DNA of 64,000 nt from the NCBI GenBank assembly GCA_028281765.1, contig JANQJF010000113.1:62001-126000 (forward strand), in the 5' to 3' direction. How positions within the stretch are numbered: the stretch's first letter is position 1; each line of letters begins with the position of its first letter. Source of the stretch: Planctomycetota bacterium (GTDB lineage: Bacteria; Planctomycetota; UBA1135; UBA2386). The notes beneath the pieces were generated by a model that had not been told where the DNA came from, ran no database searches, and was given only the letters and a program-made list of their open reading frames with translations. Below are positions 1-64,000 of the stretch, in pieces. The translations under genes and the position numbers were made by a program.

Positions 1-2706
1 GATCCGATCGTCCAGTGGCGCCTCGGTCTCGGTGACCGCATCGAGATCGGGCGGTCGGTGCTGGTCGTCGGGCAGCGCGTCGAGCGTCCGGCGACTGTCG
101 ATGACGTTCTCGACCGCGGCGTCTCCGGTGCGGTGCGTTCGCGTCGGGCGGCGCCGAAGAAGGGCTCGAAGACTCCGGTCCTGATCGCGGTCGCCGTAGC
201 GATCGCTCTGTGCACGGGGATCGCGTTGTGGGGCGGCGCCGGCGAGTCCGCGCCCGAATACGTGCGCGACGTCGCTCGAAGCGTCGAGGCCGGCGAGTTC
301 GACAAGGCGCGCGGCCTCATCGCTTCGCTGCGCCGGGACTGGACAGGACCGGACGCGAGTCAGCGCATCGACGACATGGCGCGTGAAGTCGAGGCCGTTG
401 CGGCGGCCGTCGACGAGTGTCGCCAGGAGATCTTGAACGGCGCGGCGACGCAGACCCGAGCCCAGCAGCTCACCGAGCTGCGGGATCGGCACAAGTCGGA
501 TCCGAAGGGTGCGCGTGGGCGCGCCGCGCGATTGCTTCTCAGTGACCTCGACGAGCTGCGGCTCGAGGGGCAGCGCCTCGCGCGCGAGAATCGGCCCGCC
601 GTCCCGGTCGATCAGGTCCCGTCGACGGGCCCGCAGAATTCCCAGCCGCGCGTCGCGGAGCTGCAGGCGACCGAACAGGATGCGCCGGTGCGGCCGGAGT
701 CGTCGACCCCCGAGTCGTCTCCCCCTGGGTCTGGGGGCCCGAGTCTCGAGGAGCGCCTCGCGGAGATCAGTCGCATCTGCACGACGGATCCGGGGCGTGC
801 ACTCGCGGCACTCGACGAAGCCCTCGAGAACGCGAACGAAGAGGATGCCGTGCGTTTCCGTCGATTGCGCACGCAGATCGACGAGGAGCTCGAGAGCGAG
901 GCGAGCACGCTGATTGCGCGCGCGCGTTCGATGGCGTCGTCGCGCGAGAAGGCCGATCTCGGCCGTGCCGTCGCACTGCTCGAAGGTCAGCAAGGTCGTT
1001 TCCCGCCGGGCTCGGGTGCGAGCGAGGTTCGGAGCGAACTCGAGCTTCTGCGCGGTGAGTTTGCCGAGGCCGAGGCGAAGGCCGAGCAAGGCAACTCCAC
1101 GGATCTGGTTGCGATCGGCGAGTTCGTCGACGCCGCGCGCACGGCGGAAGCTCGCGGTGACTTCGCGACTGCCGCGACGCTCCTGGAGAACGTCGCCACC
1201 CGCGTGCGCGCGACCGACCCGAGCTACGCGAAGCGCATCGATGGCCGACGCGCCGACGTCGCGGTCCTCGCCGCGCTCGACGGCTGGCTCGTCGAGCTCA
1301 TCGCCGGCACGGCCGAGAAGAGCCTGTCGCTGCCGACGGACGAGGGCGAACTGGTCGCGCTCCACGTCGAGGACGGCCATCTGCGCCAGACCGACGGCAC
1401 GCTGGTGCCCTGGCTGGATCTGCAGCCGGCTTCGCTCGTCGAGCTGTTGGACGCCGCCAAGGCAAAGCGCGACGTGCGGCTTGGCGCCGCGGTGCTGAGC
1501 TACCGGGCGGGTGATTCGGCGACGGCGGAGCGGGTGCTGCTCGCGATTGCCGGGCGCGGGGACGTCGACGCGGTCGTGGCCGGCATGGTCGCGCGTGGGC
1601 GCGGCGACCTCGTCGTCGATGCGCGCGGCTACCGGGTCGTCGACGGCGCGTTCGTCGCGGTTCGTGAGATCGAGACCAAGGCCACGGCGGCGCGCATCGA
1701 GAAGCGGATCGCGTCGGCGATGCGCCGCGACAAGAAGGCGCGCGGCGCCGAACTCGAGAAAATCCTCGCGGAGGGTCCCGACGTCCTCGACGCCGTGATC
1801 TTCGCGCTCCGCTCGCAGCTCACCGAGCAGGTTGCCAAGGTCGAGAAGCACCCGTTCAAGAAGAGCTGGGATCGCATCGGCGAGCGTCGCACCGAGCTGG
1901 ACGAGCGCCGCGTCGCGGCGCTCGAGCTCATCTTCGACGAGCAGCGGTACTTCTATCCCTACAAGCCGCCCGCGGTCAGCGGCGCCAAGGCGTCCGAATA
2001 CCACAAGGTGCAGAGCGAGGTGGATGACCTCGTCCGTGCCGTGCGCGACGTCTACGAGCAGAAGGGCGGCGAGAAGAAGGTGCCGGGCAGCTTGCGCGTC
2101 GCGATCGAGCGCGTCGATTGGCTCGTCTCGATGCTCGAAGAGTTCGCCGAACCGATCGATGGTGCCCTCGATCGAATCGCGTGGGTGCGCACGCTCCCGA
2201 AGGAGGGGCCGCTGCACCTCCGGAACTTCTGCTGGACCAAGGCCGAGCGCGAGCGCCTCGACGAGGTCGAGCGCATCCGTGGCTTCAACTCGCGCAAGGG
2301 CGAGGAGTTGTCCACGGGCGAGCGCTCCCAGGTCGAGATCACGAACGGCTATCGAGAGTTGCTCGGCCGCGCGCCGTTGGCGGTCAATCTCAAGCTCGTC
2401 GAGGCCACGCGCGGTCACGCCGACGAGATGGCCCGCCTCGGCTACTTCTCGCACTTCTCGCCGACGCCTGGGCGGCGGACGCCGTACGAGCGCATGAAGC
2501 TCGCCGGCTACGAGCGGGGCATCGCCGAGAACATCGCCAACCACCCGTCCGCATCCTCGGCCCACCACGGCTGGACGCACTCCTCGGGGCACCATCGCAA
2601 CCTCCTGATGGCGTCCCATTCGGAATTCGCCGTCGGCAACGTCAGCAAGTATTGGGTCCAGAACTTCGGCAACAGCTCGGAGTATCGGGACGACGAGGAC
2701 TACTGA
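1..2706 (+). CDS. FHA-domain membrane protein with C-terminal CAP domain (5' end outside window)
   Basis: The reading frame is open from base 1, so the gene starts left of the window. The first codons read DRIEIGRSVLVVG, which resembles the last strands of a forkhead-associated (phosphothreonine-binding) domain. Counting from the GTG at 58: a Lys/Arg-rich stretch, a single membrane span at about residues 40-61 (LIAVAVAIALCTGIALW), a Pro/Ser-rich linker around 180-230, a long charged and probably helical region, and at about 757-868 a CAP (SCP/PR-1) domain with HADEMARLGYFSH, AENIA and HHRNLLM motifs. FHA on one side of the membrane and CAP outside suggests a protein that couples phosphorylation signalling to an extracytoplasmic function, but the role is unknown. 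The next gene, 47 bases downstream, encodes another FHA/membrane protein, so the two probably work together. Domain calls are from motif reading. Confidence 0.85.
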   Translation, partial: DPIVQWRLGLGDRIEIGRSVLVVGQRVERPATVDDVLDRGVSGAVRSRRAAPKKGSKTPVLIAVAVAIALCTGIALWGGAGESAPEYVRDVARSVEAGEFDKARGLIASLRRDWTGPDASQRIDDMAREVEAVAAAVDECRQEILNGAATQTRAQQLTELRDRHKSDPKGARGRAARLLLSDLDELRLEGQRLARENRPAVPVDQVPSTGPQNSQPRVAELQATEQDAPVRPESSTPESSPPGSGGPSLEERLAEISRICTTDPGRALAALDEALENANEEDAVRFRRLRTQIDEELESEASTLIARARSMASSREKADLGRAVALLEGQQGRFPPGSGASEVRSELELLRGEFAEAEAKAEQGNSTDLVAIGEFVDAARTAEARGDFATAATLLENVATRVRATDPSYAKRIDGRRADVAVLAALDGWLVELIAGTAEKSLSLPTDEGELVALHVEDGHLRQTDGTLVPWLDLQPASLVELLDAAKAKRDVRLGAAVLSYRAGDSATAERVLLAIAGRGDVDAVVAGMVARGRGDLVVDARGYRVVDGAFVAVREIETKATAARIEKRIASAMRRDKKARGAELEKILAEGPDVLDAVIFALRSQLTEQVAKVEKHPFKKSWDRIGERRTELDERRVAALELIFDEQRYFYPYKPPAVSGAKASEYHKVQSEVDDLVRAVRDVYEQKGGEKKVPGSLRVAIERVDWLVSMLEEFAEPIDGALDRIAWVRTLPKEGPLHLRNFCWTKAERERLDEVERIRGFNSRKGEELSTGERSQVEITNGYRELLGRAPLAVNLKLVEATRGHADEMARLGYFSHFSPTPGRRTPYERMKLAGYERGIAENIANHPSASSAHHGWTHSSGHHRNLLMASHSEFAVGNVSKYWVQNFGNSSEYRDDEDY

Positions 2707-2740
2707 TCGCCCTGGTCGTGCGTTCCTGAACGGTCCGGGC

Positions 2741-2746
2741 TAGCAT
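2741..2746 (+). promoter_or_regulatory. -10-like hexamer TAGCAT, leaderless promoter
   Basis: TAGCAT ends 7 bases before the GTG at 2754, the distance expected if transcription begins at the start codon. It supports that GTG as the start. No clear -35 was seen. Eight other genes here show the same arrangement. Confidence 0.5.
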
Positions 2747-2753
2747 CTGGGCC

Positions 2754-4154
2754 GTGCCGAGCCTGGAGATCCATCACGACGGATCGAGGAAGGTCTACCA
2801 AATCCTCGAAGACGAGCTGTATGTCGGCAGCGGCGAGCGGTCCGAGATCGCGGTCCGTGACGACGAAGTGCAGGGGCGCCATGCGCGCGTCGTGACCGAG
2901 AACGGCGGCGTGCGGATCGAGGGCCTGGAGACGGAACTCGAGGTCAACGGCGAGCTTGCGCGCGACCGCGTCCTCGAACACGGGGACCTGGTCCGGATCG
3001 GTCCCGCGGTTCTGCTGTTCCTGGAGGACGGCGAGCCGAAGCCGGTCGTGCCACGCAAGCTGCTCGAACGGCGCGCGGTGCGGGCGCCGGAGCCGGATCC
3101 CGAGCCCGAACCGCAGCTGCAGCCGAAGCCGTCGACGCGTCCCGCCACCGTGCGGGTCGCCGCGATTCCGTCGATCCCGCAGGCCGAGAAGAAGGATCCG
3201 TCGAGCATCGTCGTGGCCCCGATCCGCGGGGTGCCGCAGCGTCGCGACCCCGAGGATCGCTCGCGGCACCCGCTGCGACGCGAGGGGCGCGCGCGCGCGA
3301 GCTCGAGCACCGGTGGCGTGCCGCAGTGGATGATCATGTCGCTCGCGCTGCTCGCGGCGATCGCGATCATCGTCGTGCTCGTGCGCGTGCTCGGCGCGAC
3401 CTCGGGTCACGACCCCGCGAGCCTGCTCAACCTCGCCGAGCACCGTCTCAAGGCCGGCGACATCGTCATGGCGCGGTCCTACGTGGACCAAGCCGAGAAG
3501 AGCAATCCCGACGCGCTCGAGCTGCGGCGGGTGCGCGAGCTGCGCGCGAAGATCGAAGACGTCGTCAAGACCAAGGCGTCGTTGCTCCAGGTGCAGCGCG
3601 CGCGTGCCGAGTACGACGGGCGGATCCAGCGCTTCCGGCGCACCTATCTCGACGGCAAGGAGCCGCGTCGCGAAGCAGCGCGCGAGTTCGTGCCGCTGCT
3701 GCAGGAGTGGCTCGACACGCATCGTTCCGTGTGCGCTGGCAGTCGCGACGGCCAGGGCATTCTCGAGTCGGTCGAACGGCTGCTGGCCGAATGGCGCGGC
3801 GTCGCGAAGCTCAACGAGCCGGACAACGCGACCGACATCCTGTTCAAAGCCGGGCGCCGCACACGTCGCAAGGCGCGCAGCAACTACCGCGAAGCTGTCG
3901 CGCTGGCCGACGCATGGCTCGCGCGCAACGCGAACGACGCGCGGATCCAAGAGGTCCGAGACGCGCGCGAGAAGTGGATCCGCGAGGGCGCCGACTGGTT
4001 CAACCGCAGCTGCCGCACGATCGACGACTTCGTCCGATCCGGCAACAAGGAAGAGGCGCTCAAGCGCATCGAGTTCATCGTGAACGAGGCCTCGCTACCC
4101 GACTGGGACGGCAAGGCACGCGAGAAGCTCGCGGAAGTGCAGGCGGCGCAGTAG
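2754..4154 (+). CDS. FHA-domain single-pass membrane protein
   Basis: 466 residues. The N-terminal ~95 residues form an FHA domain: LYVGSGERSEIAVRD, then the GRHARV core typical of the phosphopeptide-binding loop, ending DLVRIGPAVLLFLE. A Pro/Arg-rich linker follows (about 100-190), then one membrane span at about 193-215 (MIMSLALLAAIAIIVVLV), then a C-terminal helical part with a TPR-like stretch (LLNLAEHRLKAGDIVMARSY). The N-terminus is predicted cytoplasmic, where it could bind a Thr-phosphorylated partner; the C-terminal part would lie outside. The GTG start is supported by a TAGCAT hexamer 7 bases upstream and by the FHA domain beginning at residue 2-3. It probably works with the preceding FHA-CAP protein. 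The specific partner is not known. Confidence 0.85.
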   Translation: MPSLEIHHDGSRKVYQILEDELYVGSGERSEIAVRDDEVQGRHARVVTENGGVRIEGLETELEVNGELARDRVLEHGDLVRIGPAVLLFLEDGEPKPVVPRKLLERRAVRAPEPDPEPEPQLQPKPSTRPATVRVAAIPSIPQAEKKDPSSIVVAPIRGVPQRRDPEDRSRHPLRREGRARASSSTGGVPQWMIMSLALLAAIAIIVVLVRVLGATSGHDPASLLNLAEHRLKAGDIVMARSYVDQAEKSNPDALELRRVRELRAKIEDVVKTKASLLQVQRARAEYDGRIQRFRRTYLDGKEPRREAAREFVPLLQEWLDTHRSVCAGSRDGQGILESVERLLAEWRGVAKLNEPDNATDILFKAGRRTRRKARSNYREAVALADAWLARNANDARIQEVRDAREKWIREGADWFNRSCRTIDDFVRSGNKEEALKRIEFIVNEASLPDWDGKAREKLAEVQAAQ

Positions 4155-4156
4155 GG

Positions 4157-4206
4157 GGGGTGGTGCGCGGTGCGCACCGACGCGGTGTCGAGCTTCGCTC
4201 GGCACG
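4157..4206. repeat. REP-like palindromic element, copy A
   Basis: It begins immediately after the stop of the FHA gene. It contains two palindromes, GGTGCGCACC and a CGAGC-ttc-GCTCG hairpin. The first part matches 5746-5774 almost base for base (tggtg.gcggtgcgcaccgacgc.gtg). It could act as a transcript-end hairpin, but there is no T-run. Confidence 0.7.
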
Positions 4207-4213
4207 CGCGCTG

Positions 4214-4261
4214 GGTTTTGGCAGACACCAAGGACGCCAAGCACGCACCAAGATCACCAAG
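4214..4261. repeat. Left arm of a ~48-bp imperfect inverted repeat
   Basis: Its reverse complement recurs at 4512-4560 with four mismatches and one single-base indel. The arm itself contains repeated ACCAAG units (CACCAAGG..., GCACCAAGATCACCAAG). The 250 bp between the arms encode nothing recognisable. Confidence 0.75.
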
Positions 4262-4511
4262 AAGATGGCGTAACGGCGATGCGGTCTTGCCGAAGACCAG
4301 CGGCAGACCACGATCTTCTTGCTTCTAGAGAGATGACTCAGCCGTCACGGCAGTGTGGCGTTGCCGTAGATCCCGCGACCCAGGCCGTTCGAAGTTCGAG
4401 TGCGTCGGCAAGCCGGCGATCGTTCGAACGCCCCTTTTCTTGAATCGACCGTTCGGGATGCTGACTGCTCGAGATCGTTCGAATGACCAGAGCGTCCGGC
4501 TGCTCCACTCA

Positions 4512-4560
4512 CTTGGTGATCCTGGTGCGTGCTTGGTGATCTTGGTGTCTGCCAAAAACC
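4512..4560. repeat. Right arm of the ~48-bp imperfect inverted repeat
   Basis: It is the inverted partner of 4214-4261 (CTTGGTGATCCTGGTGCGTG..., ending CTGCCAAAAACC). Twelve bases further on lies REP-like copy B. Confidence 0.75.
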
Positions 4561-4572
4561 AAGCGGAGAGCC

Positions 4573-4611
4573 CGAGCGAAGCTCGGCTCTGCCTCGGGAC
4601 CCTCTGACTCC
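4573..4611. repeat. REP-like element, partial copy B
   Basis: 39 bases identical to 5776-5814, starting with the hairpin CGAGCGAAGCTCG and ending CCCTCTGACTCC. It lacks the GGTGCGCACC half present in copies A and C. Confidence 0.8.
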
Positions 4612-4613
4612 CG

Positions 4614-4664
4614 ACCTTCTCCGACCACGCGCGCGTCAGCCAGGCGATCTGATCGGATTTCGGA
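4614..4664 (-). pseudogene. Short duplicated fragment of the LpxL-type acyltransferase gene
   Basis: This ~50-bp stretch closely matches 5961-6010 inside the acyltransferase gene. On the minus strand both read DQIAWLTRAWSEKV in frame. It follows directly on REP-like copy B, whereas in the intact locus the matching repeat and gene segment are separated by about 145 bp including the gene's 3' end. The fragment is therefore a duplicate with an internal deletion. It is not functional. Confidence 0.7.
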
Positions 4665-4673
4665 CGCGGGGCA

Positions 4674-5657
4674 CTAGCTGTGGATGCGAACATCGAGTGG
4701 GGTCGAGGAACTGACGTCAGAGTTGTCAGTGCTCAACTCGGCGATCGAGGGTGCGGCATCGAGAGATGGACGGTTGTCGACCGGTGTGTTGGGCTTGCGA
4801 CAGAGCAGGTAGAGCCCCGAGCAAATCTCATGTGCCCTCCGGTTGCGCACGAGGACATGGTCCAAGAACTTCAGCGGCCACAGCAGTACGAGCGGGATCG
4901 TGCGAACGATGTCGTTCAACCATCGGCGGTCCGAGAAGGTCCACAGTTCGCAGTAGTCGCCGATCAACGCCGTCAGAGCAGACGAGGGACCGGACACGAT
5001 GCCGTCCACGACGACTTCGCAGCCAGCAAAAGCCTGGCGCAGTCCCTGCTTCGTCAATCGCTGAAAGTCGTTCGGGTACGCGTGGAAGTGCTGAAGGAAC
5101 GGGATCTCCGTGTAGATGTAGCCACCTGGCTTCAGCACGCGCAGCATCTCGGCGATCATCTTCTGAGGTTCGCGAATGTGCTCGAGTACGGCGAGGCTTC
5201 GGATCAAGGAGAACGACTCGTCCGCGAACGGCAGCCGACAGCCGGAGCCGACGACGTTCACGCCGCCGAACATGCCGATATCCAGATTGACCGTCTTCGG
5301 CCCGGCCTCGACCAATCCAGAGCCGATCTCGAGCCTCCAATCCCCGTCAACCAGCTCGTAGGTCCGGGCAACTCTAGGATCGATCGGGAGTCGCAGCGAG
5401 CTTCCTACCGCTCGCTTCACGAGGGAGCGAACTCGCGCCAGCGCGGACTTTCGATACTCCCCCTGCATCTGCGTCGCGTCGCCATAGTCCCGCTCGATCG
5501 ACTCACGCTCTTCTGGTTCGAACAAGATCGGCACGCCGTTGACCACGGGAAACTCATGCCCTTGGTCACAGAGAATCTGCGACTCGCCGTCGTTCAGCAG
5601 CGAACTCCCGCAGCACGGACACGCGAGAATCGGCAGGAGTGCTTCGATGCTTGGCAT
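4674..5657 (-). CDS. SAM-dependent methyltransferase with N-terminal zinc-ribbon
   Basis: About 327 residues from the ATG at 5657; a GTG at 5684 and an ATG at 5669 are in-frame alternatives. The N-terminus has a Trm112-like ribbon (ILACPCCG ... CDQGHEFPVVNGVPIL). A class I methyltransferase fold follows, with a motif I variant (LEIGSGLVEAGPKTVNLDIG), LPFADESFSLIRSLAVLEHI and the post-motif VLKPGGYIYTEIPFL. This arrangement is common in methyltransferases of surface-polysaccharide or secondary-metabolite clusters. The substrate cannot be read from sequence. The gene is bracketed by duplicated DNA (copies B and C of the REP-like element and a scrap of the neighbouring acyltransferase gene), so it probably entered between or was copied with them. 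It runs in the same direction as the envelope genes upstream. Confidence 0.8.
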   Translation of the reverse strand: MPSIEALLPILACPCCGSSLLNDGESQILCDQGHEFPVVNGVPILFEPEERESIERDYGDATQMQGEYRKSALARVRSLVKRAVGSSLRLPIDPRVARTYELVDGDWRLEIGSGLVEAGPKTVNLDIGMFGGVNVVGSGCRLPFADESFSLIRSLAVLEHIREPQKMIAEMLRVLKPGGYIYTEIPFLQHFHAYPNDFQRLTKQGLRQAFAGCEVVVDGIVSGPSSALTALIGDYCELWTFSDRRWLNDIVRTIPLVLLWPLKFLDHVLVRNRRAHEICSGLYLLCRKPNTPVDNRPSLDAAPSIAELSTDNSDVSSSTPLDVRIHS

Positions 5658-5741
5658 CCGCCGTACCATCGACGGATGCGACACCGCGCCTTGACTCGAA
5701 TCCGGCCCGGTTCGGAACGCATCGAGTTCACCGAGGAGTAG

Positions 5742-5814
5742 GGCGGGTGGTGTGCGGTGCGCACCGACGCTGTGCCGAGCGAAGCTCGGCTCTGCCTCGG
5801 GACCCTCTGACTCC
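5742..5814. repeat. REP-like element, full copy C
   Basis: It contains both halves in tandem: the GGTGCGCACC part shared with copy A (4157-4206) and the CGAGCGAAGCTCG...CTCTGACTCC part shared identically with copy B (4573-4611). It lies just past the 3' end of the acyltransferase gene and upstream of the methyltransferase start. Confidence 0.8.
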
Positions 5815-5827
5815 TACCCCGCTCCCC

Positions 5828-6760
5828 TCAGCCCACCTGCGACCGGTCCGTGCCGACGTTGAGCGCGCGGCGGCCGCGCTCCGCGAGCTTCTCCGGTGTC
5901 GTTTTCCAGCGTTCGTGGATCCATGGCCACTGCTCGGGGTGCTCGCGGATGATCGCTTCAACCTTCTCCGACCAAGCGCGCGTCAGCCACGCGATCTGGT
6001 CGGGCTTGGACATGCCCTTCGGCGCGTAGATCGGGTCGTGCATCTGGATACGGAAGCCGCGACCTTCGCGCACCATGAAGGTGACGAAGATCGGCACCTT
6101 CGCCGTGATGGCGATGCGGGCGGGTCCGACGGGCGTGTAGGCCGGGCGTCCGAAGAACGGCACGAACATGCCGCTCAGCGTCTTCACGTCTTGGTCCGGA
6201 ACGATGCCGAGCACGCGTCCCTCGCGCAGCGCGCGGATCGCGAGCGTGGGCGACGCGTCCTGATACTGCGTTTCGAGTCGCAGCGAGGCGCGGATCCCGT
6301 CGATGATGACGTTGATGTGGGGGTTCGGCGTGCGCTTCGCGACGACCACGTTGTGGTCGGAACGGCTCGCGATCGTCGTCCAGGCGGCGAGGAGTTCCCA
6401 GTTGCCGATGTGGCCCGTGAGGCCGATCCAGCCCGAATCGTGGTCCCGTTCGAACGCGGCGACCTTCGCGCGTGCTTCGGCGTCCTCGATGCGATCCTCG
6501 AAGTAGGCGAACCCACGGTGCGACGCACACAGCCCTTCGCCGAGCGCTTCGCCGAGCATCAGGCACGACTGCTTGCCGATCCGGAAGCGCTCCTTGTGTG
6601 AGTAGCGATCCCCGAACGCGAGCTCGAGGTTGCGCAGTGCGGTCTTCTTGTGGACGAACCACAGCGCGTTGCCGAGCAGCGTCCGTGTGAACACGCGCAG
6701 CAACGGGAGTGGGGTGCGGACCATGCACCACGTCAGCGGTCGGGCGATCCAGCCGATCAC
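5828..6760 (-). CDS. LpxL/HtrB-family lipid A biosynthesis acyltransferase
   Basis: 310 residues from the GTG at 6760, the usual length of the family. An ATG at 6901 would add 47 residues but overlap the upstream kinase gene by 124 bases; the GTG sits 18 bases past that gene's stop, and a GAGG overlaps the stop codon. The HX4E catalytic motif of lysophospholipid acyltransferases is present (LTGHIGNWELL, His117 and Glu122). LGIVPDQDVKTLSGMFVPFFG and the C-terminal QWPWIHERWK match family blocks. Its expected role is to add a secondary acyl chain to a lipid A-type precursor at the inner membrane. The adjacent lipopolysaccharide kinase and Lpt permeases support an outer-membrane glycolipid pathway. 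Confidence 0.88.
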   Translation of the reverse strand: MIGWIARPLTWCMVRTPLPLLRVFTRTLLGNALWFVHKKTALRNLELAFGDRYSHKERFRIGKQSCLMLGEALGEGLCASHRGFAYFEDRIEDAEARAKVAAFERDHDSGWIGLTGHIGNWELLAAWTTIASRSDHNVVVAKRTPNPHINVIIDGIRASLRLETQYQDASPTLAIRALREGRVLGIVPDQDVKTLSGMFVPFFGRPAYTPVGPARIAITAKVPIFVTFMVREGRGFRIQMHDPIYAPKGMSKPDQIAWLTRAWSEKVEAIIREHPEQWPWIHERWKTTPEKLAERGRRALNVGTDRSQVG

Positions 6761-6777
6761 GCGGCGGCGGAAGTTCC

Positions 6778-8331
6778 TCAGCCGGCGCCGTCGTCGGATC
6801 CGGCCGTCGGAGTGCGAGGGTGGGCTCGAGCCCACTCGTTGGCGCGCTCCTCGGAATGCTTGCGGAGTCGAGGGTTCGGGTTCAGTCCTAGACACTTCCA
6901 CGACGAATGATAGCTGCGATAGAAACGCCGCATCAACTTGACGTCGACGTCGTCCTTGGTAGCGCTTCGATAGGCGGCGAGCAAGCGGCCGAGATCGCGG
7001 CCCTGGCCGCGGAACTCGAGAGGCTTGCGTCGGCGCACGCCGTCGAGATCGACCAGGTAGATCGCACGGGTCGCCGGATCCAGGATCAAGTTCTCAAACT
7101 TGAGATCCCGATTGCGCAGCCCGAGCGCGTGCAGGCGCCCGAGCGAGCGACCGAGGTCGTCTGCCGCTGCGAGTCGATCGGTGGGTGTCATCGACGCGAA
7201 CGCCTCGGCGAGCGTCGGGCCGTGGATCCGGGTGACGAACACGTGCCCGCGGCCGTGGCTCAGCCGGAGCGCGATCGGGCGCGGCGTTCGGGCGCCCGCG
7301 TAGTCGAGCCAGTAGGACGCGCGGAACAGCTGCTTGGCCGCCGCGGCGTCGCGCTCCTTGACGACGAACTCGTCGGTGACCCAGACCGCGCCGCGGCGTC
7401 CGGACTTGACGGGCTCCGACGACCCCGCGGATTCGATCCAAGCCAATGCGGCGTCGTGGTGCCGTTCGCTCGGGCGGTGGAGAAACCACTCCGCGGGTGG
7501 GCTCGAGTCGACCGTTCGCACTTCGGTGTGGCGGCATGCGCGCGTCGCGCGGCGTCCGAACGCGCTGAGGCCGCGGTTGCGGAGACGCTTCGCCGAGCGG
7601 TGGGCTTCTTCGACGAGTTCCACCGATGCGCCGTAGGCCGAGAGCAGTGGGGCTGCGGAAGGGTCGCGCACCAGGCCGTCGAGCTCGAGGCAGAAGAAGC
7701 CGAGCGCTCGGGCGCGCTGCTCGAACTCGAGTGGGTTCGCGAGCACGGCGTTCGTCAGGTCGCACAGCCAGGCCGACGTGTGATCCGTCGCCAGCAGCAG
7801 GTTCTCGGGGTGGAGATCCGGCGCGTGCAGGCCGTGGTCGTGCGCTTCGCGGAGAAGTCGCCCCGCCGTTTCTGCCGCGGACGGATCGAACTCCGTGCGC
7901 GCCATCGGTCGGGCGTCGACGGATTCGGTCACGAGGAACGACTGGTTGCCCGCGCTGCCGGCGAACCGACCCGCGGCGAGGGGGCGGACCGCCGGCAGCC
8001 CGCGCCCGCGCGCTTCCCGCAGCCGTGCGAACTCTCGGACGCCCCGCGATCCGGACAGGGCGTCCCGCGCCTTGTCGGACAGGCGCACGGCGCGGTAGAG
8101 CTTGAGATGGACCTCGATGTCTCCGAGCACTCCACGCGACACGGTGCGCACGCGCGAGTGTTTGACTTCCTCGAAGTCTTCGAACGCGGAGCTGTCCCCG
8201 GCGAAGCGTTGCACCAACAGCGGTTCGAGCCACTCGGCGCACGAAGCGTCGATCTGACAGGTGACCCGGTCGCTGCGGACCGTCATGATGTCCGTCGAGT
8301 CTCGTTCGTCTGCGGGCGGGCTCGGCTGCAT
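6778..8331 (-). CDS. Tandem two-domain lipopolysaccharide-kinase-like protein (Kdo/WaaP family)
   Basis: 517 residues carrying two complete kinase-like domains in one chain. Domain 1 has Lys77 (HLKLYR), the catalytic loop HAPDLHPENLLL (Asp172, Asn177) and a metal-binding CDL (Asp191). Domain 2 has Lys325 (FVVKE), GLRNRDLKFENLIL (Asp409, Asn414) and VDLDG (Asp428). Single-domain relatives such as KdkA and WaaP phosphorylate Kdo or heptose of the lipopolysaccharide core. Here both active sites look intact, so the protein may phosphorylate two positions. The start could be ATG 8331, which has TAGTAT 15 bases upstream, or ATG 8286. The 8331 start overlaps the divergent permease gene by two bases. 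Transcription runs into the acyltransferase gene. Confidence 0.83.
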   Translation of the reverse strand: MQPSPPADERDSTDIMTVRSDRVTCQIDASCAEWLEPLLVQRFAGDSSAFEDFEEVKHSRVRTVSRGVLGDIEVHLKLYRAVRLSDKARDALSGSRGVREFARLREARGRGLPAVRPLAAGRFAGSAGNQSFLVTESVDARPMARTEFDPSAAETAGRLLREAHDHGLHAPDLHPENLLLATDHTSAWLCDLTNAVLANPLEFEQRARALGFFCLELDGLVRDPSAAPLLSAYGASVELVEEAHRSAKRLRNRGLSAFGRRATRACRHTEVRTVDSSPPAEWFLHRPSERHHDAALAWIESAGSSEPVKSGRRGAVWVTDEFVVKERDAAAAKQLFRASYWLDYAGARTPRPIALRLSHGRGHVFVTRIHGPTLAEAFASMTPTDRLAAADDLGRSLGRLHALGLRNRDLKFENLILDPATRAIYLVDLDGVRRRKPLEFRGQGRDLGRLLAAYRSATKDDVDVKLMRRFYRSYHSSWKCLGLNPNPRLRKHSEERANEWARAHPRTPTAGSDDGAG

Positions 8332-9403
8332 GTGGAAGCTACATCGATACTACCTCAAGGAGCTGTCGGCCAGCGCGGCGCTGACGTTCGTCGTGCTGTT
8401 CGGCGTCGTCCTGCTGTCGACGGTGAATCGCGGCCTCGACCGCGCTCAGGGCTTCGGTCTGATCGCGGCGACGCGCGTCATGATGTTCTGGGCGGTCGAC
8501 ACGCTGCCGCACCTGATGTCGATGTCGCTGCTGTTCGCGACCGTGCTCGCCTACGCGCGCGCGTCGCAGGATCGTGAGATCACGGCGATCCGCAGCGCCG
8601 GTCTGAGTCCGCGCGTCGCGATGGCGCCCGCGCTGCTCGTCGGCATCGCGTTCAGCCTCGTCGGTGGGTGGGCCCAGCACTACATGATCCCGTGGGTGCA
8701 CTACGAGAAGTACCACGTGATCACCGAGGAGCTGCGCAATGTCATGGTCAACACGGGTTGGACCGACGACAAGCTGCAGTTCAAAGACAAGTTCGTGATG
8801 ACCTGGGACCATCAGGACGAGAACCGCGATTGGCACAACGTCTACCTGAAGGTCGGCGAGAACGCAGATATTTCGCTCGGCTCCGGCATCTATCACGCCA
8901 GGAAAGCCTCGCTCTCGATCCAACGAGAGAAAGACGAGATTGAACTCCGGCTCTTCGACTTGAGGCAGCCGGGCGACATGTCGGCCGAGCCGACGCACTT
9001 CAACATGTTCGCGGTCAACGTCAATTTGCGATCGATCAGCGAACAATCCAGAAGGACGGAGAGCGACAAGGATCTGTCGAGTGACCACCTGCTCGCCGAG
9101 GTCGATCGCGGCCAGCACGACAATCCGAACGGGGCGCGCTACACCGTGCACCGCCGGAGCTGCTTCTCCCTGATGCCGTTCTTGTTCGCGCCGATCGGCT
9201 TCTGCATCGGCGTGCTTGCGCGCGACCGCGGTCGCGTGCTCGCGCTCGTGTTCGCGATGGTGCCGCTCGGGATCTTCTACATCTGCGACGCGATCGGCGC
9301 GAAGCTCGTGCGCGTCATCGACTGGCCGCCGGTCGGCTGGCTCCCCGCGGCCGTGATCACGCTGATCGGCGCGCCGTTCTGTTGGAGGCTCCTGCGACTC
9401 TGA
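8330..9403 (+). CDS. LptF/LptG-family (YjgP/YjgQ) permease, first copy
   Basis: 357 residues. The start at 8330 gives MWKLHRYYLKELSAS, the usual N-terminal pattern of the family just before span 1. Three spans fall at about 12-33, 45-75 and 97-115, then a soluble beta-rich periplasmic domain (about 120-270), then three C-terminal spans. That is the LptF/LptG topology. These proteins form the transmembrane part of the LptB2FG ABC exporter that lifts lipopolysaccharide from the inner membrane towards the outer membrane. ASQDREITAIRSAGLS is a conserved cytoplasmic loop of the family. The stop overlaps the start of the next family member (TGATG), so the two are translationally coupled. An LptB ATPase gene is not in the window. 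Confidence 0.9.
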   Translation: MWKLHRYYLKELSASAALTFVVLFGVVLLSTVNRGLDRAQGFGLIAATRVMMFWAVDTLPHLMSMSLLFATVLAYARASQDREITAIRSAGLSPRVAMAPALLVGIAFSLVGGWAQHYMIPWVHYEKYHVITEELRNVMVNTGWTDDKLQFKDKFVMTWDHQDENRDWHNVYLKVGENADISLGSGIYHARKASLSIQREKDEIELRLFDLRQPGDMSAEPTHFNMFAVNVNLRSISEQSRRTESDKDLSSDHLLAEVDRGQHDNPNGARYTVHRRSCFSLMPFLFAPIGFCIGVLARDRGRVLALVFAMVPLGIFYICDAIGAKLVRVIDWPPVGWLPAAVITLIGAPFCWRLLRL

Positions 9404-10491
9404 TGGCCGGCCGGATGGACTCCTACGTCGGCAAGGCGGTCTACGGCGCCTACTTCGCCGGCCTCGTCTTCTTGCTGATGATGACGATCGTGTTCGACGT
9501 GCTGATCAACCTGGGTCGGTATCTCGACAACGCGCAGGCGAACGGCGTTGGCACGTTCGAGCTGGTCGGCAATCTGATTCACTTCTACACGCTCAACGTG
9601 CCGTTCATGTTCGTCGTGATCGGGCCGTTCGTGACCGTGATCGCCGGAATGTTCGCGGTATCGCGGTTGATGGGGGCGAACGAGGTCGTGCCGATGCTGT
9701 TCACCGGGCGCAGCATGGTGCGCGTCCTGCGGCCGTTGCTGTTCGTCGGCTGCATCTCGGCCGGCCTCATGGTCGTCTGCTGGCAGTACGTGATCCCGCA
9801 GCTGACGGAGACGCACGACCAGCTGCGGTGCGGGCTCGAGGGGCAGGAGGCCAAGATCGAAGACCTGGTCGTGCGCATCCGCGACGATGGCAGCAAGACG
9901 CTGTTCTGCGACGAGTACGACCATGCATCACGGCGCGTGACCGGGATCGCCTACGTGGACGAGGGCTCGGGGCGACAGGATGCGATCTTGATTCGCGCGA
10001 CGCACGCCGACTGGAATCCCGAGACCGAGGCGTGGGACCTCACCGAGGGTACGCGCTCCACGTCGAGCCGACAGGAGCAGCACGACCAGCCGACCCTGCA
10101 GATTCCGAAGCTCACACCGGACCTGCTCTGGCGCACGAGCAAGGAGACGAAGGAGCTCGTGACGATGTCGTACACCGAGCTCCGCGACCTGCAGATGCTG
10201 CGGCCGGGACGACGCGACTTCGTCCTCGCATTCCAAACGCACCTGACGTTCCCGTTGGCCAATTTGATCCTGCTGATGCTCGCGCTGCCGTTCTCGGTGC
10301 ACTTCGAGCGCGGCCGCAAGATCGAACGGGTCTTGTTTGCGGTCCTGATTTGCGCGGTCTATCTGATCGCCGATCTGACCTGTCAGAACCTCAGCCGCTC
10401 GGGCTACCTCCACCCGATCTTCGCGGCCTGGCTGCCGCCGATCTTCTTCGGCTCCTTGGGGGTGGTCTTCTTCGGGAGTATCCGGACGTAA
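9403..10491 (+). CDS. LptF/LptG-family (YjgP/YjgQ) permease, second copy
   Basis: 362 residues from the ATG at 9403, which overlaps the previous stop (TGATG). An upstream in-frame start at 9382 is unlikely. It has the same architecture as its neighbour: three N-terminal spans, a periplasmic domain (about 115-265) and three C-terminal spans (NLILLMLALPFSVHFERG and following). SRLMGANEVVPMLFTGRS corresponds to the coupling loop that contacts the ATPase. It is predicted to pair with the first copy in an LPS exporter. Its stop overlaps the start of a tiny membrane protein gene (TAATG). Confidence 0.9.
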   Translation: MAGRMDSYVGKAVYGAYFAGLVFLLMMTIVFDVLINLGRYLDNAQANGVGTFELVGNLIHFYTLNVPFMFVVIGPFVTVIAGMFAVSRLMGANEVVPMLFTGRSMVRVLRPLLFVGCISAGLMVVCWQYVIPQLTETHDQLRCGLEGQEAKIEDLVVRIRDDGSKTLFCDEYDHASRRVTGIAYVDEGSGRQDAILIRATHADWNPETEAWDLTEGTRSTSSRQEQHDQPTLQIPKLTPDLLWRTSKETKELVTMSYTELRDLQMLRPGRRDFVLAFQTHLTFPLANLILLMLALPFSVHFERGRKIERVLFAVLICAVYLIADLTCQNLSRSGYLHPIFAAWLPPIFFGSLGVVFFGSIRT

Positions 10492-10625
10492 TGGCGAACA
10501 CGAGTGGCGAAGAGCGCAAACGGATCCAGGGTCCGGTGGTGGTAGCGGTGCTGGCCGTGATCGTGCTGGGCTTCGGCGGACTGATCTACTGGTTCGCGGC
10601 GACGGGAAAAACGCGGTATCAGTAG
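10491..10625 (+). CDS. 44-residue single-span membrane protein, coupled to the Lpt permease genes
   Basis: The ATG at 10491 overlaps the stop of the second permease gene (TAATG). It encodes a basic, charged N-terminus (SGEERKRIQGP), one strong membrane span (VVVAVLAVIVLGFGGLIYWF) and a short basic tail (GKTRYQ). The third codon positions are GC-rich as in neighbouring genes, and the span looks natural. The overlap implies co-translation with the permeases, so it may be an accessory subunit or assembly factor of the exporter. No known family is recognised. The stop overlaps the remains of a convergent Uma2 gene by 7 bases. Confidence 0.65.
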   Translation: MANTSGEERKRIQGPVVVAVLAVIVLGFGGLIYWFAATGKTRYQ

Positions 10626-11036
10626 CCGTCCAGCTGCTCGCAGAACGCCGCGTGCTCCGACGACGAGCTCGGGTGGGCCTTCGAGATAGCCGTCTTTGGA
10701 CACGATTGTCGCGCCATCGCGGCCGGACTCGACCCGCAAGAGCGCGTCGGGTTGCGGCGCGTTGTCGAGATCGAGTCGCACGGTCGTGTCGGTCGAAGTC
10801 TGCACGCCCGGCGTCGCCGCTTCGTAGTTGCCCAGCCAGGTGCCGAGGAATGCATGCGGGCGACCATGATGATCATGCCGAACCGCGGACGACACGAAGA
10901 CCACCCCTTCGATGAGTTCGGCACGAAACGACTCGGGCATCGCGGCATAGCGCCGCTCGAACTCGATGCGGGAGAGACGGTCGCCGTTCTGGAGCGGTGG
11001 GGGTGGTTCGGGCAGCGGAATCGCGGTTCGGGTCAT
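10619..11036 (-). pseudogene. Uma2-family (DUF820) endonuclease-fold gene with internal deletion
   Basis: From the ATG at 11036 the frame encodes the N-terminal part of an Uma2 protein (ELIEGVVFVSSAVRHDHHGR, then PQPDALLRVESG and GPPELVV). Right after PELVV the expected nuclease core (the E-V...D...K segment) is missing. In a different frame the next bases encode SSEHAAFCEQLDGY and a stop, which resembles the end of Uma2 proteins (...EHAAFV..L). The simplest reading is a deletion of roughly 60 codons that also shifted the frame. In the original frame translation would run on antisense into the permease gene to 10404. It is presumably inactive. Uma2 genes are numerous and often decayed in planctomycetes. 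Confidence 0.7.
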
Positions 11037-11149
11037 CGAACGGAAGAGCACGGGGGAGTTCTCGCGGATTGTACATGGTTCACCCGTTGGGGAACGGGGG
11101 ACGCCGATTCCGCCGGATGAAACGCGCGGTCCGAACGCTTAGGAACCTG

Positions 11150-13747
11150 TCAGTCCTTCGCCCGCAACTCCTCGACCCACCCCGAAACCTTCGCCAACGC
11201 ATCCATCGGCGTCATCTGGTTCGGGTCCACCGCCTCGATCTCGCGCAGCAACTTCTCGCGCGGCGTCGGGAACAGCGTCAGCTGCTTGGCCGCGCGCTCT
11301 TCGCCCGGCGCCGTGAGCTGTTCGCGGATCGATTCGCCCTCGTCTTCGAGTCGGTCGAGCACTTCGCGCGCGCGCGTCAGCACCGGCTTCGGGATCCCCG
11401 CGATGCGGCCGACGTGGAGGCCGTAGCTGCGGTCGGTGCCGCCCTCTTCGATGCGGTGCAGGAAGACGATCTCCTCGCCCCACTCCTTGACCGCGACGCG
11501 CGAGTTCACGACGCCCTGGCCGGAGTCGGCGAGCTCGTTGAGCTGGTGGTAGTGGGTCGCGAACAAAGCGCGGCACTGGACGCGGTCGCGCAAGTCCTCG
11601 GCGATCGCCCACGCGAGGGCGAGGCCGTCGAAGGTGCTCGTGCCGCGGCCGACCTCGTCGAGGATCACGAGGCTCTTGTCGGTCGCGTTGTTGAGGATGT
11701 TCGCGGTCTCGGTCATCTCGACCATGAACGTTGACGCGCCGCGGCTGATGTCGTCGGAGGCGCCGACGCGGGTGAAGATGCGGTCGACGATGCCGATGTG
11801 TGCGCGGGTCGCGGGCACGAAGCTGCCGACCTGCGCGAGCAGCGCGATGAGCGCGTTCTGGCGGATGTACGTCGACTTGCCGGCCATGTTGGGGCCGGTC
11901 AGCAGGATCAGGCGGCGTTCGGGCGGGTCGAGCGCGATGTCGTTCGGCACGAACGTGCCGGCGGTGTGCGTCGCCTCGATGACCGGGTGGCGGCCGTCCT
12001 CGATGTCGAGCACGCCCGAGTCGTCGACGGTCGGCCGTTTGTAGTTGCGTTCGCGCGCGACGCGAGCGAAGCCGGCGTAGACGTCGAGTTCAGCCACGAG
12101 CTGCGCGGTGCGCTGCAACCGCTCGACCTCGTTCGCGACCTGATTGCGGAGCTCGACGAAGAGGTCGTACTCGAGCGACTTCGACGAGTCCTCGGCCTTC
12201 AGCACCTTGGTTTCGAACGTCTTGAGTTCGTCCGTGATGTAGCGCTCGGCGTTCTTCGTCGTCTGCTTGCGGACGTAATCGGCCGGGATCTCGATGCCCT
12301 TGTTGCCGTGCGTGATCTCGATGTAGTAGCCGAAGACCTTGTTGTAGCCGACTTTGAGGTTGGGCACGCCGAGGCGCTCGGACTCGCGGGCCCGGTAGTC
12401 GGCCATCCACTGCTTGCTGTCGTGCGCGAGCGTGCGGAGTTCGTCGAGCTCGGCGTGGAACCCCTCGCGGATCAGGCTGCCTTCGCGCACGGTCAGCGGC
12501 GCCTCGTCGATGAGGCGAGCTTCGATCTCGGTCGCGATGTCGTCCAGCGGGTCGAGCTCTTCGTGTATGCGGACGAGCGCCGGAACCTGACAGCTCTCGA
12601 GCGACGCGCGCACGTGGGGCAGTCGACGCAGGCTCTCTTTGAGCGCTACGAGATCGCGGGCGTTCGCGCGTTCAGTCGAAATGCGCGCGGTGAGGCGCTG
12701 CAGGTCGAGCACTCCGGCGAGCTGGTCGTCGATTGCGTTGGCCTTGCCGCTGTCTTCGAACAGTTCGGCGACCGCGGCCTGGCGCGCGCCGATCGGCTCG
12801 GGCGTCGCGAGGGGCGCGAGGAGCCACTCGCGCAGCAGTCGGGCGCCCATCGGGGTGCGGGTTCCGTCGACGACTTCGAGTAGCGGCGTGCCCTCGCCGT
12901 CGCCGCGCAGCGTCTCGACGATCTCCAGGCTCTGTCGCGTCGTGCGGTCGAGGTACATCAGCTCGCCCGTGCGGTGGACGTCGATGCGGCGGATGTGCGG
13001 AAGTGCGGCTCGCTGCGTTTCCTCGAGATACCCGATCAGGGCGCCAGCGGCGCCGATCGCGGCGTTCATCTCGGCGATGCCGAAGCCGTCGAGCGTCGTC
13101 GTGCCGAAGAACTTCTGGAGGCAGCTACTCGCGGTGTCGATGCCGAAGTCGTAGCTCGCACGCCGGGTGAGCGTGACCGGGCCGGTGCGCAACGTCGCGT
13201 CGAGGTCGTGCTCGTCTTCGCTGATCAGGATCTCGGCGGCATCGATGCGGCCGAGTTCGTCGAGTAGCTCGCCGGCTGAGCATTCGCTGACGGTGAACGC
13301 ACCCGTCGATAACTCGATCCACGCGAGGCCACGGACGTCGCGCTGCACGGTGACGGCGGCCAGATAGTTCGGCCGATTCGTGCGCAGTAGGTTGTCTTCG
13401 GTGAGCGTCCCCGGCGTGACGACGCGCACGACACGGCGGTCGACGACGCCCTTCGCTTCCTTCGGGTCCTGCACCTGCTCGCAGATCGCGACCTTGTAGC
13501 CGCCCGCGACCAGTCGCTGCAGGTAGCCGTCGACCGCGCGCACGGGGACGCCGGCCATCGGGATCGGGTTGTCGCCCTTGTTGCGCGCCGTCAGCGTGAT
13601 GCCGAGCGCCTTGCTCGCTTCCTTCGCGTCGTCGTAGAAGAGCTCGTAGAAGTCTCCCATGCGGAAGAAGAGCATCGCGTCGGGATGCTGTTCTTTGGCC
13701 GCGAGGTATTGGGCCATCGCAGGGCTGGTGCCCTTCGCCTTGCTCAT
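11150..13747 (-). CDS. mutS: DNA mismatch repair protein MutS
   Basis: 865 residues, full length. The mismatch-recognition domain carries the FxE motif in GDFYELF (31-37). The connector, core and clamp domains follow. The ATPase domain has Walker [11 protein letters not shown] (617-626) and Walker [13 protein letters not shown] (about 694-705). A QLTLF peptide at 822-826 fits a beta-clamp-binding motif. MutS recognises mismatches and recruits MutL; mutL is not in the window. The start ATG (13747) overlaps the stop of the upstream cysteine desulfurase gene (ATGA), indicating coupled translation. Confidence 0.97.
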
Positions 13748-14934
13748 ACGTCGGCGTTCCCCTCAGCAGCGGGTCTGTCTGTTGCGGGTTTGGGTGCGAG
13801 CGCCGCGAGTTCGTGGATCGCCGTGACGATCAGTTCGGCGGCGCGCGCGACATCGTCGCTGGAAGTCGTGCGCGAGAAGGAGAAGCGCACGACTTCCCGC
13901 GCCGCCCGCCGATCGAGACCGATCGCCTTCAATACGTGGTTCTCGCGCGAGTCGTCTTCGCCGTGGCAGGCCGAGCCCGTGGAGAACGCGACCCCGCGCG
14001 CGGCGAGCGTTTCCTGCAGCGTGTTGCCGCGCACGCCGGGGATGCGGAGCGACAGGATCTGCGGCAGGCCGCGCTCCGGATCGCCGAGGCGCGCCGTTCC
14101 CGGGCAATCGCTGGCGATCGCTTCGAAGAGAGTCGAGTTCAGCTCCAGCGAATGGGCGCGCTGCTGCGCGAGGTCGGTCAGCACGATCTCTGCTGCCCGC
14201 GCCATCGCGACGGCGCCGGCGACGTTCTCGGTGCCGCCGCGCATGCCGTCTTCTTGGCCGCCGGCGGGTTGGATCGGCGCGATGCGCGCGCTGTTCGACA
14301 GCGCGAGGCAGCCGACGCCGCGCGGGCCGTGAAACTTGTGCGCGGAGATCGCGGCGCTGTCGATCGGGCAGCTGTCGAAGTCGAACGCGACCTTGCCGTA
14401 GGCCTGCACCAGGTCGAGATGCACGTGTGCGTCGGGTGCGCGTTCGCGGATCAAAGGCACGATCTCGTCCAGCGGTGCGAGCGAGCCGAGCTCGTTGTGT
14501 CCGTGGAGGATCGCGATCGCGCGGACGTCGGGACCGAGCAGCGGCTCGAGCGTCGCCGCCGACGGCGCGCCGGATGCATCGACGCCGTATTCGACGAACT
14601 CGTAGCCCATGCGCGTGAGCAGGGTTCTCTGCGCGAGGACCGCGTCGTGGTCTGCGGTCCCGACCAGGACACGCCCCGGTTCCCGGGCGAGGGCGGCGCC
14701 GCATACGCCGAGAAAGTCCGCTTCGCTGCCGCCCGACGTCAGCACGAGGCGTCCCGCACCGAACGACCCGCGCATGAACTGCCGCGCGTCCTCGAGCAGC
14801 CGCTGCGGTCGTTCCCCGAACGAATGGGTCGACGACGGGTTGCCGAAGTGCTCGACCTGCACCTCGCGCATCGCGTCTGCCACCTCAGGCAGCATCGGCG
14901 TCGTGGCGGCGTTGTCGAGGTAGATCGGGTGCAT
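13744..14934 (-). CDS. Cysteine desulfurase (NifS/IscS-like aminotransferase class V)
   Basis: 396 residues from the ATG at 14934, giving the family N-terminus [13 protein letters not shown]. The PLP lysine is Lys200 ([13 protein letters not shown]), the Asp that contacts the PLP ring is in [11 protein letters not shown] (Asp174), and the sulfur-accepting Cys323 sits in STGSACHG. It removes sulfur from cysteine as a persulfide for iron-sulfur clusters or tRNA thiolation. No scaffold (IscU/SufU) gene is adjacent, so its acceptor is unknown. It overlaps mutS by four bases. In-frame sequence continues upstream to 15741 but lies antisense to the DUF1444 gene and is not coding. TATCCT lies 11 bases before the ATG. 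Confidence 0.93.
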
Positions 14935-15044
14935 GCGAAGGGAGGAGGATAGCGATGAGGTGGTGCGTTTTCCCGCGGCGGCTCGGGGCGCAGTCTGCGC
15001 TACTCCGCATGTTGCGGCTTCACGCCACCGCCCCCAAAAGCCGA

Positions 15045-15050
15045 TATCAT
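15045..15050 (+). promoter_or_regulatory. -10-like hexamer TATCAT, leaderless promoter
   Basis: TATCAT ends 4 bases before the ATG at 15055. Transcription from it would begin at or within a base or two of the start codon. Confidence 0.45.
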
Positions 15051-15054
15051 CGAC

Positions 15055-15918
15055 ATGTGGACATGGCTCCTCCTCGGCTGGCTCGGGCTCGCGCTGCTCG
15101 GTGGCGCGATCTACGCGCGCTGGCGATCCGAGCGGCGCCGCGTGCCGAAGCGGGCCGAGGCGTTCCTCGAGGCGTTGCACAACGCGGTGGCGAGTGTCGG
15201 GGACGGGGTGTCCCTCGGTGGGATCGTGCCCGGTCGGTTCACCGGAGTGTTTGTCGTCGACGGGCAGGAAACGCCGGTGCCGCTGCAGCCGTTGCGCGGG
15301 CACTGGGAGGCCTTTCCCCATGACCTGCCGCAGATCGTGAAGCGCCTCGTCGGGGAGATCCGCGAGGACGGACTCGATCGGACGAACGACTTCGACTTCG
15401 GCGAGCTCGCGACGGACATCCTGCCGCAGATTCGCAGCGTGTCTTGGATCGAGGAGAACTCGCCGGCGTTCGGCGACGGGCGTCTCGTGTATCGGCCGCT
15501 CGGACCGGATCTCGCCGTGTGCTACGTGATCGATGATTCGTGGTCGATGGTGTTCGTCTGCGAGGGGCATCTGCGCCAGTGGCGTCGCGCCGAAGAAGAA
15601 CTGTTCGGACTCGCGCGACGCAACCTCGCCGAGCGCACCGACGCGGAGACCGGGAATCGGATTCACCGCGGTGATCCGATCGTCGTGCGGTCCGCGGACG
15701 GCTACGCCGCCGCGCGTTTGCTGCTGCTCGACGTCGACCAAGCCGACGACATTCTCGTCGCTCTGCCCGACCGCGACGTGCTGTGGATCGGCGAAGCGGG
15801 CGATGCCGATCTCGGCGATCTGATGGCGCGCAACGCGGAGGAGAATGCGCAGGCGTCGCGGCCGGTGTCCTCGACGCTCTACCGTGTCAGCGATGGCGTG
15901 CTGACGGGCTGCGAGTAG
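15055..15918 (+). CDS. DUF1444 (YtpQ-like) family protein with N-terminal membrane anchor
   Basis: 287 residues. A membrane span occupies the N-terminus (WLLLGWLGLALLGGAIYA, about 4-21) and is followed by RWRSERRR on the cytoplasmic side. The rest resembles the DUF1444 family: DLAVCYVIDDSWSMVFV near the middle and a C-terminal domain with ALPDRDVLWIG. The biochemical role of this family is unknown. The membrane anchor is an addition to what I know of the soluble Firmicute relatives. The start is the ATG at 15055 with TATCAT immediately upstream. It converges on the following minus-strand gene with a 3-base gap. Confidence 0.7.
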   Translation: MWTWLLLGWLGLALLGGAIYARWRSERRRVPKRAEAFLEALHNAVASVGDGVSLGGIVPGRFTGVFVVDGQETPVPLQPLRGHWEAFPHDLPQIVKRLVGEIREDGLDRTNDFDFGELATDILPQIRSVSWIEENSPAFGDGRLVYRPLGPDLAVCYVIDDSWSMVFVCEGHLRQWRRAEEELFGLARRNLAERTDAETGNRIHRGDPIVVRSADGYAAARLLLLDVDQADDILVALPDRDVLWIGEAGDADLGDLMARNAEENAQASRPVSSTLYRVSDGVLTGCE

Positions 15919-15921
15919 TTC

Positions 15922-16638
15922 TCAGCGCAGCTGCGAGCTGATCTTCACGAGCTCGTCGCCGCGCACCGTGACCGGGTGCCTCGTGTCCGCGGCCTCGAGC
16001 CCGTGGACGATCACGAGGTAGGGGCCGAACCCGATCGACTCGAAGCGCACGCGGAACGTGCCGTCCTGGCTCGGCGATACGCCGCTGTGGTCTTCGGCGT
16101 GCCAGTAGGAGTCGTCGGTTCGCGCGAGTTCGACGATCGGCGGCTTCGAGAGCGAACCGAGGGCGACAGTGACCGAGCCGAGCTCCGTCGGCAGGCGGGC
16201 TTCGAACGAGTCGCCGGCGCCGACTCGAGCGGTCACGCGGCTCGAGTATGCGCGACAGGCGGAGCGTCCGCTCGCCACCAGAACGACCTGGTGCTCGCCG
16301 GCGCGCACGCGCACGCGGTGCTCCGGCGCCGAGTCCGCAGGGACGCGCGAGACCACCGCGTTCGATTGGCCATCGACGACCGCGACGTCGAAGCCGGGTG
16401 CCGTCACCGCGGGCTCGAGTCGGATCACGAGCTCGGCGAGCCCGCGTGCGGCGAGCGCGGCGCGACCGACGGTCGCTTCGTCGAAGCGACGCACCGGGGC
16501 CAGGCGTTGGATGTCCGCATCCACGTCGGCGGGGAGCTCGACGCGGGCGCTCGATCCGGCGAGCGGCACGTCTTGCTTGTGCATCGACTGGATCGCTGCC
16601 CAGCCGCCGAAGACGACGCCGGTACCGACCAGGAGCAA
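15922..16638 (-). CDS. Membrane-anchored protein of unknown function
   Basis: About 238 residues from a TTG at 16638. The frame opens at 16674 after a TAG and contains no ATG or GTG before residue 19 (numbered from the TTG). The hydrophobic stretch appears to begin earlier (IKLLIHILLLLLVGTGVVF), so a CTG at 16641 or an ATC at 16665 could be the true start. After the N-terminal span the protein looks extracytoplasmic and beta-rich. The C-terminal half (from RLPTELGSVTVAL) resembles carboxypeptidase-regulatory or Ig-like strands. No family is recognised. It follows the XRE regulator gene by about 50 bases on the same strand and may be co-transcribed with it. Confidence 0.6.
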   Translation of the reverse strand: MLLVGTGVVFGGWAAIQSMHKQDVPLAGSSARVELPADVDADIQRLAPVRRFDEATVGRAALAARGLAELVIRLEPAVTAPGFDVAVVDGQSNAVVSRVPADSAPEHRVRVRAGEHQVVLVASGRSACRAYSSRVTARVGAGDSFEARLPTELGSVTVALGSLSKPPIVELARTDDSYWHAEDHSGVSPSQDGTFRVRFESIGFGPYLVIVHGLEAADTRHPVTVRGDELVKISSQLR

Positions 16639-16691
16639 CAGAAGGATGTGGATGAGGAGCTTGATGGCGGGAGTCTAGCAGTGGCTGGGGA

Positions 16692-17189
16692 TCAGGACGC
16701 GCTCACGTCGAGACCGTCGTCGGGTGTCGCGGTGTCCTGGTCGCGTCGCGGGAGGGGATCCGGCGGGCCGCCGATCGACTTGTAGTGGGCCGCGAGGCCG
16801 TCGAGCAGCTCTTGTCGTTCGTCGTCGTCGATCAGGCGGACGTGCTCGTCGACGTCGAAGAACGGCTTGCCGCGGCGCCAGCACGCGTCCGCGGGGTCCT
16901 CCGAGTCTTGCTGCGCCTTCGCGAGGGGCTCGTCGTAGAACCAGCGCTTGCGCTTGTCGGTGCGGCGCACGAGGAAGTCGGTCGTGATGTCGAAGAGCTC
17001 GACGAGCATCGACAGGTAGTCCGCGGTTGGCGTGTGCTTGCCGGATTCCCACGAGCGGATCGTCTGCGCGGAGACGCCCAGGCGGTCGCCGACCGCGGCG
17101 GTCGACAGCCCCGCGCGCTTGCGGAGGTAGGTCAGCCGCGCGCCGACTTCGCGCCGGATGGCGTCGCGGATCTCGGAAGGGTCGGACAC
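16692..17189 (-). CDS. XRE-family helix-turn-helix regulator
   Basis: 165 residues. A Cro/C1-type HTH spans about residues 15-73 (LTYLRKRAGLSTAAVGDRLG, then VSAQTIRSWESGKHTPTADY). An acidic C-terminal part of unknown role follows (FYDEPLAKAQQDSEDPADAC). It is a DNA-binding repressor or activator. The 250-bp region separating it from the divergent ECF sigma gene contains a nested dyad at 17327-17359, the most AT-rich stretch nearby and a candidate operator. A shared control region suggests that it regulates itself and the sigma factor. This link is inference. Confidence 0.85.
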   Translation of the reverse strand: MSDPSEIRDAIRREVGARLTYLRKRAGLSTAAVGDRLGVSAQTIRSWESGKHTPTADYLSMLVELFDITTDFLVRRTDKRKRWFYDEPLAKAQQDSEDPADACWRRGKPFFDVDEHVRLIDDDERQELLDGLAAHYKSIGGPPDPLPRRDQDTATPDDGLDVSAS

Positions 17190-17326
17190 GGAATGGAGTC
17201 TGGGTTCTGCGCGACCAGATCGCTTCGGTATCGCAGGATTTCCTTGCGGAGCAACAGGTTACCACGAGTCGGCGCACCGGAACAGGCGCGCGGGGACGGT
17301 GGGTCGATGCCAGGGAATTCTCCGAT

Positions 17327-17359
17327 AGACAAGATATCTTTGCATACAAAGGTTTGTCT
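17327..17359. promoter_or_regulatory. Nested dyad, candidate operator between XRE and ECF sigma genes
   Basis: The outer arms AGACAA (17327-17332) and TTGTCT (17354-17359) enclose inner arms CTTTG (17338-17342) and CAAAG (17347-17351). The stretch is strikingly AT-rich for this genome. TTGCAT at 17340-17345 and TAGCGT at 17363-17368 have a 17-base spacer and could form a plus-strand promoter overlapping the dyad, which would let a bound repressor block it. Confidence 0.5.
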
Positions 17360-17439
17360 GGCTAGCGTGCCGGAGGATCGGCCCGGGGGAACCGGGTCGA
17401 CGACACGCTCGACTCGCTCTGCTCAGCCCCCTGACATCG

Positions 17440-18027
17440 ATGAACCCAGCACCTTCGCAAACCGCCCCGCGGCGCTCTCGGGCGCTCGCTCCCGTCGACC
17501 GGAATTTTGCCCGTTTTCGTCGGACCCGAGACCCGGAGGCTCTCGATTCCGTCGTGCGCGAGGCCAGCCCGCCGCTCTACTCGGCTGCATGTGCCCTGAC
17601 CCGGGACGCGTCGATGGCCGAGGATCTCGTCCAGACGACGTTCGTCGCGGCGATGGATCGGGCCGGCTCCTACGACCCGAGCTTCCCGGTCGTCCCTTGG
17701 CTGATCGGAATCCTCCAGAACCGTGCGCGTCGCCTGCATCGCGCGGAGGGACGTCGGCCCGATCCGGAGCGGCTGCGCTTCGCGCCCGCGGGTCCGGACC
17801 CACAGGCCGCGGTCGTCGCGGACGAGCTCCGGGGAGAACTGCGCCATGCGCTGCGCCGACTGCCCGACAAGTATCGAACGGTGCTGCGCCTGCACCTCGA
17901 GTGCGGGATGACGCCGCTCGACATCGCAGCGACGCTGCGGCGGTCGAGGAGCACAGTGCGCACCCAGATCATGCGGGGTTTGGAGAAGCTGCGGCGGCTG
18001 ATGGGGACGGGCACGGTTGAAGGATGA
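17440..18027 (+). CDS. ECF-type RNA polymerase sigma factor
   Basis: 195 residues. Region 2 covers about 28-95: LYSAACALTRDASMAEDLVQTTFVAAMDRAG with the conserved DLVQ-F core. Region 4 covers about 130-188: ALRRLPDKYRTVLRLHLECG and the HTH TPLDIAATLRRSRSTVRTQIMRG. There is no fused extension and no adjacent anti-sigma gene. The neighbouring divergent XRE regulator and the dyad between them suggest transcriptional control instead. Just past its stop lie short tandem repeats (18031-18074). Confidence 0.9.
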   Translation: MNPAPSQTAPRRSRALAPVDRNFARFRRTRDPEALDSVVREASPPLYSAACALTRDASMAEDLVQTTFVAAMDRAGSYDPSFPVVPWLIGILQNRARRLHRAEGRRPDPERLRFAPAGPDPQAAVVADELRGELRHALRRLPDKYRTVLRLHLECGMTPLDIAATLRRSRSTVRTQIMRGLEKLRRLMGTGTVEG

Positions 18028-18030
18028 AGA

Positions 18031-18074
18031 CGCGTCGCGTCGCGTCGCGTCCCGTCTCCCTCCCTCCCTCCCTC
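18031..18074. repeat. Two adjacent short tandem repeats
   Basis: Four copies of CGCGT (18031-18050) are followed by four copies of TCCC (18057-18072). A loose six-base CCCTTG/CCTTTG repeat continues to about 18115. They lie between the sigma gene stop and the end of the convergent exported-protein gene, so they are noncoding and could vary in copy number. Confidence 0.85.
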
Positions 18075-18183
18075 GAAGTCGTGGCTCCACTTGCCCTTGC
18101 CTTTGCCCTTGCCTGCCCCAAAAAATGGCCCCGGATGCGTGTAGGGCGCACCCAGGGCCAAGACCGGCGTCGCTCCCTCGTCT

Positions 18184-19563
18184 CTACAGGAACGTCACCG
18201 TCATCCCGTCCGTCGTCGCGAGCAGCCCGTTGCCCGCGTTCAGGCTCAGGGACACGGCTTGCAAGAGCAGGTGGTGACCCGACAGTCCGCCGGGGACGAA
18301 GATGTTGCCGAGCATGCCGGCCGGGCCGATCGAACCGGACTGCAGCACGAAGTGGTTCGAGCCGCTGAACCAGATGCCGGGGAACGGGATGGGCGTCGGC
18401 GTGCTGGAGGAGAACAGTTCGCCGACGAGGAATGCGGGTTCGTTTGCGAACTGGCCTTCGAACGACCGGACGCGGGTGTAGATCACGTCGGCCGGATTCG
18501 CGACCTGCGCGGGTTGGCCACTGAGGAACGACGCGTTGACGTTGATCGAGGCGCTGAGGAACAGGTCTTCGCCGCTGCCCGGGTAGTACGAGTGGTAGAA
18601 GCCGCCGGTGCTGTCGCCGACGGTCTGCAGGCTCACGGTCGCGTCCGGGATGTGATTGCCATCCGCGTCGAAGAGGACCTGCAGCGAGTCGAACACGTCG
18701 AAGTTCGCCGGGTTGACGTTCTGCAGCGATACGCGGGCCTTGCCGTTGGACAGCGCGCAGATCGCACCGCTCTGCAGTCGGATGGCGAAGTCGACGCCGC
18801 GGCGGTCGAAGAAGAAGCTCGCCGGGGCGGTTTCGAGGAGGCCCGCTTGGCCGATCGCGACGAACGTGCCGTCCGCGCGCAGATGCCCGAACTGGGAGCC
18901 CGCGTGCAGGCCCGGCGCGTACGTCATCACGGTGTCGAGCGAGCGCAGGCGTCGGCCCGGCGTCGTGTCGATGCGGTAGCGGAGGTCGGTGGGGCGCACG
19001 GACGTCTCGGTCAGCGCGCTTGTCAGCGCGCTGTTGAGCTGCATCTGGGTGGCGGCCGTCGATCCGTACGCGAGGTCCTGATAGCGCGCGGCGCCCTGAT
19101 TCTGGGTCATCGCGTCGGCGAGGGCGTGGTAGTTGGCACCCGCGCCGTGCTTGGCGGCGATCAGCGCCTTGATCGAGTTCGCAATGTCGTGGACGTGCTC
19201 GAAGTCCGGCGCATCCGGGTGTTCGGCCATGAACACGATCGCGGGTTCGCCATCGCCCGCACCGATGTCCGTCTCGCTGCCCTGCACGCCGGTGATCGGC
19301 GGGGCCTGGGAGTCGCTGATCACGATGCGGCAGGGGCCCGTATCGCCGGCCGTCGCGGTCAGGTTGATGCCAGCGGCCAGGAGCTTGGCGTTGACCAGCT
19401 GCAGGATCTGCGCCCGTTGGGCGGCGGTGAAGCCGCTGGGCTGCGAGAAGGCGACCCAGCCGGACTCGAGTTCGACGGACTCGTTCGAGCCGAACGTGAT
19501 GGTCTGGGCGGAGAGGAGAGGCAGGCTCGACAGCGCGGCGGCGACGATCGATCGGAGATTCAT
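18184..19563 (-). CDS. Exported protein with planctomycete-type C-terminal domain
   Basis: 459 residues from the ATG at 19563, which has an AAGGA about 11 bases upstream. The frame stays open to 20040 but that part is not coding. A signal peptide covers about residues 1-19 (SIVAAALSSLPLLSAQ). The middle contains IVFMAEHPDAPDFEHVHDIANSIKA and AKHGAGANYHALADAM, a layout reminiscent of matrixin-like predicted peptidases in this phylum, but without a clear HExxH. The C-terminus (HHLLLQAVSLSLNAGNGLL, then TTDGMTVTFL) fits the domain seen on seven other exported proteins here. The function is unknown. Confidence 0.75.
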   Translation of the reverse strand: MNLRSIVAAALSSLPLLSAQTITFGSNESVELESGWVAFSQPSGFTAAQRAQILQLVNAKLLAAGINLTATAGDTGPCRIVISDSQAPPITGVQGSETDIGAGDGEPAIVFMAEHPDAPDFEHVHDIANSIKALIAAKHGAGANYHALADAMTQNQGAARYQDLAYGSTAATQMQLNSALTSALTETSVRPTDLRYRIDTTPGRRLRSLDTVMTYAPGLHAGSQFGHLRADGTFVAIGQAGLLETAPASFFFDRRGVDFAIRLQSGAICALSNGKARVSLQNVNPANFDVFDSLQVLFDADGNHIPDATVSLQTVGDSTGGFYHSYYPGSGEDLFLSASINVNASFLSGQPAQVANPADVIYTRVRSFEGQFANEPAFLVGELFSSSTPTPIPFPGIWFSGSNHFVLQSGSIGPAGMLGNIFVPGGLSGHHLLLQAVSLSLNAGNGLLATTDGMTVTFL

Positions 19564-19651
19564 GCGGACTCGCTTCCTTGAAGGGTTCGAGTCCCTGAGC
19601 GAGATCGCCGGGTCGGCTCCGCCAGTCGCGCCGCGATTTCTTCGGCGGACG

Positions 19652-19669
19652 TTAAGGGCGGCGACTATT
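19652..19669 (+). promoter_or_regulatory. TTAAGG-N6-GACTAT block, copy 1
   Basis: The block reads TTAAGGGCGGCGACTATT. It matches 19826-19843 with the same 18-base layout, and the preceding ~20 bases (pyrimidine run, then a GGCG-rich stretch) also correspond. The conserved pair could be an alternative-sigma promoter or a regulator site. Confidence 0.4.
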
Positions 19670-19825
19670 GACTGTGACGCGACGCAAGCGCGTTGGAGGA
19701 AGGACGAGGAGTCGACGCGTCCGGCCGGGCATTTGAAGGAGAGGTGTTCGGTCGGGCGCTTTTTTGGTGCGGTTCGACGCGGAAACCCCGCCCCGGAGCG
19801 GCTGCGAGGTTTTTTTCGTCCGGCG

Positions 19826-19843
19826 TTAAGGCGCAGGACTATC
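19826..19843 (+). promoter_or_regulatory. TTAAGG-N6-GACTAT block, copy 2
   Basis: The block reads TTAAGGCGCAGGACTATC, 174 bases downstream of copy 1 and about 80 bases before the small gene at 19922. It is the better placed of the two to serve that gene. Confidence 0.4.
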
Positions 19844-19921
19844 CACCTCCATAGGGGAGCCCGCGGGTCCCCTGCTCGAACCCTCTTTCCCATTGAGCCC
19901 GAACCGCAAAGGGCGCGCGCT

Positions 19922-20182
19922 ATGGCTTGCGACATCTCGATTTCCCCCGCCGACGTCATTGACCCGAACGTTGGCGCTTCGATCAAGAACTCCGGCTCCA
20001 CCGACATCACGGTTTCGATCAAAGGCAACGGCGGGCTCACGGACTCGGTCGTCGTTCCAGCCGGTGAAACGAGAATCTGGAAGCCGACCGCTGGATGGGA
20101 GACCGCGACATTCTCTGCTCCGGACTGCGCCGACCAAAACCGTGTGATCGGCGCGCGAGCCGGTGGCGGTCAGGGCGCCTAG
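19922..20182 (+). CDS. Small protein of unknown function (86 residues)
   Basis: The ATG at 19922 opens a frame with no signal peptide or membrane span. The sequence alternates polar and hydrophobic residues (GSTDITVSIKGNGGLTDSVV, then VPAGETRIWKPTAGWETATF) and looks like a compact beta-sandwich. The four Asp-Cys or Cys-containing spots are not arranged in a recognisable metal site. Codon use is somewhat less GC-biased than in neighbouring genes, which may mean recent acquisition. It sits 6 bases from the end of the convergent anti-sigma-like gene and downstream of the duplicated TTAAGG/GACTAT blocks. No family is recognised, and it could be a false frame. Confidence 0.5.
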   Translation: MACDISISPADVIDPNVGASIKNSGSTDITVSIKGNGGLTDSVVVPAGETRIWKPTAGWETATFSAPDCADQNRVIGARAGGGQGA

Positions 20183-20188
20183 GCGGCT

Positions 20189-20845
20189 TCAGCCATCGAC
20201 CGCGCGGCGCCACCAGACCACGACGTTCTTGACGTAGTTCTCGAGTTCCGGCCGTTCCACTGCGACCTGCCGGACTCGGTATATGCCGGCCTTGAGCATC
20301 GAGATCAGCGTCAAGACGTCCTCCGTGGCCATTGGCGTTGGATCGAGTAAGGCCGCCGTGGCCGCTTCGAAGCCGCCTTCGTAGTCCTGTTCGAGTGGGG
20401 CTGCCGACGTCAGGGCATCCCGCAACGACGCCCGCATCGGGTCCGTCAAAAGGTCGCGGGAATTCAACAGCTTGGTCGTGTCCGACACGTTGCTGTGGAT
20501 ATGCCCCAACGCAAGCTGGAGTTCTCGTTGTTCGCGGTTGGCGTGTGCCTGCAACGCGTCGAGTGCGTCCCCGAACGAGAGCTCGTCCTGGTAGTAGCCG
20601 TTCCAGATCCAGTACCCGCCGCCCGCAAGCATCGCCATGAGCGCGAGCATCGCGACCATGCGCGGGAAGATCCCGATCTGCGGTGAGCGCGTCGTCGTCT
20701 CGATCGCGTCGCGTTGTTTCTGCGCGAGCTTCATCACGGCTGCGATGCGTGCGCTGCTCGGGCCGGCGACGGTCGGAACCGCCGCGCGGATCAGCGCCTT
20801 CTCCTCGTCCGTCCATTCGACGGGTGCGTGTTCTGGTTCGGTCAT
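20189..20845 (-). CDS. Single-span membrane protein, probable anti-sigma factor
   Basis: 218 residues from the ATG at 20845, with a good ribosome site (AAGGAGAG) 4-11 bases upstream. The ATG overlaps the stop of the sigma-factor gene (ATGA). The N-terminal ~58 residues are cytoplasmic and charged (VEWTDEEKALIRAAVPTVAG). One membrane span follows at about 60-80 (MVAMLALMAMLAGGGYWIW), then an extracytoplasmic helical domain. Position, coupling and topology match a membrane anti-sigma factor that holds the upstream sigma factor until a signal arrives. No zinc-binding (ZAS) motif is visible, so the family assignment is by context. Confidence 0.65.
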   Translation of the reverse strand: MTEPEHAPVEWTDEEKALIRAAVPTVAGPSSARIAAVMKLAQKQRDAIETTTRSPQIGIFPRMVAMLALMAMLAGGGYWIWNGYYQDELSFGDALDALQAHANREQRELQLALGHIHSNVSDTTKLLNSRDLLTDPMRASLRDALTSAAPLEQDYEGGFEAATAALLDPTPMATEDVLTLISMLKAGIYRVRQVAVERPELENYVKNVVVWWRRAVDG

Positions 20846-21456
20846 TGCTCTCCTTCCTGCGACGCGGTCGCGAGCGACCGCGCGTTCCTCTTGTTCCAAT
20901 CCGCTCGGAACCGCTCCATCTTCCCTTTGATGCGGTGCCGTAGCTGGTAGACGACCTCCTTCGTCGAGCCGTTCGGCATGCGCCGGGCCACCTGCTCGGC
21001 CGTCTCTTCGCAGTTCGCTTCGGCCTCGGCGCGCAGGAGCTCCTGCTCGCGCGGAGTGAGTTCCTCGCGCACGAAGTTGCTGACGGCGAGCTCGAATGCC
21101 GTCGGCACGCGGTCCGGGTTGGCATCGTCGGCGATCTCGGCGTGATCTGTCTCGAGCGGGACCGGCTGGCCGTTGCGCAGCTTCACTGCCCTATTCAGCG
21201 AGTAGAACGCAGTGCGGTAGAAGTAGCCGCCGAGGTTCCGGTTGGCGTCGAGTCTGTCAGCTACTTCCGGTTGGTTCATCGCGAGTGCAGCGTCGCTCAA
21301 GCAGTCCTGCAGGGCGTGGTCCCCCTCTTCGAGTCCGAACCGCTTGCTCAGCTGGGTGGTCGCGAGGGGACCGAACTGCGTCAGCAACGCCTCGACCCCG
21401 CGGGGATCCCCGCAGCGCAGGTGCTTGACGATTTGGTCGTTGTCCAAGGGCGCCAT
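20842..21456 (-). CDS. RNA polymerase sigma factor, ECF-like
   Basis: 204 residues from the ATG at 21456. In-frame sequence further upstream is antisense to the cytochrome gene end and not coding. A region 2-like part contains EEGDHALQDCLSDAALAMNQ and NLGGYFYRTAFYSLNRAVKL. Region 4 has LTPREQELLRAEAEANCEE and an HTH (TAEQVARRMPNGSTKEVVYQ, then LRHRIKG). The region 2 sequence is divergent from classic ECF factors. The downstream overlapping gene encodes a membrane protein that is probably its anti-sigma factor. Its targets are unknown. Confidence 0.75.
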   Translation of the reverse strand: MAPLDNDQIVKHLRCGDPRGVEALLTQFGPLATTQLSKRFGLEEGDHALQDCLSDAALAMNQPEVADRLDANRNLGGYFYRTAFYSLNRAVKLRNGQPVPLETDHAEIADDANPDRVPTAFELAVSNFVREELTPREQELLRAEAEANCEETAEQVARRMPNGSTKEVVYQLRHRIKGKMERFRADWNKRNARSLATASQEGEQ

Positions 21457-21520
21457 GGTCACGAAGGCGCGACCCGTGTCGCACTGGGGATAGGGCTGAT
21501 CCTCAACGAAACCGCCGGGA

Positions 21521-22888
21521 TTATTTGCCGCCTCGCATTCGGACGAGGAAACGCCACAGCGCCTGCCGCTCGTCCGCGGAGAGATAGTCGAAGGCCGGCA
21601 TGTCCTCCGTCCCCAAGGTGCCCTCGGGGTCGTCGAGGACTTCGAAGAATTCCTCCGGACCGTAGTCGGCGAGGAACTCCTCGAACGGCGGGGCATCGAA
21701 CCGTTCGGCGCCGTAGGTCGCGCCGTCGATGGTCCACTCGTGGCAGTCCGTGCAGCGGAGGCGGCGCAACGTGAGGTAACCCTGCTTCTCCGCGTGGTTG
21801 CAACCCAGCGGGTACGGCAGCGTCGGCGGATTGTCGGGTTCGTCGAGTGCGCCCGCGGTCGTCAGGGCCGCCAGAGCGAGCAGCGTCGTGACGCCGAGCG
21901 CCGTCGTCTTCGGCCGCTTGCGCCAGTGCCGCTCCGGGCCGCGATCGACGAACGGCAGCAGCACGAGGCCGACGACGAACAGATTCGGCAGCCAGAACGT
22001 GCCGACCGTCTCGAACGGCCCCTTGAACCACTTGAGCAATTCGAACGCGGCGAGGAAGTACCAGTCGGGGCGCGGCTGGTAACTCGTGTCCGAGGGTTCG
22101 GCGAGCGCCTCGAGAGGCGCGGGCGCGGCTGCGGCGAGTGCGAACAGCAGCCCAGCGACGGCGATTCCGACGATGGCTTCCTTGAGCACGTGGTGGGGGA
22201 AGTACGGTTCGCCCGGCGTGCCTTCGTCCCCGACCGGTCGTCCCGGCGCAGCGACGCCGTGGCGTTGGATCAGGAACATGTGGGCCGCGAGCAGGCCGAC
22301 GAATGCGAGCGGTAGCAAGACGACGTGGATCACGTAGAAGCGAGTCAGCGTCGGCGGACCGACCTCCGCGCCACCGTTGAGGGCTTCACGCACCGCGGCG
22401 CCGACGATCGGCGCCTTTCCGGCGATGTCGGTGCCGACCTTCGTCGCGAAGAACGCCTTCTGGTCCCAGGGCAGGAGGTAGCCGGTGAACCCGAACGCGA
22501 GGACCACGCCGAGCAGACCGAGGCCGGTGAGCCACGTGAACTCGCGGGGAGCCTTGTAGGCGCCCGTGAAGAACACCCGGATCATGTGCGCGACCACGAG
22601 GACGACGAACAGCGACGCGCCGTAGTGGTGGAGTCCGCGGACGAACCCTCCCCACGGCACGTCGGCTTCGAACGCGCGGATCGAGTCGTAGGCCAAGTCC
22701 GCCGACGGCACGTAGTGCAGCGCGAGCGCGACCCCGGACAAGAACTGGATCACGCAGACCGTGAGCGCGGCATAGCCGATCGTGCGCAGCCAGCCGATGC
22801 CGGCCGGCGGCCGCTTCTCGGACATGCTCGATCGCCACACGTTAACGAGGCCGAGCCTGTCGTCGAGGAAGTCGAGGAGTCGGCGCAC
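21521..22888 (-). CDS. Cytochrome b fused to a C-terminal cytochrome c domain
   Basis: 455 residues from a GTG at 22888, one base after the Rieske gene stop. The heme b ligands are His87 and His101 (GLHHYGASLFVVLVVAH) and His189 and His203, each pair 14 apart. A PDWY variant of the quinol-site PEWY motif lies in QPRPDWYFLAAFELLKW. The C-terminal ~80 residues form a c-type domain with CTDCH at 379-383 and a possible Met ligand in EDMPAFDYLS. Together with the Rieske protein this makes a compact quinol-oxidising bc complex in which the electron-accepting cytochrome is covalently attached. The first ~20 residues (LLDFLDDRLGLVNVW) are an amphipathic lead-in seen in b6-type cytochromes. Confidence 0.92.
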   Translation of the reverse strand: MRRLLDFLDDRLGLVNVWRSSMSEKRPPAGIGWLRTIGYAALTVCVIQFLSGVALALHYVPSADLAYDSIRAFEADVPWGGFVRGLHHYGASLFVVLVVAHMIRVFFTGAYKAPREFTWLTGLGLLGVVLAFGFTGYLLPWDQKAFFATKVGTDIAGKAPIVGAAVREALNGGAEVGPPTLTRFYVIHVVLLPLAFVGLLAAHMFLIQRHGVAAPGRPVGDEGTPGEPYFPHHVLKEAIVGIAVAGLLFALAAAAPAPLEALAEPSDTSYQPRPDWYFLAAFELLKWFKGPFETVGTFWLPNLFVVGLVLLPFVDRGPERHWRKRPKTTALGVTTLLALAALTTAGALDEPDNPPTLPYPLGCNHAEKQGYLTLRRLRCTDCHEWTIDGATYGAERFDAPPFEEFLADYGPEEFFEVLDDPEGTLGTEDMPAFDYLSADERQALWRFLVRMRGGK

Positions 22889-22889
22889 G

Positions 22890-23399
22890 TCAGATTCCCA
22901 CGAGATGGATCATGCCGTTCGGCTCGGCTGGAATGTCGAGCGGCAAGCGGCGGAGCGGGCGTGGCGGTGGGCCGTCGAGGACTTCTCCGGTGCGAGAGAA
23001 CACGCCGCCGTGGCACGGACAACGCAGCGGGCCGTTCTCCCCTTCGGTCTGTGCGACGGTGCGCAGCTGCACCGGGCAGCTGAGGTGAGTGCACTCGCCG
23101 AGCATCGCGATCGGCGGCGAGTCGTCGGTCTCGCGCGTCACGAAAACAACGCGCGACACGGTCTCGACCAGCGGACCGCGTCGCATCTCGAACGTCACGG
23201 CGCGCTCGAGGATCGCGCCGTCCGCGGGAACTTCGTCGAGACGACACAGCGGGATCTTGTCCGGGAGCTCGCTGTGCGCGGGCGCGAGTCCGGCGCGCGC
23301 CGCGGCGATCACGGCGCCGACGATCGGAATCGCACCGAGCGTCGCCGCGAGAACCGCGAGAAAGCCGCGTCGGGATTCGCTGGCTGGGGGTTTTGTCAT
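22890..23399 (-). CDS. Rieske [2Fe-2S] protein of a bc-type complex
   Basis: 169 residues. A twin-arginine-like N-terminus (ESRRGFLAVLAATLG) leads into a membrane span (about 12-36). The cluster motifs are CTHLSC (Cys103, His105, Cys108) and CPCHGG (Cys127, Cys129, His130), so both the cluster ligands and the disulfide cysteines are present. The next gene, one base downstream, encodes cytochrome b-c, and the two form the core of a quinol:cytochrome c oxidoreductase in the cytoplasmic membrane. GACAAT lies 9 bases before the ATG. Confidence 0.95.
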   Translation of the reverse strand: MTKPPASESRRGFLAVLAATLGAIPIVGAVIAAARAGLAPAHSELPDKIPLCRLDEVPADGAILERAVTFEMRRGPLVETVSRVVFVTRETDDSPPIAMLGECTHLSCPVQLRTVAQTEGENGPLRCPCHGGVFSRTGEVLDGPPPRPLRRLPLDIPAEPNGMIHLVGI

Positions 23400-23466
23400 C
23401 CTGCACGGATTGTCGAACCCCTGCGCACGCGCACAAGCGCGAAGGCGGGCAGATCGCCCGCCGCGC

Positions 23467-24618
23467 CTACTCGACGACCGTGATCTGGGCGGCGTCGGAG
23501 AACGTCAGGCCCAGCGCGTTCAAGCTCGGGTGCAGGAATGCGCCCTGCTGCAGGAAGATCCCGCCGACCAGCGCCGGGTTGTTCGGGATCTCGATCGTCC
23601 ACGTGACCTGGCCCGCGATGTTGGCGAGCGGGAACGTGATGTCCGGGCCGACGTACATCGCACAGCCGGGAGCGCCGAGGATCGTGATGTCGATCGGCAG
23701 CGGCGTGCCGAAGAACGACACCGGGTCGAAACCCATGATGCCGAACGCGGCGGCGCCGAACGGCGCATCCGAGATCTTGGTCGTGAACGGGTATGCGAGG
23801 CTCGCCGCCTGGCCGGCGATCGGCGACATCGCCGGTGTCGCAGGCGCGCTCCCGGCGCAGCCCGAGCCGAATGCGGTCCACTCGTTCGCCGTCGGCGTCA
23901 TGAACTTCTTGATGGCGTCGTACCACACCTGCGCCATGAGCTGCTCGCCGGCGTCGTTCGGGTGGAGACCGTCGTAGAGGAACGGGTGCGGATCGTTCGG
24001 GTTCGCCGGCGGCGGGCCGAACGCCGAGTAGTGGTCGACGAGCACGACTCGGGACTCCGGCGTGTCCTTCTCCGTGACGATCGGCGGCATCATCGCGTTC
24101 AGAAGATGATGGTTGCCGAAGTTGCGGGGCAGGATCTGCGCCAGCAGCACCGTCACGTTCGGGTTGACGCCGCGCAAGATGTCGATGCACTGCTTGAGCT
24201 CGTTGATCGTGCCGGTGCGGCTTTGTCCGGCGATCTCGTCGTTGGTGCCGAGGTGGATCAGCACGATGTCCGGCAGGTTCTCCCAGGTCCACCACTGCAG
24301 GTCCATCAGGATGTGGTTCACCTGCCAGCCCGAGTAGGACTCGTGATCTTGGTCGAAGTTCGGGTTTGCGGGCGCGCCGCCCCAGACACCGAAGTTGTGC
24401 CCGACGAAGTCGAACGAGTAGCCGTTGCTCGTGAGCAGTTGGTCCAGATAGTAACGATAGCTGTGTCGGCCCGCGGACGATTCGGTGATCGAGTCCCCGA
24501 GCGGACAGATGCGCACCTGAGACGAGACTGGCTGGGCGAGTACGCACCCCAGCACGGCGAGAGCGGCGGTCGCGCGGGCGCACCGGGCGACGAAAGTATC
24601 TAGGCCGAATCGCGTCAT
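23467..24618 (-). CDS. Exported SGNH/GDSL-type hydrolase with planctomycete C-terminal domain
   Basis: 383 residues from the ATG at 24618. A purine-rich GAGGGA about 13 bases upstream may be a ribosome site. A signal peptide lies at about 12-33. The catalytic blocks are all visible: ICPLGDSIT (Ser43), SGWQVNHIL (Gly97), HLGTNDEI (Asn126) and YDGLHPN (Asp216, His219). It is therefore a probable esterase or acetylhydrolase acting on an extracellular polymer or glycan. From about residue 255 a separate domain begins with GSGCAGSAP and contains GAPGCAM, ending NALGLTFSDAAQITVVE; this tail recurs on other exported proteins in the window. Confidence 0.9.
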   Translation of the reverse strand: MTRFGLDTFVARCARATAALAVLGCVLAQPVSSQVRICPLGDSITESSAGRHSYRYYLDQLLTSNGYSFDFVGHNFGVWGGAPANPNFDQDHESYSGWQVNHILMDLQWWTWENLPDIVLIHLGTNDEIAGQSRTGTINELKQCIDILRGVNPNVTVLLAQILPRNFGNHHLLNAMMPPIVTEKDTPESRVVLVDHYSAFGPPPANPNDPHPFLYDGLHPNDAGEQLMAQVWYDAIKKFMTPTANEWTAFGSGCAGSAPATPAMSPIAGQAASLAYPFTTKISDAPFGAAAFGIMGFDPVSFFGTPLPIDITILGAPGCAMYVGPDITFPLANIAGQVTWTIEIPNNPALVGGIFLQQGAFLHPSLNALGLTFSDAAQITVVE

Positions 24619-24839
24619 GGTATGTGAGATCCCTCTGTCGATCGCTTTCGAGCTTGGCGAAGGAGCAGATGCGGGGGGCTCGGGGAATGATACCGCCTGG
24701 CGCGGAACCAGTGGCTCTCGGATCTCCCCGCGCCCCGTATTGTCTCGGCAAAGGGCCGTCGACGGAAGCAGTTTCCCGAAGCGGATCTCGCGATGCCAAG
24801 GCCGGGTGCGCTTAACCGCAACCCCGGGCTGCTTCGGAC

Positions 24840-26402
24840 TCATTTCGCGAGGGTTTTTCGCCGCGCGGCGCCGCTTCGCGCCCTCGGCACCGCGTAGGTG
24901 CCGATCTGGTCCTTCGGCTTCGTGTCGAGCCGGCGCCACTCGTGTTCGAACTCGTAGTTCTCTTTCTCGGCCGCCTTCTCCTTGCCCCAGATCATCAACC
25001 AGAACTTCAGCGTGTACCACACGTTCCAGAAGATCTCGTTGTTCTTGACCATGAAGCAGAACCGGCGCCACATGTAGGCCGGGTTCTTGAAGTAGGCCTC
25101 GGCGTAGAACTTCTTGAAGAAGACCTTCACGGTCTCCCAGTCGAGCGTCGGGTGGTCGTAGATCTCTTCGGCCTTGTTGTAGACCGTGTACTGGTCCCAA
25201 TCGAAGGTCTTGATCCGACCTTCCTGCCGCAGCCTGCGGAACATCGGCGTGCCGGGATACGGCGTTGTCATCCCGCACTTCATCGTGTCGAGGCGCACGC
25301 GGCGCGCGTAGTCGATCGTGTCCTGCATCGACTTCTCGGTGTCGCCGGTCAGCCCGACCATGAAGAAGCCGTTGGGCTCGAGTCCGGCGTCCCGCGCCAT
25401 CTCGACGGCTTCGACGCCCTTGTCCAGGGTCGCGCGTCCGCCCTTGCCGAACGCTTGCAGCACGTCTTCGTTGCCGCTCTCGAAGCCGAAGTAGACCCGG
25501 TAGCATCCCGCGCGCTTCATCAGCGAGAACAGCTCGGGGTTCGCGCTGTCGACGCGGATGCCGTTTGTGCACGTCCACGCCATCTTGACGTTCTTCCGAA
25601 TGATCGCTTCGCACACGCGCGACGCCCATTCGTTGTCACTCGTGAAGATGTCGTCGACGAGGACCGCCTCGCGGAAGCCGAGGTGCTGCAGCTTGAGCAG
25701 TTCGTCCGCGCAGCGCTCCGGTGACTTCTTGCGGTATCCCAGGCCCATCGTGTTCTTCGAGCCGCAGAAGTCGCATTGGAACACACAGCCGCGGGAGAAC
25801 TCGATCGTGCTGACCGGGCTGTGGCGCGCGATGATGCGGGTCATCTTCTCGTTGCAGTCCGGCGGGTACTCTTCCCACGCCGGCATCGGGAGGTCGTCGA
25901 GATCCTCGAGGAGGCCGCCGGACATGTTGACGCGGATGCCGTTGCCGTTGCGCCAGTAGAGGCCTGGGACGTCCTCCATCTCGCGACCGTCGAGGAGATC
26001 CGCCAATACGAAGTCCCCCTCGCCCGACACGATCGCGTCGAGACGGGACTCCCGCATCGTTTCCATCGGCAGCGCGGACGGGTGTGCGCCGCCGCCGATC
26101 GTCAGGATGTCCTCGGAGATGTCCTTCACGAGAAAGGACATGTCGCGCATCTGGTTCGCCAGCGGCGTCGTCGCCGTGATCCCGACGGCATCGGGTTTCT
26201 CGTCGAGGATGAGTCGGCGGATCATCGACGGGTCGTACTGTCGGTACGACAAGTCGAGGATCTTGACCTCGTGGCCACGCTCCTTCAGAGCCCCGCCGAT
26301 CGCGGACAAGCTCAGAATCGGATAGACGGGGAATGCGAGTCCGCCTTCGTTCGAGCCGTACGTCCGGAAATAGGACGGGTTGATGAGGAGTGCCTTACCC
26401 AT
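24840..26402 (-). CDS. B12-binding radical SAM protein
   Basis: 520 residues. The N-terminal ~140 residues form a cobalamin-binding-like Rossmann domain (LLINPS...GGALKERGHEVKILDL, ITIGGGAHPSALP). The radical SAM core follows, with the cluster motif CVFQCDFC (Cys206, Cys210, Cys213), FGFESGNEDVL and GLEPNGFFMVGL. The C-terminal ~120 residues are helical and basic. This layout is shared by cobalamin-dependent methylases and by hopanoid, bacteriochlorophyll and fosfomycin-type enzymes; the substrate cannot be assigned. The gene stands alone. The B12 motif DxHxxG is not evident, so cobalamin may be bound base-off or not at all. Confidence 0.88.
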   Translation of the reverse strand: MGKALLINPSYFRTYGSNEGGLAFPVYPILSLSAIGGALKERGHEVKILDLSYRQYDPSMIRRLILDEKPDAVGITATTPLANQMRDMSFLVKDISEDILTIGGGAHPSALPMETMRESRLDAIVSGEGDFVLADLLDGREMEDVPGLYWRNGNGIRVNMSGGLLEDLDDLPMPAWEEYPPDCNEKMTRIIARHSPVSTIEFSRGCVFQCDFCGSKNTMGLGYRKKSPERCADELLKLQHLGFREAVLVDDIFTSDNEWASRVCEAIIRKNVKMAWTCTNGIRVDSANPELFSLMKRAGCYRVYFGFESGNEDVLQAFGKGGRATLDKGVEAVEMARDAGLEPNGFFMVGLTGDTEKSMQDTIDYARRVRLDTMKCGMTTPYPGTPMFRRLRQEGRIKTFDWDQYTVYNKAEEIYDHPTLDWETVKVFFKKFYAEAYFKNPAYMWRRFCFMVKNNEIFWNVWYTLKFWLMIWGKEKAAEKENYEFEHEWRRLDTKPKDQIGTYAVPRARSGAARRKTLAK

Positions 26403-26575
26403 GGTGTGAGAGCGCGCTGAGAGCAGGGAGAATCCTAGCTCGCTGGGGCAGGAGGGAGTAGGAGGCCGGATCCGGAAACCTGCGGTATGGACGGGAACAC
26501 TCGATGCGGCCGGGATTTTCGCTGAGAAGGAACTGCGATGCGGGCGACGCGTGTTCGCGCGGTCGGCCGGCCCGT

Positions 26576-29500
26576 CTACCCGCGGATCTGATCCAAGATG
26601 CTCGGATCCTGGATCCGCTTGTCCCGTGCGAGCAGCAGCACCTTCGACAGCACTTCGGCCGTGCGGGGGTCGTCGTCCGCGAACGGCAGGAACAGCCGCC
26701 CGCGGTGCTGCGAGTGCACGGCCACGATGTAGAGCGCGCGGCCGCCGAGAAGCTGCGCTTGCGCGCTGCCGAAGTGCACGGAGTACTCGGCGAGCTCCCC
26801 GCGGATGATTGCGTTCGATTCACGGATCTCGACGTTGTCGAGGCGTAGGAGGGCGCAACTCTCGCGGAGCAGCGCCGCGCGCATCTCGACGGTCGACGCG
26901 GTGGCCTCGGGATCGACGCCGCCCTGGTGCGCGACGCTGACGACGAGGTCGAGGTCGCGCATCGTCTCGGTGAAGACTCGCGGCGGGACGTCGGCGAGCT
27001 CGAGGGCCTTCCAGTCGCCCTTCTTCGTGAACACGACGCACTCGACCGTCAGCCCTTCGATATCCGCCGGAGAGTAGAACGCCTCCTCGAATCCGAGCCG
27101 TGCGGTCAGGCCCTCGTCGTGAAACGTGCGACTGACGCCTTCCTCCGGCTGGGCGACCCAGCCGCGGCTGCCGAGCAGGGAGAGCGCTTGCTTGGGGCCG
27201 ACCTGGTGGCCCGCGTAGCGACGCGACTGCAGCTTGTCGGCGCGTTCCGCGTCGGTCAGTGGGTAGACCTCGCGGAACACCTGCTTGAACGGCTGCACCC
27301 GCTCACGCGCGAAGCAGTCCTTCTGCCACTCGTGCCAGTCTCCGCGCGCCAGCAGGTCGATCGGATGGGCGACGCGCACGCGCTCTTCGCCGCGCAGCGG
27401 CTCGACGTTGCCGTGGTGGTCCTCGAGCGCGTTGCCGCCGGAGATCGGGTAGCCCGCGATCTCCGGCTCTCCGAGGAACACGAGCCGTGAGAGTCCCGGT
27501 GCCAGGACGGGATGCCGCAGGATCCGCTGCAGTTCGTTTCCTGTGAACGTGTCGCCGCGACACATCGCCTCTTCGAGTGCGCCCTTGACGCGAGAAGCCT
27601 GCTTGCGGAGTTCCTTGGCTCGGGCCTTCAGTTCCGCGATGGCCTCGTCCTTCTTGAGCTTCGCCGGGACGCTCTTGAGGGTCTTGGAGCCCTTCTTGGT
27701 CTCGCGCACGACCGTGAGTTCGGGCTGGCCCTCCGCGTCGATCGCGAGGGTGACGGTGACGTCGTCGCGGGCGACCGTGACCGGGCCTTCGATCAGGTCC
27801 TGGATTGCCTCCATCTCCATCGCCCACTGCAGGCGCAGCGGGTCCTGGTAGCCGGCGGTGCGCGCGAGGTTCTCCATGCCGATCGTCATCGCTCGGCTCT
27901 CGCTCTGTTGACGCTGCGAGCCGAACTTGCGGCTCTCGCGTCGGAAGTCCTGCAGTCGTTCGTAGCGGACCAGCAGGTCCTTCGCGGGGTTCGATTCATC
28001 GAGCGGCACGAGGCCGAGCGCGCGGACGGAGTCCTGATGGCGCTTGTCGTCGATACGCTCGATCAGCTGTTGTCGAGTCACCGCGCCGGTCATGGCCTCG
28101 GCGAAGAGCTGCGCGCGCTTGTGTCCGCCGCTGTTGGACGCGTACTTGGCCGCCTTGTGCAGCTGCTCCCAGCGTTCGGCTCCGAGCTGTTCGAACGCAT
28201 CGCGGAACCAGGCGACGTCGACGGCGCCCTCGGTGAGGTCGTCTGCGGACAGCGGTGTCCGTTCGCTCACCTGCGCCGTCCAGATCTCGCGCAGGTCGCG
28301 GAATTGCCAGCGGTCGTCCTTCGTGTGCGCGTGAATCCACCACACCGCGCTGACGAAACCCGGCCACGCGAGCACGTGGTCGACGTAGTCGACCCACTGG
28401 GGCGCGAACGCCGCGAGCTCGACGAGGCGGTTTGGCTTGATCTTCGCGGACTTCGCCCAAGCTGCGAATGCTTCCGGAGTGTCGCCCTCGCCCGGTTGAC
28501 TGCGCACGACGATGTGGCTGAGCGTGTCCTTGCGCGAGCACTCGCCGTTCGACCACGAAAAGTTGCGGGCGAACTTCGTGCTGCCCAGTGACTGGATCGC
28601 CTGCGCCATCGCCTCGAGGCCACCGGTGATCCGCAGATCGAGAGTGGGCGCCGACGCGGCGGTCGAACGGTCCCCGCGTTGGGTTTCGACTTCGACGACT
28701 CGACGCCGGATGCGCTCGATCTCGCGCTGGAGTTCCGGAAGCTCGTCGAGACTCGGGGGTGGTTTCACGCCGGTGATCTCGCGCACCAGTCGGCCGTCGG
28801 ACGGATGGAAGCCTCTCCCGATCGCGAGGTCGACGAACTCCTCGCAGCCGTGGTCTCCGAATCCGCCCGCGCGGTACGCCGCGAGGAACTCCTCGAGCAT
28901 CGGCACCCAACCGCGTCCGCCGCGCCGCGCGATCTGGTACCAGCGCAGCAGCCGGTAGAGCCGCACGGCCTCGGCATCGGACACGAGGTTCGGTTGCAGC
29001 CGGGCCACGCTTCGCGCGAGGCCGATCCAGTTCTCGGTCGCGCGGCCTTTGACCCGGTGGGTAGCCTCGGCGTCCGCGCCGTAGAAGTAGCGGTCGCCGT
29101 CGGTCGCGAGCTGTTCGAGTTCGTCCGCGCGGATCCCGTACATCGACTGTTCGAGCGCGTCGAGCACGAGGTCGAGCGAGCCGCGCGCTGGCTCCCAGAA
29201 CACGCCCCATTCGATCGCGTGCTGGAGGATCGTGTCGGAGTTGTGGCCCCGGCCGAGCAGTTCCTGGGTGCTCTTGCCGCTCCAGTTGCGCGAGTCGGTC
29301 GGGGTGAGGAGGCCGCGGACGAGCTCCAACCCGTCGTCGTCACGGAGGTGGGGGCCGCGATTCTGGAACCACTCTCGCCACAGGTTGCCGAGCGGCAGGT
29401 GCGGCTCCCGTTCGGTGGCGTGGTCCGGCGAGTCGGGTGCCTGGAAGCGCCAGCCGGCGTTGATCAGCAGGTGGCGCTCGCCGATCCGGTCCTCGAACTC

Positions 29501-31486
29501 GTCCTCGGCGTGCTCGAGCACGAGCTTCGCGAGCTCGTCGACGCACCGGGTCGTTGCGGTGCTCTCGAGCGCCGGAGTTCGCGACTGTGGCCGCGGGAAC
29601 TCCGGAAGACGATCCGGATCGATCAGTCCGAGGCAGTCTTCGCGGGTCGCGACGGTCTCGTCGTCGCCGAGGATGGCTTCGAGGTGTGCGACTTCCTCGT
29701 CCGCCAGTTCGAGATCCGACGCGCGGAACTCCGTTGCGAGCGCACGTGCTTCCGCCGCGACCGAGTCGGTTCGTTTCTCGATGGCGTCCCGCAGCAGTTC
29801 CAGGCCAGCCTGACGCTTGAGGGTGTTCTTGTCGTCGAGCAGCGTGCGCGCCGTCGCGAACATCCCGTCGTCGTCGAGAAGAGCCAGCCGCGCGAGGCAT
29901 CGATTACGTAGGTCTCCGGCCTTTCGATGTAGCATCGAGAGCAGACGCTCGACTTCATCCTGTTCGACCGGCGATTTCTTCAGGGACTCGAACGCCGCGC
30001 TTCGTACGTCGGGCGACGTGTCCGAGATCAAGCGGAGAGCGAGGTCGCGCGCGCTGCCGGTCAGCGGGCGGAGAGTCGAGTCGTCCTGTTGCCAGCGCGA
30101 CCCGAGACCCGTCACGGCGCGTAGCACCTGCTCGCGGGGCCACGTTTCGAGGTCCTTGACGTAGGGCAGCAGGCGCTCGACTTCTAGGTCCTGCAGGTTC
30201 GCGCTCATCGCGGCCGCGATGGTCGTGCGTTCGATGGACTGGGACCACCACGGCCAGACGATCGGCTCCAGCGCCTGCTTGCGCTTCTCGACGCGCTGCA
30301 TCAAGGCCTCCAGCGCCGGGAAGCTCTCGGACGAAGGCATCCACTTCGTCAGATCGTTCGCGAAACAGCTCAGGGCTCGCGAGGCGACGCGTAGATCCTC
30401 GTCGCCGAGCGCGTCTCGCAGCGCGGGATAGCCGACCGTCCAGTTGGTCTGCACGAGCAGGTGTGTCGCGACGAACCGCTTCTCGGGATCGATGTGCGAG
30501 CGCAGTCGGGTCGCGGGTTCGATGACGGCGTCGACGTCGTCGAACGCGATCGTCCACAGCGCGAGATACACCGCCTCGGCGGTCGTGTCGTCGGACGCGA
30601 GTGCCAGAGCGCGCTGCTCGGGATGCTCGAGAAATCGTAGAACGGTCTCGAGGATCTCCTTCACCTTCATGCCGCTCGCGCCGTCCCACGCGAAGCCGAA
30701 CCACGTGTCGACCGCGCGAACGACGGACGAGAACCGCGCGAGATCGTGCTCGAGGATCACGCGGAGCATGCGTCGGAACGCCTCGGGGTGCGACTCGTCG
30801 ATCGCCTCGAGGATCGATTGCCTCAGACCTTCCTGACGCTGCGCGGCGAGCAGCAGCTTCTCGACGAACTCCCAAGCTTCCGGACGCGCACACGCGAGGA
30901 ACGCGTGGATCACGTGGCCACCCATCTCGCCGACGTCGTGCTCGCCCATCGCCGATGCGCGGAGGATCTGGAACACCTCGTCGTCGCCGGAGTCGATCGC
31001 GCCGGCGAGGAGCCATCCCAGGTTCGTCGCGCTGCCGGGGAGGTGCGCGGCGACCTTCGCGATCCAGTGGATGTCCTGATCGAAGTCGCCGAGCAACACC
31101 GCGACATCCGCGAGCCATCGACCGCGGATGTGGCGGAGTTCGACGGCCGAGTTCGGGCAACGGAACGGCTTGCGGAAACCGCCGCGCTGGAAGGGGCGAC
31201 GCGCGAGGATCGACTCGGTCGACTCGACGGTCGGCACGAGATGGGGCAGGAGCGTCTTGCGCAGGCGGGCCCACGCGCGGTCACTCAGAGCATCGAGGTG
31301 ACCCTGCAGCTCCGCGTCGTGTACCCGGACGTGCCAATGCCGGTTGTAGGCGACTTGCTCGGCCAGTGCGTCGCCGAGGAACTTCTTGATGCCGCCCGGC
31401 AGCATGAGCGCGCGACGCAGCCGCTTCGCGAGTGCGCCGTCACGCCTCGCGGACGCGACGAGTTCTGCCGCGTGCTCGGAGCTCAT
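26576..31486 (-). CDS. Giant DUF4132 protein with N-terminal HEAT-like repeats
   Basis: 1,636 residues. The ATG at 31486 has GGAGAAG directly upstream. The N-terminal ~650 residues are helical and repeat-like (for example DTSPDVRSAAFESLKKSPVE and DDKNTLKRQAGLELLRDAIE), resembling HEAT or armadillo repeats. A DUF5724-like middle may follow. The last ~450 residues match DUF4132, including GDTFTGNELQRILRHPVLAP, GLEEAFYSP-type motifs and the terminal block VHSQHRGRLFLPFADDDPRT. E. coli MolR (YehH), named a molybdate-metabolism regulator, carries DUF4132, but the biochemical function of the domain is unknown. The gene lies 18 bases after the gene for a small protein with a MoaD-like tail, so the two are co-expressed. 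Repeats plus DUF4132 suggest a scaffold or a large enzyme acting on protein substrates. Confidence 0.85.
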   Translation of the reverse strand: MSSEHAAELVASARRDGALAKRLRRALMLPGGIKKFLGDALAEQVAYNRHWHVRVHDAELQGHLDALSDRAWARLRKTLLPHLVPTVESTESILARRPFQRGGFRKPFRCPNSAVELRHIRGRWLADVAVLLGDFDQDIHWIAKVAAHLPGSATNLGWLLAGAIDSGDDEVFQILRASAMGEHDVGEMGGHVIHAFLACARPEAWEFVEKLLLAAQRQEGLRQSILEAIDESHPEAFRRMLRVILEHDLARFSSVVRAVDTWFGFAWDGASGMKVKEILETVLRFLEHPEQRALALASDDTTAEAVYLALWTIAFDDVDAVIEPATRLRSHIDPEKRFVATHLLVQTNWTVGYPALRDALGDEDLRVASRALSCFANDLTKWMPSSESFPALEALMQRVEKRKQALEPIVWPWWSQSIERTTIAAAMSANLQDLEVERLLPYVKDLETWPREQVLRAVTGLGSRWQQDDSTLRPLTGSARDLALRLISDTSPDVRSAAFESLKKSPVEQDEVERLLSMLHRKAGDLRNRCLARLALLDDDGMFATARTLLDDKNTLKRQAGLELLRDAIEKRTDSVAAEARALATEFRASDLELADEEVAHLEAILGDDETVATREDCLGLIDPDRLPEFPRPQSRTPALESTATTRCVDELAKLVLEHAEDEFEDRIGERHLLINAGWRFQAPDSPDHATEREPHLPLGNLWREWFQNRGPHLRDDDGLELVRGLLTPTDSRNWSGKSTQELLGRGHNSDTILQHAIEWGVFWEPARGSLDLVLDALEQSMYGIRADELEQLATDGDRYFYGADAEATHRVKGRATENWIGLARSVARLQPNLVSDAEAVRLYRLLRWYQIARRGGRGWVPMLEEFLAAYRAGGFGDHGCEEFVDLAIGRGFHPSDGRLVREITGVKPPPSLDELPELQREIERIRRRVVEVETQRGDRSTAASAPTLDLRITGGLEAMAQAIQSLGSTKFARNFSWSNGECSRKDTLSHIVVRSQPGEGDTPEAFAAWAKSAKIKPNRLVELAAFAPQWVDYVDHVLAWPGFVSAVWWIHAHTKDDRWQFRDLREIWTAQVSERTPLSADDLTEGAVDVAWFRDAFEQLGAERWEQLHKAAKYASNSGGHKRAQLFAEAMTGAVTRQQLIERIDDKRHQDSVRALGLVPLDESNPAKDLLVRYERLQDFRRESRKFGSQRQQSESRAMTIGMENLARTAGYQDPLRLQWAMEMEAIQDLIEGPVTVARDDVTVTLAIDAEGQPELTVVRETKKGSKTLKSVPAKLKKDEAIAELKARAKELRKQASRVKGALEEAMCRGDTFTGNELQRILRHPVLAPGLSRLVFLGEPEIAGYPISGGNALEDHHGNVEPLRGEERVRVAHPIDLLARGDWHEWQKDCFARERVQPFKQVFREVYPLTDAERADKLQSRRYAGHQVGPKQALSLLGSRGWVAQPEEGVSRTFHDEGLTARLGFEEAFYSPADIEGLTVECVVFTKKGDWKALELADVPPRVFTETMRDLDLVVSVAHQGGVDPEATASTVEMRAALLRESCALLRLDNVEIRESNAIIRGELAEYSVHFGSAQAQLLGGRALYIVAVHSQHRGRLFLPFADDDPRTAEVLSKVLLLARDKRIQDPSILDQIRG

Positions 31487-31504
31487 GACTTCTCCAACGG
31501 GCCG

Positions 31505-31936
31505 TCAGGCACCGGCGAGGAACGTGAGGCGGAGGAATACGACCGACGTGTCGTCGGAGACCCAGATTTGCTTGTCGAGGTCGCGCTGCTCTTCGCCGTC
31601 GATGAGCACGAGGTAGAGGCCGTCCTCGAAACCCATGAGCGCCGTGCCGATCGCGCGGTCGACGTCGACGTCGTCCGTGTGTTCGTTGCCGCCCGACTCG
31701 ACTTTGCCCCGAGCCGCGGCTTTCTCGATGTCGCCTTCGGACAGTGCGCGCACGAATTTTCGCGACTCCTGCCGCTCTGCGAACGCGGCGACCTCGGTGC
31801 GCACGACCCGCTCGATGAACTGCCGGAGCGTGAGGCCGTCGTCGCCGCTGGAGCCCGGATCCGATTCGACAGGGATCGAGCGCTGCGGGATCAGTGGGTT
31901 CTTCTTGCCGAGGACGCGCGTCTCGATCGTAACCAT
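31505..31936 (-). CDS. Small partner of the DUF4132 protein, MoaD/ThiS-like tail
   Basis: 143 residues from the ATG at 31936, preceded by TACATT 7 bases upstream. The middle is helical (LTLRQFIERVVRTEVAAFAE). The last ~38 residues (GLYLVLIDGEEQRDLDKQ, then DTSVVFLRLTFLAGA) follow the pattern of beta-grasp sulfur carriers, V-NGE ... D-V-F-P-aGG, except that the chain ends Gly-Ala rather than Gly-Gly. It immediately precedes the DUF4132 gene (18 bases). I recall this gene pair as recurrent in other bacteria but cannot check it here. The function is unknown; the ubiquitin-like reading is inference. Confidence 0.7.
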   Translation of the reverse strand: MVTIETRVLGKKNPLIPQRSIPVESDPGSSGDDGLTLRQFIERVVRTEVAAFAERQESRKFVRALSEGDIEKAAARGKVESGGNEHTDDVDVDRAIGTALMGFEDGLYLVLIDGEEQRDLDKQIWVSDDTSVVFLRLTFLAGA

Positions 31937-31943
31937 GCTCGCA

Positions 31944-31949
31944 AATGTA
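31944..31949 (-). promoter_or_regulatory. -10-like hexamer TACATT, leaderless promoter
   Basis: TACATT lies on the minus strand with 7 bases to the ATG at 31936. It would drive the small protein and DUF4132 genes as a leaderless operon. Confidence 0.5.
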
Positions 31950-31959
31950 GCCGCGCGGC

Positions 31960-32451
31960 TCAGGGAGTCTGGTCGCCGATCGAGATCGTGCCCCGATTCG
32001 TCATCGCGATCCCGAGCGCGTTCGCCGAGGGCGAGAGCATGACGCCTTGGGCGTGCAGCACCTGGCCGGCGAACTGCGGGTCGTTCGCGATCGGCAGCTC
32101 CAGCAGACCGATCCCCAGCGTCAGCACGAGGGTCAGCTGCATCGGGATGACGAAGTCCGGGTTCACGAGCAGGTCGCAGCTCGTCGCGCCGATCGGGTCG
32201 AGACCGATGACGAGGGTCTGCGTGCCGAACAACACGACCGCGGCGGTCGCGTCGTTCTGCGCGGACAGCAGAAGCAGTGAGGGCGTCGTGCCGATGTTCG
32301 CCATGCCGCGGAGCTGGAGCTCGGGCGAGGAAAACTGACCGAACGGATGGGGACATCCCGTGCCCGACGCGGTGTACGTGGCCTCCACTTGTGCGGTGCC
32401 GGATGCGAGCGTCAGAGCGGCGAGGAGCGAGGTGGTGAGCAGCCGTCGCAT
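31960..32451 (-). CDS. Exported protein consisting of the shared C-terminal domain
   Basis: 163 residues from the ATG at 32451; the leaderless -10 TATACT, 8 bases upstream, favours this over an upstream frame extension to 32493. A signal peptide covers about 1-21 (LLTTSLLAALTLASGTAQ). The mature part is essentially one domain: SGTGCPHPFG near the start, then repeated short beta strands, GATSCDL, IPMQLTLVL, and the ending SPSANALGIAMTN. The same organisation forms the C-terminal part of the SGNH hydrolase, Kelch-like and haloperoxidase-like proteins here, so this is a stand-alone version. Its role is unknown; cell-surface attachment or protein interaction is possible. Confidence 0.75.
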   Translation of the reverse strand: MRRLLTTSLLAALTLASGTAQVEATYTASGTGCPHPFGQFSSPELQLRGMANIGTTPSLLLLSAQNDATAAVVLFGTQTLVIGLDPIGATSCDLLVNPDFVIPMQLTLVLTLGIGLLELPIANDPQFAGQVLHAQGVMLSPSANALGIAMTNRGTISIGDQTP

Positions 32452-32459
32452 GCCCGGTG

Positions 32460-32465
32460 AGTATA
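32460..32465 (-). promoter_or_regulatory. -10 hexamer TATACT, leaderless promoter
   Basis: A near-consensus TATACT on the minus strand with 8 bases to the ATG at 32451. It lies between that gene and the divergent dinB gene. Confidence 0.55.
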
Positions 32466-32516
32466 GGCGAACGAGCTCGGCGGGCGCGCCCAAGAAGTGG
32501 TACGCTCGCCGCTTCG

Positions 32517-33677
32517 ATGCCCCGGACGATACTGCACGCCGACATGGACGCGTTCTACGCGGCCATCGAACAGCGCGACGATCCCGCGCTGCGCGGGCGC
32601 CCCGTCATCGTCGGCGGAATCGGTCGACGCGGTGTCGTGTCGACGGCGTCGTACGAGGCCCGCGAGTTCGGAGTGCACTCGGCGATGCCGGGTGCGGAGG
32701 CCCATCGTCGGTGCCCGGACGGAGTCTTCGTGCCGCCGCGTATGGACGTCTACGCCGCGGTGTCTTCGCAGGTGTTTCGCGTCTTCGAGCAGGTCACGCC
32801 GCTCGTGGAGCCGCTCAGTCTCGACGAGGCGTTTCTGGACGTGACCGGCAGCCGTGCGCTGTTCGGGGACGGGCGCGCGATCGCGGAGAAGATCAAACGC
32901 GAGGTGCGTGACGTGACCGGCCTGTGCGTGTCGATCGGCGTCGCGGCGAACAAGTACGTCGCCAAGGTCGCGTCCGACCTGGACAAGCCCGACGGTCTCG
33001 TCGTCGTCGAGCCGGGACGCGAAGTGGAGTTCCTCGCGCCGCTGCCGACGAAGCGACTGTGGGGCGCTGGCAAGGTCATGCAGCGGAAGCTTCACGGACT
33101 CGGCCTCGACACGATCGGTGACGTGCAGGCCCTGACGCCGGAGCGGTTGGTCGAACTCCTCGGCGAGCACGCGGGACAACACTTCTGGAACCTCGCGCAT
33201 GCCCTTGACGATCGCCATGTCGTGGCCGAGCGCGGACCCAAATCGGTGAGTCACGAGTGCACGTTCGAGCACGACCTCGAGAGCGTCGACCAGTGCCATG
33301 CGATTCTGCTCGACCTGTGCGAGCGAGTAGGACGCAGGCTGCGGCGAGCCGGTCTGCGCGGCCGCGTCGTGAAGCTCAAGCTGCGCTTCCCGCCGTTCGA
33401 GACGCTGTCCCGGCAGAAGACGTTCGACGATGCAACCGACGACGACCTGCGCATCTACCGTGCCGCGGTCGAGCTGTTCGACAACGCGCATGGCGGGCGA
33501 CCCGTGCGACTGCTCGGTGTCGGGGTCGCGCAGTTCGCCGACGAGTCCGCGCCGGTGCAGCAAGACCTGTTCGCGAAACCCGAACCCGACAAGAAGAGTG
33601 CCGATGTGCTGCGCGCGATGGATGCGATTCGCGACCGCTTCGGCGAAGGATCGATTCGCCACGGCAGCACCGATTGA
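32517..33677 (+). CDS. dinB: DNA polymerase IV (Y-family translesion polymerase)
   Basis: 386 residues from the ATG at 32517 (MPRTILHADMDAFYA). The metal ligands are Asp9 in HADMDAFYA and Asp103-Glu104 in PLSLDEAFLDV. The thumb helix-hairpin-helix (LPTKRLWGAGKVMQRKLHGL) and little-finger domain follow. QQDLF at 348-352 is a beta-clamp-binding peptide. It copies across damaged bases with low fidelity. It stands alone; TACGCT lies 10 bases before the ATG, and I see no LexA-type box. The exported-protein gene on the other strand diverges from it by 65 bases. Confidence 0.96.
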   Translation: MPRTILHADMDAFYAAIEQRDDPALRGRPVIVGGIGRRGVVSTASYEAREFGVHSAMPGAEAHRRCPDGVFVPPRMDVYAAVSSQVFRVFEQVTPLVEPLSLDEAFLDVTGSRALFGDGRAIAEKIKREVRDVTGLCVSIGVAANKYVAKVASDLDKPDGLVVVEPGREVEFLAPLPTKRLWGAGKVMQRKLHGLGLDTIGDVQALTPERLVELLGEHAGQHFWNLAHALDDRHVVAERGPKSVSHECTFEHDLESVDQCHAILLDLCERVGRRLRRAGLRGRVVKLKLRFPPFETLSRQKTFDDATDDDLRIYRAAVELFDNAHGGRPVRLLGVGVAQFADESAPVQQDLFAKPEPDKKSADVLRAMDAIRDRFGEGSIRHGSTD

Positions 33678-33689
33678 CCCGCGATGAGG

Positions 33690-34622
33690 TCAGGCGCGCG
33701 GCTTCACGACGAACACGTCCTGGAATCGGAACAGCCGTGCGGGGATACAGCCGAGGATCTCGACGTGCTCCGACCATTCGGCGGCGGCGAACGCCTCGTT
33801 CATGAACGCCTGGCCGTAGTTCTCGCCGACCTCGAGCGAGTCCCGCCATTCGACCGGCGGCGTGTGGTAGTGGAACGTGTCCGCGTGGAACGTGCGCAGG
33901 ATCTCGCGCGCTCGGGTCTCGTTCATGAAGAACGACTTCTGGTGGTCCGGACTGATCGCGATCGCGGCGAGGCTCAGTGCGCCGTGGGTCGTGAGGATCA
34001 TGTGCCCGTCGGGGCGGCAGACGCGCGTGAGCTCGCGGAGCCACGCGATGTTGGATTCGCGCGTGAAGTGGCTGAACAGCGACAGCGCGACGACGAGGTC
34101 GAACGAGTCGCTCGGGAGTTCGGTCGGCGGGTCGAACGGTCCGATGTGGAAGTCGCCGCGCAGATTCTCGCGACACCACTCGACGCTCTGCTTGCGGACG
34201 TCGATACCCGTCAAGCTCGCGCTCTTGAGTCCGCGGTCGAACCAGCGCAGCAGCCGGCCACAGCCGCTGCCGAAGTCGAGGATGGATTCGACTTCTTCGA
34301 ACGGCTTGTCACTGAAGGTCTGGTAGGTGTCGACGACGACCTCGAGATCTTCGATACCGCTCCAGAGGTGTCCATGAGCTTCGCTCCCGCCGCAGCCCGT
34401 CATGCGTAGATCGGCGGGCGGAATCTGCGGGAAGTACCGCGAGAACCGGTTTGGGTACTCGAGCACGCCGTTGACCGCGATCCAGCGGTCGAACGCTTCC
34501 GTGTCGGGGTCGCTGTATGCCGCGCGCAGGTCCTCACGCTCGTTCCACGTCGTGCGTGCGAGAGTGCGGAACTGGAAGCTGTCCGGGGCGATCAGCGAGC
34601 GCAGGAGCATCGGCGGGATCAT
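33690..34622 (-). CDS. Class I SAM-dependent methyltransferase
   Basis: 310 residues. Motif I is ILDFGSGCGRLLRWF (Asp116, Gly118-Gly122), followed by LTGIDVRKQSVEWC, DSFDLVVALSLFSHF and VCRPDGHMILTTHG. An N-terminal ~110-residue extension precedes the fold. The Cys-Gly-Gly in MTGCGGSEAHGHLWSG is unusual and could bind metal or substrate. Relatives are often found in glycan or lipid modification, but the substrate is unknown. The gene lies 43 bases downstream of the large helicase-nuclease gene on the same strand and may be in the same transcript. The dinB gene converges on it. Confidence 0.82.
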   Translation of the reverse strand: MIPPMLLRSLIAPDSFQFRTLARTTWNEREDLRAAYSDPDTEAFDRWIAVNGVLEYPNRFSRYFPQIPPADLRMTGCGGSEAHGHLWSGIEDLEVVVDTYQTFSDKPFEEVESILDFGSGCGRLLRWFDRGLKSASLTGIDVRKQSVEWCRENLRGDFHIGPFDPPTELPSDSFDLVVALSLFSHFTRESNIAWLRELTRVCRPDGHMILTTHGALSLAAIAISPDHQKSFFMNETRAREILRTFHADTFHYHTPPVEWRDSLEVGENYGQAFMNEAFAAAEWSEHVEILGCIPARLFRFQDVFVVKPRA

Positions 34623-34665
34623 AGGGCCGCAGCCCGAGGCGTCGAGGGTGTGGGAGCGGCCGCTC

Positions 34666-37600
34666 TCACTCGCTTCCCGCTAGCGCCGGTGTCACGGCAA
34701 TCCCGTGTGCGTCGAGGAGCTCCCAGAGTTCCTCGAGTGCGGCGTCGCGGTCGAGATAGAACGCGCTACCGCGCACGCGGAAGAACGTCCAGCCGCAGCG
34801 CTCGAGCGCGCGCTGCCGGGCTTGATCGTGGTCGTACTGTTCGACGCCGTGCCAGGCGTCTCCATCGCACTCGACGGCAACGCGTCGTTCGTCGCCGACG
34901 ACGACGAGATCGATGTGGTAGCCGGCGACTTCGACCTGCGGCTGCACGCGGAATCCGCGCGCCGCGATGCGGTTGCAGACGTCGACCTCGAACCAGCTGT
35001 CGAATGGCGCGGGAGGATCGAGCCGGCCGCGGTCCCGCGTGTGCGCGAGTTCGCGCAGCGCCTCCGCGTCGAGACCGTCTGGAAGTGTCGACTTTGCGCG
35101 TGGATCGAGGCAGTACTCGAGCAGCGCGTGGCGAAGGCACTTCGTGCTCAGGTCGTTCAGCGTCACGCTGTAGAACAAGAACATCTGCTCGCGCGCGCGG
35201 CTGACCGCGACGTTGAAGCGGCGTTGTGCGCGTTCGTCCGCGAGCGTTCCGATTCGCTTCTCTTTGTGCGGCGCGGCGACGAGGCTCAGGAACATCACGT
35301 CCCGCTCATCGCCCTGGAACGCGTAGGCGTCGCCGCACACGAGATCTCGGTCGAGGATCGCGTCCGGACCGAGGCGATCGATCAGCTTGCCTTCGATGAG
35401 CTGCGCCTGATGCGGTCCCTGCAGGCTGATGACGCCGAAACTCTTCCCGTCGTAGCGAGGGTCGGTATGGCACGCCTCGATGCAGTCGACGATGGCGTCG
35501 GCCTCGACGGGATTGAACACCTTCGTGCCGGTCCCGTCGCGGTAGCCGCCCTCGACGAAGCGTGCATCGATGACCGGTGTCAGTCGCCCTGCGCCGAACT
35601 GCTTGAGCGGGATCAGCGGCTCCGTCGGGTAGCAGAGGTCGTTCGAGAAGCGGATGATCTCCGGCATGCAGCGGAAGTGCTCGCGCAGCCGCACGCGGTT
35701 GCCGTAGCGGATCTCCGCGAGGTCGAACAGGCTGTTCTCGAGACCGAACGCGTCGCTGATCGGCAGCTCGCCGAGATGCTGCTGCCGCAGATACTCGACG
35801 TCGTCGCGCGCGATGCCGACGTGGTCGGGGCTGATCTGCTTGTCGTCGCCGACGACGATGACCTTCTTCGTCAGGTAGAGGAGAAACAGTGCCTCCGGGC
35901 CGGACTGGCTCGCTTCGTCGATGATCACAACGTCGAACGCGTCGACGCCCGGACGGATCGTCTCGGCGACGCGGTAGATGGGCAGAATCCACGCGGGGAT
36001 CGCGTGGCGGCAGTGCTCCATGTGCTGCCGCGCATCGCGTCGGTGTTTCGCTGCGTACTTGCCGGTGCCCTTGCCGATGCGGCGGATCGCCTTCGTCCAC
36101 GCGATGAGGTGCTGACGCTCGTGCTCGTCGAGCTCGGTCAGGAGGTTGTGCCAAGCGCGGGTCTCGGCGAGCCGGCACAGCGTGTCGCGCTGCGCCGCCT
36201 GCCGCTGCTCGAGTTCGACGCGCAGGTCGTGTTCGCGCGCGGGATCGAGGCGGTCGTCGACGAAGCGGTGGGCACGACGGTGGGCCCAGGCCGCGCGGAG
36301 ATCGCCGATACGATCGTGGTGAGTGGGGTCGGCGAGCTGTTCCGCGAGGCGCGGCGCTCCGACGTCGCGAATCCGATCGAGCAACTCGTGAAGGCGTCGC
36401 AGCTCGTCGAGGCGTTCGAGTCCTCGGTCGTAGCGGGCCTCGTCGCGTTCGCGGAGGGCCGCCGCGAGATCGCGTGCGACCGGATGCGCGCCGTCGTCGA
36501 GCCGTGCGGCGAACTTCTCGAGCTCGTCGCGCACCGCTCGAAGCTCAGCGGCGTCGAGAGCCGCGCGTGCGCTGGTCGCGAGTGCTTCGACCGCATCGCG
36601 GTCCTGCCAGCGCGGAGCGCGCAGACCTTCGACGGGCGCGATGGCGTCGCGCAGTTTCGCGACGGCGTCGTGCAGCGACATCGCGTCGTCGAGAGGTTCG
36701 CACAGATCCGCGTACCAGCCCGCGCGGATCGCTCGGCTTCCACCAGGCGCGGCGCCGGTGCCTTCCCAGAGCGTCGTGAGTCGCTGCAGTCGACGGTCGA
36801 CGTCGATGGCGCCGAGGAGTCGTTCGAGCGCGGGGACGTCGGTGCACGGGCGTCCGTCCACCGTGACGGTTTCCCAGATCGCGCGTGTCCGTTTCACGAC
36901 GGCCGAGCGGAACACCCAGAAGCCGAGCCCCTTGCCGGTTGCGAGGTGGTCGCGCAGTGCCTCCGCCTCGGCGGCTACGGACTCGGCGTCGCGGTCGGCG
37001 ATACCCGCGATGCGCATCTCGTCGACCTCTCGCGCGCTGTCGCCGATGGCATCCACCTGCGCGCGCGTCGCTTCGAGCCGTTCGCGCCACGCGCGGTCCT
37101 GGTCTGCGAGGACGTCACGGGCCGCGTCCTTGGCCCAAGGCTGCGCGTGTTCGTCGCAGGCCGTCCACGCCGTGAGGAGCGACTCGAGCTCGCTCGCGAT
37201 CGTCGCGCAGGTGTCGTGGTCGGCGTTTGCGAACTCTTCCGGCGTCGTAGCGCCGTCGAGCTTGGTCTCGCGGGCGAACCGCGCTTCGATCTCGCCGTGG
37301 GTCGGGGGCGCAAGGTCGGCACCGCTGCCGTCGATCGGTCGAGGGCCGGGCTCGACACGCGCGAGCTCCTCGATGTCGGCGTCGCGCAGCGGGAACTCGC
37401 AGCTCGATTCGATCGGGTCGTCGATCCAGCCGAGCCGCTCTGCGTCGCGATCGAGACGTTCCGCGATGCGCATCAACGTTCCGAGGTAGGTTTCGCCTTC
37501 GAACTCGACGCGGTGCTCGAACGATCCGGCTTCCTGTACTTCTCGAAGCGATGCGTGCGCCGCCGCTTCCGCTTGCCGCGCGGCCTGGAGTTCGGCATCG

Positions 37601-39060
37601 AGCCGCTCGATCTCCGCCTCGCTCCGTTCCCGGTCGAAGTTCTGCTGTCGTTCGGTGATCGCGGTGACGGAGCGCTCGAGCGAGTGCATCGCATCGCGCC
37701 CGGCGCCCAACAGATCGACGCACAGATCCGCGAAGCCGCCAGGCAGCTTGTCGCGCAAGACCTCGAGTGCTCGTGCCGTGTGGCTCGTGACGAGGACGCG
37801 TTTGCCTGTCGCCAACAGGTGACACATCAGGTTGGCGATCGTGTGCGACTTGCCGGTGCCGGGCGGGCCTTGCACGAGCACGCCCTGCTGTGTTCGCAAG
37901 CGATCGAGAACCGTGGCTTGCTCGGCGTTGGAGGGCAGCGGCAGGTAGTCGCGATCCAGCGTAGGTTCCGGTTCGGCGTCGTGACCGTCCTCGCCGACGA
38001 CCGTCACGTAACGCGCGATGCCGAATGGGATCGGGCCGCCGCCGCGCAGCTGCTCGAGGATCTCCTCGAACGTGCGCAAGACCGACCGGTCCGAGCGATG
38101 CCGGAGGAGTAGCGCAGGCGCAAACGCGATCTTGCGCTCTTCGCTGACGCGTTTCGGCGGGTCCATCCGCTCGGCGTAGCGCGAGTCGGCCGCGACCGCG
38201 TTGCCCCACTGCGTGCAGATGTCGGCGACGTCGTCCGGCGACCAGATGGCGTCTCCCAGGTCGCGCACGAGGCTCTCGAGCTGAGACACGCGATCGGGCG
38301 GTGGTTGGTCGGTCGGATCGAGCATGTCCTGCTCGAGCTGGGGGCGCGCGCCGTCGACGCCCGGGCCGACCGTGATGCGGCCGTTGCGGGCGTCGATCTC
38401 GATCGAGGCATCGGCCGCGATCAGGTGGCGACGAATGCGGTCGCCTTCCTTGGACTTCCAGCAGAGCAAGCCGAGACCGAGCGCGACCTGGTAGTCCTCA
38501 CCGAGTCGCTCCTGGCGCTGATGCATCGCGAACAGCGTCGTGTAGACGCGTTGCACCTTGCGCAGGCGGCGGTCTTCGAGCGCCCAGGGCAGCCAGCGCT
38601 CCTTGACGTAGTAGTCGAACGAGCTGCGCACGCTCGGTTCCGACTCGAGCTCGCGTTCCTCGACGGTGGCGTCGCGCTCGCCGGCCGCAACGGCGATCTT
38701 CACGCGCTCTCGCAGTTCGGGCGCGTCGAGGGACGAATCTTCGAGCGTTTCCGCGACGAGCCAGGGCTCGAGCGCCGCGCTGGGTTCGGGCACCGAACGC
38801 AGCGAGGGCTTTTCGATTTCGAGCCAGACGTCGTCGCGTTCCGCGGCGTCGGAGGCCTCGTCGTCCGGGTCGCCGGCGACTCGCTCTCGCGTCGCGATCG
38901 AATCGCACTCCGGCTCGTTCGGGACGTCGCCGAACCAAAGCACCTGGTCGTAGTTGTCCACCGACCGCACCGCCGTCGAGCGGAGGCTCGTCAGGCCGTG
39001 GAGGAATCGGAACAGGGACGAGCAGCGGTCGCGGAGTACGTCGTCGGGGGTCTGAGTCAT
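34666..39060 (-). CDS. Large SF1-type helicase with C-terminal REase-like nuclease domain
   Basis: 1,464 residues. An N-terminal ~370-residue domain of unknown type precedes Walker A QGPPGTGKSHTIANL (about 396-410). A long helical insertion (about 460-1,000, rich in Asp/Arg/Ala) separates it from Walker B VVIIDEASQSGPEALF (about 1,043-1,058) and the second RecA lobe (VVGDDKQISP, AYAFQGDERDVMFLSLV, RRFNVAVSRAREQM). The last ~110 residues resemble a DUF559/Vsr-like nuclease fold: DLVVVGDERRVAVECDGDAW, then RQRALERCGWTFFRVRG. The Upf1/DNA2-like helicase plus nuclease architecture occurs in DNA-repair and anti-phage proteins. TACATT lies 13 bases before the ATG. It sits in a tight minus-strand gene run with a toroid-repeat exported protein and a methyltransferase. 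Confidence 0.88.
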   Translation of the reverse strand: MTQTPDDVLRDRCSSLFRFLHGLTSLRSTAVRSVDNYDQVLWFGDVPNEPECDSIATRERVAGDPDDEASDAAERDDVWLEIEKPSLRSVPEPSAALEPWLVAETLEDSSLDAPELRERVKIAVAAGERDATVEERELESEPSVRSSFDYYVKERWLPWALEDRRLRKVQRVYTTLFAMHQRQERLGEDYQVALGLGLLCWKSKEGDRIRRHLIAADASIEIDARNGRITVGPGVDGARPQLEQDMLDPTDQPPPDRVSQLESLVRDLGDAIWSPDDVADICTQWGNAVAADSRYAERMDPPKRVSEERKIAFAPALLLRHRSDRSVLRTFEEILEQLRGGGPIPFGIARYVTVVGEDGHDAEPEPTLDRDYLPLPSNAEQATVLDRLRTQQGVLVQGPPGTGKSHTIANLMCHLLATGKRVLVTSHTARALEVLRDKLPGGFADLCVDLLGAGRDAMHSLERSVTAITERQQNFDRERSEAEIERLDAELQAARQAEAAAHASLREVQEAGSFEHRVEFEGETYLGTLMRIAERLDRDAERLGWIDDPIESSCEFPLRDADIEELARVEPGPRPIDGSGADLAPPTHGEIEARFARETKLDGATTPEEFANADHDTCATIASELESLLTAWTACDEHAQPWAKDAARDVLADQDRAWRERLEATRAQVDAIGDSAREVDEMRIAGIADRDAESVAAEAEALRDHLATGKGLGFWVFRSAVVKRTRAIWETVTVDGRPCTDVPALERLLGAIDVDRRLQRLTTLWEGTGAAPGGSRAIRAGWYADLCEPLDDAMSLHDAVAKLRDAIAPVEGLRAPRWQDRDAVEALATSARAALDAAELRAVRDELEKFAARLDDGAHPVARDLAAALRERDEARYDRGLERLDELRRLHELLDRIRDVGAPRLAEQLADPTHHDRIGDLRAAWAHRRAHRFVDDRLDPAREHDLRVELEQRQAAQRDTLCRLAETRAWHNLLTELDEHERQHLIAWTKAIRRIGKGTGKYAAKHRRDARQHMEHCRHAIPAWILPIYRVAETIRPGVDAFDVVIIDEASQSGPEALFLLYLTKKVIVVGDDKQISPDHVGIARDDVEYLRQQHLGELPISDAFGLENSLFDLAEIRYGNRVRLREHFRCMPEIIRFSNDLCYPTEPLIPLKQFGAGRLTPVIDARFVEGGYRDGTGTKVFNPVEADAIVDCIEACHTDPRYDGKSFGVISLQGPHQAQLIEGKLIDRLGPDAILDRDLVCGDAYAFQGDERDVMFLSLVAAPHKEKRIGTLADERAQRRFNVAVSRAREQMFLFYSVTLNDLSTKCLRHALLEYCLDPRAKSTLPDGLDAEALRELAHTRDRGRLDPPAPFDSWFEVDVCNRIAARGFRVQPQVEVAGYHIDLVVVGDERRVAVECDGDAWHGVEQYDHDQARQRALERCGWTFFRVRGSAFYLDRDAALEELWELLDAHGIAVTPALAGSE

Positions 39061-39093
39061 CGATCGGCGCGGTAATGTAGCCGGGTCGCGTGC

Positions 39094-40986
39094 CTACTTC
39101 CCACGCAACTCCAGCCCGATCTCCGCGAACCCACCGATGCCCCGGTGGCGCTTCCCCGGTGCGCGTTTGACGACGCGAATCTCCAGTGACTTCACGTGCG
39201 TGCGCGGCGGCAGAGCGAGGACGGTCGGCGCGAGCTCGTCCGGGTTCAGGTCGTACTCGACGGGGTCGTTGCGGCCGATCACCACCGCGACGCGCTCGAT
39301 GCGATCGTAGTGCCCGATTGCGCCGCGCATGCCGTTGGCCTGCACCAGGACGAGGTGCGTGGCGCGCTTGCCGCTCTTGAGCTTCAGTGAGATCGTCGGA
39401 GTCGTGTCCGCCGGTTCGAACAGCCAGGAGGTCGGATCCTCGCCGTCGATCGCGAGCTTGCCCGGATGGTCCTTGCGGGCGCTCGACGTCGTGACCTTGG
39501 TTCGATTCCGCGGCAGTCGGTTGCGTTCGTGTGCGACAGCGGCGTCGAGCATCCAGTTCTCGAGCATGTGGTCGGCTTGGAACGTGATTGGCTTGGACTC
39601 GAACACGGCTGCTTGAGAAACCTCGCCGTCGGCGGACACGTTCGCGGTGTGCACTGCGACGGAGATCGTGTAGGTGCCGCGCTTGGGAAACGCGTGTTGC
39701 GTGTAGTGCGAGTCGCCGTTCCAGGGCCTGAGTGGATCCGCGTCGACGTCCGCCACGACGTTGCCGTCGACGCGGTAGATGACGCGGTCGACGCGGATGG
39801 AACTCGCTTCCTTCGAGGTCGCGGCGATCTTGCCGATGCGCGTGATCCACATGCGCAGCGGCTCGCCGTCAACGCCTCCTGTCCCTTCGACGCCGACTTC
39901 GGACTTCGGATCGTCCTTCAGCGACATCTTGGACGCGCGCGACTTGTCTCCGGTTGTCGGCGCCGTCGCACGCTGCAAGAACAGCAGGGCGAAGCAGGTG
40001 TCCGCCTGGGCGTCGTTCTGAGACCAATGGCCGTCCTTGTGCTGATCCTTCAGAAGGAGCTTCGCGCCGTCGAGATACCACGGGTGGTCGCCGATGTACT
40101 CGATGCCGAGCAGCGAGCCGGCGCGCTCGATCCCGTACATGTAGTAGTAGCGCCAGTCGTTTCCCTTGCCCGGATTCGACTCGAGCATGTAGTTGTCGTC
40201 GAGCCACTCGAGACCGAGTTCGGTCGCGCGTTCGAGCTGCTTGCGTCGCGCACGGCCGAGCTTCTTGCCGAGGCACTCGGCGGCGATCTGCGCGGCGGCG
40301 ATGCCGGCCGTCGTCATCGAGCCCGTCTCGCCCGCGCGTGCCGACCAGTGGTAGCGGAAGCCGGCCATCGACCGGCCCTTCTTGCTCGGGCGCGGTGAAG
40401 ACTGGTACTTCAGAATGTCTTCGAAGGCCTCCTTGACGGCCTTCTGCGACAGCTTCACGCCGGCGTGCATCGCGGCTCGGAACCCGAGCACGGCGAACTG
40501 CGTGATCGACAGATCGCGATCCTGGTGAAGATGGTCGTGGATGCCGGGGTTCGGATAGCTCCACGAGCCGTCCTGCCACCGTTCGAGGTCGTCGAGGAGC
40601 TCGGCGATGTGTTCGCGGTGCGCGGGGTCGTGCGTCGCGCCCAGCGCGAGCAGTTGGCAGCCGACCGAGTAGACCATCTCGGCCTTCTGCGACTTCATGT
40701 TCGCGATGCCGCGCTGGATCGCGGCGTGCGTGCGCGGCACGCCGGACTTCAGGAGCGTGTACACCGACAGCGCAGTCTGGCCGGTCGGGAACGTGTGGCG
40801 ATGGTTGTCCCACGAGCCGTCGCGGCGCTGCTGCTGGAGCAGCCACTCGACGCCTTTGTCGATCGCCTCGTTGATGCGAGGCTGCATCGCCTGCACTTCG
40901 TCAGCGTGCTTCGGCAGGAGGTTCTTCGCGTGCTGCGCCGAGACGGGAAGCGCGCACGCGAGAATCGCAGGGAGGACTCGCGTCAC
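39094..40986 (-). CDS. Exported alpha/alpha-toroid (prenyltransferase/squalene-oxidase repeat) protein
   Basis: 630 residues. A signal peptide is likely at 1-18 (VLPAILACALPVSAQ). The first ~340 residues contain toroid repeats of the terpene-cyclase type: GVEWLLQQQRRDGSWDNHRH, YHWSARAGETGSMTTAGIAA, and LLLKDQHKDGHWSQNDAQAD followed by TCFALLFLQRA. Such repeats are common in planctomycete exported proteins and need not imply terpene chemistry. The cyclase DxDD motif is absent. The C-terminal half has PKRGTYTISVAVHT (chitobiase/beta-sandwich-like) and a final discoidin-like domain. Its start overlaps the stop of the upstream exported-protein gene (ATGA). The helicase gene follows 33 bases downstream. 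Confidence 0.82.
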   Translation of the reverse strand: MTRVLPAILACALPVSAQHAKNLLPKHADEVQAMQPRINEAIDKGVEWLLQQQRRDGSWDNHRHTFPTGQTALSVYTLLKSGVPRTHAAIQRGIANMKSQKAEMVYSVGCQLLALGATHDPAHREHIAELLDDLERWQDGSWSYPNPGIHDHLHQDRDLSITQFAVLGFRAAMHAGVKLSQKAVKEAFEDILKYQSSPRPSKKGRSMAGFRYHWSARAGETGSMTTAGIAAAQIAAECLGKKLGRARRKQLERATELGLEWLDDNYMLESNPGKGNDWRYYYMYGIERAGSLLGIEYIGDHPWYLDGAKLLLKDQHKDGHWSQNDAQADTCFALLFLQRATAPTTGDKSRASKMSLKDDPKSEVGVEGTGGVDGEPLRMWITRIGKIAATSKEASSIRVDRVIYRVDGNVVADVDADPLRPWNGDSHYTQHAFPKRGTYTISVAVHTANVSADGEVSQAAVFESKPITFQADHMLENWMLDAAVAHERNRLPRNRTKVTTSSARKDHPGKLAIDGEDPTSWLFEPADTTPTISLKLKSGKRATHLVLVQANGMRGAIGHYDRIERVAVVIGRNDPVEYDLNPDELAPTVLALPPRTHVKSLEIRVVKRAPGKRHRGIGGFAEIGLELRGK

Positions 40987-41732
40987 GGCTGAATCGTCAA
41001 CGACAGGGCGTTCGTGTCGATGAAGTTCAGACTCTGGTCGACGATGATCGTCTGCAGGTGGAAGCCGGAGAACGCGAGGGCCGACTGGTTCGGCACGAAG
41101 AACTGGAACGAGTTGTCGAAGCCGGTGCCGTCGAGCGTGCCGCTACCGACCGAGAAGATCGGCGCCGAGAGGCAGAGGTCGATGATCCCGGGCACCGCGA
41201 GTGGCGTGTTCTGATCGAACGAGAACAGGACGCCGTAGAGTTCGTTGGGGTGCGCGGGGGAGCTGACGTCGAACGTCGTGAGGTTGTTGACTTGCACGAT
41301 GCCGTTCGCGGTCATCGACGGCTCGCTCGGGTCCTGGATGTCGACGCAGAACCAGTCGTTGATCGTCGCGAACGTGCTCGTGAACACGTTGGTGCGGATC
41401 CAGTATCGACCGGGCGGCACCTGCAGCCCGGTCGAGGAGTTCGTCTGATCCCAGCCGAACGAGAACGACTGGTTGGGCCCGACGGGGACGATGACCTGGG
41501 CGCAGAAACCGCCCGGCCCGACGATCGGTCCCGACTGCGATCCCTGACGCACGTCGAACCACGTGCACGAAGAGGGCAGTTGGATTCCGACGCCGGAGGA
41601 GTCCGTCACGGTGACCGTGATCGGAGCGCCGATCGGGGCGGGGTTCGGCGTGACCTCGACCGAGATCTGCGCGGCGGCGTAGGACGAGAACGCCAGAGCG
41701 ACAAGGGCGAAAGCGAAGCGGGATCGTGCCAT
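40983..41732 (-). CDS. Exported beta-rich protein with shared C-terminal ending
   Basis: 249 residues from the ATG at 41732. The leaderless TATGCT 7 bases upstream favours this start over the ATG at 41744. A signal peptide lies at about 4-21 (FAFALVALAFSSYAAAQ). Residues ~22-75 read like an Ig/CARDB-type strand set (VEVTPNPAPIGAPITVTVTD). The C-terminal ~110 residues follow the pattern of the shared domain, ending NFIDTNALSLTIQP. No catalytic motif is visible. Its stop overlaps the start of the toroid-repeat protein gene, suggesting the two exported proteins are made together. Confidence 0.75.
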   Translation of the reverse strand: MARSRFAFALVALAFSSYAAAQISVEVTPNPAPIGAPITVTVTDSSGVGIQLPSSCTWFDVRQGSQSGPIVGPGGFCAQVIVPVGPNQSFSFGWDQTNSSTGLQVPPGRYWIRTNVFTSTFATINDWFCVDIQDPSEPSMTANGIVQVNNLTTFDVSSPAHPNELYGVLFSFDQNTPLAVPGIIDLCLSAPIFSVGSGTLDGTGFDNSFQFFVPNQSALAFSGFHLQTIIVDQSLNFIDTNALSLTIQP

Positions 41733-41739
41733 AGCCGGC

Positions 41740-41745
41740 AGCATA
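41740..41745 (-). promoter_or_regulatory. -10-like hexamer TATGCT, leaderless promoter
   Basis: TATGCT lies on the minus strand with 7 bases to the ATG at 41732. It may serve the whole downstream run as far as 33690. Confidence 0.5.
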
Positions 41746-41816
41746 GGTCATGGACGCCGGGAGCGCGTCCGCGGCCCTTTGCAATTCGGTGGCGAGCCCT
41801 TCATTCTCCGAGGCGT

Positions 41817-43874
41817 ATGAGCACCACGACGCCGTCCGATTCCGCCGCGCACGCTGCCGAACCCGCCTCGACCGCCGCGCAAGCACTCGCGGCTGCGGGT
41901 GACGTCGAGTCCGCGCGCGACGTCAGCGCGCTCGACGACGCCGCGCTCGCCGCGCAAAAGCGCCTCGGTGCGAACAAGGCGAGTCTGGTCGAACGTCTGA
42001 TCTACGGACCGGAGCCGTCGGTCGAAGAGCTGCAGTCGGGAACGCGCGTGGCGCGTGAGCACGGCAACGCGGCGACTCCGGTCGTCGACGCCGCGCTCGA
42101 TTGCCTCGCCCGCGGCGAGGCCTTCGAAGCCGACGAGAAGTTGTCTGCCGCGCTTCGCTCTGCGGTCGCGAAGGAGAAGGGCTACGGCTACACGGTGCCC
42201 GCCGAGTTCGGGGGTGCCGGTGCGAGCTACGGCGCGCTCGCCCTGACCGAAGAAGAGCTCTCCGCCAACGGCCTCGGCGCACTCGCAGTCGAGATCTCCG
42301 GCGAGCTGACGATCGGCGCGGGTTCGCTGATCGGCTACGGCACCGACGCGCAGAAAAAGACGTTCTTGCCGATGCTCGCCGAGGGGCGACTCATGGGCTT
42401 CGCGCTCACCGAGGTCGGCGTCGGCGTCAACGCCAAGAAGGTGCAGGCGTATGTCGAGCTCGACGAAGCGAACGACTGCTGGCGACTGCACGCCGACGGC
42501 GCGCGCGCCAAGTTCTACATCACGAATGCGTGCCACGGCGGCCTCGTCGGTCTGGTCGCGCGCATCGGTCAGGGCGGCAAGAAGGTCGGCTTGTTCGTCA
42601 TCGAGTTGCCGGACACCGACGTCGCGCGCGGTGGCGACCAAGACTGGGGATTCTCGTGTGAGTCGACCGAGGTGTCGGCGTTCGTCGCGAACCACAACTC
42701 GCGCCTGGTCTTCGAGAACTTCCCGATCCCGAAGCAGAACCAGATCCAGGCCGACGGCGTCGAGGTGCTGTTCTACTGTCTACGCATGGGGCGCTGCATG
42801 CTCGCCGCGATGTCCGCGGGCTACCAGCGCATGCTCGCGGCCGATGCCGCGAACTTCGCGCGTCAGCGCGACGGCGTCGGCGGTCGTGTGGTCAAGCACG
42901 AGCTGCCGCGCCTCAACCTCGGCAAGGTGCTGGGCGGTGCGCTGCAGGCGCGCGCGTTGTCGCACCTGTCGCTCCAGCAGGACGCGGACGGTGTCGACCT
43001 CGCGGGGCTGCGTGACTTGACCAAGTCCGCCGCGTCGGGGACCGCGATGGAGTCGCAGATCGCATGCGAGCACGTGTTCGGCGGTCGGAGCTTCCACAAG
43101 TCGGCTCGCGTCAGCGATGCGCGTGCGAACATCCACGTCTTCGGCATCGTCGAGGGCGAGGACGACCTCATCCTCATGGGGATGATCAAGGACATCTGCG
43201 CCAAGTTCACCGACCGCTACATGGCCGGGATGCTCGGCGTGATCCAGTCGATCAACATGACCGGCGATGGTCAGCCCGTCGCCAAGGACAAGCGCATCCT
43301 GCGTATCGGTCCGCGCACGTTCCTGAAGCACCCGATGCGTTGCTTGATGGCGAACGTAAAGCTGCTCGGCAACAAGTCGTTCTGGGGCCTGATGGGTTGG
43401 ATCGCCGGCAACGCGCTCACGGACGTCCTGCGGCTGCCCGGTCGCTTGGTCCCGACCTCGATGCTGTCGCGCTACAGCTCGCTGCCGAAGCCGCTCCGCA
43501 AGCCGGTGCGCTGGGCCGAGCGCAAGCTGCGCGGTCGCCGGTGGTCGTATCTCGGCATCAACCTGTGGTACCAGCTGGAGCTCACCCGCGCGCAGATCCC
43601 GCTGCAGCGTCTCGGCAAGTCGATCGAGCACCTGTTCTCCATCGTCGCGACGTGCCACCACGCGGCGCAGCAGGACGTGTCCCAGCAGCGCGTCGCGCGG
43701 CTGCAGGCCGAGCTGCTGAAGCAGAAGTTCGAGGGCATTCGCATCCTGTCGCGGCTGCGTGGCATGGATCACCTGCGCGACATGGTCGCGGACGTCGGTC
43801 GCGACATCGAGAAGGACGAGTCGACGCTGATCGCGGGCGTCGCGCCGCAGCCGTTCGCGCAGCCCTGGGAGTAG
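41817..43874 (+). CDS. Acyl-CoA dehydrogenase family protein (FadE-like)
   Basis: 685 residues from the ATG at 41817. The N-terminal ~90 residues are Ala-rich. The dehydrogenase fold follows: GYTVPAEFGGAGASYGALAL, LPMLAEGRLMGFALTEVGVG (FAD-binding middle domain) and the C-terminal helical bundle with CEHVFGGRSFHKSARVSD and FGIVEGEDDLILMG, corresponding to the GGxGY and EGTxxI blocks of the family. A C-terminal extension of about 180 residues (from LRLPGRLVPTSMLSRYSSLP) is typical of FadE-type members. It oxidises acyl-CoA in fatty-acid breakdown. It is longer than classical ~385-residue enzymes. No other beta-oxidation gene is adjacent. Confidence 0.85.
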   Translation: MSTTTPSDSAAHAAEPASTAAQALAAAGDVESARDVSALDDAALAAQKRLGANKASLVERLIYGPEPSVEELQSGTRVAREHGNAATPVVDAALDCLARGEAFEADEKLSAALRSAVAKEKGYGYTVPAEFGGAGASYGALALTEEELSANGLGALAVEISGELTIGAGSLIGYGTDAQKKTFLPMLAEGRLMGFALTEVGVGVNAKKVQAYVELDEANDCWRLHADGARAKFYITNACHGGLVGLVARIGQGGKKVGLFVIELPDTDVARGGDQDWGFSCESTEVSAFVANHNSRLVFENFPIPKQNQIQADGVEVLFYCLRMGRCMLAAMSAGYQRMLAADAANFARQRDGVGGRVVKHELPRLNLGKVLGGALQARALSHLSLQQDADGVDLAGLRDLTKSAASGTAMESQIACEHVFGGRSFHKSARVSDARANIHVFGIVEGEDDLILMGMIKDICAKFTDRYMAGMLGVIQSINMTGDGQPVAKDKRILRIGPRTFLKHPMRCLMANVKLLGNKSFWGLMGWIAGNALTDVLRLPGRLVPTSMLSRYSSLPKPLRKPVRWAERKLRGRRWSYLGINLWYQLELTRAQIPLQRLGKSIEHLFSIVATCHHAAQQDVSQQRVARLQAELLKQKFEGIRILSRLRGMDHLRDMVADVGRDIEKDESTLIAGVAPQPFAQPWE

Positions 43875-43908
43875 TCGCTCCGGCGCGGTTGCGCCGAGCG
43901 GGATGCGG

Positions 43909-43914
43909 TATATT
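43909..43914 (+). promoter_or_regulatory. -10 hexamer TATATT, leaderless promoter
   Basis: TATATT ends 6 bases before the GTG at 43921 and lies inside the leader if translation began at the ATG at 43903. It therefore favours the GTG. Confidence 0.55.
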
Positions 43915-43920
43915 CGCGGT

Positions 43921-44892
43921 GTGATCCCGACCGCGCTCCTTCCGCTCCTGCTGACCATGATGCCGCAGAACGCGCCGCAGCCGCGCGATCCGGCACCGGC
44001 GCTCCTCGTCCCGGTCGTCGTCACGGCGCACGACTGGAAGCCGATGCATCCGGGCGATCGTCTGCTGCGATACCGGCGTAGCCCGCAGGGTGTTCGCGAA
44101 CTGTCGAAGCTCAGCGAGAGCCTTGCCGAGCTCGCGGAGATTCGCGAGGCCCAGCCCATGCACGGCTGCGCGATTCGTGTGTGGCTCGTAGATGGCGAGC
44201 GGGAGCCGAACCGGCGCGACGTGCGTGCGGTCATGGCCCGGCACGGTTGTGAATTCGAGTCGAGTGTCGATCCGAGCGAGCGCCCGCTCGACGAGTTGCG
44301 CGTGCTGCGGGTCAAGGTGCGCAAGGAGTGGCCGGGTGCGGCGAAGGCCGTGGAGCCCGCGCCGCTGCAGACCGAGGAGCGGGCGCGGCACGGCTTGCTG
44401 CGCGCGATTCTCGCGCTTGGCCGGCACTACGCGGCGCCCGAGGCGTCGCTGGTCCGCTACGCCGGTGATCCGCGCTTCGACGAGGTCTTGCGGCTCGCCG
44501 AGGCGCAGGTCGAACTCGAAACGGCGCTGGGATTCGGGGTCGTGTCCGGCGATCTGCAGCTCGACGAGTGGTCGGCGCTGCAGGGAGCGATGCTCGACGC
44601 GACGACTCTGCGCGATGAGCGGGTCCGTCAACTGCAGATGCGGCTGTGGTTGGTGCAGACACCGGGCGATCGCACGTCGTCGCTGCAACGCGAGGCCCGC
44701 GACGTCTTCCGGCTCGCGTACGCCAACCACTGGCGTGTCTGCACGCAGATCGCCGAAGATGCCCTCGCGAACGCGAAGCGCGTGGCCGGCGACCCGGCGA
44801 AGGCCGGCATGCACGCGCGCTACCTCAATCTGCACGAGTTCGCGAAGACCGCCGCCGAGGTTGCCCAGCTGCTGTCCGTGCCCGGCTACTGA
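43921..44892 (+). CDS. Exported protein of unknown function
   Basis: 323 residues from a GTG at 43921; an ATG at 43903 is possible but lies upstream of the TATATT hexamer. A signal peptide covers about the first 17 residues (VIPTALLPLLLTMMPQNA). The mature protein is Arg/Glu/Leu-rich and mostly helical (RELSKLSESLAELAEIREAQ, and DEVLRLAEAQVELETALGFG). No domain is recognised. It ends 62 bases before the ECF-hydrolase fusion gene on the same strand and could share its transcript. Confidence 0.65.
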   Translation: MIPTALLPLLLTMMPQNAPQPRDPAPALLVPVVVTAHDWKPMHPGDRLLRYRRSPQGVRELSKLSESLAELAEIREAQPMHGCAIRVWLVDGEREPNRRDVRAVMARHGCEFESSVDPSERPLDELRVLRVKVRKEWPGAAKAVEPAPLQTEERARHGLLRAILALGRHYAAPEASLVRYAGDPRFDEVLRLAEAQVELETALGFGVVSGDLQLDEWSALQGAMLDATTLRDERVRQLQMRLWLVQTPGDRTSSLQREARDVFRLAYANHWRVCTQIAEDALANAKRVAGDPAKAGMHARYLNLHEFAKTAAEVAQLLSVPGY

Positions 44893-44954
44893 CGGCGTGG
44901 GATTCCGGCGAATTCTTGTCCAGTTCGGGGTTCGGCAGGCGTGAACCGTTCGCG

Positions 44955-47060
44955 ATGACCCATTCCCCGGCCGAAGTCTCGTTCGACGACCTCCTCTCCC
45001 ACACAGGGTGGGCGAGGCGACTCGCGCTGTCGTTGGCGCGAGATGCGGCCGATGCCGACGATCTCGTGCAGGAGACCTGGCTGCGGGCGCTTCGCAAGCC
45101 GCCGCGGCGAGGCGTGCCCGTGCGCGCCTGGCTGCAGCGAGTCATGCGGAACACCGCGGCGAGTCGATGGCGTGCCGAGGCGCGTCGTGAGACGCACGAA
45201 GCGCAGTCCGTTCGCGAGCCGGATTCTGTCGAGGACGTGTTGGCCCGCGCAGACCTGCAGGCGGAGATCGTCCAGGCCGTGCAGAGCTTGTCCGAGCCGC
45301 AGCGCGTCGTGGTCGCGCTGCACTACTTCGAAGAGCAGGCGACCGCGGAGATCGCGGAGCGACTCGCGCTCGACGTCGACGCGGTGCGCAAGCGACTGCA
45401 GCGCGCGCGGTCGGTGCTGCGCGATCGACTTGCGAAGCGATGTGGACCCGACTGGCGGGCTGGCTGCTTCGCCTTCGGCAGCGTGATCGGGGGTGCGCCG
45501 GGCATCGCAGGAGCGTTGGTGGTGACTGGGAAGCAGAAGATGATCGCGGCGGGTGTGTGTGCGGTCGTGTTGGGTGCGACATGGATGTTCGGGGACGGAG
45601 TGTTCTTCGAAAGTCCGGCCCCTGATGGAGGGCGCCCTGTGAGCATGCACTCGGACCTGGACGACAATGCAGATGGATCGTCGTCACCCGGCCGCGTGCA
45701 TCGTGATCGCGGGGCGGGGAAGACTGCGCCCGACTCGGATCCGGAGAATCGACAGCGGAGTCCACGTCCGTCGACGCCGACTGGTGACGCGGCGTCGCGC
45801 GATGGCGTCGAGAGAGCCGGAGACGCTGGACTGCAGCGCGCTGCGGCACTCGCCCCGGTGTTCCATGAGCCAACGGCGGGGGACGCGGTTCTGAACCGCC
45901 TCAACGGGCTTGCCAAGGCGTGGTTCGCCGCGCGACAAATCGAGGACGCGGCACGAGTGCCCGGCCAGCGCGATCGGGCACGTCGCGAGACGAAGCAAGC
46001 TTGGTTCGCGTTCGAGTCGACCTGGAGTCAGGTGCTCGGATCGCGCGACCTCTACACGAGTCGGAGTGATCTGCTCGCGGTGTTCGATCGCGCCTTTTCA
46101 TACACGGCGTCCGGAAGCGGTGTTCACGAGGCCGAGTCGGGGCGATACGCGTTTGTGCTACCCAAAGGATATGACCCGAACCACTGTTACCCCACGGCAG
46201 TCGTGCTTGCGCCAGAGAGAAAGCCGAGGACGGTTGCGCGTGGATTCAAGAAGTTCGCGAACAAGTTCGGTTTCCTCGTCATGGTGCCTCGCCTGGATTC
46301 GGCCGATTTGGATGGTTTCGACACGCCTGCCGGAGCGCGCGCGCTGTCGCAGGGCATGGACCATGTGCTCCGGATCGCTGGCGAGTTCCAGCGCGAGTAT
46401 CGAGTCGACCGCGACCGCTTGATGATCGCGTGCTGGAGAGGTGCCGGAGTGCTCGGGCTTCGGCTGGCGACGACGTTTCCCACGCGGTTCGCGGGACTCG
46501 CTCTTGCGAGTGGAGTCCATGACCCTTCGCTGCGTTACGAGAACCTGAACGGCATGCCGGTCCTGCTCACGAAGTCCGGCGACTCGGCGAAGGATCTGGT
46601 CGACCGTCTCGAGAAGCTCGCGCCCGGTTCCACGACCGTCGAGGGGCGGGCTGGGTCGTTCCCGTTCCGCCGGGAGGACTGGTTCACGAAACGTCGCCGC
46701 TACCTCATGCGTGACGTCGTCGTGGTAGCGCCGAACGACGATCGGTTCCGGAGCGCGTACTGGATCACGCTCGGGCGCTGTGATTCCATCGACGCCGGCG
46801 ATGGCGCGCCGATCCTCACCGCGCGTGTCGATCGTGCGACGAACTCGATCGAAGTGGAGACTCGCGGGGTGTACGACTTCCGACTCCGGCTGAGCCCCGG
46901 GCTCGTGGACGTCCGTGACTTCACGCTGGTTCTCAACGGTGACCCGGTGCGTCACCAGCTCGAACCGTCGTTGGATGCGCTGATTCGGTCGATTTACGGT
47001 GGCTTCGACACGACGCGAACCTACACGGCGGAGTTGGAAGTCGTCGTCCCGCCGCGTTAG
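44955..47060 (+). CDS. ECF sigma factor fused through a membrane span to a hydrolase-like domain
   Basis: 701 residues from the ATG at 44955. Sigma region 2 lies at about 15-75 (LALSLARDAADADDLVQETW) and region 4 at about 105-160 (SEPQRVVVALHYFEEQATAE, then a DVDAVRKRLQRARSVLRDRL helix). A membrane span follows at about 196-213, then a polar linker to ~290. The extracytoplasmic ~400 residues resemble an esterase/depolymerase alpha/beta-hydrolase (YAFVLPKGYDPNHCYPTAVV, VDRDRLMIACWRGAGVLGLR). At the nucleophile elbow, where GxSxG is expected, the sequence is ACWRGAG with Arg495 in the Ser position, so the domain is probably a binding or sensing pseudoenzyme. The sigma domain would be tethered to the membrane and report on the extracytoplasmic domain. 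Confidence 0.8.
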   Translation: MTHSPAEVSFDDLLSHTGWARRLALSLARDAADADDLVQETWLRALRKPPRRGVPVRAWLQRVMRNTAASRWRAEARRETHEAQSVREPDSVEDVLARADLQAEIVQAVQSLSEPQRVVVALHYFEEQATAEIAERLALDVDAVRKRLQRARSVLRDRLAKRCGPDWRAGCFAFGSVIGGAPGIAGALVVTGKQKMIAAGVCAVVLGATWMFGDGVFFESPAPDGGRPVSMHSDLDDNADGSSSPGRVHRDRGAGKTAPDSDPENRQRSPRPSTPTGDAASRDGVERAGDAGLQRAAALAPVFHEPTAGDAVLNRLNGLAKAWFAARQIEDAARVPGQRDRARRETKQAWFAFESTWSQVLGSRDLYTSRSDLLAVFDRAFSYTASGSGVHEAESGRYAFVLPKGYDPNHCYPTAVVLAPERKPRTVARGFKKFANKFGFLVMVPRLDSADLDGFDTPAGARALSQGMDHVLRIAGEFQREYRVDRDRLMIACWRGAGVLGLRLATTFPTRFAGLALASGVHDPSLRYENLNGMPVLLTKSGDSAKDLVDRLEKLAPGSTTVEGRAGSFPFRREDWFTKRRRYLMRDVVVVAPNDDRFRSAYWITLGRCDSIDAGDGAPILTARVDRATNSIEVETRGVYDFRLRLSPGLVDVRDFTLVLNGDPVRHQLEPSLDALIRSIYGGFDTTRTYTAELEVVVPPR

Positions 47061-47069
47061 AACGCGGGC

Positions 47070-47813
47070 ATGCCGGACTTCGCACGCCTCGCAGGCAAGC
47101 TCTCGCTCGACGGACGGACCGCGGTCGTGACGGGCGCGAGTGGGGGGATCGGCCGTGCGGTCGTCGCCGATTTCGTCGACGCGGGCGCGCAGGTGATCAG
47201 CGTCGACCGGCCGGGCGCGATGCCACCGCCGCACGCCGAGCACGTCGAGTGTGACCTCGGGGATCGCGCCGCGCTGACGAAGCTCGCGACCGAGCTGGCA
47301 GCGCGAACCCCGGTGCCCGACGTGTTCGTCCACGCGGCGGGCATCACCCGCGACGGCGTCATGTGGAAGATCGGCGACGACGACTGGGACAGCGTCATGC
47401 GCATCAACCTCGACGCCGCGTGGTTCCTGCTGCGCGCGCTCGTGCCCGGCATGCGCGCCGCGGAGCGCGGACACGCCGTCTTGATCGCGTCGGTGAATGG
47501 CGAGAACGGTCGCTTCGGCCAGACCAACTACGCGGCGAGCAAAGCTGGCCTGATCGGATTCGCGAAGTCCGCCGCGCAGGAACTCGCGCGGTTCGGCATC
47601 CGCGTCAACGTCGTGTCGCCGGGATACGTCGACTCGCCGATGACGCGTGATCTGCCGGACGAGGTCAAGGCGGCCGCGGTGGCGGCCACGCCGCTCGGCA
47701 AGCTCGGCAGTCCCGAGGACATCGCGAGCGCCGTGCTCTACCTGTGCACCGGACTCAGCGCGCACGTGACCGGGCACGTGTTGCGCGTCGACGGGGGCTA
47801 CGCGGCGCCGTAG
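47070..47813 (+). CDS. Short-chain dehydrogenase/reductase (FabG-like)
   Basis: 247 residues. The cofactor loop is TGASGGIG (21-28), and the catalytic residues are Asn113, Ser141, Tyr154 and Lys158 (SVNGENGRFGQTNYAASKAG). PGYVDSPMTRDLP and GHVLRVDGGYAAP close the fold as in classical NAD(P)-dependent SDRs. The usual NNAG is HAAG here. Probable role: 3-oxoacyl-ACP or -CoA reductase or a related keto-reductase; the substrate is not determined. It starts 9 bases after the ECF-hydrolase fusion gene on the same strand, so the two are likely co-transcribed. Confidence 0.92.
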   Translation: MPDFARLAGKLSLDGRTAVVTGASGGIGRAVVADFVDAGAQVISVDRPGAMPPPHAEHVECDLGDRAALTKLATELAARTPVPDVFVHAAGITRDGVMWKIGDDDWDSVMRINLDAAWFLLRALVPGMRAAERGHAVLIASVNGENGRFGQTNYAASKAGLIGFAKSAAQELARFGIRVNVVSPGYVDSPMTRDLPDEVKAAAVAATPLGKLGSPEDIASAVLYLCTGLSAHVTGHVLRVDGGYAAP

Positions 47814-47842
47814 GGATTGCGGCGTTCGCTGCGCGTGAGGGT

Positions 47843-47866
47843 TTGGCGGTGCAGGCTTGGCGGTGC
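47843..47866. repeat. Two copies of TTGGCGGTGC between convergent genes
   Basis: The decamer occurs at 47843-47852 and 47857-47866, with a four-base spacer, inside the 118-bp gap between the SDR gene and the PhoX gene. No T-run terminator is visible there. Confidence 0.6.
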
Positions 47867-47931
47867 GGTTCGCGTTTTCGGGCCCGGAGCCGGACTCGCA
47901 CGGCGCAGTCCCTCCCTAGCCCTGGCCTCTC

Positions 47932-49866
47932 TCAGTCCCCGATCACGCTACCATCGTCCTTGGTGATCGCAACCACCGCCGACCGCGGCGGCATCCCCGC
48001 CTGATAGTCCGGCCACAGTGTCCGCGGGTTGTCGAGCGTCCACCCTTCGCCGGGGTGCTGCACCGCGACGAACAGCGTCTTGTCGTCGGGCGTGAAGCAC
48101 GGGCCGCACGCCTCCGCACCCGGCGGGCACGCGAAGAACAGCTTGGTCAGCGCGCGGCCTTCGCCCTCGGTGTCACATGCGCGGATGCCGTCGGGCACGC
48201 CGTGCAGGACTTGGTCGCTCCCTTGATCGGTCGAGATCCACAGTCGGCCCTTGGCGTCGAACTCGAGGTTGTCCGGCGCATAGAACCAGCCGTTGTGGCT
48301 CGTGTCCGGGTGGTAGCGCGTCTCGTGCTCCTCGATATTGGGGTCACCGGCGAGCAGCAGGATGTTCCACTCCAGCGCCTGCGCCGCGTGATCGCGAGAG
48401 CCGTCGACTTCCGGCGGCTCGATCTCGAGAATGTGCCCGCCGGGAACGGCCGCACGTGGATTGGCGGCGTCGACGCGGTCGGCCGATCGGGTCGAGTTCT
48501 TCGTCAGCGCGACGTAGACCTTGCCAGTGTGCGGGTGCACGGCGATGTCCTCGGGACGGTCCATCGGCGTTGCGCCCACGGCGTCGGCGGCGAGTCGCGC
48601 GTCGATGACGACGTCGGCCTGGCAGTGGAAGCCGTTCTTGGAGGTCAGTGGACCTTGGCCGTGGACGAGTGGGAGCCACTCGCCCTTGCCGGACGCGTCG
48701 AAGCGCGCGACGTAGAGCGTGCCGTCGTCGAGCAAGTCGAGATTCGCACGCGGGTTGTCCGGATCGAAACGGCCGTTCGAGACGAATCGATACACGTATT
48801 CGTAGGCCTGATCGTCGCCGGAGTAGACCACGACGCGGTTGTCGCTCGTCAGCGTCACGCACGCACCTTCGTGGCGGAACCGGCCGAGCGCCGTGCGCTT
48901 GATCGGCGTCGCCGTCGGATCGTACGGGTCGATCTCGACGATCCAGCCGAACCGGTTCGGTTCCTGGCTGTCGCGATCGAGTCGGAACCGTTCGACGTGG
49001 CGAGCCCAGCCGTACCCCGGGGCACCGAGGCCGTAGCGGCGCAGGGAGTTCAGATCGGCGTCTCGCCCGGGGCGGCCCGCGAAGTAGTCCTGAAAGTTCT
49101 CTTCGGCCGAGAGCACGGTGCCCCACGGCGTCGTGCCGCCGCAGCAGTTCGCAAACGTACCGAGCACGCGCGTGCCCGTCGGATCCGCGGATGTCTTCAT
49201 GCGGCCGTGGCCACGCGCCGGGCCGCCGATGTCGATCGGAGTGTTCGCGGTGAAGCGCCGGTTGAAGTTGCTGCCTCGGACGAATGTCCAGTGGCCGTCC
49301 ACCTTCCGGATCTCCGTGATCGAATGGCCCTGCGCGGCCATCTCGACCTTGGTTTGCTCCGCGTCGAGCAGGACCGGGTGCACGCCACGCCACATCAGCT
49401 CACCCGAGGTGTACTCGTGGTTTACGCACAGCAGTCCGTGGTCCGAGTTCTTCGAGCCTCGCGGCAGGGGCATGAATGCGATGAAGTCGTTGTGCGCGCC
49501 GAACTGCTTCTCCTGTGCCGCGCCGGTCTGCCGGTCGGGATCGAAGTCCGGTGCGTCTTTACCGACCGTTGGATCACCCCAGCGGATCAGGACGTCCGCG
49601 GTGTATCCAGGGGAGACCTGGTGCGCGTCGCGGATGTGGTTGTCGACTTCGTCGAACATCAGCGTCGACTTGCCCGCCGTGCGGGTGGTGGCCTTCGCCG
49701 TGTCGGCGACGCCGGCCGCGGCGGCAGTCCGCGGCAGGCTCGCGACCGCCGCGAACGAAAGCGCGCCACCGATCAGCTGTCGTCGCGAGAAACGGCGTTC
49801 GACCAGCTGTTCGAGAGACGGTTGTTCGGAACGGTTGGCGGGTTGGGACGCGGGTCGCTCGGACAT
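47932..49866 (-). CDS. PhoX-family (DUF839) alkaline phosphatase, Tat-exported
   Basis: 644 residues from the ATG at 49866; the frame remains open upstream to 50016, but the Tat signal places the start here. The twin-arginine signal is RRFSRRQLIGGALSF (about 24-38). PhoX landmarks include NHEYTSGELMWRGVHP, NCCGGTTPWGTVLSAEENFQ, RLWISTDQGSDQ and PEDIAVHPHTGKVYVALT. PhoX enzymes bind iron and calcium and release phosphate from organic esters outside the cytoplasmic membrane. No Pho box is recognisable. CACAAT lies 6 bases before the start. Confidence 0.92.
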   Translation of the reverse strand: MSERPASQPANRSEQPSLEQLVERRFSRRQLIGGALSFAAVASLPRTAAAAGVADTAKATTRTAGKSTLMFDEVDNHIRDAHQVSPGYTADVLIRWGDPTVGKDAPDFDPDRQTGAAQEKQFGAHNDFIAFMPLPRGSKNSDHGLLCVNHEYTSGELMWRGVHPVLLDAEQTKVEMAAQGHSITEIRKVDGHWTFVRGSNFNRRFTANTPIDIGGPARGHGRMKTSADPTGTRVLGTFANCCGGTTPWGTVLSAEENFQDYFAGRPGRDADLNSLRRYGLGAPGYGWARHVERFRLDRDSQEPNRFGWIVEIDPYDPTATPIKRTALGRFRHEGACVTLTSDNRVVVYSGDDQAYEYVYRFVSNGRFDPDNPRANLDLLDDGTLYVARFDASGKGEWLPLVHGQGPLTSKNGFHCQADVVIDARLAADAVGATPMDRPEDIAVHPHTGKVYVALTKNSTRSADRVDAANPRAAVPGGHILEIEPPEVDGSRDHAAQALEWNILLLAGDPNIEEHETRYHPDTSHNGWFYAPDNLEFDAKGRLWISTDQGSDQVLHGVPDGIRACDTEGEGRALTKLFFACPPGAEACGPCFTPDDKTLFVAVQHPGEGWTLDNPRTLWPDYQAGMPPRSAVVAITKDDGSVIGD

Positions 49867-49987
49867 GCTGCCATTGTGGGACGAGATCGTTTCTGCGGAA
49901 GGCAAGGAAAGGTAAATCGGTCCGGTCGTTAACGGCGCGCGGCCGGGAGCTCGAAGGCCCCGGCCGCGCGGAGAGGCGAAGCGCCGA

Positions 49988-52300
49988 TCAGTTGCCGACT
50001 GTCGCCTGGCCGCCAATCGAGCTCGTCAGGCCGAGCGTGTTCGCGCCGGGGTCCGGCGTGAAGGCCTGGTGGTAGATCGAGACGCCGTACCACGTCGGGT
50101 CCGTCGACATCGGAGCTTCCCAGGTCGCCGTGCCGAACGTGGCGGGCACGATCTGGACACCGAGGATGTTCACGTCGAGGGTGCAACCCGCCATGCCGAT
50201 CGCGTCCAGCGGGACGGCCGGCTGGGGCTGGAGGCCGATTGCGAAGAACGTCTGCGTCGCGAAGATCGGCAGGTTCGAGATGGCGACACCCAGCTCGTTG
50301 CCGATGACGGGCATCATCGACGGCACGACGTCGAGCTGGACGATGCCGTTGGTGCCGGCGCAGCCCGTGCCGTAGTTGGTGTAAGACGCCATCGGCGCCG
50401 CGACGCCGGCGAAGTACTGGAACGCGAGGGTCATCGCGTCTTCACCGATCGACTGACCCATGCGACGACCCGGGATGTCGTCTGCCGGCGGGTGGATACC
50501 GCCCCAGATGCGCGACAGCGAGCACTGGTCGGAAGCGTCGTAGTACGACGCCCACTGCAGAACCACGTCCTGGCTCGGACCGTCTTCGAAGACGAGGAAC
50601 TGGTTCTGCGGGCACACGAACTCACCGAGGCCGTCCGGGAAGTACGGCGAACCCGTGATCTGGTCCATGACGACCGCGGCGGCGCGGCTGTAGGTGCTGT
50701 GACCCGAGACGTAGCCGGCGAACGGCGGCGTCACGAACGACGGGCGCTGGTACGGCCACCAGTTCTCTGCGAGGATCCAACCGACGTCTGCGGTCGTGGT
50801 CGCGGGGTCGCCGATGAACGCGGGGCCGCGCCACGCGTAGACGGCGATCTTGCCCTCGGAACCCGCGAGGTGTTCGTGGCGCTGGCCGGCCGCAGTGGTC
50901 GCCGGCGTCACGAGCTCGATGTAGCCCGGGCGCAGGTTGATCCCGTCCGGGTGGTAGCTCGGCAGCTGCGGGTCGGTGGCCTGGCCGAGATCCGCGAGGT
51001 AGCGGATCGCACTGACCGGACGCACGTAGTCGTACCAGCCCTTGCAGCCCCAGGCGGCGACCGCGCAGTCGTGCATCGCGCCTCCGAGGGCGAGGTACAG
51101 CTTGACGTCCCACTCGAGGTCGCCGAGCACGGGGCCGACGCCGCCGATCTGCTTGGTGAACGACGGGTGGTCGGTCACGTAGTTGGCGATCGTATACCAG
51201 TGACCCGGCGGCGTCTCGGAGTCCGGGCCGTCTGCCCAGAACTCGGCGAGGATGCGACCGTAGTCACCACGCGGGACCATCTGCGTCGGGTACGGTTGGC
51301 CGGTGACCGGGTTCACGCTGTAACCCTGGCCCCAGTCGCCGCCGTTCTCGAAGTCGTAGAACTGGCTGAATTCACCGAGCAGCGGCAGGCTCGCGTTGCC
51401 GATGGAGTTCGGCGACGCGTCGATCATGACGCCGTCGGACGGGTCGAGGTGCGCCGACCATACGACGACCATCTCGTTGCCCCACTTGAAGTCTTCAGAG
51501 CTCGGCGTGCCAAGCTTCGGCGGCGAGCCCGGATCGTGATAGAGCCAGTAGTCGAAGCCGTCGCGGTGTTGGACCGTGAGGTCGTTCTGCGACAGGGCGA
51601 ACGGCGTGACCTGACCCCACTCGGGGCTGAGGAAGTCCGGATACCCGAACGGAATCGGGTTGCCCGACTGGTCGATGAAGAACTGCAGCGCGAGCGGTTG
51701 CCAGCGGTTCGGGTGCGTCATGTCCGGGTTGCCCGGAAGTGCCATGACGAGCGGATCGTTGACCGGCTGGTAGTAGAGGTTCGCGTAGTCGTTCGCTTGG
51801 TTCGAGTTGTCGGCGTCGCCGAACGCCATGACTGCTTGCGCGATCCGGTTGCCGATCGCCGAGGGCGAGTTGCCGACCGTCGAGTTGTTCGTCGTGCTGT
51901 AGCCGAGCGTCGTCATCAACGCGTCGTACTGCGGCGACATCGTCGGGAACCCGGGGGAGATCGCGAAGCGCGACTTCAGCAGCTGGTACGACGCGTAGCT
52001 CAGGGCCTCTTCACGCCACGAGTCGACCGCGGGGTCGGACGAGGGGTGGTCTTCTTGGAAGATCACCGTTTGCGCGAAGCCGCTGTCGTACGTCGCCCAG
52101 GCGTCCCACATCGCGGCGGAGATGTGGTACAGGTTGCGCGCGTGAACCGTCGGTCGCGCGAAGTCTCCGCGGATCGAGTCGAGTAGGAGCTCGTTCCATT
52201 CGCGTGCGACGGAGTGTTGGGCTTGGACGGTGGACACGGCCGCGGTTGCAGCGACGAGCCCGAGCGAGAGGGTCCTTCTGCCGAGAAGGGAAAGAGTCAT
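49988..52300 (-). CDS. Exported vanadium-dependent haloperoxidase/PAP2-like protein
   Basis: 770 residues from the ATG at 52300. A signal peptide covers about 1-28. The PAP2/haloperoxidase site is split as expected: KGWYDYVRPVSAIRY (Lys/Arg contributor), YVSGHSTYSRAAA (SGHS motif) and IWGGIHPPADDIPGRRMG (final His and Arg). Family members use vanadate to oxidise halides or act as acid phosphatases; the halide preference is not predictable. From about residue 650 the shared C-terminal domain begins (YGTGCAGTNG, GMAGCTL, ending ANTLGLTSSIGGQATVGN). The gene follows the Kelch-like protein gene on the same strand after 186 bases. The large size is due to the N-terminal helical part plus the C-terminal domain. 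Confidence 0.87.
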   Translation of the reverse strand: MTLSLLGRRTLSLGLVAATAAVSTVQAQHSVAREWNELLLDSIRGDFARPTVHARNLYHISAAMWDAWATYDSGFAQTVIFQEDHPSSDPAVDSWREEALSYASYQLLKSRFAISPGFPTMSPQYDALMTTLGYSTTNNSTVGNSPSAIGNRIAQAVMAFGDADNSNQANDYANLYYQPVNDPLVMALPGNPDMTHPNRWQPLALQFFIDQSGNPIPFGYPDFLSPEWGQVTPFALSQNDLTVQHRDGFDYWLYHDPGSPPKLGTPSSEDFKWGNEMVVVWSAHLDPSDGVMIDASPNSIGNASLPLLGEFSQFYDFENGGDWGQGYSVNPVTGQPYPTQMVPRGDYGRILAEFWADGPDSETPPGHWYTIANYVTDHPSFTKQIGGVGPVLGDLEWDVKLYLALGGAMHDCAVAAWGCKGWYDYVRPVSAIRYLADLGQATDPQLPSYHPDGINLRPGYIELVTPATTAAGQRHEHLAGSEGKIAVYAWRGPAFIGDPATTTADVGWILAENWWPYQRPSFVTPPFAGYVSGHSTYSRAAAVVMDQITGSPYFPDGLGEFVCPQNQFLVFEDGPSQDVVLQWASYYDASDQCSLSRIWGGIHPPADDIPGRRMGQSIGEDAMTLAFQYFAGVAAPMASYTNYGTGCAGTNGIVQLDVVPSMMPVIGNELGVAISNLPIFATQTFFAIGLQPQPAVPLDAIGMAGCTLDVNILGVQIVPATFGTATWEAPMSTDPTWYGVSIYHQAFTPDPGANTLGLTSSIGGQATVGN

Positions 52301-52486
52301 TGTGGGTGGCCTCGAAAGTGCGTGTGCAGAAACGCGAAGTTTGGGCGATCGGATTCCCTGCCAAAATACACGACTGGGACGACCCGACAAGCGGCGGACC
52401 GCTCGGCTCGACGCGCCTTACCGAACAGTTGCTCCTGGTGGCGGGAGAACCTCGAAGCAACGTCGATTCCGCGTTGCCGCGGACCT

Positions 52487-53836
52487 TTAAAGACCGCCGA
52501 AGGTGATCCGTATGGCATCCGAGAACACCAATCCGAGGGCCGTCGCGGCCGGATCGAATGCCGCCAATTGTTGGGCGACCTGCAGCCCGATGAGGCCGGT
52601 GTCGTTCGGTAGACCGAGTGACCACGACGCCGCCGAGCCCAGGACTGCGAGCGGAACGGCCGGCGCGAAGGGCTGGACCCCGAGGGCGCAGCCGGGTGCG
52701 CCCAGCACGGCGAGGTCGACGGGGTCCGGGAACGGATCGCCGAGCAGCCCGAACGCGCCGCCGAGTGCGGGATCGGGCAAATTCGAGAAGGAAACGGTCC
52801 AATCATCGCCGAGCCAGGGGAACGAGTCGCCGAGATCGGTGGTGGGGCCCCCGCATCCGGCGGGCACGATCTCCGCGTCCGCGGGGTCGGTCGGGGCGTA
52901 CGACCACGTCGTCGTGCCCGCGAAGACCGGGCCTTCGAGGGCGATCGTTTCGCGGCGCGCGGCGTCGTACGCGACGAGGGGGGGACTGAACGGGGAGCCG
53001 GGCGGCGGCGACGTCGTCCGTTCGGTCCACTCACTGCCGTCCCATTCCCAGGTCGAGATGCCCAGCCCGCTCAGCGACAGCAAGACGGTCCGGCGGCGCG
53101 CGGCGTCGTAGACCATCGCGTTGCGACTCGAGAACAGCGGTCCGCCGCCGGACGCCAGTTGGTGCCACGCGGTGCCGTCCCATTCCCAGGTGTCGCCGAA
53201 AATTCCGAACGACGCGGCGCCACCGAACAGAACGAGGCGGTCACGGTGATGGTCGTACGCCATGCCGTGGTCGTAGCGCGCGGCGGGCCCGCTCGTCGGC
53301 GTGATGTCCGTCCAATCGGCGCCGTCCCAGGCCCACAGGTCGTCGAGGGGGGCGGACGTCCCGTCGATGCCCCCGAAGACGAGGACGCGGCCGCGCATGC
53401 TGTCGTAGACCATGCCGTGGGAAGACCGCGCCGATGGCGAATTCAGCGATGACGTGACGACCCAGTTCGCGCTGGCGGGCTCCCAGTGTCGCGTCTCGTT
53501 CGCCGGCGTGAACAGGCCGCCGCCACCGAACAGCATCACGCGGGCCGTCGGGCCGTCGAAGGCGAGAGAGGCGTCCTGAGGCACGTGATACCCGCCTCCC
53601 GTGGGAGACGAGCTCCACGCGGTGCCGTTCCACTCCCACGTCGAGGTCACGTCCGGGAGCAGCGCGACGACGACCTCGCGCAGTGGGTCGAACGCGATGG
53701 CGTTCGGGCTGAGGGTTGCCGTCGCGAAGATCGGCCCCGGACTGCCCACGGCCAGCGGGTTCCAGTCGGTCTGTGCGATCGCCGACGGCCCGGTCAGGGC
53801 GAGCACGATCGCGAGGTCCAGTCGACGGCATCGCAT
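52487..53836 (-). CDS. Exported Kelch-like beta-propeller protein with shared C-terminal domain
   Basis: 449 residues from the ATG at 53836. TACGAT 6 bases upstream and the immediate signal peptide (LDLAIVLALTGPSAIAQ) favour it. A GTG at 53893 overlapping the neighbouring stop is the alternative. Kelch/galactose-oxidase-type repeats cover about 25-330: SARSSHGMVYDSMRGRVLVF followed by GG, ARYDHGMAYDHHRDRLVLFG, SRNAMVYDAARRRTVLL. The terminal domain starts around PAGCGGPTTDLG, contains GAPGCALGVQ and ends ATALGLVFSDAIRITFGGL. No catalytic residue is evident, so a binding or structural role on the surface is likely. Confidence 0.82.
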   Translation of the reverse strand: MRCRRLDLAIVLALTGPSAIAQTDWNPLAVGSPGPIFATATLSPNAIAFDPLREVVVALLPDVTSTWEWNGTAWSSSPTGGGYHVPQDASLAFDGPTARVMLFGGGGLFTPANETRHWEPASANWVVTSSLNSPSARSSHGMVYDSMRGRVLVFGGIDGTSAPLDDLWAWDGADWTDITPTSGPAARYDHGMAYDHHRDRLVLFGGAASFGIFGDTWEWDGTAWHQLASGGGPLFSSRNAMVYDAARRRTVLLSLSGLGISTWEWDGSEWTERTTSPPPGSPFSPPLVAYDAARRETIALEGPVFAGTTTWSYAPTDPADAEIVPAGCGGPTTDLGDSFPWLGDDWTVSFSNLPDPALGGAFGLLGDPFPDPVDLAVLGAPGCALGVQPFAPAVPLAVLGSAASWSLGLPNDTGLIGLQVAQQLAAFDPAATALGLVFSDAIRITFGGL

Positions 53837-53842
53837 GCGTGC

Positions 53843-53848
53843 ATCGTA
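53843..53848 (-). promoter_or_regulatory. -10-like hexamer TACGAT, leaderless promoter
   Basis: TACGAT lies on the minus strand with 6 bases to the ATG at 53836. It supports that start over the GTG at 53893. Confidence 0.5.
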
Positions 53849-53889
53849 TCCCGTTTCGCGCGTCCCGGGGAGGCGCGCGGCAATGCGTG

Positions 53890-56800
53890 TCACCGTGTCG
53901 GCAGCCGCAGCTCGATCGGCTTGTCCGGCACCGTCGCATCCACGCGAGCGCGGCGATCGTCCCAGCTTTCGATCTCGATCCGGTAGTTCCCCGGATCGAG
54001 CGGCATCGGGAAGGTCAGCTTGGGCTGGAACACGCCACGGAATGAATGACGCACGGTCGTGCTGAGGATGAGACGGTCATCCTGCGCGGTGCGAATGCGG
54101 AGCGTGCCGGACCAGCTCTCCTGATACTTCGACTGATCCTCCGGCAGCAGCACGTGCACGTCGATCGGCGTGACCCGTGACGGCAGCGTGGCACGCACGC
54201 GCGAATCCTCGCCGACGACCATGGCGTGCGTTCGCGATGGGAACGGGCCACCCCACACGATGACCTTCGCGTCGCCGCGATGCACGCCGGTCGCGACGAA
54301 CGTGCCGTCGGCCTGGCGCTTCGCGCGCCACGAGTCGCGCGCCGTGCGCACGGTCACGCGCAGTCGATCGCTCCCGACCGTCGGGTTGCCGTTCTCATCC
54401 TGGAACAGCACGGTGACTTTGCCGGCTGTCGGTGCGTTCACGTCCGCGAGGTCGAGGTGCTCGGCCTTGCCGAGTCGGATGGTCTCCGCAAACGTCCGCT
54501 CGCCGGGCACGCTGTAGCGCAGCCGGTACTTGCCGGGCGACAGCGGCTTGATCTCGAACGCGCCGGTCTCCGAGTCGGCCCAGACGACGACGTCGAAACC
54601 GTACGGGACGTTGTCCGCTTTGACTCGAATCGTGCTCTTCGGGACGACCGCGCCGCTGCTGTTGCGAAGCGTGCCGCGGATCGAGCAGTTGGGACGCTTC
54701 CAGCTGGGGACGCGCACGACGTGCGGTTTGTTCGAGGCTTCGACCGGTGGAATGACGTGGGTCGGGAACCAGTCGAACTTGTCGCCGCGCAGTCCTTCCA
54801 CGCCCTCGGGGAGCGGCGCGTAGACGGCGATCTCCCGGAGCTCGCCAGCCGGCACGTGCCACTTCGCGTGGTCGTGCGGGGCCAAGCCCTCTTCGTTGGT
54901 CGGCATGCTCATGCCCGTAGTGAACCCCTCGAGGCTGCGCATCGACGCGCGCCAGCCCACGAGTGGGTTGCCCGCTTCGTCGACGACGCGCGCCGACATC
55001 GGCAGCGGCGCGGCGATCTGCGGGTGCCATTCGTTGTCGCCGGGCTTCAGCGTGCGGTCGATCCGAACTTCCGAGCCGTCGATGTTCGCGCGCAGCCGGT
55101 TCGGGCCGGGTAACAACCCGTCGATCACGAAGACGCCGTTGTCGCCGGTACGCAAGGACCGCTCGCAGAGCGGCAGCTCGTAGACCCCTTCGTCCCAGCC
55201 CTCGGCGTAGACGGAAGCCTGGACCGCGGGCTCACCCTCGGCGTTCCTCACCGTGCCGACCAGTCGGGCGGCTTCCTGGAGCTGCAGCTGCAGTTCCGGC
55301 TCCGTGCCGCCGTGATGCTCGAAGCGCTGCTTCGCGAACCGCGACACGCGACCGTCGAAGTGCTCGGCGATGAGCATGTGCCGGCCCGGCTCGAGCCAGT
55401 CCATGCGGAATCGTCCGTCGTCGTCTGTCCGTGTGTACTGCTTCGTCGCGCGTGCCCCGAACTGCACGAGCGCGACGTCGATGTTCGGCACGGGTCCGCC
55501 GTTTTCGTCGACGACGACGCCGCTGACGGCGACCGCCGGGCCGCGGAGCTTCAGCGTGACCTTGGTCGTCTCTCCCGTTCGCCCGCGGACGTTTCGCAGC
55601 GAACTCAGCTGGTGACCGCTCGCGAACGCCCGAAGCTGGCCGCTGCGATCGACGTCCCGCATGCGGAGCACCCCGTCGGCGCCCGTGCGACCGAGTACGT
55701 TGTACATCCGGTGCCACTGATTGCCGAGAACGCCCTCGACCGTCGCGCCCGCCACCGGGTTGCCGTCGCGGTCGACGACTGTGACCTCGAGGTGCATGCC
55801 CGGTTCGAGCTTCAGCACGTGCTCGCCGCCGCTCGGCGGCGGCATGATCCCGGGCCACCAGAACTCGCTCGATTGGCGGCCGACGATCCCGACCTGATAG
55901 TAGCGCGGTTCTCCGAGCTCGATGAACTCGTGGCGGCCTTCGTCGTCGGTGTGCGCGTACTGCAATCGCGAGTCGCACATGAACATGACCGGAGCGTTCG
56001 GCACGGGGCGGTTCTCCGGATCGACGACGCGCACGCGGATCTTCTGGGACCCCGATGCGGGGGCGGGTGATTCGGGCTTCGCGGCGGGTTCTTCTGCTTC
56101 CACGAGCACGTCGCGGCGGGCGCCGCCGTCGTCGTTGCGGAGAGTCGCCGTCTCGGCGTCGGGCGTGATGCGGACGGTTTCCGCCGCCGGTGAAAGGGCG
56201 TCGTTCGGCCACAGCCCGAAGGTCACGGCGGTGGCGATCATGAGGAGGGTGGCGATCATCGTGTAGCTCTTCCAGGTCGATTGGATGGTCCACGCCGCCG
56301 GCAGCGTTGCCGCGACTGTCGCCCCATGAGCCATCACCGCTTCGCGCACGCGCCCGAGCACTTCCGCTGCGATGGCCGCGCTCGGCATCGCGAACGCCGC
56401 GCCGAGCGCGAGGCCCGTCGGCAGCGCCTTCCGCAGGAGCTCGAGACCGCGCACGACCTGCGTCCGCACCGTGCCCGCCTTGCGGCCGGTGGCATTCGCG
56501 ATGTCCTGCGCGCTGAGCCCGTGCTCGAGATGCAGGATCACCACTTCCCGGTAGGGCTGCGGCAGCTCCTGCATCGTGCGCGCGACGAGCTCGCGCACCT
56601 CGGCTTCGGATGCGTCGTCGGGTGGCTCCTGCTCCGACACGAGGGTGTCGAGGCTGGCGGCCGAGCCCGAAGCACGCTTGGCACGACGCCGGTCGTTGCG
56701 CACGGCGTTGCCGAGGATCCCGAGCAGCCACGGCTTCAGCGGCCGCGTCGGGTTCCAGCGGTTCCGGTCTTCGATTGCGGTCAAGAACGTCGATTGGATC

Positions 56801-56952
56801 GCGTCCTCGGCACGATGACGGTCGCCACCACTCAGATACCACGCGACGCGCCAGAGCTCACTGGCCGTCGCGTCGAACACCCGCGCGAGCGCTTCCGGAG
56901 CGCCGTTGGCGCGGAAGCGTTCGAACGCGGTGTCTTCGGGGCGGCGGGTCAT
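53890..56952 (-). CDS. ECF sigma factor fused to carboxypeptidase-regulatory-like repeats
   Basis: 1,020 residues. Sigma region 2 is at about 25-95 (WRVAWYLSGGDRHRAEDAIQ, then STFLTAIEDRNRW) and region 4 at about 130-185 (LPQPYREVVILHLEHGLSAQ, DIANATGRKAGTVRTQVVRG). A membrane span follows at about 235-255 (MIATLLMIATAVTFGLW). The remaining ~750 residues are predicted outside: repeated ~90-residue beta-sandwiches of the carboxypeptidase-regulatory type (RVRVVDPENRPVPNAPVMF, TVVDRDGNPVAGATVEG, VVDENGGPVPNIDVALV, VVDEAGNPLVGW). The sigma domain is tied to an extracytoplasmic sensor in a single chain, a design known from planctomycetes. Release presumably needs proteolysis. It resembles the gene at 57817-60996. 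Confidence 0.88.
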   Translation of the reverse strand: MTRRPEDTAFERFRANGAPEALARVFDATASELWRVAWYLSGGDRHRAEDAIQSTFLTAIEDRNRWNPTRPLKPWLLGILGNAVRNDRRRAKRASGSAASLDTLVSEQEPPDDASEAEVRELVARTMQELPQPYREVVILHLEHGLSAQDIANATGRKAGTVRTQVVRGLELLRKALPTGLALGAAFAMPSAAIAAEVLGRVREAVMAHGATVAATLPAAWTIQSTWKSYTMIATLLMIATAVTFGLWPNDALSPAAETVRITPDAETATLRNDDGGARRDVLVEAEEPAAKPESPAPASGSQKIRVRVVDPENRPVPNAPVMFMCDSRLQYAHTDDEGRHEFIELGEPRYYQVGIVGRQSSEFWWPGIMPPPSGGEHVLKLEPGMHLEVTVVDRDGNPVAGATVEGVLGNQWHRMYNVLGRTGADGVLRMRDVDRSGQLRAFASGHQLSSLRNVRGRTGETTKVTLKLRGPAVAVSGVVVDENGGPVPNIDVALVQFGARATKQYTRTDDDGRFRMDWLEPGRHMLIAEHFDGRVSRFAKQRFEHHGGTEPELQLQLQEAARLVGTVRNAEGEPAVQASVYAEGWDEGVYELPLCERSLRTGDNGVFVIDGLLPGPNRLRANIDGSEVRIDRTLKPGDNEWHPQIAAPLPMSARVVDEAGNPLVGWRASMRSLEGFTTGMSMPTNEEGLAPHDHAKWHVPAGELREIAVYAPLPEGVEGLRGDKFDWFPTHVIPPVEASNKPHVVRVPSWKRPNCSIRGTLRNSSGAVVPKSTIRVKADNVPYGFDVVVWADSETGAFEIKPLSPGKYRLRYSVPGERTFAETIRLGKAEHLDLADVNAPTAGKVTVLFQDENGNPTVGSDRLRVTVRTARDSWRAKRQADGTFVATGVHRGDAKVIVWGGPFPSRTHAMVVGEDSRVRATLPSRVTPIDVHVLLPEDQSKYQESWSGTLRIRTAQDDRLILSTTVRHSFRGVFQPKLTFPMPLDPGNYRIEIESWDDRRARVDATVPDKPIELRLPTR

Positions 56953-56985
56953 GGGTGTGAGTGCTGTCGTGGGCGGGAGGGAGTG

Positions 56986-57791
56986 CTACGGAGATTCTCG
57001 GAAAAAGTGGGAGCGGGCGACGGGCGGGCGCGGGTTGCGGGTGGGGGCGCGGACGACGCGATCAGGCCGCTCGGCCGGGAACTTCAAAGGTGCGGTGCGG
57101 CCGTGGCGGCGCCAGCCTGTGCGGAGGAGCCAGGTGGATGGGGGCGTGACTGGAGGTCGCCAGTGCGCGGCTTTGCCGACGATCTCGATGTGGATCGCCC
57201 ATCCGTCGAACCATGGGCCGGACGCAAAGTAGTCGAGGACGTCGACGGCGTACTGGTGGCGACGGGCGTTGTTCAGGACATAGGCAATCGCGTGGCGCAC
57301 CCGCCCATGCGGACGAGGAGTCCGGTCATGCCCCGAGTCAACGCGCGTTGATCGTCGGCCTCGACGATTGCGTGCACGTGGTTGCCCATGACGGAGTAGT
57401 GGACCAGACGGAAGACGAAGCGATCTTTGACTTTCGCGAACGCCTCACGGAGCACGGCGTACGTGTCCTTGCGTCGTAGCGAGGGGAGCCCCTGTCGCAG
57501 CCGAATCGTGACGTGAAGCGGGCACCCCTTTGCGAACTCCGCCTTCTTCTTGTGTGACACGCGCTCGCGAGCGGCCTGTCGCTTCCGCCCGCACCCTTCC
57601 GATGGCTGCCCCAGCCGAGCGGCAACGCCAACAGTCCCTGTGCCGTGATCGCACACGGACACGGATTCGCCGTCCTCTCCCCAGACGCCTCGGCCCACCT
57701 CGCGTCGCCCATGCCCGCGCCCGTGACCCGTGCCCAAATCGCCCGTTCGCCCAAGCCTCGCCGGCCGCTGTATGGCGCTCGTTTGCCCCAC
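56986..57791 (-). pseudogene. Broken REP-associated tyrosine transposase (RAYT, Y1_Tnp) gene
   Basis: The 5' part (to about 57300) encodes the HUH core: FAKGCPLHVTIRLRQGLPSL, VFRLVHYSVMGNHVHAIVEA (HxH) and ALTRGMTGLLVRM. There it jumps in another frame to VRHAIAYVLNNARRHQ and PWFDGWAIHIEIVG, which are the family's C-terminal blocks. In related proteins about 30 residues lie between these parts (the RxxxDRYHAxxL segment that carries the catalytic Tyr). Those codons are missing and the frame is shifted, so the enzyme is dead. The C-terminal frame runs to a TAG at 56986. It sits between two homologous ECF fusion genes. Confidence 0.8.
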
Positions 57792-57816
57792 CGCGTCGGC
57801 TAGCGTGTTGGTCCCC

Positions 57817-60800
57817 TCACCGCACCCGAAACCCCCGCGGCTCCCGCTCCTCCACCTTCACCGTCACCGTCGTCCGCCCAGTCGCCGAGACCTCCAACTC
57901 TTGCCGGTGATCCACCCGCCCTTTCTCGTCCTGCACCCTCACCCGGTGCTTCCCGGGCGCCAACCCCTCGATCAGCACCGTCCCGCCCGAGAAGTCCAAG
58001 AACCGAATCGAGCCTGGTGTGTCCCCGAGCGCACGAAACTGCAGTTCGCCGGACTCCAGCCCGACGATGCTGAGCTGGACGCTGCAGTTGCCGTAGTTCT
58101 CGCGCAGCTCGAAGTCGAGAACGTCCGTGCCCTCGATCATCACGAACTGCGAGCGCAGGAACGACCGCTCTTTCGCGTGGAGGGCCACCCAGTAACGACC
58201 CTCACTCAGGCCCTCGAATCGAAACTCCCGCTCGAGCCCGATCTCCTCCCGCCTCGAGTCGTCGATGTCGCCGTACGCCATCAGGTGTGCCGTCAGCTCG
58301 ATGCCGTCGAACCCCACGATTCGACCGGCGATCGCGTTGCCCTTGTCGATCGGGATCTTGACGTCGATGCGCGTCGAATCCTCCGGCACCGCGAACGGCC
58401 CGTGGATGCGGTGTGCGTAGTCGTCGTGGAAGACGACGAGCCGGGATTCGCCGGGGTTCGCGGTCTTGAACTCGAACTCACCCTTCTCGTTCGTCGTCAC
58501 CGTCGGCACGGTGTCGAAGCCGATGTGGCCGAGGTCGCCCGAACCCGCGACGAGTTTGACGGTCGCACCGGCGACCGGCTTGCCTGAAGAGTCGTCGTGC
58601 ACGATGCCTTGGATCGAAGATCCGCGCTTCATCAAGACGAGCACCTGTTCTCGCGGCGGGTCGACCATGGCTTCGGCCGTGAGCTTCTGTCGCGCGTAGC
58701 CTTCCGCGGAGATCGCGATCCAGAGCTGCTGACCGAGCGGGAAGCCACCGAAGCTCGATTTCCAGTATCCGTCGGTCCCGTTCACGCGGTCGGCCTTGCG
58801 GAAGCGCTCGTCCACATCGTCCTCGTTCGAGATCACGAGTTCGAACGACTCGATCGGCTGGCGAGTCGCCGCGTCGAGCACGCGCCCCGCCACGCTGGCA
58901 CCGCGCTGCAACGTGACAGTGACCCCGGTCATGCCGCGAGTGATGCCGGGTTGGCTTCCCGGGAGGTACCCTCGCAGGTACGCGACGACGGTGAGCGCGT
59001 AGTCCGGAAGGTCTTCGATCGCAAATGCACCGTTCTCGTCGGCAAACGCCTTGGTGCCGACTTCGAACAGCCAGCCCTTCTCGTTGCGTCCGCGGCAGAC
59101 CACTCTAGCACCGGGTAGCGGGGCGCCCGTGGCGTCGGCGACGATGCCCCGAATGGATCCGCCGCGTTCGAGGCGAACCTCGATCGGTCCCATGTCCTCG
59201 CGAATCTCGACTTTGGACGTGTGCTTCACGAATCCGCGGCGCTCGACCGACAGGTCCCTCGCGCCGGTCTGGGAATAGCGCAGCTCGAACTCGCCATTCT
59301 CGTCGGAGTACGACGACGAGGATGCGTTGAAGAAGCGCGCGTCGTAGCACCGCACGTGCGCGCCGGCCACGGGTTCGCCTTCGCCGTCGAGGACCACGCC
59401 GAGGATCGTCGAGCCGCGCTTGAGCACGATCACGAAGTCTTCGGCACCGACGCGAGCGCTCTCGCCGCTGCGTAGATATCCGAGCTTCTCCGCGAGGACG
59501 TAGTGTTCGACCGTCGCATCGACACTCGGCAGAACGAACTGGCCGTCTTCGTCGCTCTCGATGACGTATCGCTTCAGCGACGTCGACACGCGCGCCCCGG
59601 CGATCGGCTCGCCGGCTTCGTCGACGACGCGGCCGGCGATCCGTCCGCCGTGCGCGAGTGTGAAGTCCAGCCGGTGCTCTTCCGCCGTCTCCGGGATCGG
59701 GGCGTCCTGCGAGCTGGGCGCGAAGCCGTCTGCCCAGATCTTCATGTGGCGTGCGTGCGCGCCGCGGCCGACGAGGAACTCGTAGTGACCGGCGTCGTCG
59801 GACGTGGTTCGGTGGTCCGCGGTCGATTGAATGGTCGCGTTCGGGATCGGGTTGCCGTCTTGATCGCGGACGAACCCGTGCAGGCGGCACTCGAACGGCG
59901 AGACCGTGACGGTGAGATGTGCGGATTCGTCGCCGGGATGGATTGCTGCAGGACTGCACTGGATGCCGCGCGCCTTCGTGCTCGAAACGGCCGTGACCAT
60001 GCCCGCCGTGCGCGGCGGGTCGCCGTGCCACGAGAACTCGCCGCGCGCGTCGGTTCCGACCGACGCTTCTCGGGCGGGTGTGCCGTGGGTTTCGTATCCG
60101 TCGTAGAAGCGCAAGACGACGCGGCAGTTGGGATAGGGGAGACCCTGGCAGCGCGCGATGCCCGTGACGGTGAACGCACCGGTCGTCACGAGTTCGGCGC
60201 GTTCGGACGACGCGTCTTCGCTCGGTGCGTCCGTCTCGTCCTGCGTGACCGGATCTTGATTCCCTTCGAGCCGGGACTGCGCCAGGCTCGGTGGCGCGTC
60301 GTCCGGATCACTCGTCGGGCCCAGAACAGGGGGGCCCCACACCGCCCAGATCGTGAGGCCTGCGAGGATCAATCCACAAACGGCGAACAGCGACTTGGAC
60401 TTGCTCATCAAGACGGCTCCGGCGACGACGGGTGTGACGGGGGACGCATCGAGCGCCGCGCACGGGGTCAGCGCGACGATCCAGCTGCGGCGCGACCCGA
60501 AGTCACGATCGAGTTTGTGGCGCAGCTGCTCGAGACCACGGTGGAGACGCGACCGGACGGTTCCGTCGGGAACCCCGAGACGAGTCGCGATCTCCGCGGG
60601 CGACAGCTCTTCCCAGTAGCGCATCAGGAGCGTCGCTCGATACGGCTCGTCGAGTGCGAGCACGGCGTCGACGACTCGCTTGCGGTCGTGCTCGCGCTGC
60701 ACGACGTCTGCTGTCGAGGGTGCGGCGACTTCGTGCTCTGCGTCACGCTCTCGTGCTTGCCGCCGCCGCTTCCCGCGCACGTGATCGCGGACGAGGTTGC

Positions 60801-60996
60801 GGACGACCGAGGACAGCCAGGCGCGAGCGCGCCCCGCGTCACGAGGCGGCGACGTCATCGCGCGGACCCAGGTCTTCTGCACGATGTCTTCTTCGCCGTC
60901 GCCGCCGCGCAGGAGCGAGCGCACGAGCGCGCGGACGAAGTCCTGTTCGGCGAGGAGGGCCTCGGGGGCCGTCGAGCTGGTCGGGAACGTGGTCAC
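57817..60996 (-). CDS. ECF sigma factor fused to carboxypeptidase-regulatory-like repeats
   Basis: 1,059 residues from a GTG at 60996. Sigma region 2 spans about 18-85 (FVRALVRSLLRGGDGEEDIV, then QKTWVRAM). Region 4 spans about 115-165 (LDEPYRATLLMRYWEELSPA, EIATRLGVPDGTVRSRLHRG). One membrane span lies near 200-220 (SLFAVCGLILAGLTIWAVW). The extracytoplasmic ~830 residues hold at least six carboxypeptidase-regulatory-like modules (HGFVRDQDGNPIPNATIQS, GRVVDEAGEPIAGARVSTS, GVVLDGEGEPVAGAHVRCY, GIVADATGAPLPGARVVCR, GIVHDDSSGKPVAGATVKL). It has the same layout as the 1,020-residue neighbour. The likely role is a self-contained transmembrane transcription switch; signal and targets are unknown. 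Confidence 0.88.
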   Translation of the reverse strand: MTTFPTSSTAPEALLAEQDFVRALVRSLLRGGDGEEDIVQKTWVRAMTSPPRDAGRARAWLSSVVRNLVRDHVRGKRRRQARERDAEHEVAAPSTADVVQREHDRKRVVDAVLALDEPYRATLLMRYWEELSPAEIATRLGVPDGTVRSRLHRGLEQLRHKLDRDFGSRRSWIVALTPCAALDASPVTPVVAGAVLMSKSKSLFAVCGLILAGLTIWAVWGPPVLGPTSDPDDAPPSLAQSRLEGNQDPVTQDETDAPSEDASSERAELVTTGAFTVTGIARCQGLPYPNCRVVLRFYDGYETHGTPAREASVGTDARGEFSWHGDPPRTAGMVTAVSSTKARGIQCSPAAIHPGDESAHLTVTVSPFECRLHGFVRDQDGNPIPNATIQSTADHRTTSDDAGHYEFLVGRGAHARHMKIWADGFAPSSQDAPIPETAEEHRLDFTLAHGGRIAGRVVDEAGEPIAGARVSTSLKRYVIESDEDGQFVLPSVDATVEHYVLAEKLGYLRSGESARVGAEDFVIVLKRGSTILGVVLDGEGEPVAGAHVRCYDARFFNASSSSYSDENGEFELRYSQTGARDLSVERRGFVKHTSKVEIREDMGPIEVRLERGGSIRGIVADATGAPLPGARVVCRGRNEKGWLFEVGTKAFADENGAFAIEDLPDYALTVVAYLRGYLPGSQPGITRGMTGVTVTLQRGASVAGRVLDAATRQPIESFELVISNEDDVDERFRKADRVNGTDGYWKSSFGGFPLGQQLWIAISAEGYARQKLTAEAMVDPPREQVLVLMKRGSSIQGIVHDDSSGKPVAGATVKLVAGSGDLGHIGFDTVPTVTTNEKGEFEFKTANPGESRLVVFHDDYAHRIHGPFAVPEDSTRIDVKIPIDKGNAIAGRIVGFDGIELTAHLMAYGDIDDSRREEIGLEREFRFEGLSEGRYWVALHAKERSFLRSQFVMIEGTDVLDFELRENYGNCSVQLSIVGLESGELQFRALGDTPGSIRFLDFSGGTVLIEGLAPGKHRVRVQDEKGRVDHRQELEVSATGRTTVTVKVEEREPRGFRVR

Positions 60997-61072
60997 GGAC
61001 AGTCGCGTAGACGCCGTCCTGCGTCCGTGCGTTGCGTCGATTGTGACGAATTCCGCGGATTCCCGCAGCCGG

Positions 61073-62407
61073 CTACGGGTCGACGACGGTGAATCGCAGC
61101 CCGTTCGACGTCGCGAGCCCGCCGCCGTCCAAGTGGATCGACTGCGCGTAGAACGTCGTGCCGGCGATGTTCGGGGTCAGCGCGAGTGGGAGCGTCGACG
61201 ACGTGGAGGGCGGCACCGGGATCGAGGTCAGAAAGTTTGCGCCCGGGTCGACGAGAATCGTGACGCCGAGGGCCGGCAGGTTCGTCGACGCGAGACTCAG
61301 CCAGATCGCCGAAGCCGTGGGCGTGCCCGGTGTCGATTCGACCGTGATCCCGAAGTTCGGATTCCCGACTGTCGGCAGGCCGCCGGGGTTCGGGGTGATG
61401 TTCCAGGAGTACACGTTCGATCCGAACGACGTGCTTCCATAGGTTTCGATCGGCTCGCGGAAGTCGATCCCGCTGAGGATACCCCAGCCGCCGGCGGGCG
61501 CTGTTGCGATATTCGATACGGTGCCCTGTGGCGTCAGCAACCGGACTTCGTACCCGGAGGCCGAGCCCGACACCGAGGCGATGCTGCTCGTCGCCGACTC
61601 GATGACGTGCCCGTTCGAGAAGCCGCTGAGGATCGGGGTCACCGTGCCCGTCGACAGGTCGATGCGACCGAGTTCGTCAAACGAGGCATACGTGAGAGTG
61701 CCGTCGCTCTCGAAAGCCAGAGAGCTGACGATCGAACCTGGTGAGGCGACGCTGGACGCGGGACTCCCGTCGATCGGAATCCGCCATATCTGGGTCGTGC
61801 TCGATCCGTTTACCTGCGCGGCGTAGATGGCCGAAAAGTCGTTGCTGACCGTGATCGCATTCCACGTGCCGAAAAGCGGTGGGCCGACGAACGCGATCGG
61901 GGTGAGCGAGCCGGACGTGAGGTCGAAGAGGCCGATTCGTTCGCCGGCGAGCGCCGGCACCGGGTCGGCAGTGGCGCTCAGCGCGAAGGCGAAGACGTTG
62001 CCAGCGAGATTCTCGGTTGCGCTCACGGCGCCGAGGCCGGCGAGTGGTGACGAAGGCAGTGAGGTCGCAACTTGGACCGGCTGTGCCGAGACGACGTTCA
62101 GTCCCGACAACGTCAAGTGCCAGAGGTTGATGGGGTCGCCGACGGTGGTCGGGGCGTCAGCGCAGAGAAGTCCCGAACCGTCGTCCGTGATCTCGATCCA
62201 ATTCGCGCCCAGCCCGTTGATCAGAATGCCCGGCACACCGGTCACCCGCGTCGCGGGAGCGTTGGTGCGAGGGGACGCGACCCACACACCCCCCGGGGAA
62301 GCGCCCCCGGACGTTTCGAATCCGGAGATCGCGTACCAGCCCTCGGGAACCTGCGCGTGCGTCGGAGTGGCGAGGATTGCAGCGAGCGACAGTGCGCGGG
62401 TGTGCAT
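61073..62407 (-). CDS. Exported beta-propeller-like protein, tandem paralogue 1
   Basis: 444 residues from the ATG at 62407, supported by TATCGT 7 bases upstream. A signal peptide covers about 1-18 (ALSLAAILATPTHAQ), and the mature protein begins VPEGWYAISGFETSGG. Repeated short motifs (GTWNAITVSNDFSAIYAA, GSIVSSLAFESDGTLTYAS, GWGILSGIDFREPIETYGS) suggest a seven-bladed or similar propeller. The C-terminal ~110 residues follow the shared domain pattern but without its cysteines (VGNPNFGITVES, TFYAQSIHLDGGGLATSNGL). It is about 40% similar by eye to the gene immediately upstream, so the pair arose by tandem duplication. The function is unknown. Confidence 0.78.
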   Translation of the reverse strand: MHTRALSLAAILATPTHAQVPEGWYAISGFETSGGASPGGVWVASPRTNAPATRVTGVPGILINGLGANWIEITDDGSGLLCADAPTTVGDPINLWHLTLSGLNVVSAQPVQVATSLPSSPLAGLGAVSATENLAGNVFAFALSATADPVPALAGERIGLFDLTSGSLTPIAFVGPPLFGTWNAITVSNDFSAIYAAQVNGSSTTQIWRIPIDGSPASSVASPGSIVSSLAFESDGTLTYASFDELGRIDLSTGTVTPILSGFSNGHVIESATSSIASVSGSASGYEVRLLTPQGTVSNIATAPAGGWGILSGIDFREPIETYGSTSFGSNVYSWNITPNPGGLPTVGNPNFGITVESTPGTPTASAIWLSLASTNLPALGVTILVDPGANFLTSIPVPPSTSSTLPLALTPNIAGTTFYAQSIHLDGGGLATSNGLRFTVVDP

Positions 62408-62414
62408 GGGAGTC

Positions 62415-62420
62415 ACGATA
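62415..62420 (-). promoter_or_regulatory. -10-like hexamer TATCGT, leaderless promoter
   Basis: TATCGT lies on the minus strand with 7 bases to the ATG at 62407, inside the 24-base gap between the two paralogues. Each copy therefore appears to have its own promoter. Confidence 0.5.
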
Positions 62421-62431
62421 GCACAGCGGGA

Positions 62432-63772
62432 TCAGGGCGTGACGACCGTGAACGCGAGTGCGTCCGACGCACCGATCGCTCCGCCGCTCTCGATGTGAAG
62501 GGACTGCGCATGAAACGTGAGACCGACGAGCATTGGGGTGAGCGTCAGCGGAACGGTCGCTGTCGGTGTCGTCGGCACGGGCACCGACGCGAGGAAGCTC
62601 GGGCCCGGATCGATCCAGAGGTCGATGCCGAGCACGGGGATGCTCGCGGCGTCGAGTGACAAGCACACCGCGGCGGCCGTCGCGGCTGATCCCGTCGACT
62701 CGGTCGTCACGCCGAACGACGAGTTGCCGACGTACGCCATGCCCCCAGGCTGAGGCCAGGCGATCGAGTAGCTACCGCTGCCGGTTGACGACCCCGAGCC
62801 ATAGCGGGCCATCGCCGGCTGAACGTCGATGCCGCTCAGAACACCGAATCCCGTCGGGGGCGGCATCGCGATCGTCGTGCTCGTGCCGTCGGGCGCGCGC
62901 AGTTCGACGCTGTAGCCGCTGCCGGTCGTGAACTCGAGAATCGCGAGATTGTCGGTGCCGGGCTCGGCGACGACGCCGTTCAGGAAGGCGGTGTTGGAGA
63001 TTGGCGAGACAGCGCCCGTGAGGATGTCGATGGTGCCGAGATTCGCGGACCCGACGACGGCCGAGAACAACAGATCCCCGTGTGGATCGAAGTCGAGATT
63101 GCTCACGATCCCGTTGACCGTGGCGACGAGCGTCGCGGTGCCGCCCTGCGGTACCGGGAAGCTCCAGATCTCGGTCGCGCTGCCGCCGAGCACGTTCGCG
63201 GCGTAGGCGACCGTGCCTTCGGGGTTGGTCGTGATCGCGTTCCAGGTTCCGACCGGTCCGATCCCGTTCAGGTAGACCGGAGCGAGAGTTCCGCTGAAGA
63301 GGTCGAGGATGCCGATGCGTTGCCCGTTCAGAGACGTGTCGGGCGTGAGGTTCGGCGACAGTGTGAACACGACCTGGTCGTTCGGCAGCATGCTCGTCTC
63401 GGTCACGCCCGCCGCTGGCGCGGTCGAGGTGCCGATCGAGAACGACTGGTCGTAGACGTTGGCCGCGCCGTCGAGCAGCACCCAGACCAAGTCGACGTTC
63501 GAACCGGCGGCGGCCGGCGTCGTCGCGCATACGAAGCCGACGCCGTCGAACGTCAACTCGATGCTGTTCGCGCCGAGCCCGGTCAGCAGCGATGTGGGGA
63601 GGTTCTGCACGGGAACCGGTGGTTCGAAGGAGCGCGGCGACACGAGCCACACGCCGCCGATTCCACTGGACGAGTCTTGGAAGGCCGAGATCGCGAACCA
63701 ACCGGTAGGCACCTGGGCGCCGACAGTCGTCGCGAGTGAGAAGAGCGCGATCCCCAGTGCGCGTGTTCGCAT
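62432..63772 (-). CDS. Exported beta-propeller-like protein, tandem paralogue 2
   Basis: 446 residues from the ATG at 63772, with TACGAT 6 bases upstream. A signal peptide covers about 1-19 (ALGIALFSLATTVGAQ), and the mature start is VPTGWFAISAFQDSSSG. It shares with its downstream neighbour the same blocks in the same order: GGVWLVSPRS, LTGLGANSIELTFDG, GTWNAITTNPEGTVAYAAN, GFGVLSGIDVQPAMARYGS and the ending LTFHAQSLHIESGGAIGASD. The two probably bind or display something at the cell surface. No enzyme motif is visible. Confidence 0.78.
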   Translation of the reverse strand: MRTRALGIALFSLATTVGAQVPTGWFAISAFQDSSSGIGGVWLVSPRSFEPPVPVQNLPTSLLTGLGANSIELTFDGVGFVCATTPAAAGSNVDLVWVLLDGAANVYDQSFSIGTSTAPAAGVTETSMLPNDQVVFTLSPNLTPDTSLNGQRIGILDLFSGTLAPVYLNGIGPVGTWNAITTNPEGTVAYAANVLGGSATEIWSFPVPQGGTATLVATVNGIVSNLDFDPHGDLLFSAVVGSANLGTIDILTGAVSPISNTAFLNGVVAEPGTDNLAILEFTTGSGYSVELRAPDGTSTTIAMPPPTGFGVLSGIDVQPAMARYGSGSSTGSGSYSIAWPQPGGMAYVGNSSFGVTTESTGSAATAAAVCLSLDAASIPVLGIDLWIDPGPSFLASVPVPTTPTATVPLTLTPMLVGLTFHAQSLHIESGGAIGASDALAFTVVTP

Positions 63773-63778
63773 CGCCTC

Positions 63779-63784
63779 ATCGTA
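63779..63784 (-). promoter_or_regulatory. -10-like hexamer TACGAT, leaderless promoter
   Basis: TACGAT lies on the minus strand with 6 bases to the ATG at 63772. It is the same hexamer and spacing as upstream of 53836. Confidence 0.5.
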
Positions 63785-63900
63785 GCTCGTGGCCGGCGAC
63801 GCGTGGCGAGAGCTGCGGCGATCGGTTCGAAATCGTTTTTCGCGAATCCGTGTACGCGGTGCCTCCGCGGGGCGTTGCGTGCGCCTACCGCTGCAGGGCG

Positions 63901-64000
63901 TCAGGTCAGTGCGATCCGCGCACGGATCACGAGCAGCGTGTTGTTTTTCGGCATGGCGACGACCTCGTCGATCGACATCCGCGCGTCCGTCGCAGCGCGT
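63901..64000 (-). CDS. C-terminal end of a gene cut by the right edge
   Basis: The last 32 codons of a minus-strand frame are present, ending at a TGA (63901-63903). The sequence includes ARMSIDEVVAMPKNNTLLVI. Third codon positions are strongly GC-biased as in real genes here. The ending loosely resembles the tail of TraD/TraG-type or other ATPase proteins (a D-E-V-x-x-(L/M)-P pattern), but this is too short for a call. Confidence 0.5.
   Translation of the reverse strand, partial: RAATDARMSIDEVVAMPKNNTLLVIRARIALT

Follow-up and report, generated by a model that had tools for sequence, protein, structure and literature searches.

The gene at positions 44955 to 47060 on the plus strand of the window (the whole stretch of 64,000 nucleotides that was analyzed) codes for a 701-residue protein in which an ECF sigma factor is tethered by a predicted membrane helix to a pseudo-esterase, a hydrolase-like domain with Arg in place of the catalytic Ser. 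On balance, we favor a model of one-protein transmembrane signaling, in which the pseudo-esterase serves as an outside receptor and the tethered sigma factor is released by proteolysis. To our knowledge, planctomycetes possess very many sigma factors, the regulation of which is largely unstudied.

The reading frame starts with an ATG at 44955, and its stop codon ends at 47060, in agreement with the original prediction. The domain order proposed there, i.e., sigma region 2, sigma region 4, membrane span, polar linker, and esterase-like domain, was confirmed by Pfam, AlphaFold2, and Foldseek. Sigma-70 region 2 covers residues 15 to 78 (positions 44997 to 45188; PF04542, E = 1.1e-13), and region 4 (Sigma70_r4_2) covers residues 104 to 153 (45264 to 45413; PF08281, E = 6.6e-12). 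Pfam, NCBIfam, and the AlphaFold2 fold revealed only these two regions, separated by a short linker, which is the hallmark of ECF (group 4) sigma factors; the protein scored 75 bits against the NCBIfam sigma70-ECF superfamily, with a cut-off of 42.9. In the AlphaFold2 model of residues 1 to 240, built with 39 paralogues as the alignment, sigma2 (residues 10 to 85) and sigma4 (92 to 163) were both predicted with high confidence. They are followed by a short juxtamembrane helix (residues 167 to 178, 45453 to 45488), for which the paralogues have the consensus RRxW...LxPL, then by a low-confidence stretch (180 to 195) and by a helix at residues 194 to 213 (45534 to 45593), Lys-rich on its N-terminal side. 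This helix fits a membrane span and is the single one predicted, also from the hydropathy of 40 paralogues. A polar linker rich in Pro, Ser, Asp, and Arg (residues 214 to 310, 45594 to 45884) leads to the pseudo-esterase domain (residues 311 to 701, 45885 to 47057). AlphaFold2 and the family alignment divide the latter, which was also recognized by Foldseek, into N-terminal helices, an alpha/beta-hydrolase core, and a C-terminal beta region. An assembly chimera is an unlikely source of the fusion, since the ORF is located inside a 276-kb contig and the closest copy that this genome contains shares only 35-36% identity with it.

The sigma-membrane half belongs to a class with many members in this lineage, most of which carry CarboxypepD_reg arrays. 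A search with the sigma-plus-membrane segment yielded 58 matches in the genome that harbors the fusion (E values up to 1e-12) and 0 to 38 in its relatives. Among 40 related loci taken from the fusion genome, 39 have the same plan of sigma factor, membrane helix, and large C-terminus; the best hydrophobic helix of these 39 paralogues starts near residues 185 to 216 and precedes a C-terminus of several hundred residues. The tethered sigma-CarboxypepD_reg proteins of the order are about 30-48% identical to the fusion protein in their sigma regions and share the position of the helix, but their ectodomains are mostly CarboxypepD_reg/Ig-like arrays rather than pseudo-esterases. In the fusion genome, 34 of the 39 paralogue C-termini form one similarity cluster, and the pseudo-esterase C-terminus stands alone. 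Pfam analysis of ten paralogues identified CarboxypepD_reg in six, often with Ig-like units, and no recognized ectodomain in the other four. CarboxypepD_reg and Ig-like units are normally extracytoplasmic. Two more tethered sigma factors with such arrays are found in the window, at 53890 to 56952 and 57817 to 60996 on the minus strand. The gene and its paralogues (the 58 matches) point to a class of proteins in which sigma factor, anchor, and outside domain form one chain and the ectodomains are interchangeable.

Across the order, which is identical with the class and comprises 154 genomes here, the protein described is the only tethered sigma factor with a pseudo-esterase; when the whole protein served as the query, no genome but its own gave a match along both halves. 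Similarly, the sigma profile detected no sigma region at 20 further loci, 11 of which had been chosen for their long open frames. The full fusion comes from this single genome, which is 88.8% complete in 129 contigs. Fused membrane ECF sigma factors are a known kind, to which the pseudo-esterase ectodomain is new as far as the literature surveyed shows; the general tethered sigma class may have been described earlier.

Comparison with characterized proteins provided a framework for a mechanism. In IutY (ECF243) of Pseudomonas putida, the sigma factor is continuous with an anti-sigma factor in the membrane, from which it is released by Prc/RseP (PMC8999054). Like the fusion protein, IutY unites in one chain an ECF sigma factor, a membrane helix, and a part located in the periplasm (PMC8999054), and its release by proteolysis sets a precedent for the model. 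However, the extension of IutY is a recognizable anti-sigma factor that operates in a siderophore cell-surface system, whereas no anti-sigma domain was recognizable in the 701-residue protein, which leaves silencing unexplained beyond tethering. The actinobacterial ECF52 protein SCO4117 has a periplasmic carbohydrate-binding extension (PMC8999054). This protein, like ECF48 and ECF53 members, shares with the fusion the succession of sigma factor, membrane helix, polar or proline-rich periplasmic stretch, and ligand-binding-type domain (PMC8999054), although its ectodomain is unrelated to the pseudo-esterase. A membrane helix located C-terminally to sigma4, as supported here by AlphaFold2 and hydropathy, is also found in these fused sigma/anti-sigma factors of the ECF48/52/53 type. 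The latter are described with a ZAS zinc-finger segment, whereas a scan of the first 260 residues of the 701-residue protein and of its paralogues detected no HxxxCxxC motif.

According to the model that we favor, the sigma2-sigma4 part would be cytoplasmic and anchored to the inner membrane through one helix, and the C-terminal pseudo-esterase, non-catalytic by the Ser-His-Asp mechanism, would face outwards as a receptor or regulatory ectodomain. The trigger would be a ligand or protein partner that binds to the ectodomain or leaves it. The protein would then be cut outside and, subsequently, within the membrane by a site-2 protease of the RseP type, and the freed sigma factor would direct RNA polymerase. 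Two-step proteolytic release is proposed by analogy with IutY and, less directly, with SCO4117; an M50 protease of the RseP type, which has PDZ domains and the motif HELGH, is encoded in the fusion genome. Sensing of a ligand or partner by the ectodomain appears probable, and the sensor role assigned to the domain by the original prediction seems to be the most economical reading if it is understood as an outside-facing one. The specific suggestion of a polymer or an ester as the ligand is weakened, because Ser was lost group-wide and the fused copy has diverged at 25 of 63 conserved columns. Alternatively, the sigma factor might not be released at all and work from the membrane in the manner of ToxR/CadC-type one-component regulators, with the ectodomain altering its conformation or dimer state. 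The single membrane helix and the absence of an anti-sigma motif would suit such a mechanism, and ToxR-type membrane-integrated one-component receptors are established (PMC5936718). Nevertheless, loading onto core polymerase, which any sigma factor has to accomplish, is more difficult from the membrane, and IutY, the fused sigma factor that has been studied experimentally, is released by proteolysis (PMC8999054). We regard action from the membrane as rather unlikely.

The release model requires the ectodomain to be outside, a topology suggested by its secreted ancestry, by the ectodomains of the paralogues, and by the distribution of Lys. An outside location is ancestral for the captured domain, as its relatives, i.e., all family proteins other than the fused one, are stand-alone proteins with signal-peptide-like starts. 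In the 40 paralogues, Lys is enriched and Arg is depleted just before the membrane helix (48 K and 13 R in 640 residues, compared with an overall composition of 1.6% K and 10.4% R), in agreement with an N-in orientation by the positive-inside rule. The main doubt comes from the other hydrophobic stretch ahead of the main helix (residues 173 to 190, mean hydropathy of 1.72): if it also spanned the membrane, the ectodomain would be inside.

No Pfam family matched the C-terminal half of the protein, and the nature of the ectodomain was revealed by structure prediction and by the family profile. The AlphaFold2 model of residues 311 to 701, computed with 30 relatives as the alignment, had a mean pLDDT of 90.7. 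Its best PDB matches in Foldseek were esterases, namely, LC-Est1C (3wyd; E = 1.2e-8, TM score of 0.74 on the target), the PHB depolymerases 8daj and 9byu, and CE1 feruloyl esterases. Sequence alone was sufficient for the family profile to detect 8daj (E = 2.8e-6), and in this alignment the conserved Arg of the family falls on the catalytic Ser. The domain thus has the alpha/beta-hydrolase fold of PHB depolymerases and CE1 esterases and resembles them and LC-Est1C in both structure and sequence profile, with the nucleophile elbow and an FPxRFA motif in register. It differs from them by extra N-terminal helices, by the C-terminal beta region, by Arg in place of Ser, and by an empty His loop.

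The elbow of the fused copy reads ACWRGAG (residues 492 to 498, 46428 to 46448), and Arg495 (codon AGA, 46437-46439) occupies the position of the Ser of the GxSxG motif according to the profile and to ungapped alignments. Four distant relatives from the same bacterial family carry GHSMGG and align with the fused copy without gaps through the elbow and the FPxRFA-like motif, which places R495 on their Ser (VYLTGHSMGGHMTWRSAFQFPDRFA). The catalytic His expected after strand 8 is absent as well: the corresponding loop, RAGSFPFRRE (residues 564 to 573, 46644 to 46673), contains no His. Many unfused relatives have YPH there. An Asp is present after strand 7 (KSGDS), at a column that is not conserved. 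No Ser-His-Asp triad was found elsewhere in the domain, as the His loop is empty and the family has no conserved Ser column. With neither elbow Ser nor His, the fused domain is not a classical Ser-His-Asp esterase. The replacement of the GxSxG Ser by Arg495, as first predicted, was therefore upheld by the profile, the ungapped alignment, AlphaFold2, and Foldseek, and the structural comparison found the anticipated PHB depolymerase/feruloyl esterase fold without a genuine triad at another place. There is a precedent for a receptor of this type: GID1, the plant gibberellin receptor, is an alpha/beta-hydrolase fold that became a non-catalytic receptor after loss of a triad residue (PMC3531792). 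GID1 lacks the His but keeps the Ser for ligand contact, whereas the fused domain lacks both, and we do not claim common descent.

We then looked at the distribution of the domain. A scan of genome_contigs with the single protein gave no matches, and an alignment scan gave 37 loci. The pseudo-esterase is present in 31 of 34 genomes of the bacterial family and, by profile search, in 148 of the 154 genomes of the order, with the weakest matches covering only part of the domain. The fused domain matched the order-wide alignment from position 2 to 411 of 413 (E = 4e-108), and an independent single-sequence comparison matched it to an unfused copy that the fusion genome has on another contig, C74 (E = 5e-46). 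In an alignment of 31 members, of which the fused copy is one, the nucleophile column contains R in 21, K in 6, T in 2, and D and H in 1 each; none has Ser. Likewise, Ser is absent from this column in all of the 20 additional members that were taken from other families of the order. In other classes of the phylum, the elbow position at 20 loci is mostly G, A, or D, and Ser occurs in 3. The occurrence of Arg in 21 and Lys in 6 of the 31 members, as the survey of orthologues showed, rules out that Arg495 is a sequencing or assembly error, as do the location of the fusion inside a 276-kb contig and the identity of only 35-36% to the nearest copy.

Since Ser is missing from the entire orthologous group, the members of which are secreted and unfused elsewhere, the sequences indicate that this loss is ancestral to the group. 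The original prediction had envisioned an enzyme that died as it joined a transcription switch; the order of events was the reverse, with the secreted pseudo-esterase first and the fusion later. This draws attention to the secreted protein itself (L087-L117, L152), which has a fixed neighborhood and is found almost throughout the order, yet has no Pfam family. A second group of relatives, from another family of the order (L132-L142), has several hundred extra residues after the domain. In a related genome, the gene at L041:1899-3470 codes for a hydrolase-like domain in which Gly takes the place of the Ser and for a further C-terminal part that resembles, by eye, a histidine-phosphatase (RHG-motif) domain.

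The gene neighborhood indicated where the fused copy came from. In close relatives, at those loci that were obtained with named contigs, the gene of the stand-alone protein is flanked on one side by dxr and a gene for an rseP-type protease and on the other by a spermidine-synthase-like gene and a HEAT-repeat gene, as far as the contigs reach. All four genes also surround the unfused C74 copy (by Pfam, Peptidase_M50 with PDZ, DXP reductoisomerase, Spermine_synth, and HEAT), and the locus of the fused copy has none of them. The C74 copy is the nearest to the fused domain (34-36% identity), and the two share the states G219E, E282A, A315V, and A354P at conserved columns. Based on this synteny and on the shared states, the fused copy is probably a diverged duplicate of the conserved secreted pseudo-esterase, with the unfused original kept in the ancestral locus; a tree with a distant active outgroup did not root the fused copy reliably. 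In a tethered sigma factor of the lineage-specific class, the duplicate would have displaced the ectodomain normally present.

The extent of divergence raised the question of whether the ectodomain has a function. There are 63 columns at which at least 90% of the other members agree. The fused domain deviates at 25 of these, the most of any of the 31, compared with 13 in its unfused C74 paralogue and fewer in the remaining members. Such losses may reflect a new binding function or relaxed constraint. The domain could then be a degenerating duplicate, i.e., a mere anchor or folding unit that conveys no specific signal, and the restriction of the fusion to one genome would fit that view. However, the frame is open throughout the domain with a gene-like codon-position GC content, the complete hydrolase domain is confidently folded by AlphaFold2, and the alignment shows all 20 invariant columns of the family to be retained. 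We consider decay unlikely. That the domain remains an enzyme with a site other than the classical Ser/His is very improbable. In the family alignment, several charged and aromatic positions hardly vary, and 27 of 31 members have Arg or Lys at the elbow. However, R, K, T, D, and H all occur at the elbow position within the family, G, A, D, and other residues are found there when the phylum is considered, and the expected loops contain no conserved nucleophile or His.

Another feature of the paralogues is that Met and Lys are strongly enriched just ahead of the membrane helix, at approximately residues 180 to 200 of the 40 tethered sigma proteins. Met amounts to 4.5% next to the helix versus 1.4%, and 25 of the 40 proteins have one there. 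This pattern may be a relic of the fusion that founded the class, or it may mark an internal start of translation. Although the Met enrichment, together with Lys and a hydrophobic run, is reminiscent of a signal peptide, we give hardly any credence to a second product, i.e., a separate signal-anchored pseudo-esterase made from an internal start, as a sigma gene fused to a gene with a signal peptide would be equally expected to have it.

One-protein signaling by a released sigma factor thus remains our preferred reading, and the pseudo-esterase fusion represents a clean test case for it: as the genome still has the original, unfused and in synteny, ancestral binding and sensor function can be compared directly. 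The fusion might also be a Rosetta stone, revealing that the order-wide secreted pseudo-esterase, encoded beside an RseP-type site-2 protease, is a general receptor or gatekeeper for tethered sigma factors. We consider this a long shot. If true, a common pathway of proteolytic release would serve dozens of one-protein sigma systems in each genome, and alpha/beta-hydrolase pseudoenzymes would constitute a bacterial receptor class like plant GID1.

An SDR reductase gene (FabG/PhaB-like; 47070 to 47813, plus strand) starts with an ATG at 47070, which confirms the 9-base gap after the sigma gene that had been predicted and makes co-transcription of the two genes plausible. The proposal that this gene is a regulatory target was not supported, as the neighbor is genome specific and no promoter evidence was found. 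No sigma factor or pseudo-esterase gene is located within 1.5 kb of SDR orthologues in four other genomes, and in the nearest relative (acyl-CoA dehydrogenase 79% identical), neither the sigma gene nor the SDR gene follows the dehydrogenase gene within its short contig; the SDR was rejected as a conserved partner on the basis of these contexts. The search for sigma-70 consensus promoters found none, which says little on ECF-type promoters. The SDR scored below the equivalog cut-offs, and below those of all 25 best NCBIfam models listed. A PHA-cycle reading, which would combine the PHB-depolymerase-like domain with the FabG/PhaB-like SDR, was rejected as guilt by association only. Upstream, the acyl-CoA dehydrogenase-like gene is conserved in 30 of 34 genomes. 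The gene at 43903 to 44892 (plus strand) codes for a 329-residue protein with a signal-peptide-like start, which matched no Pfam family and nothing in the 33 related genomes of the bacterial family. Farther away, at 34666 to 39060 on the minus strand, lies a possible defense gene, which codes for a helicase-like protein of 1464 residues with a C-terminal domain of the MTES_1575 restriction-endonuclease type.
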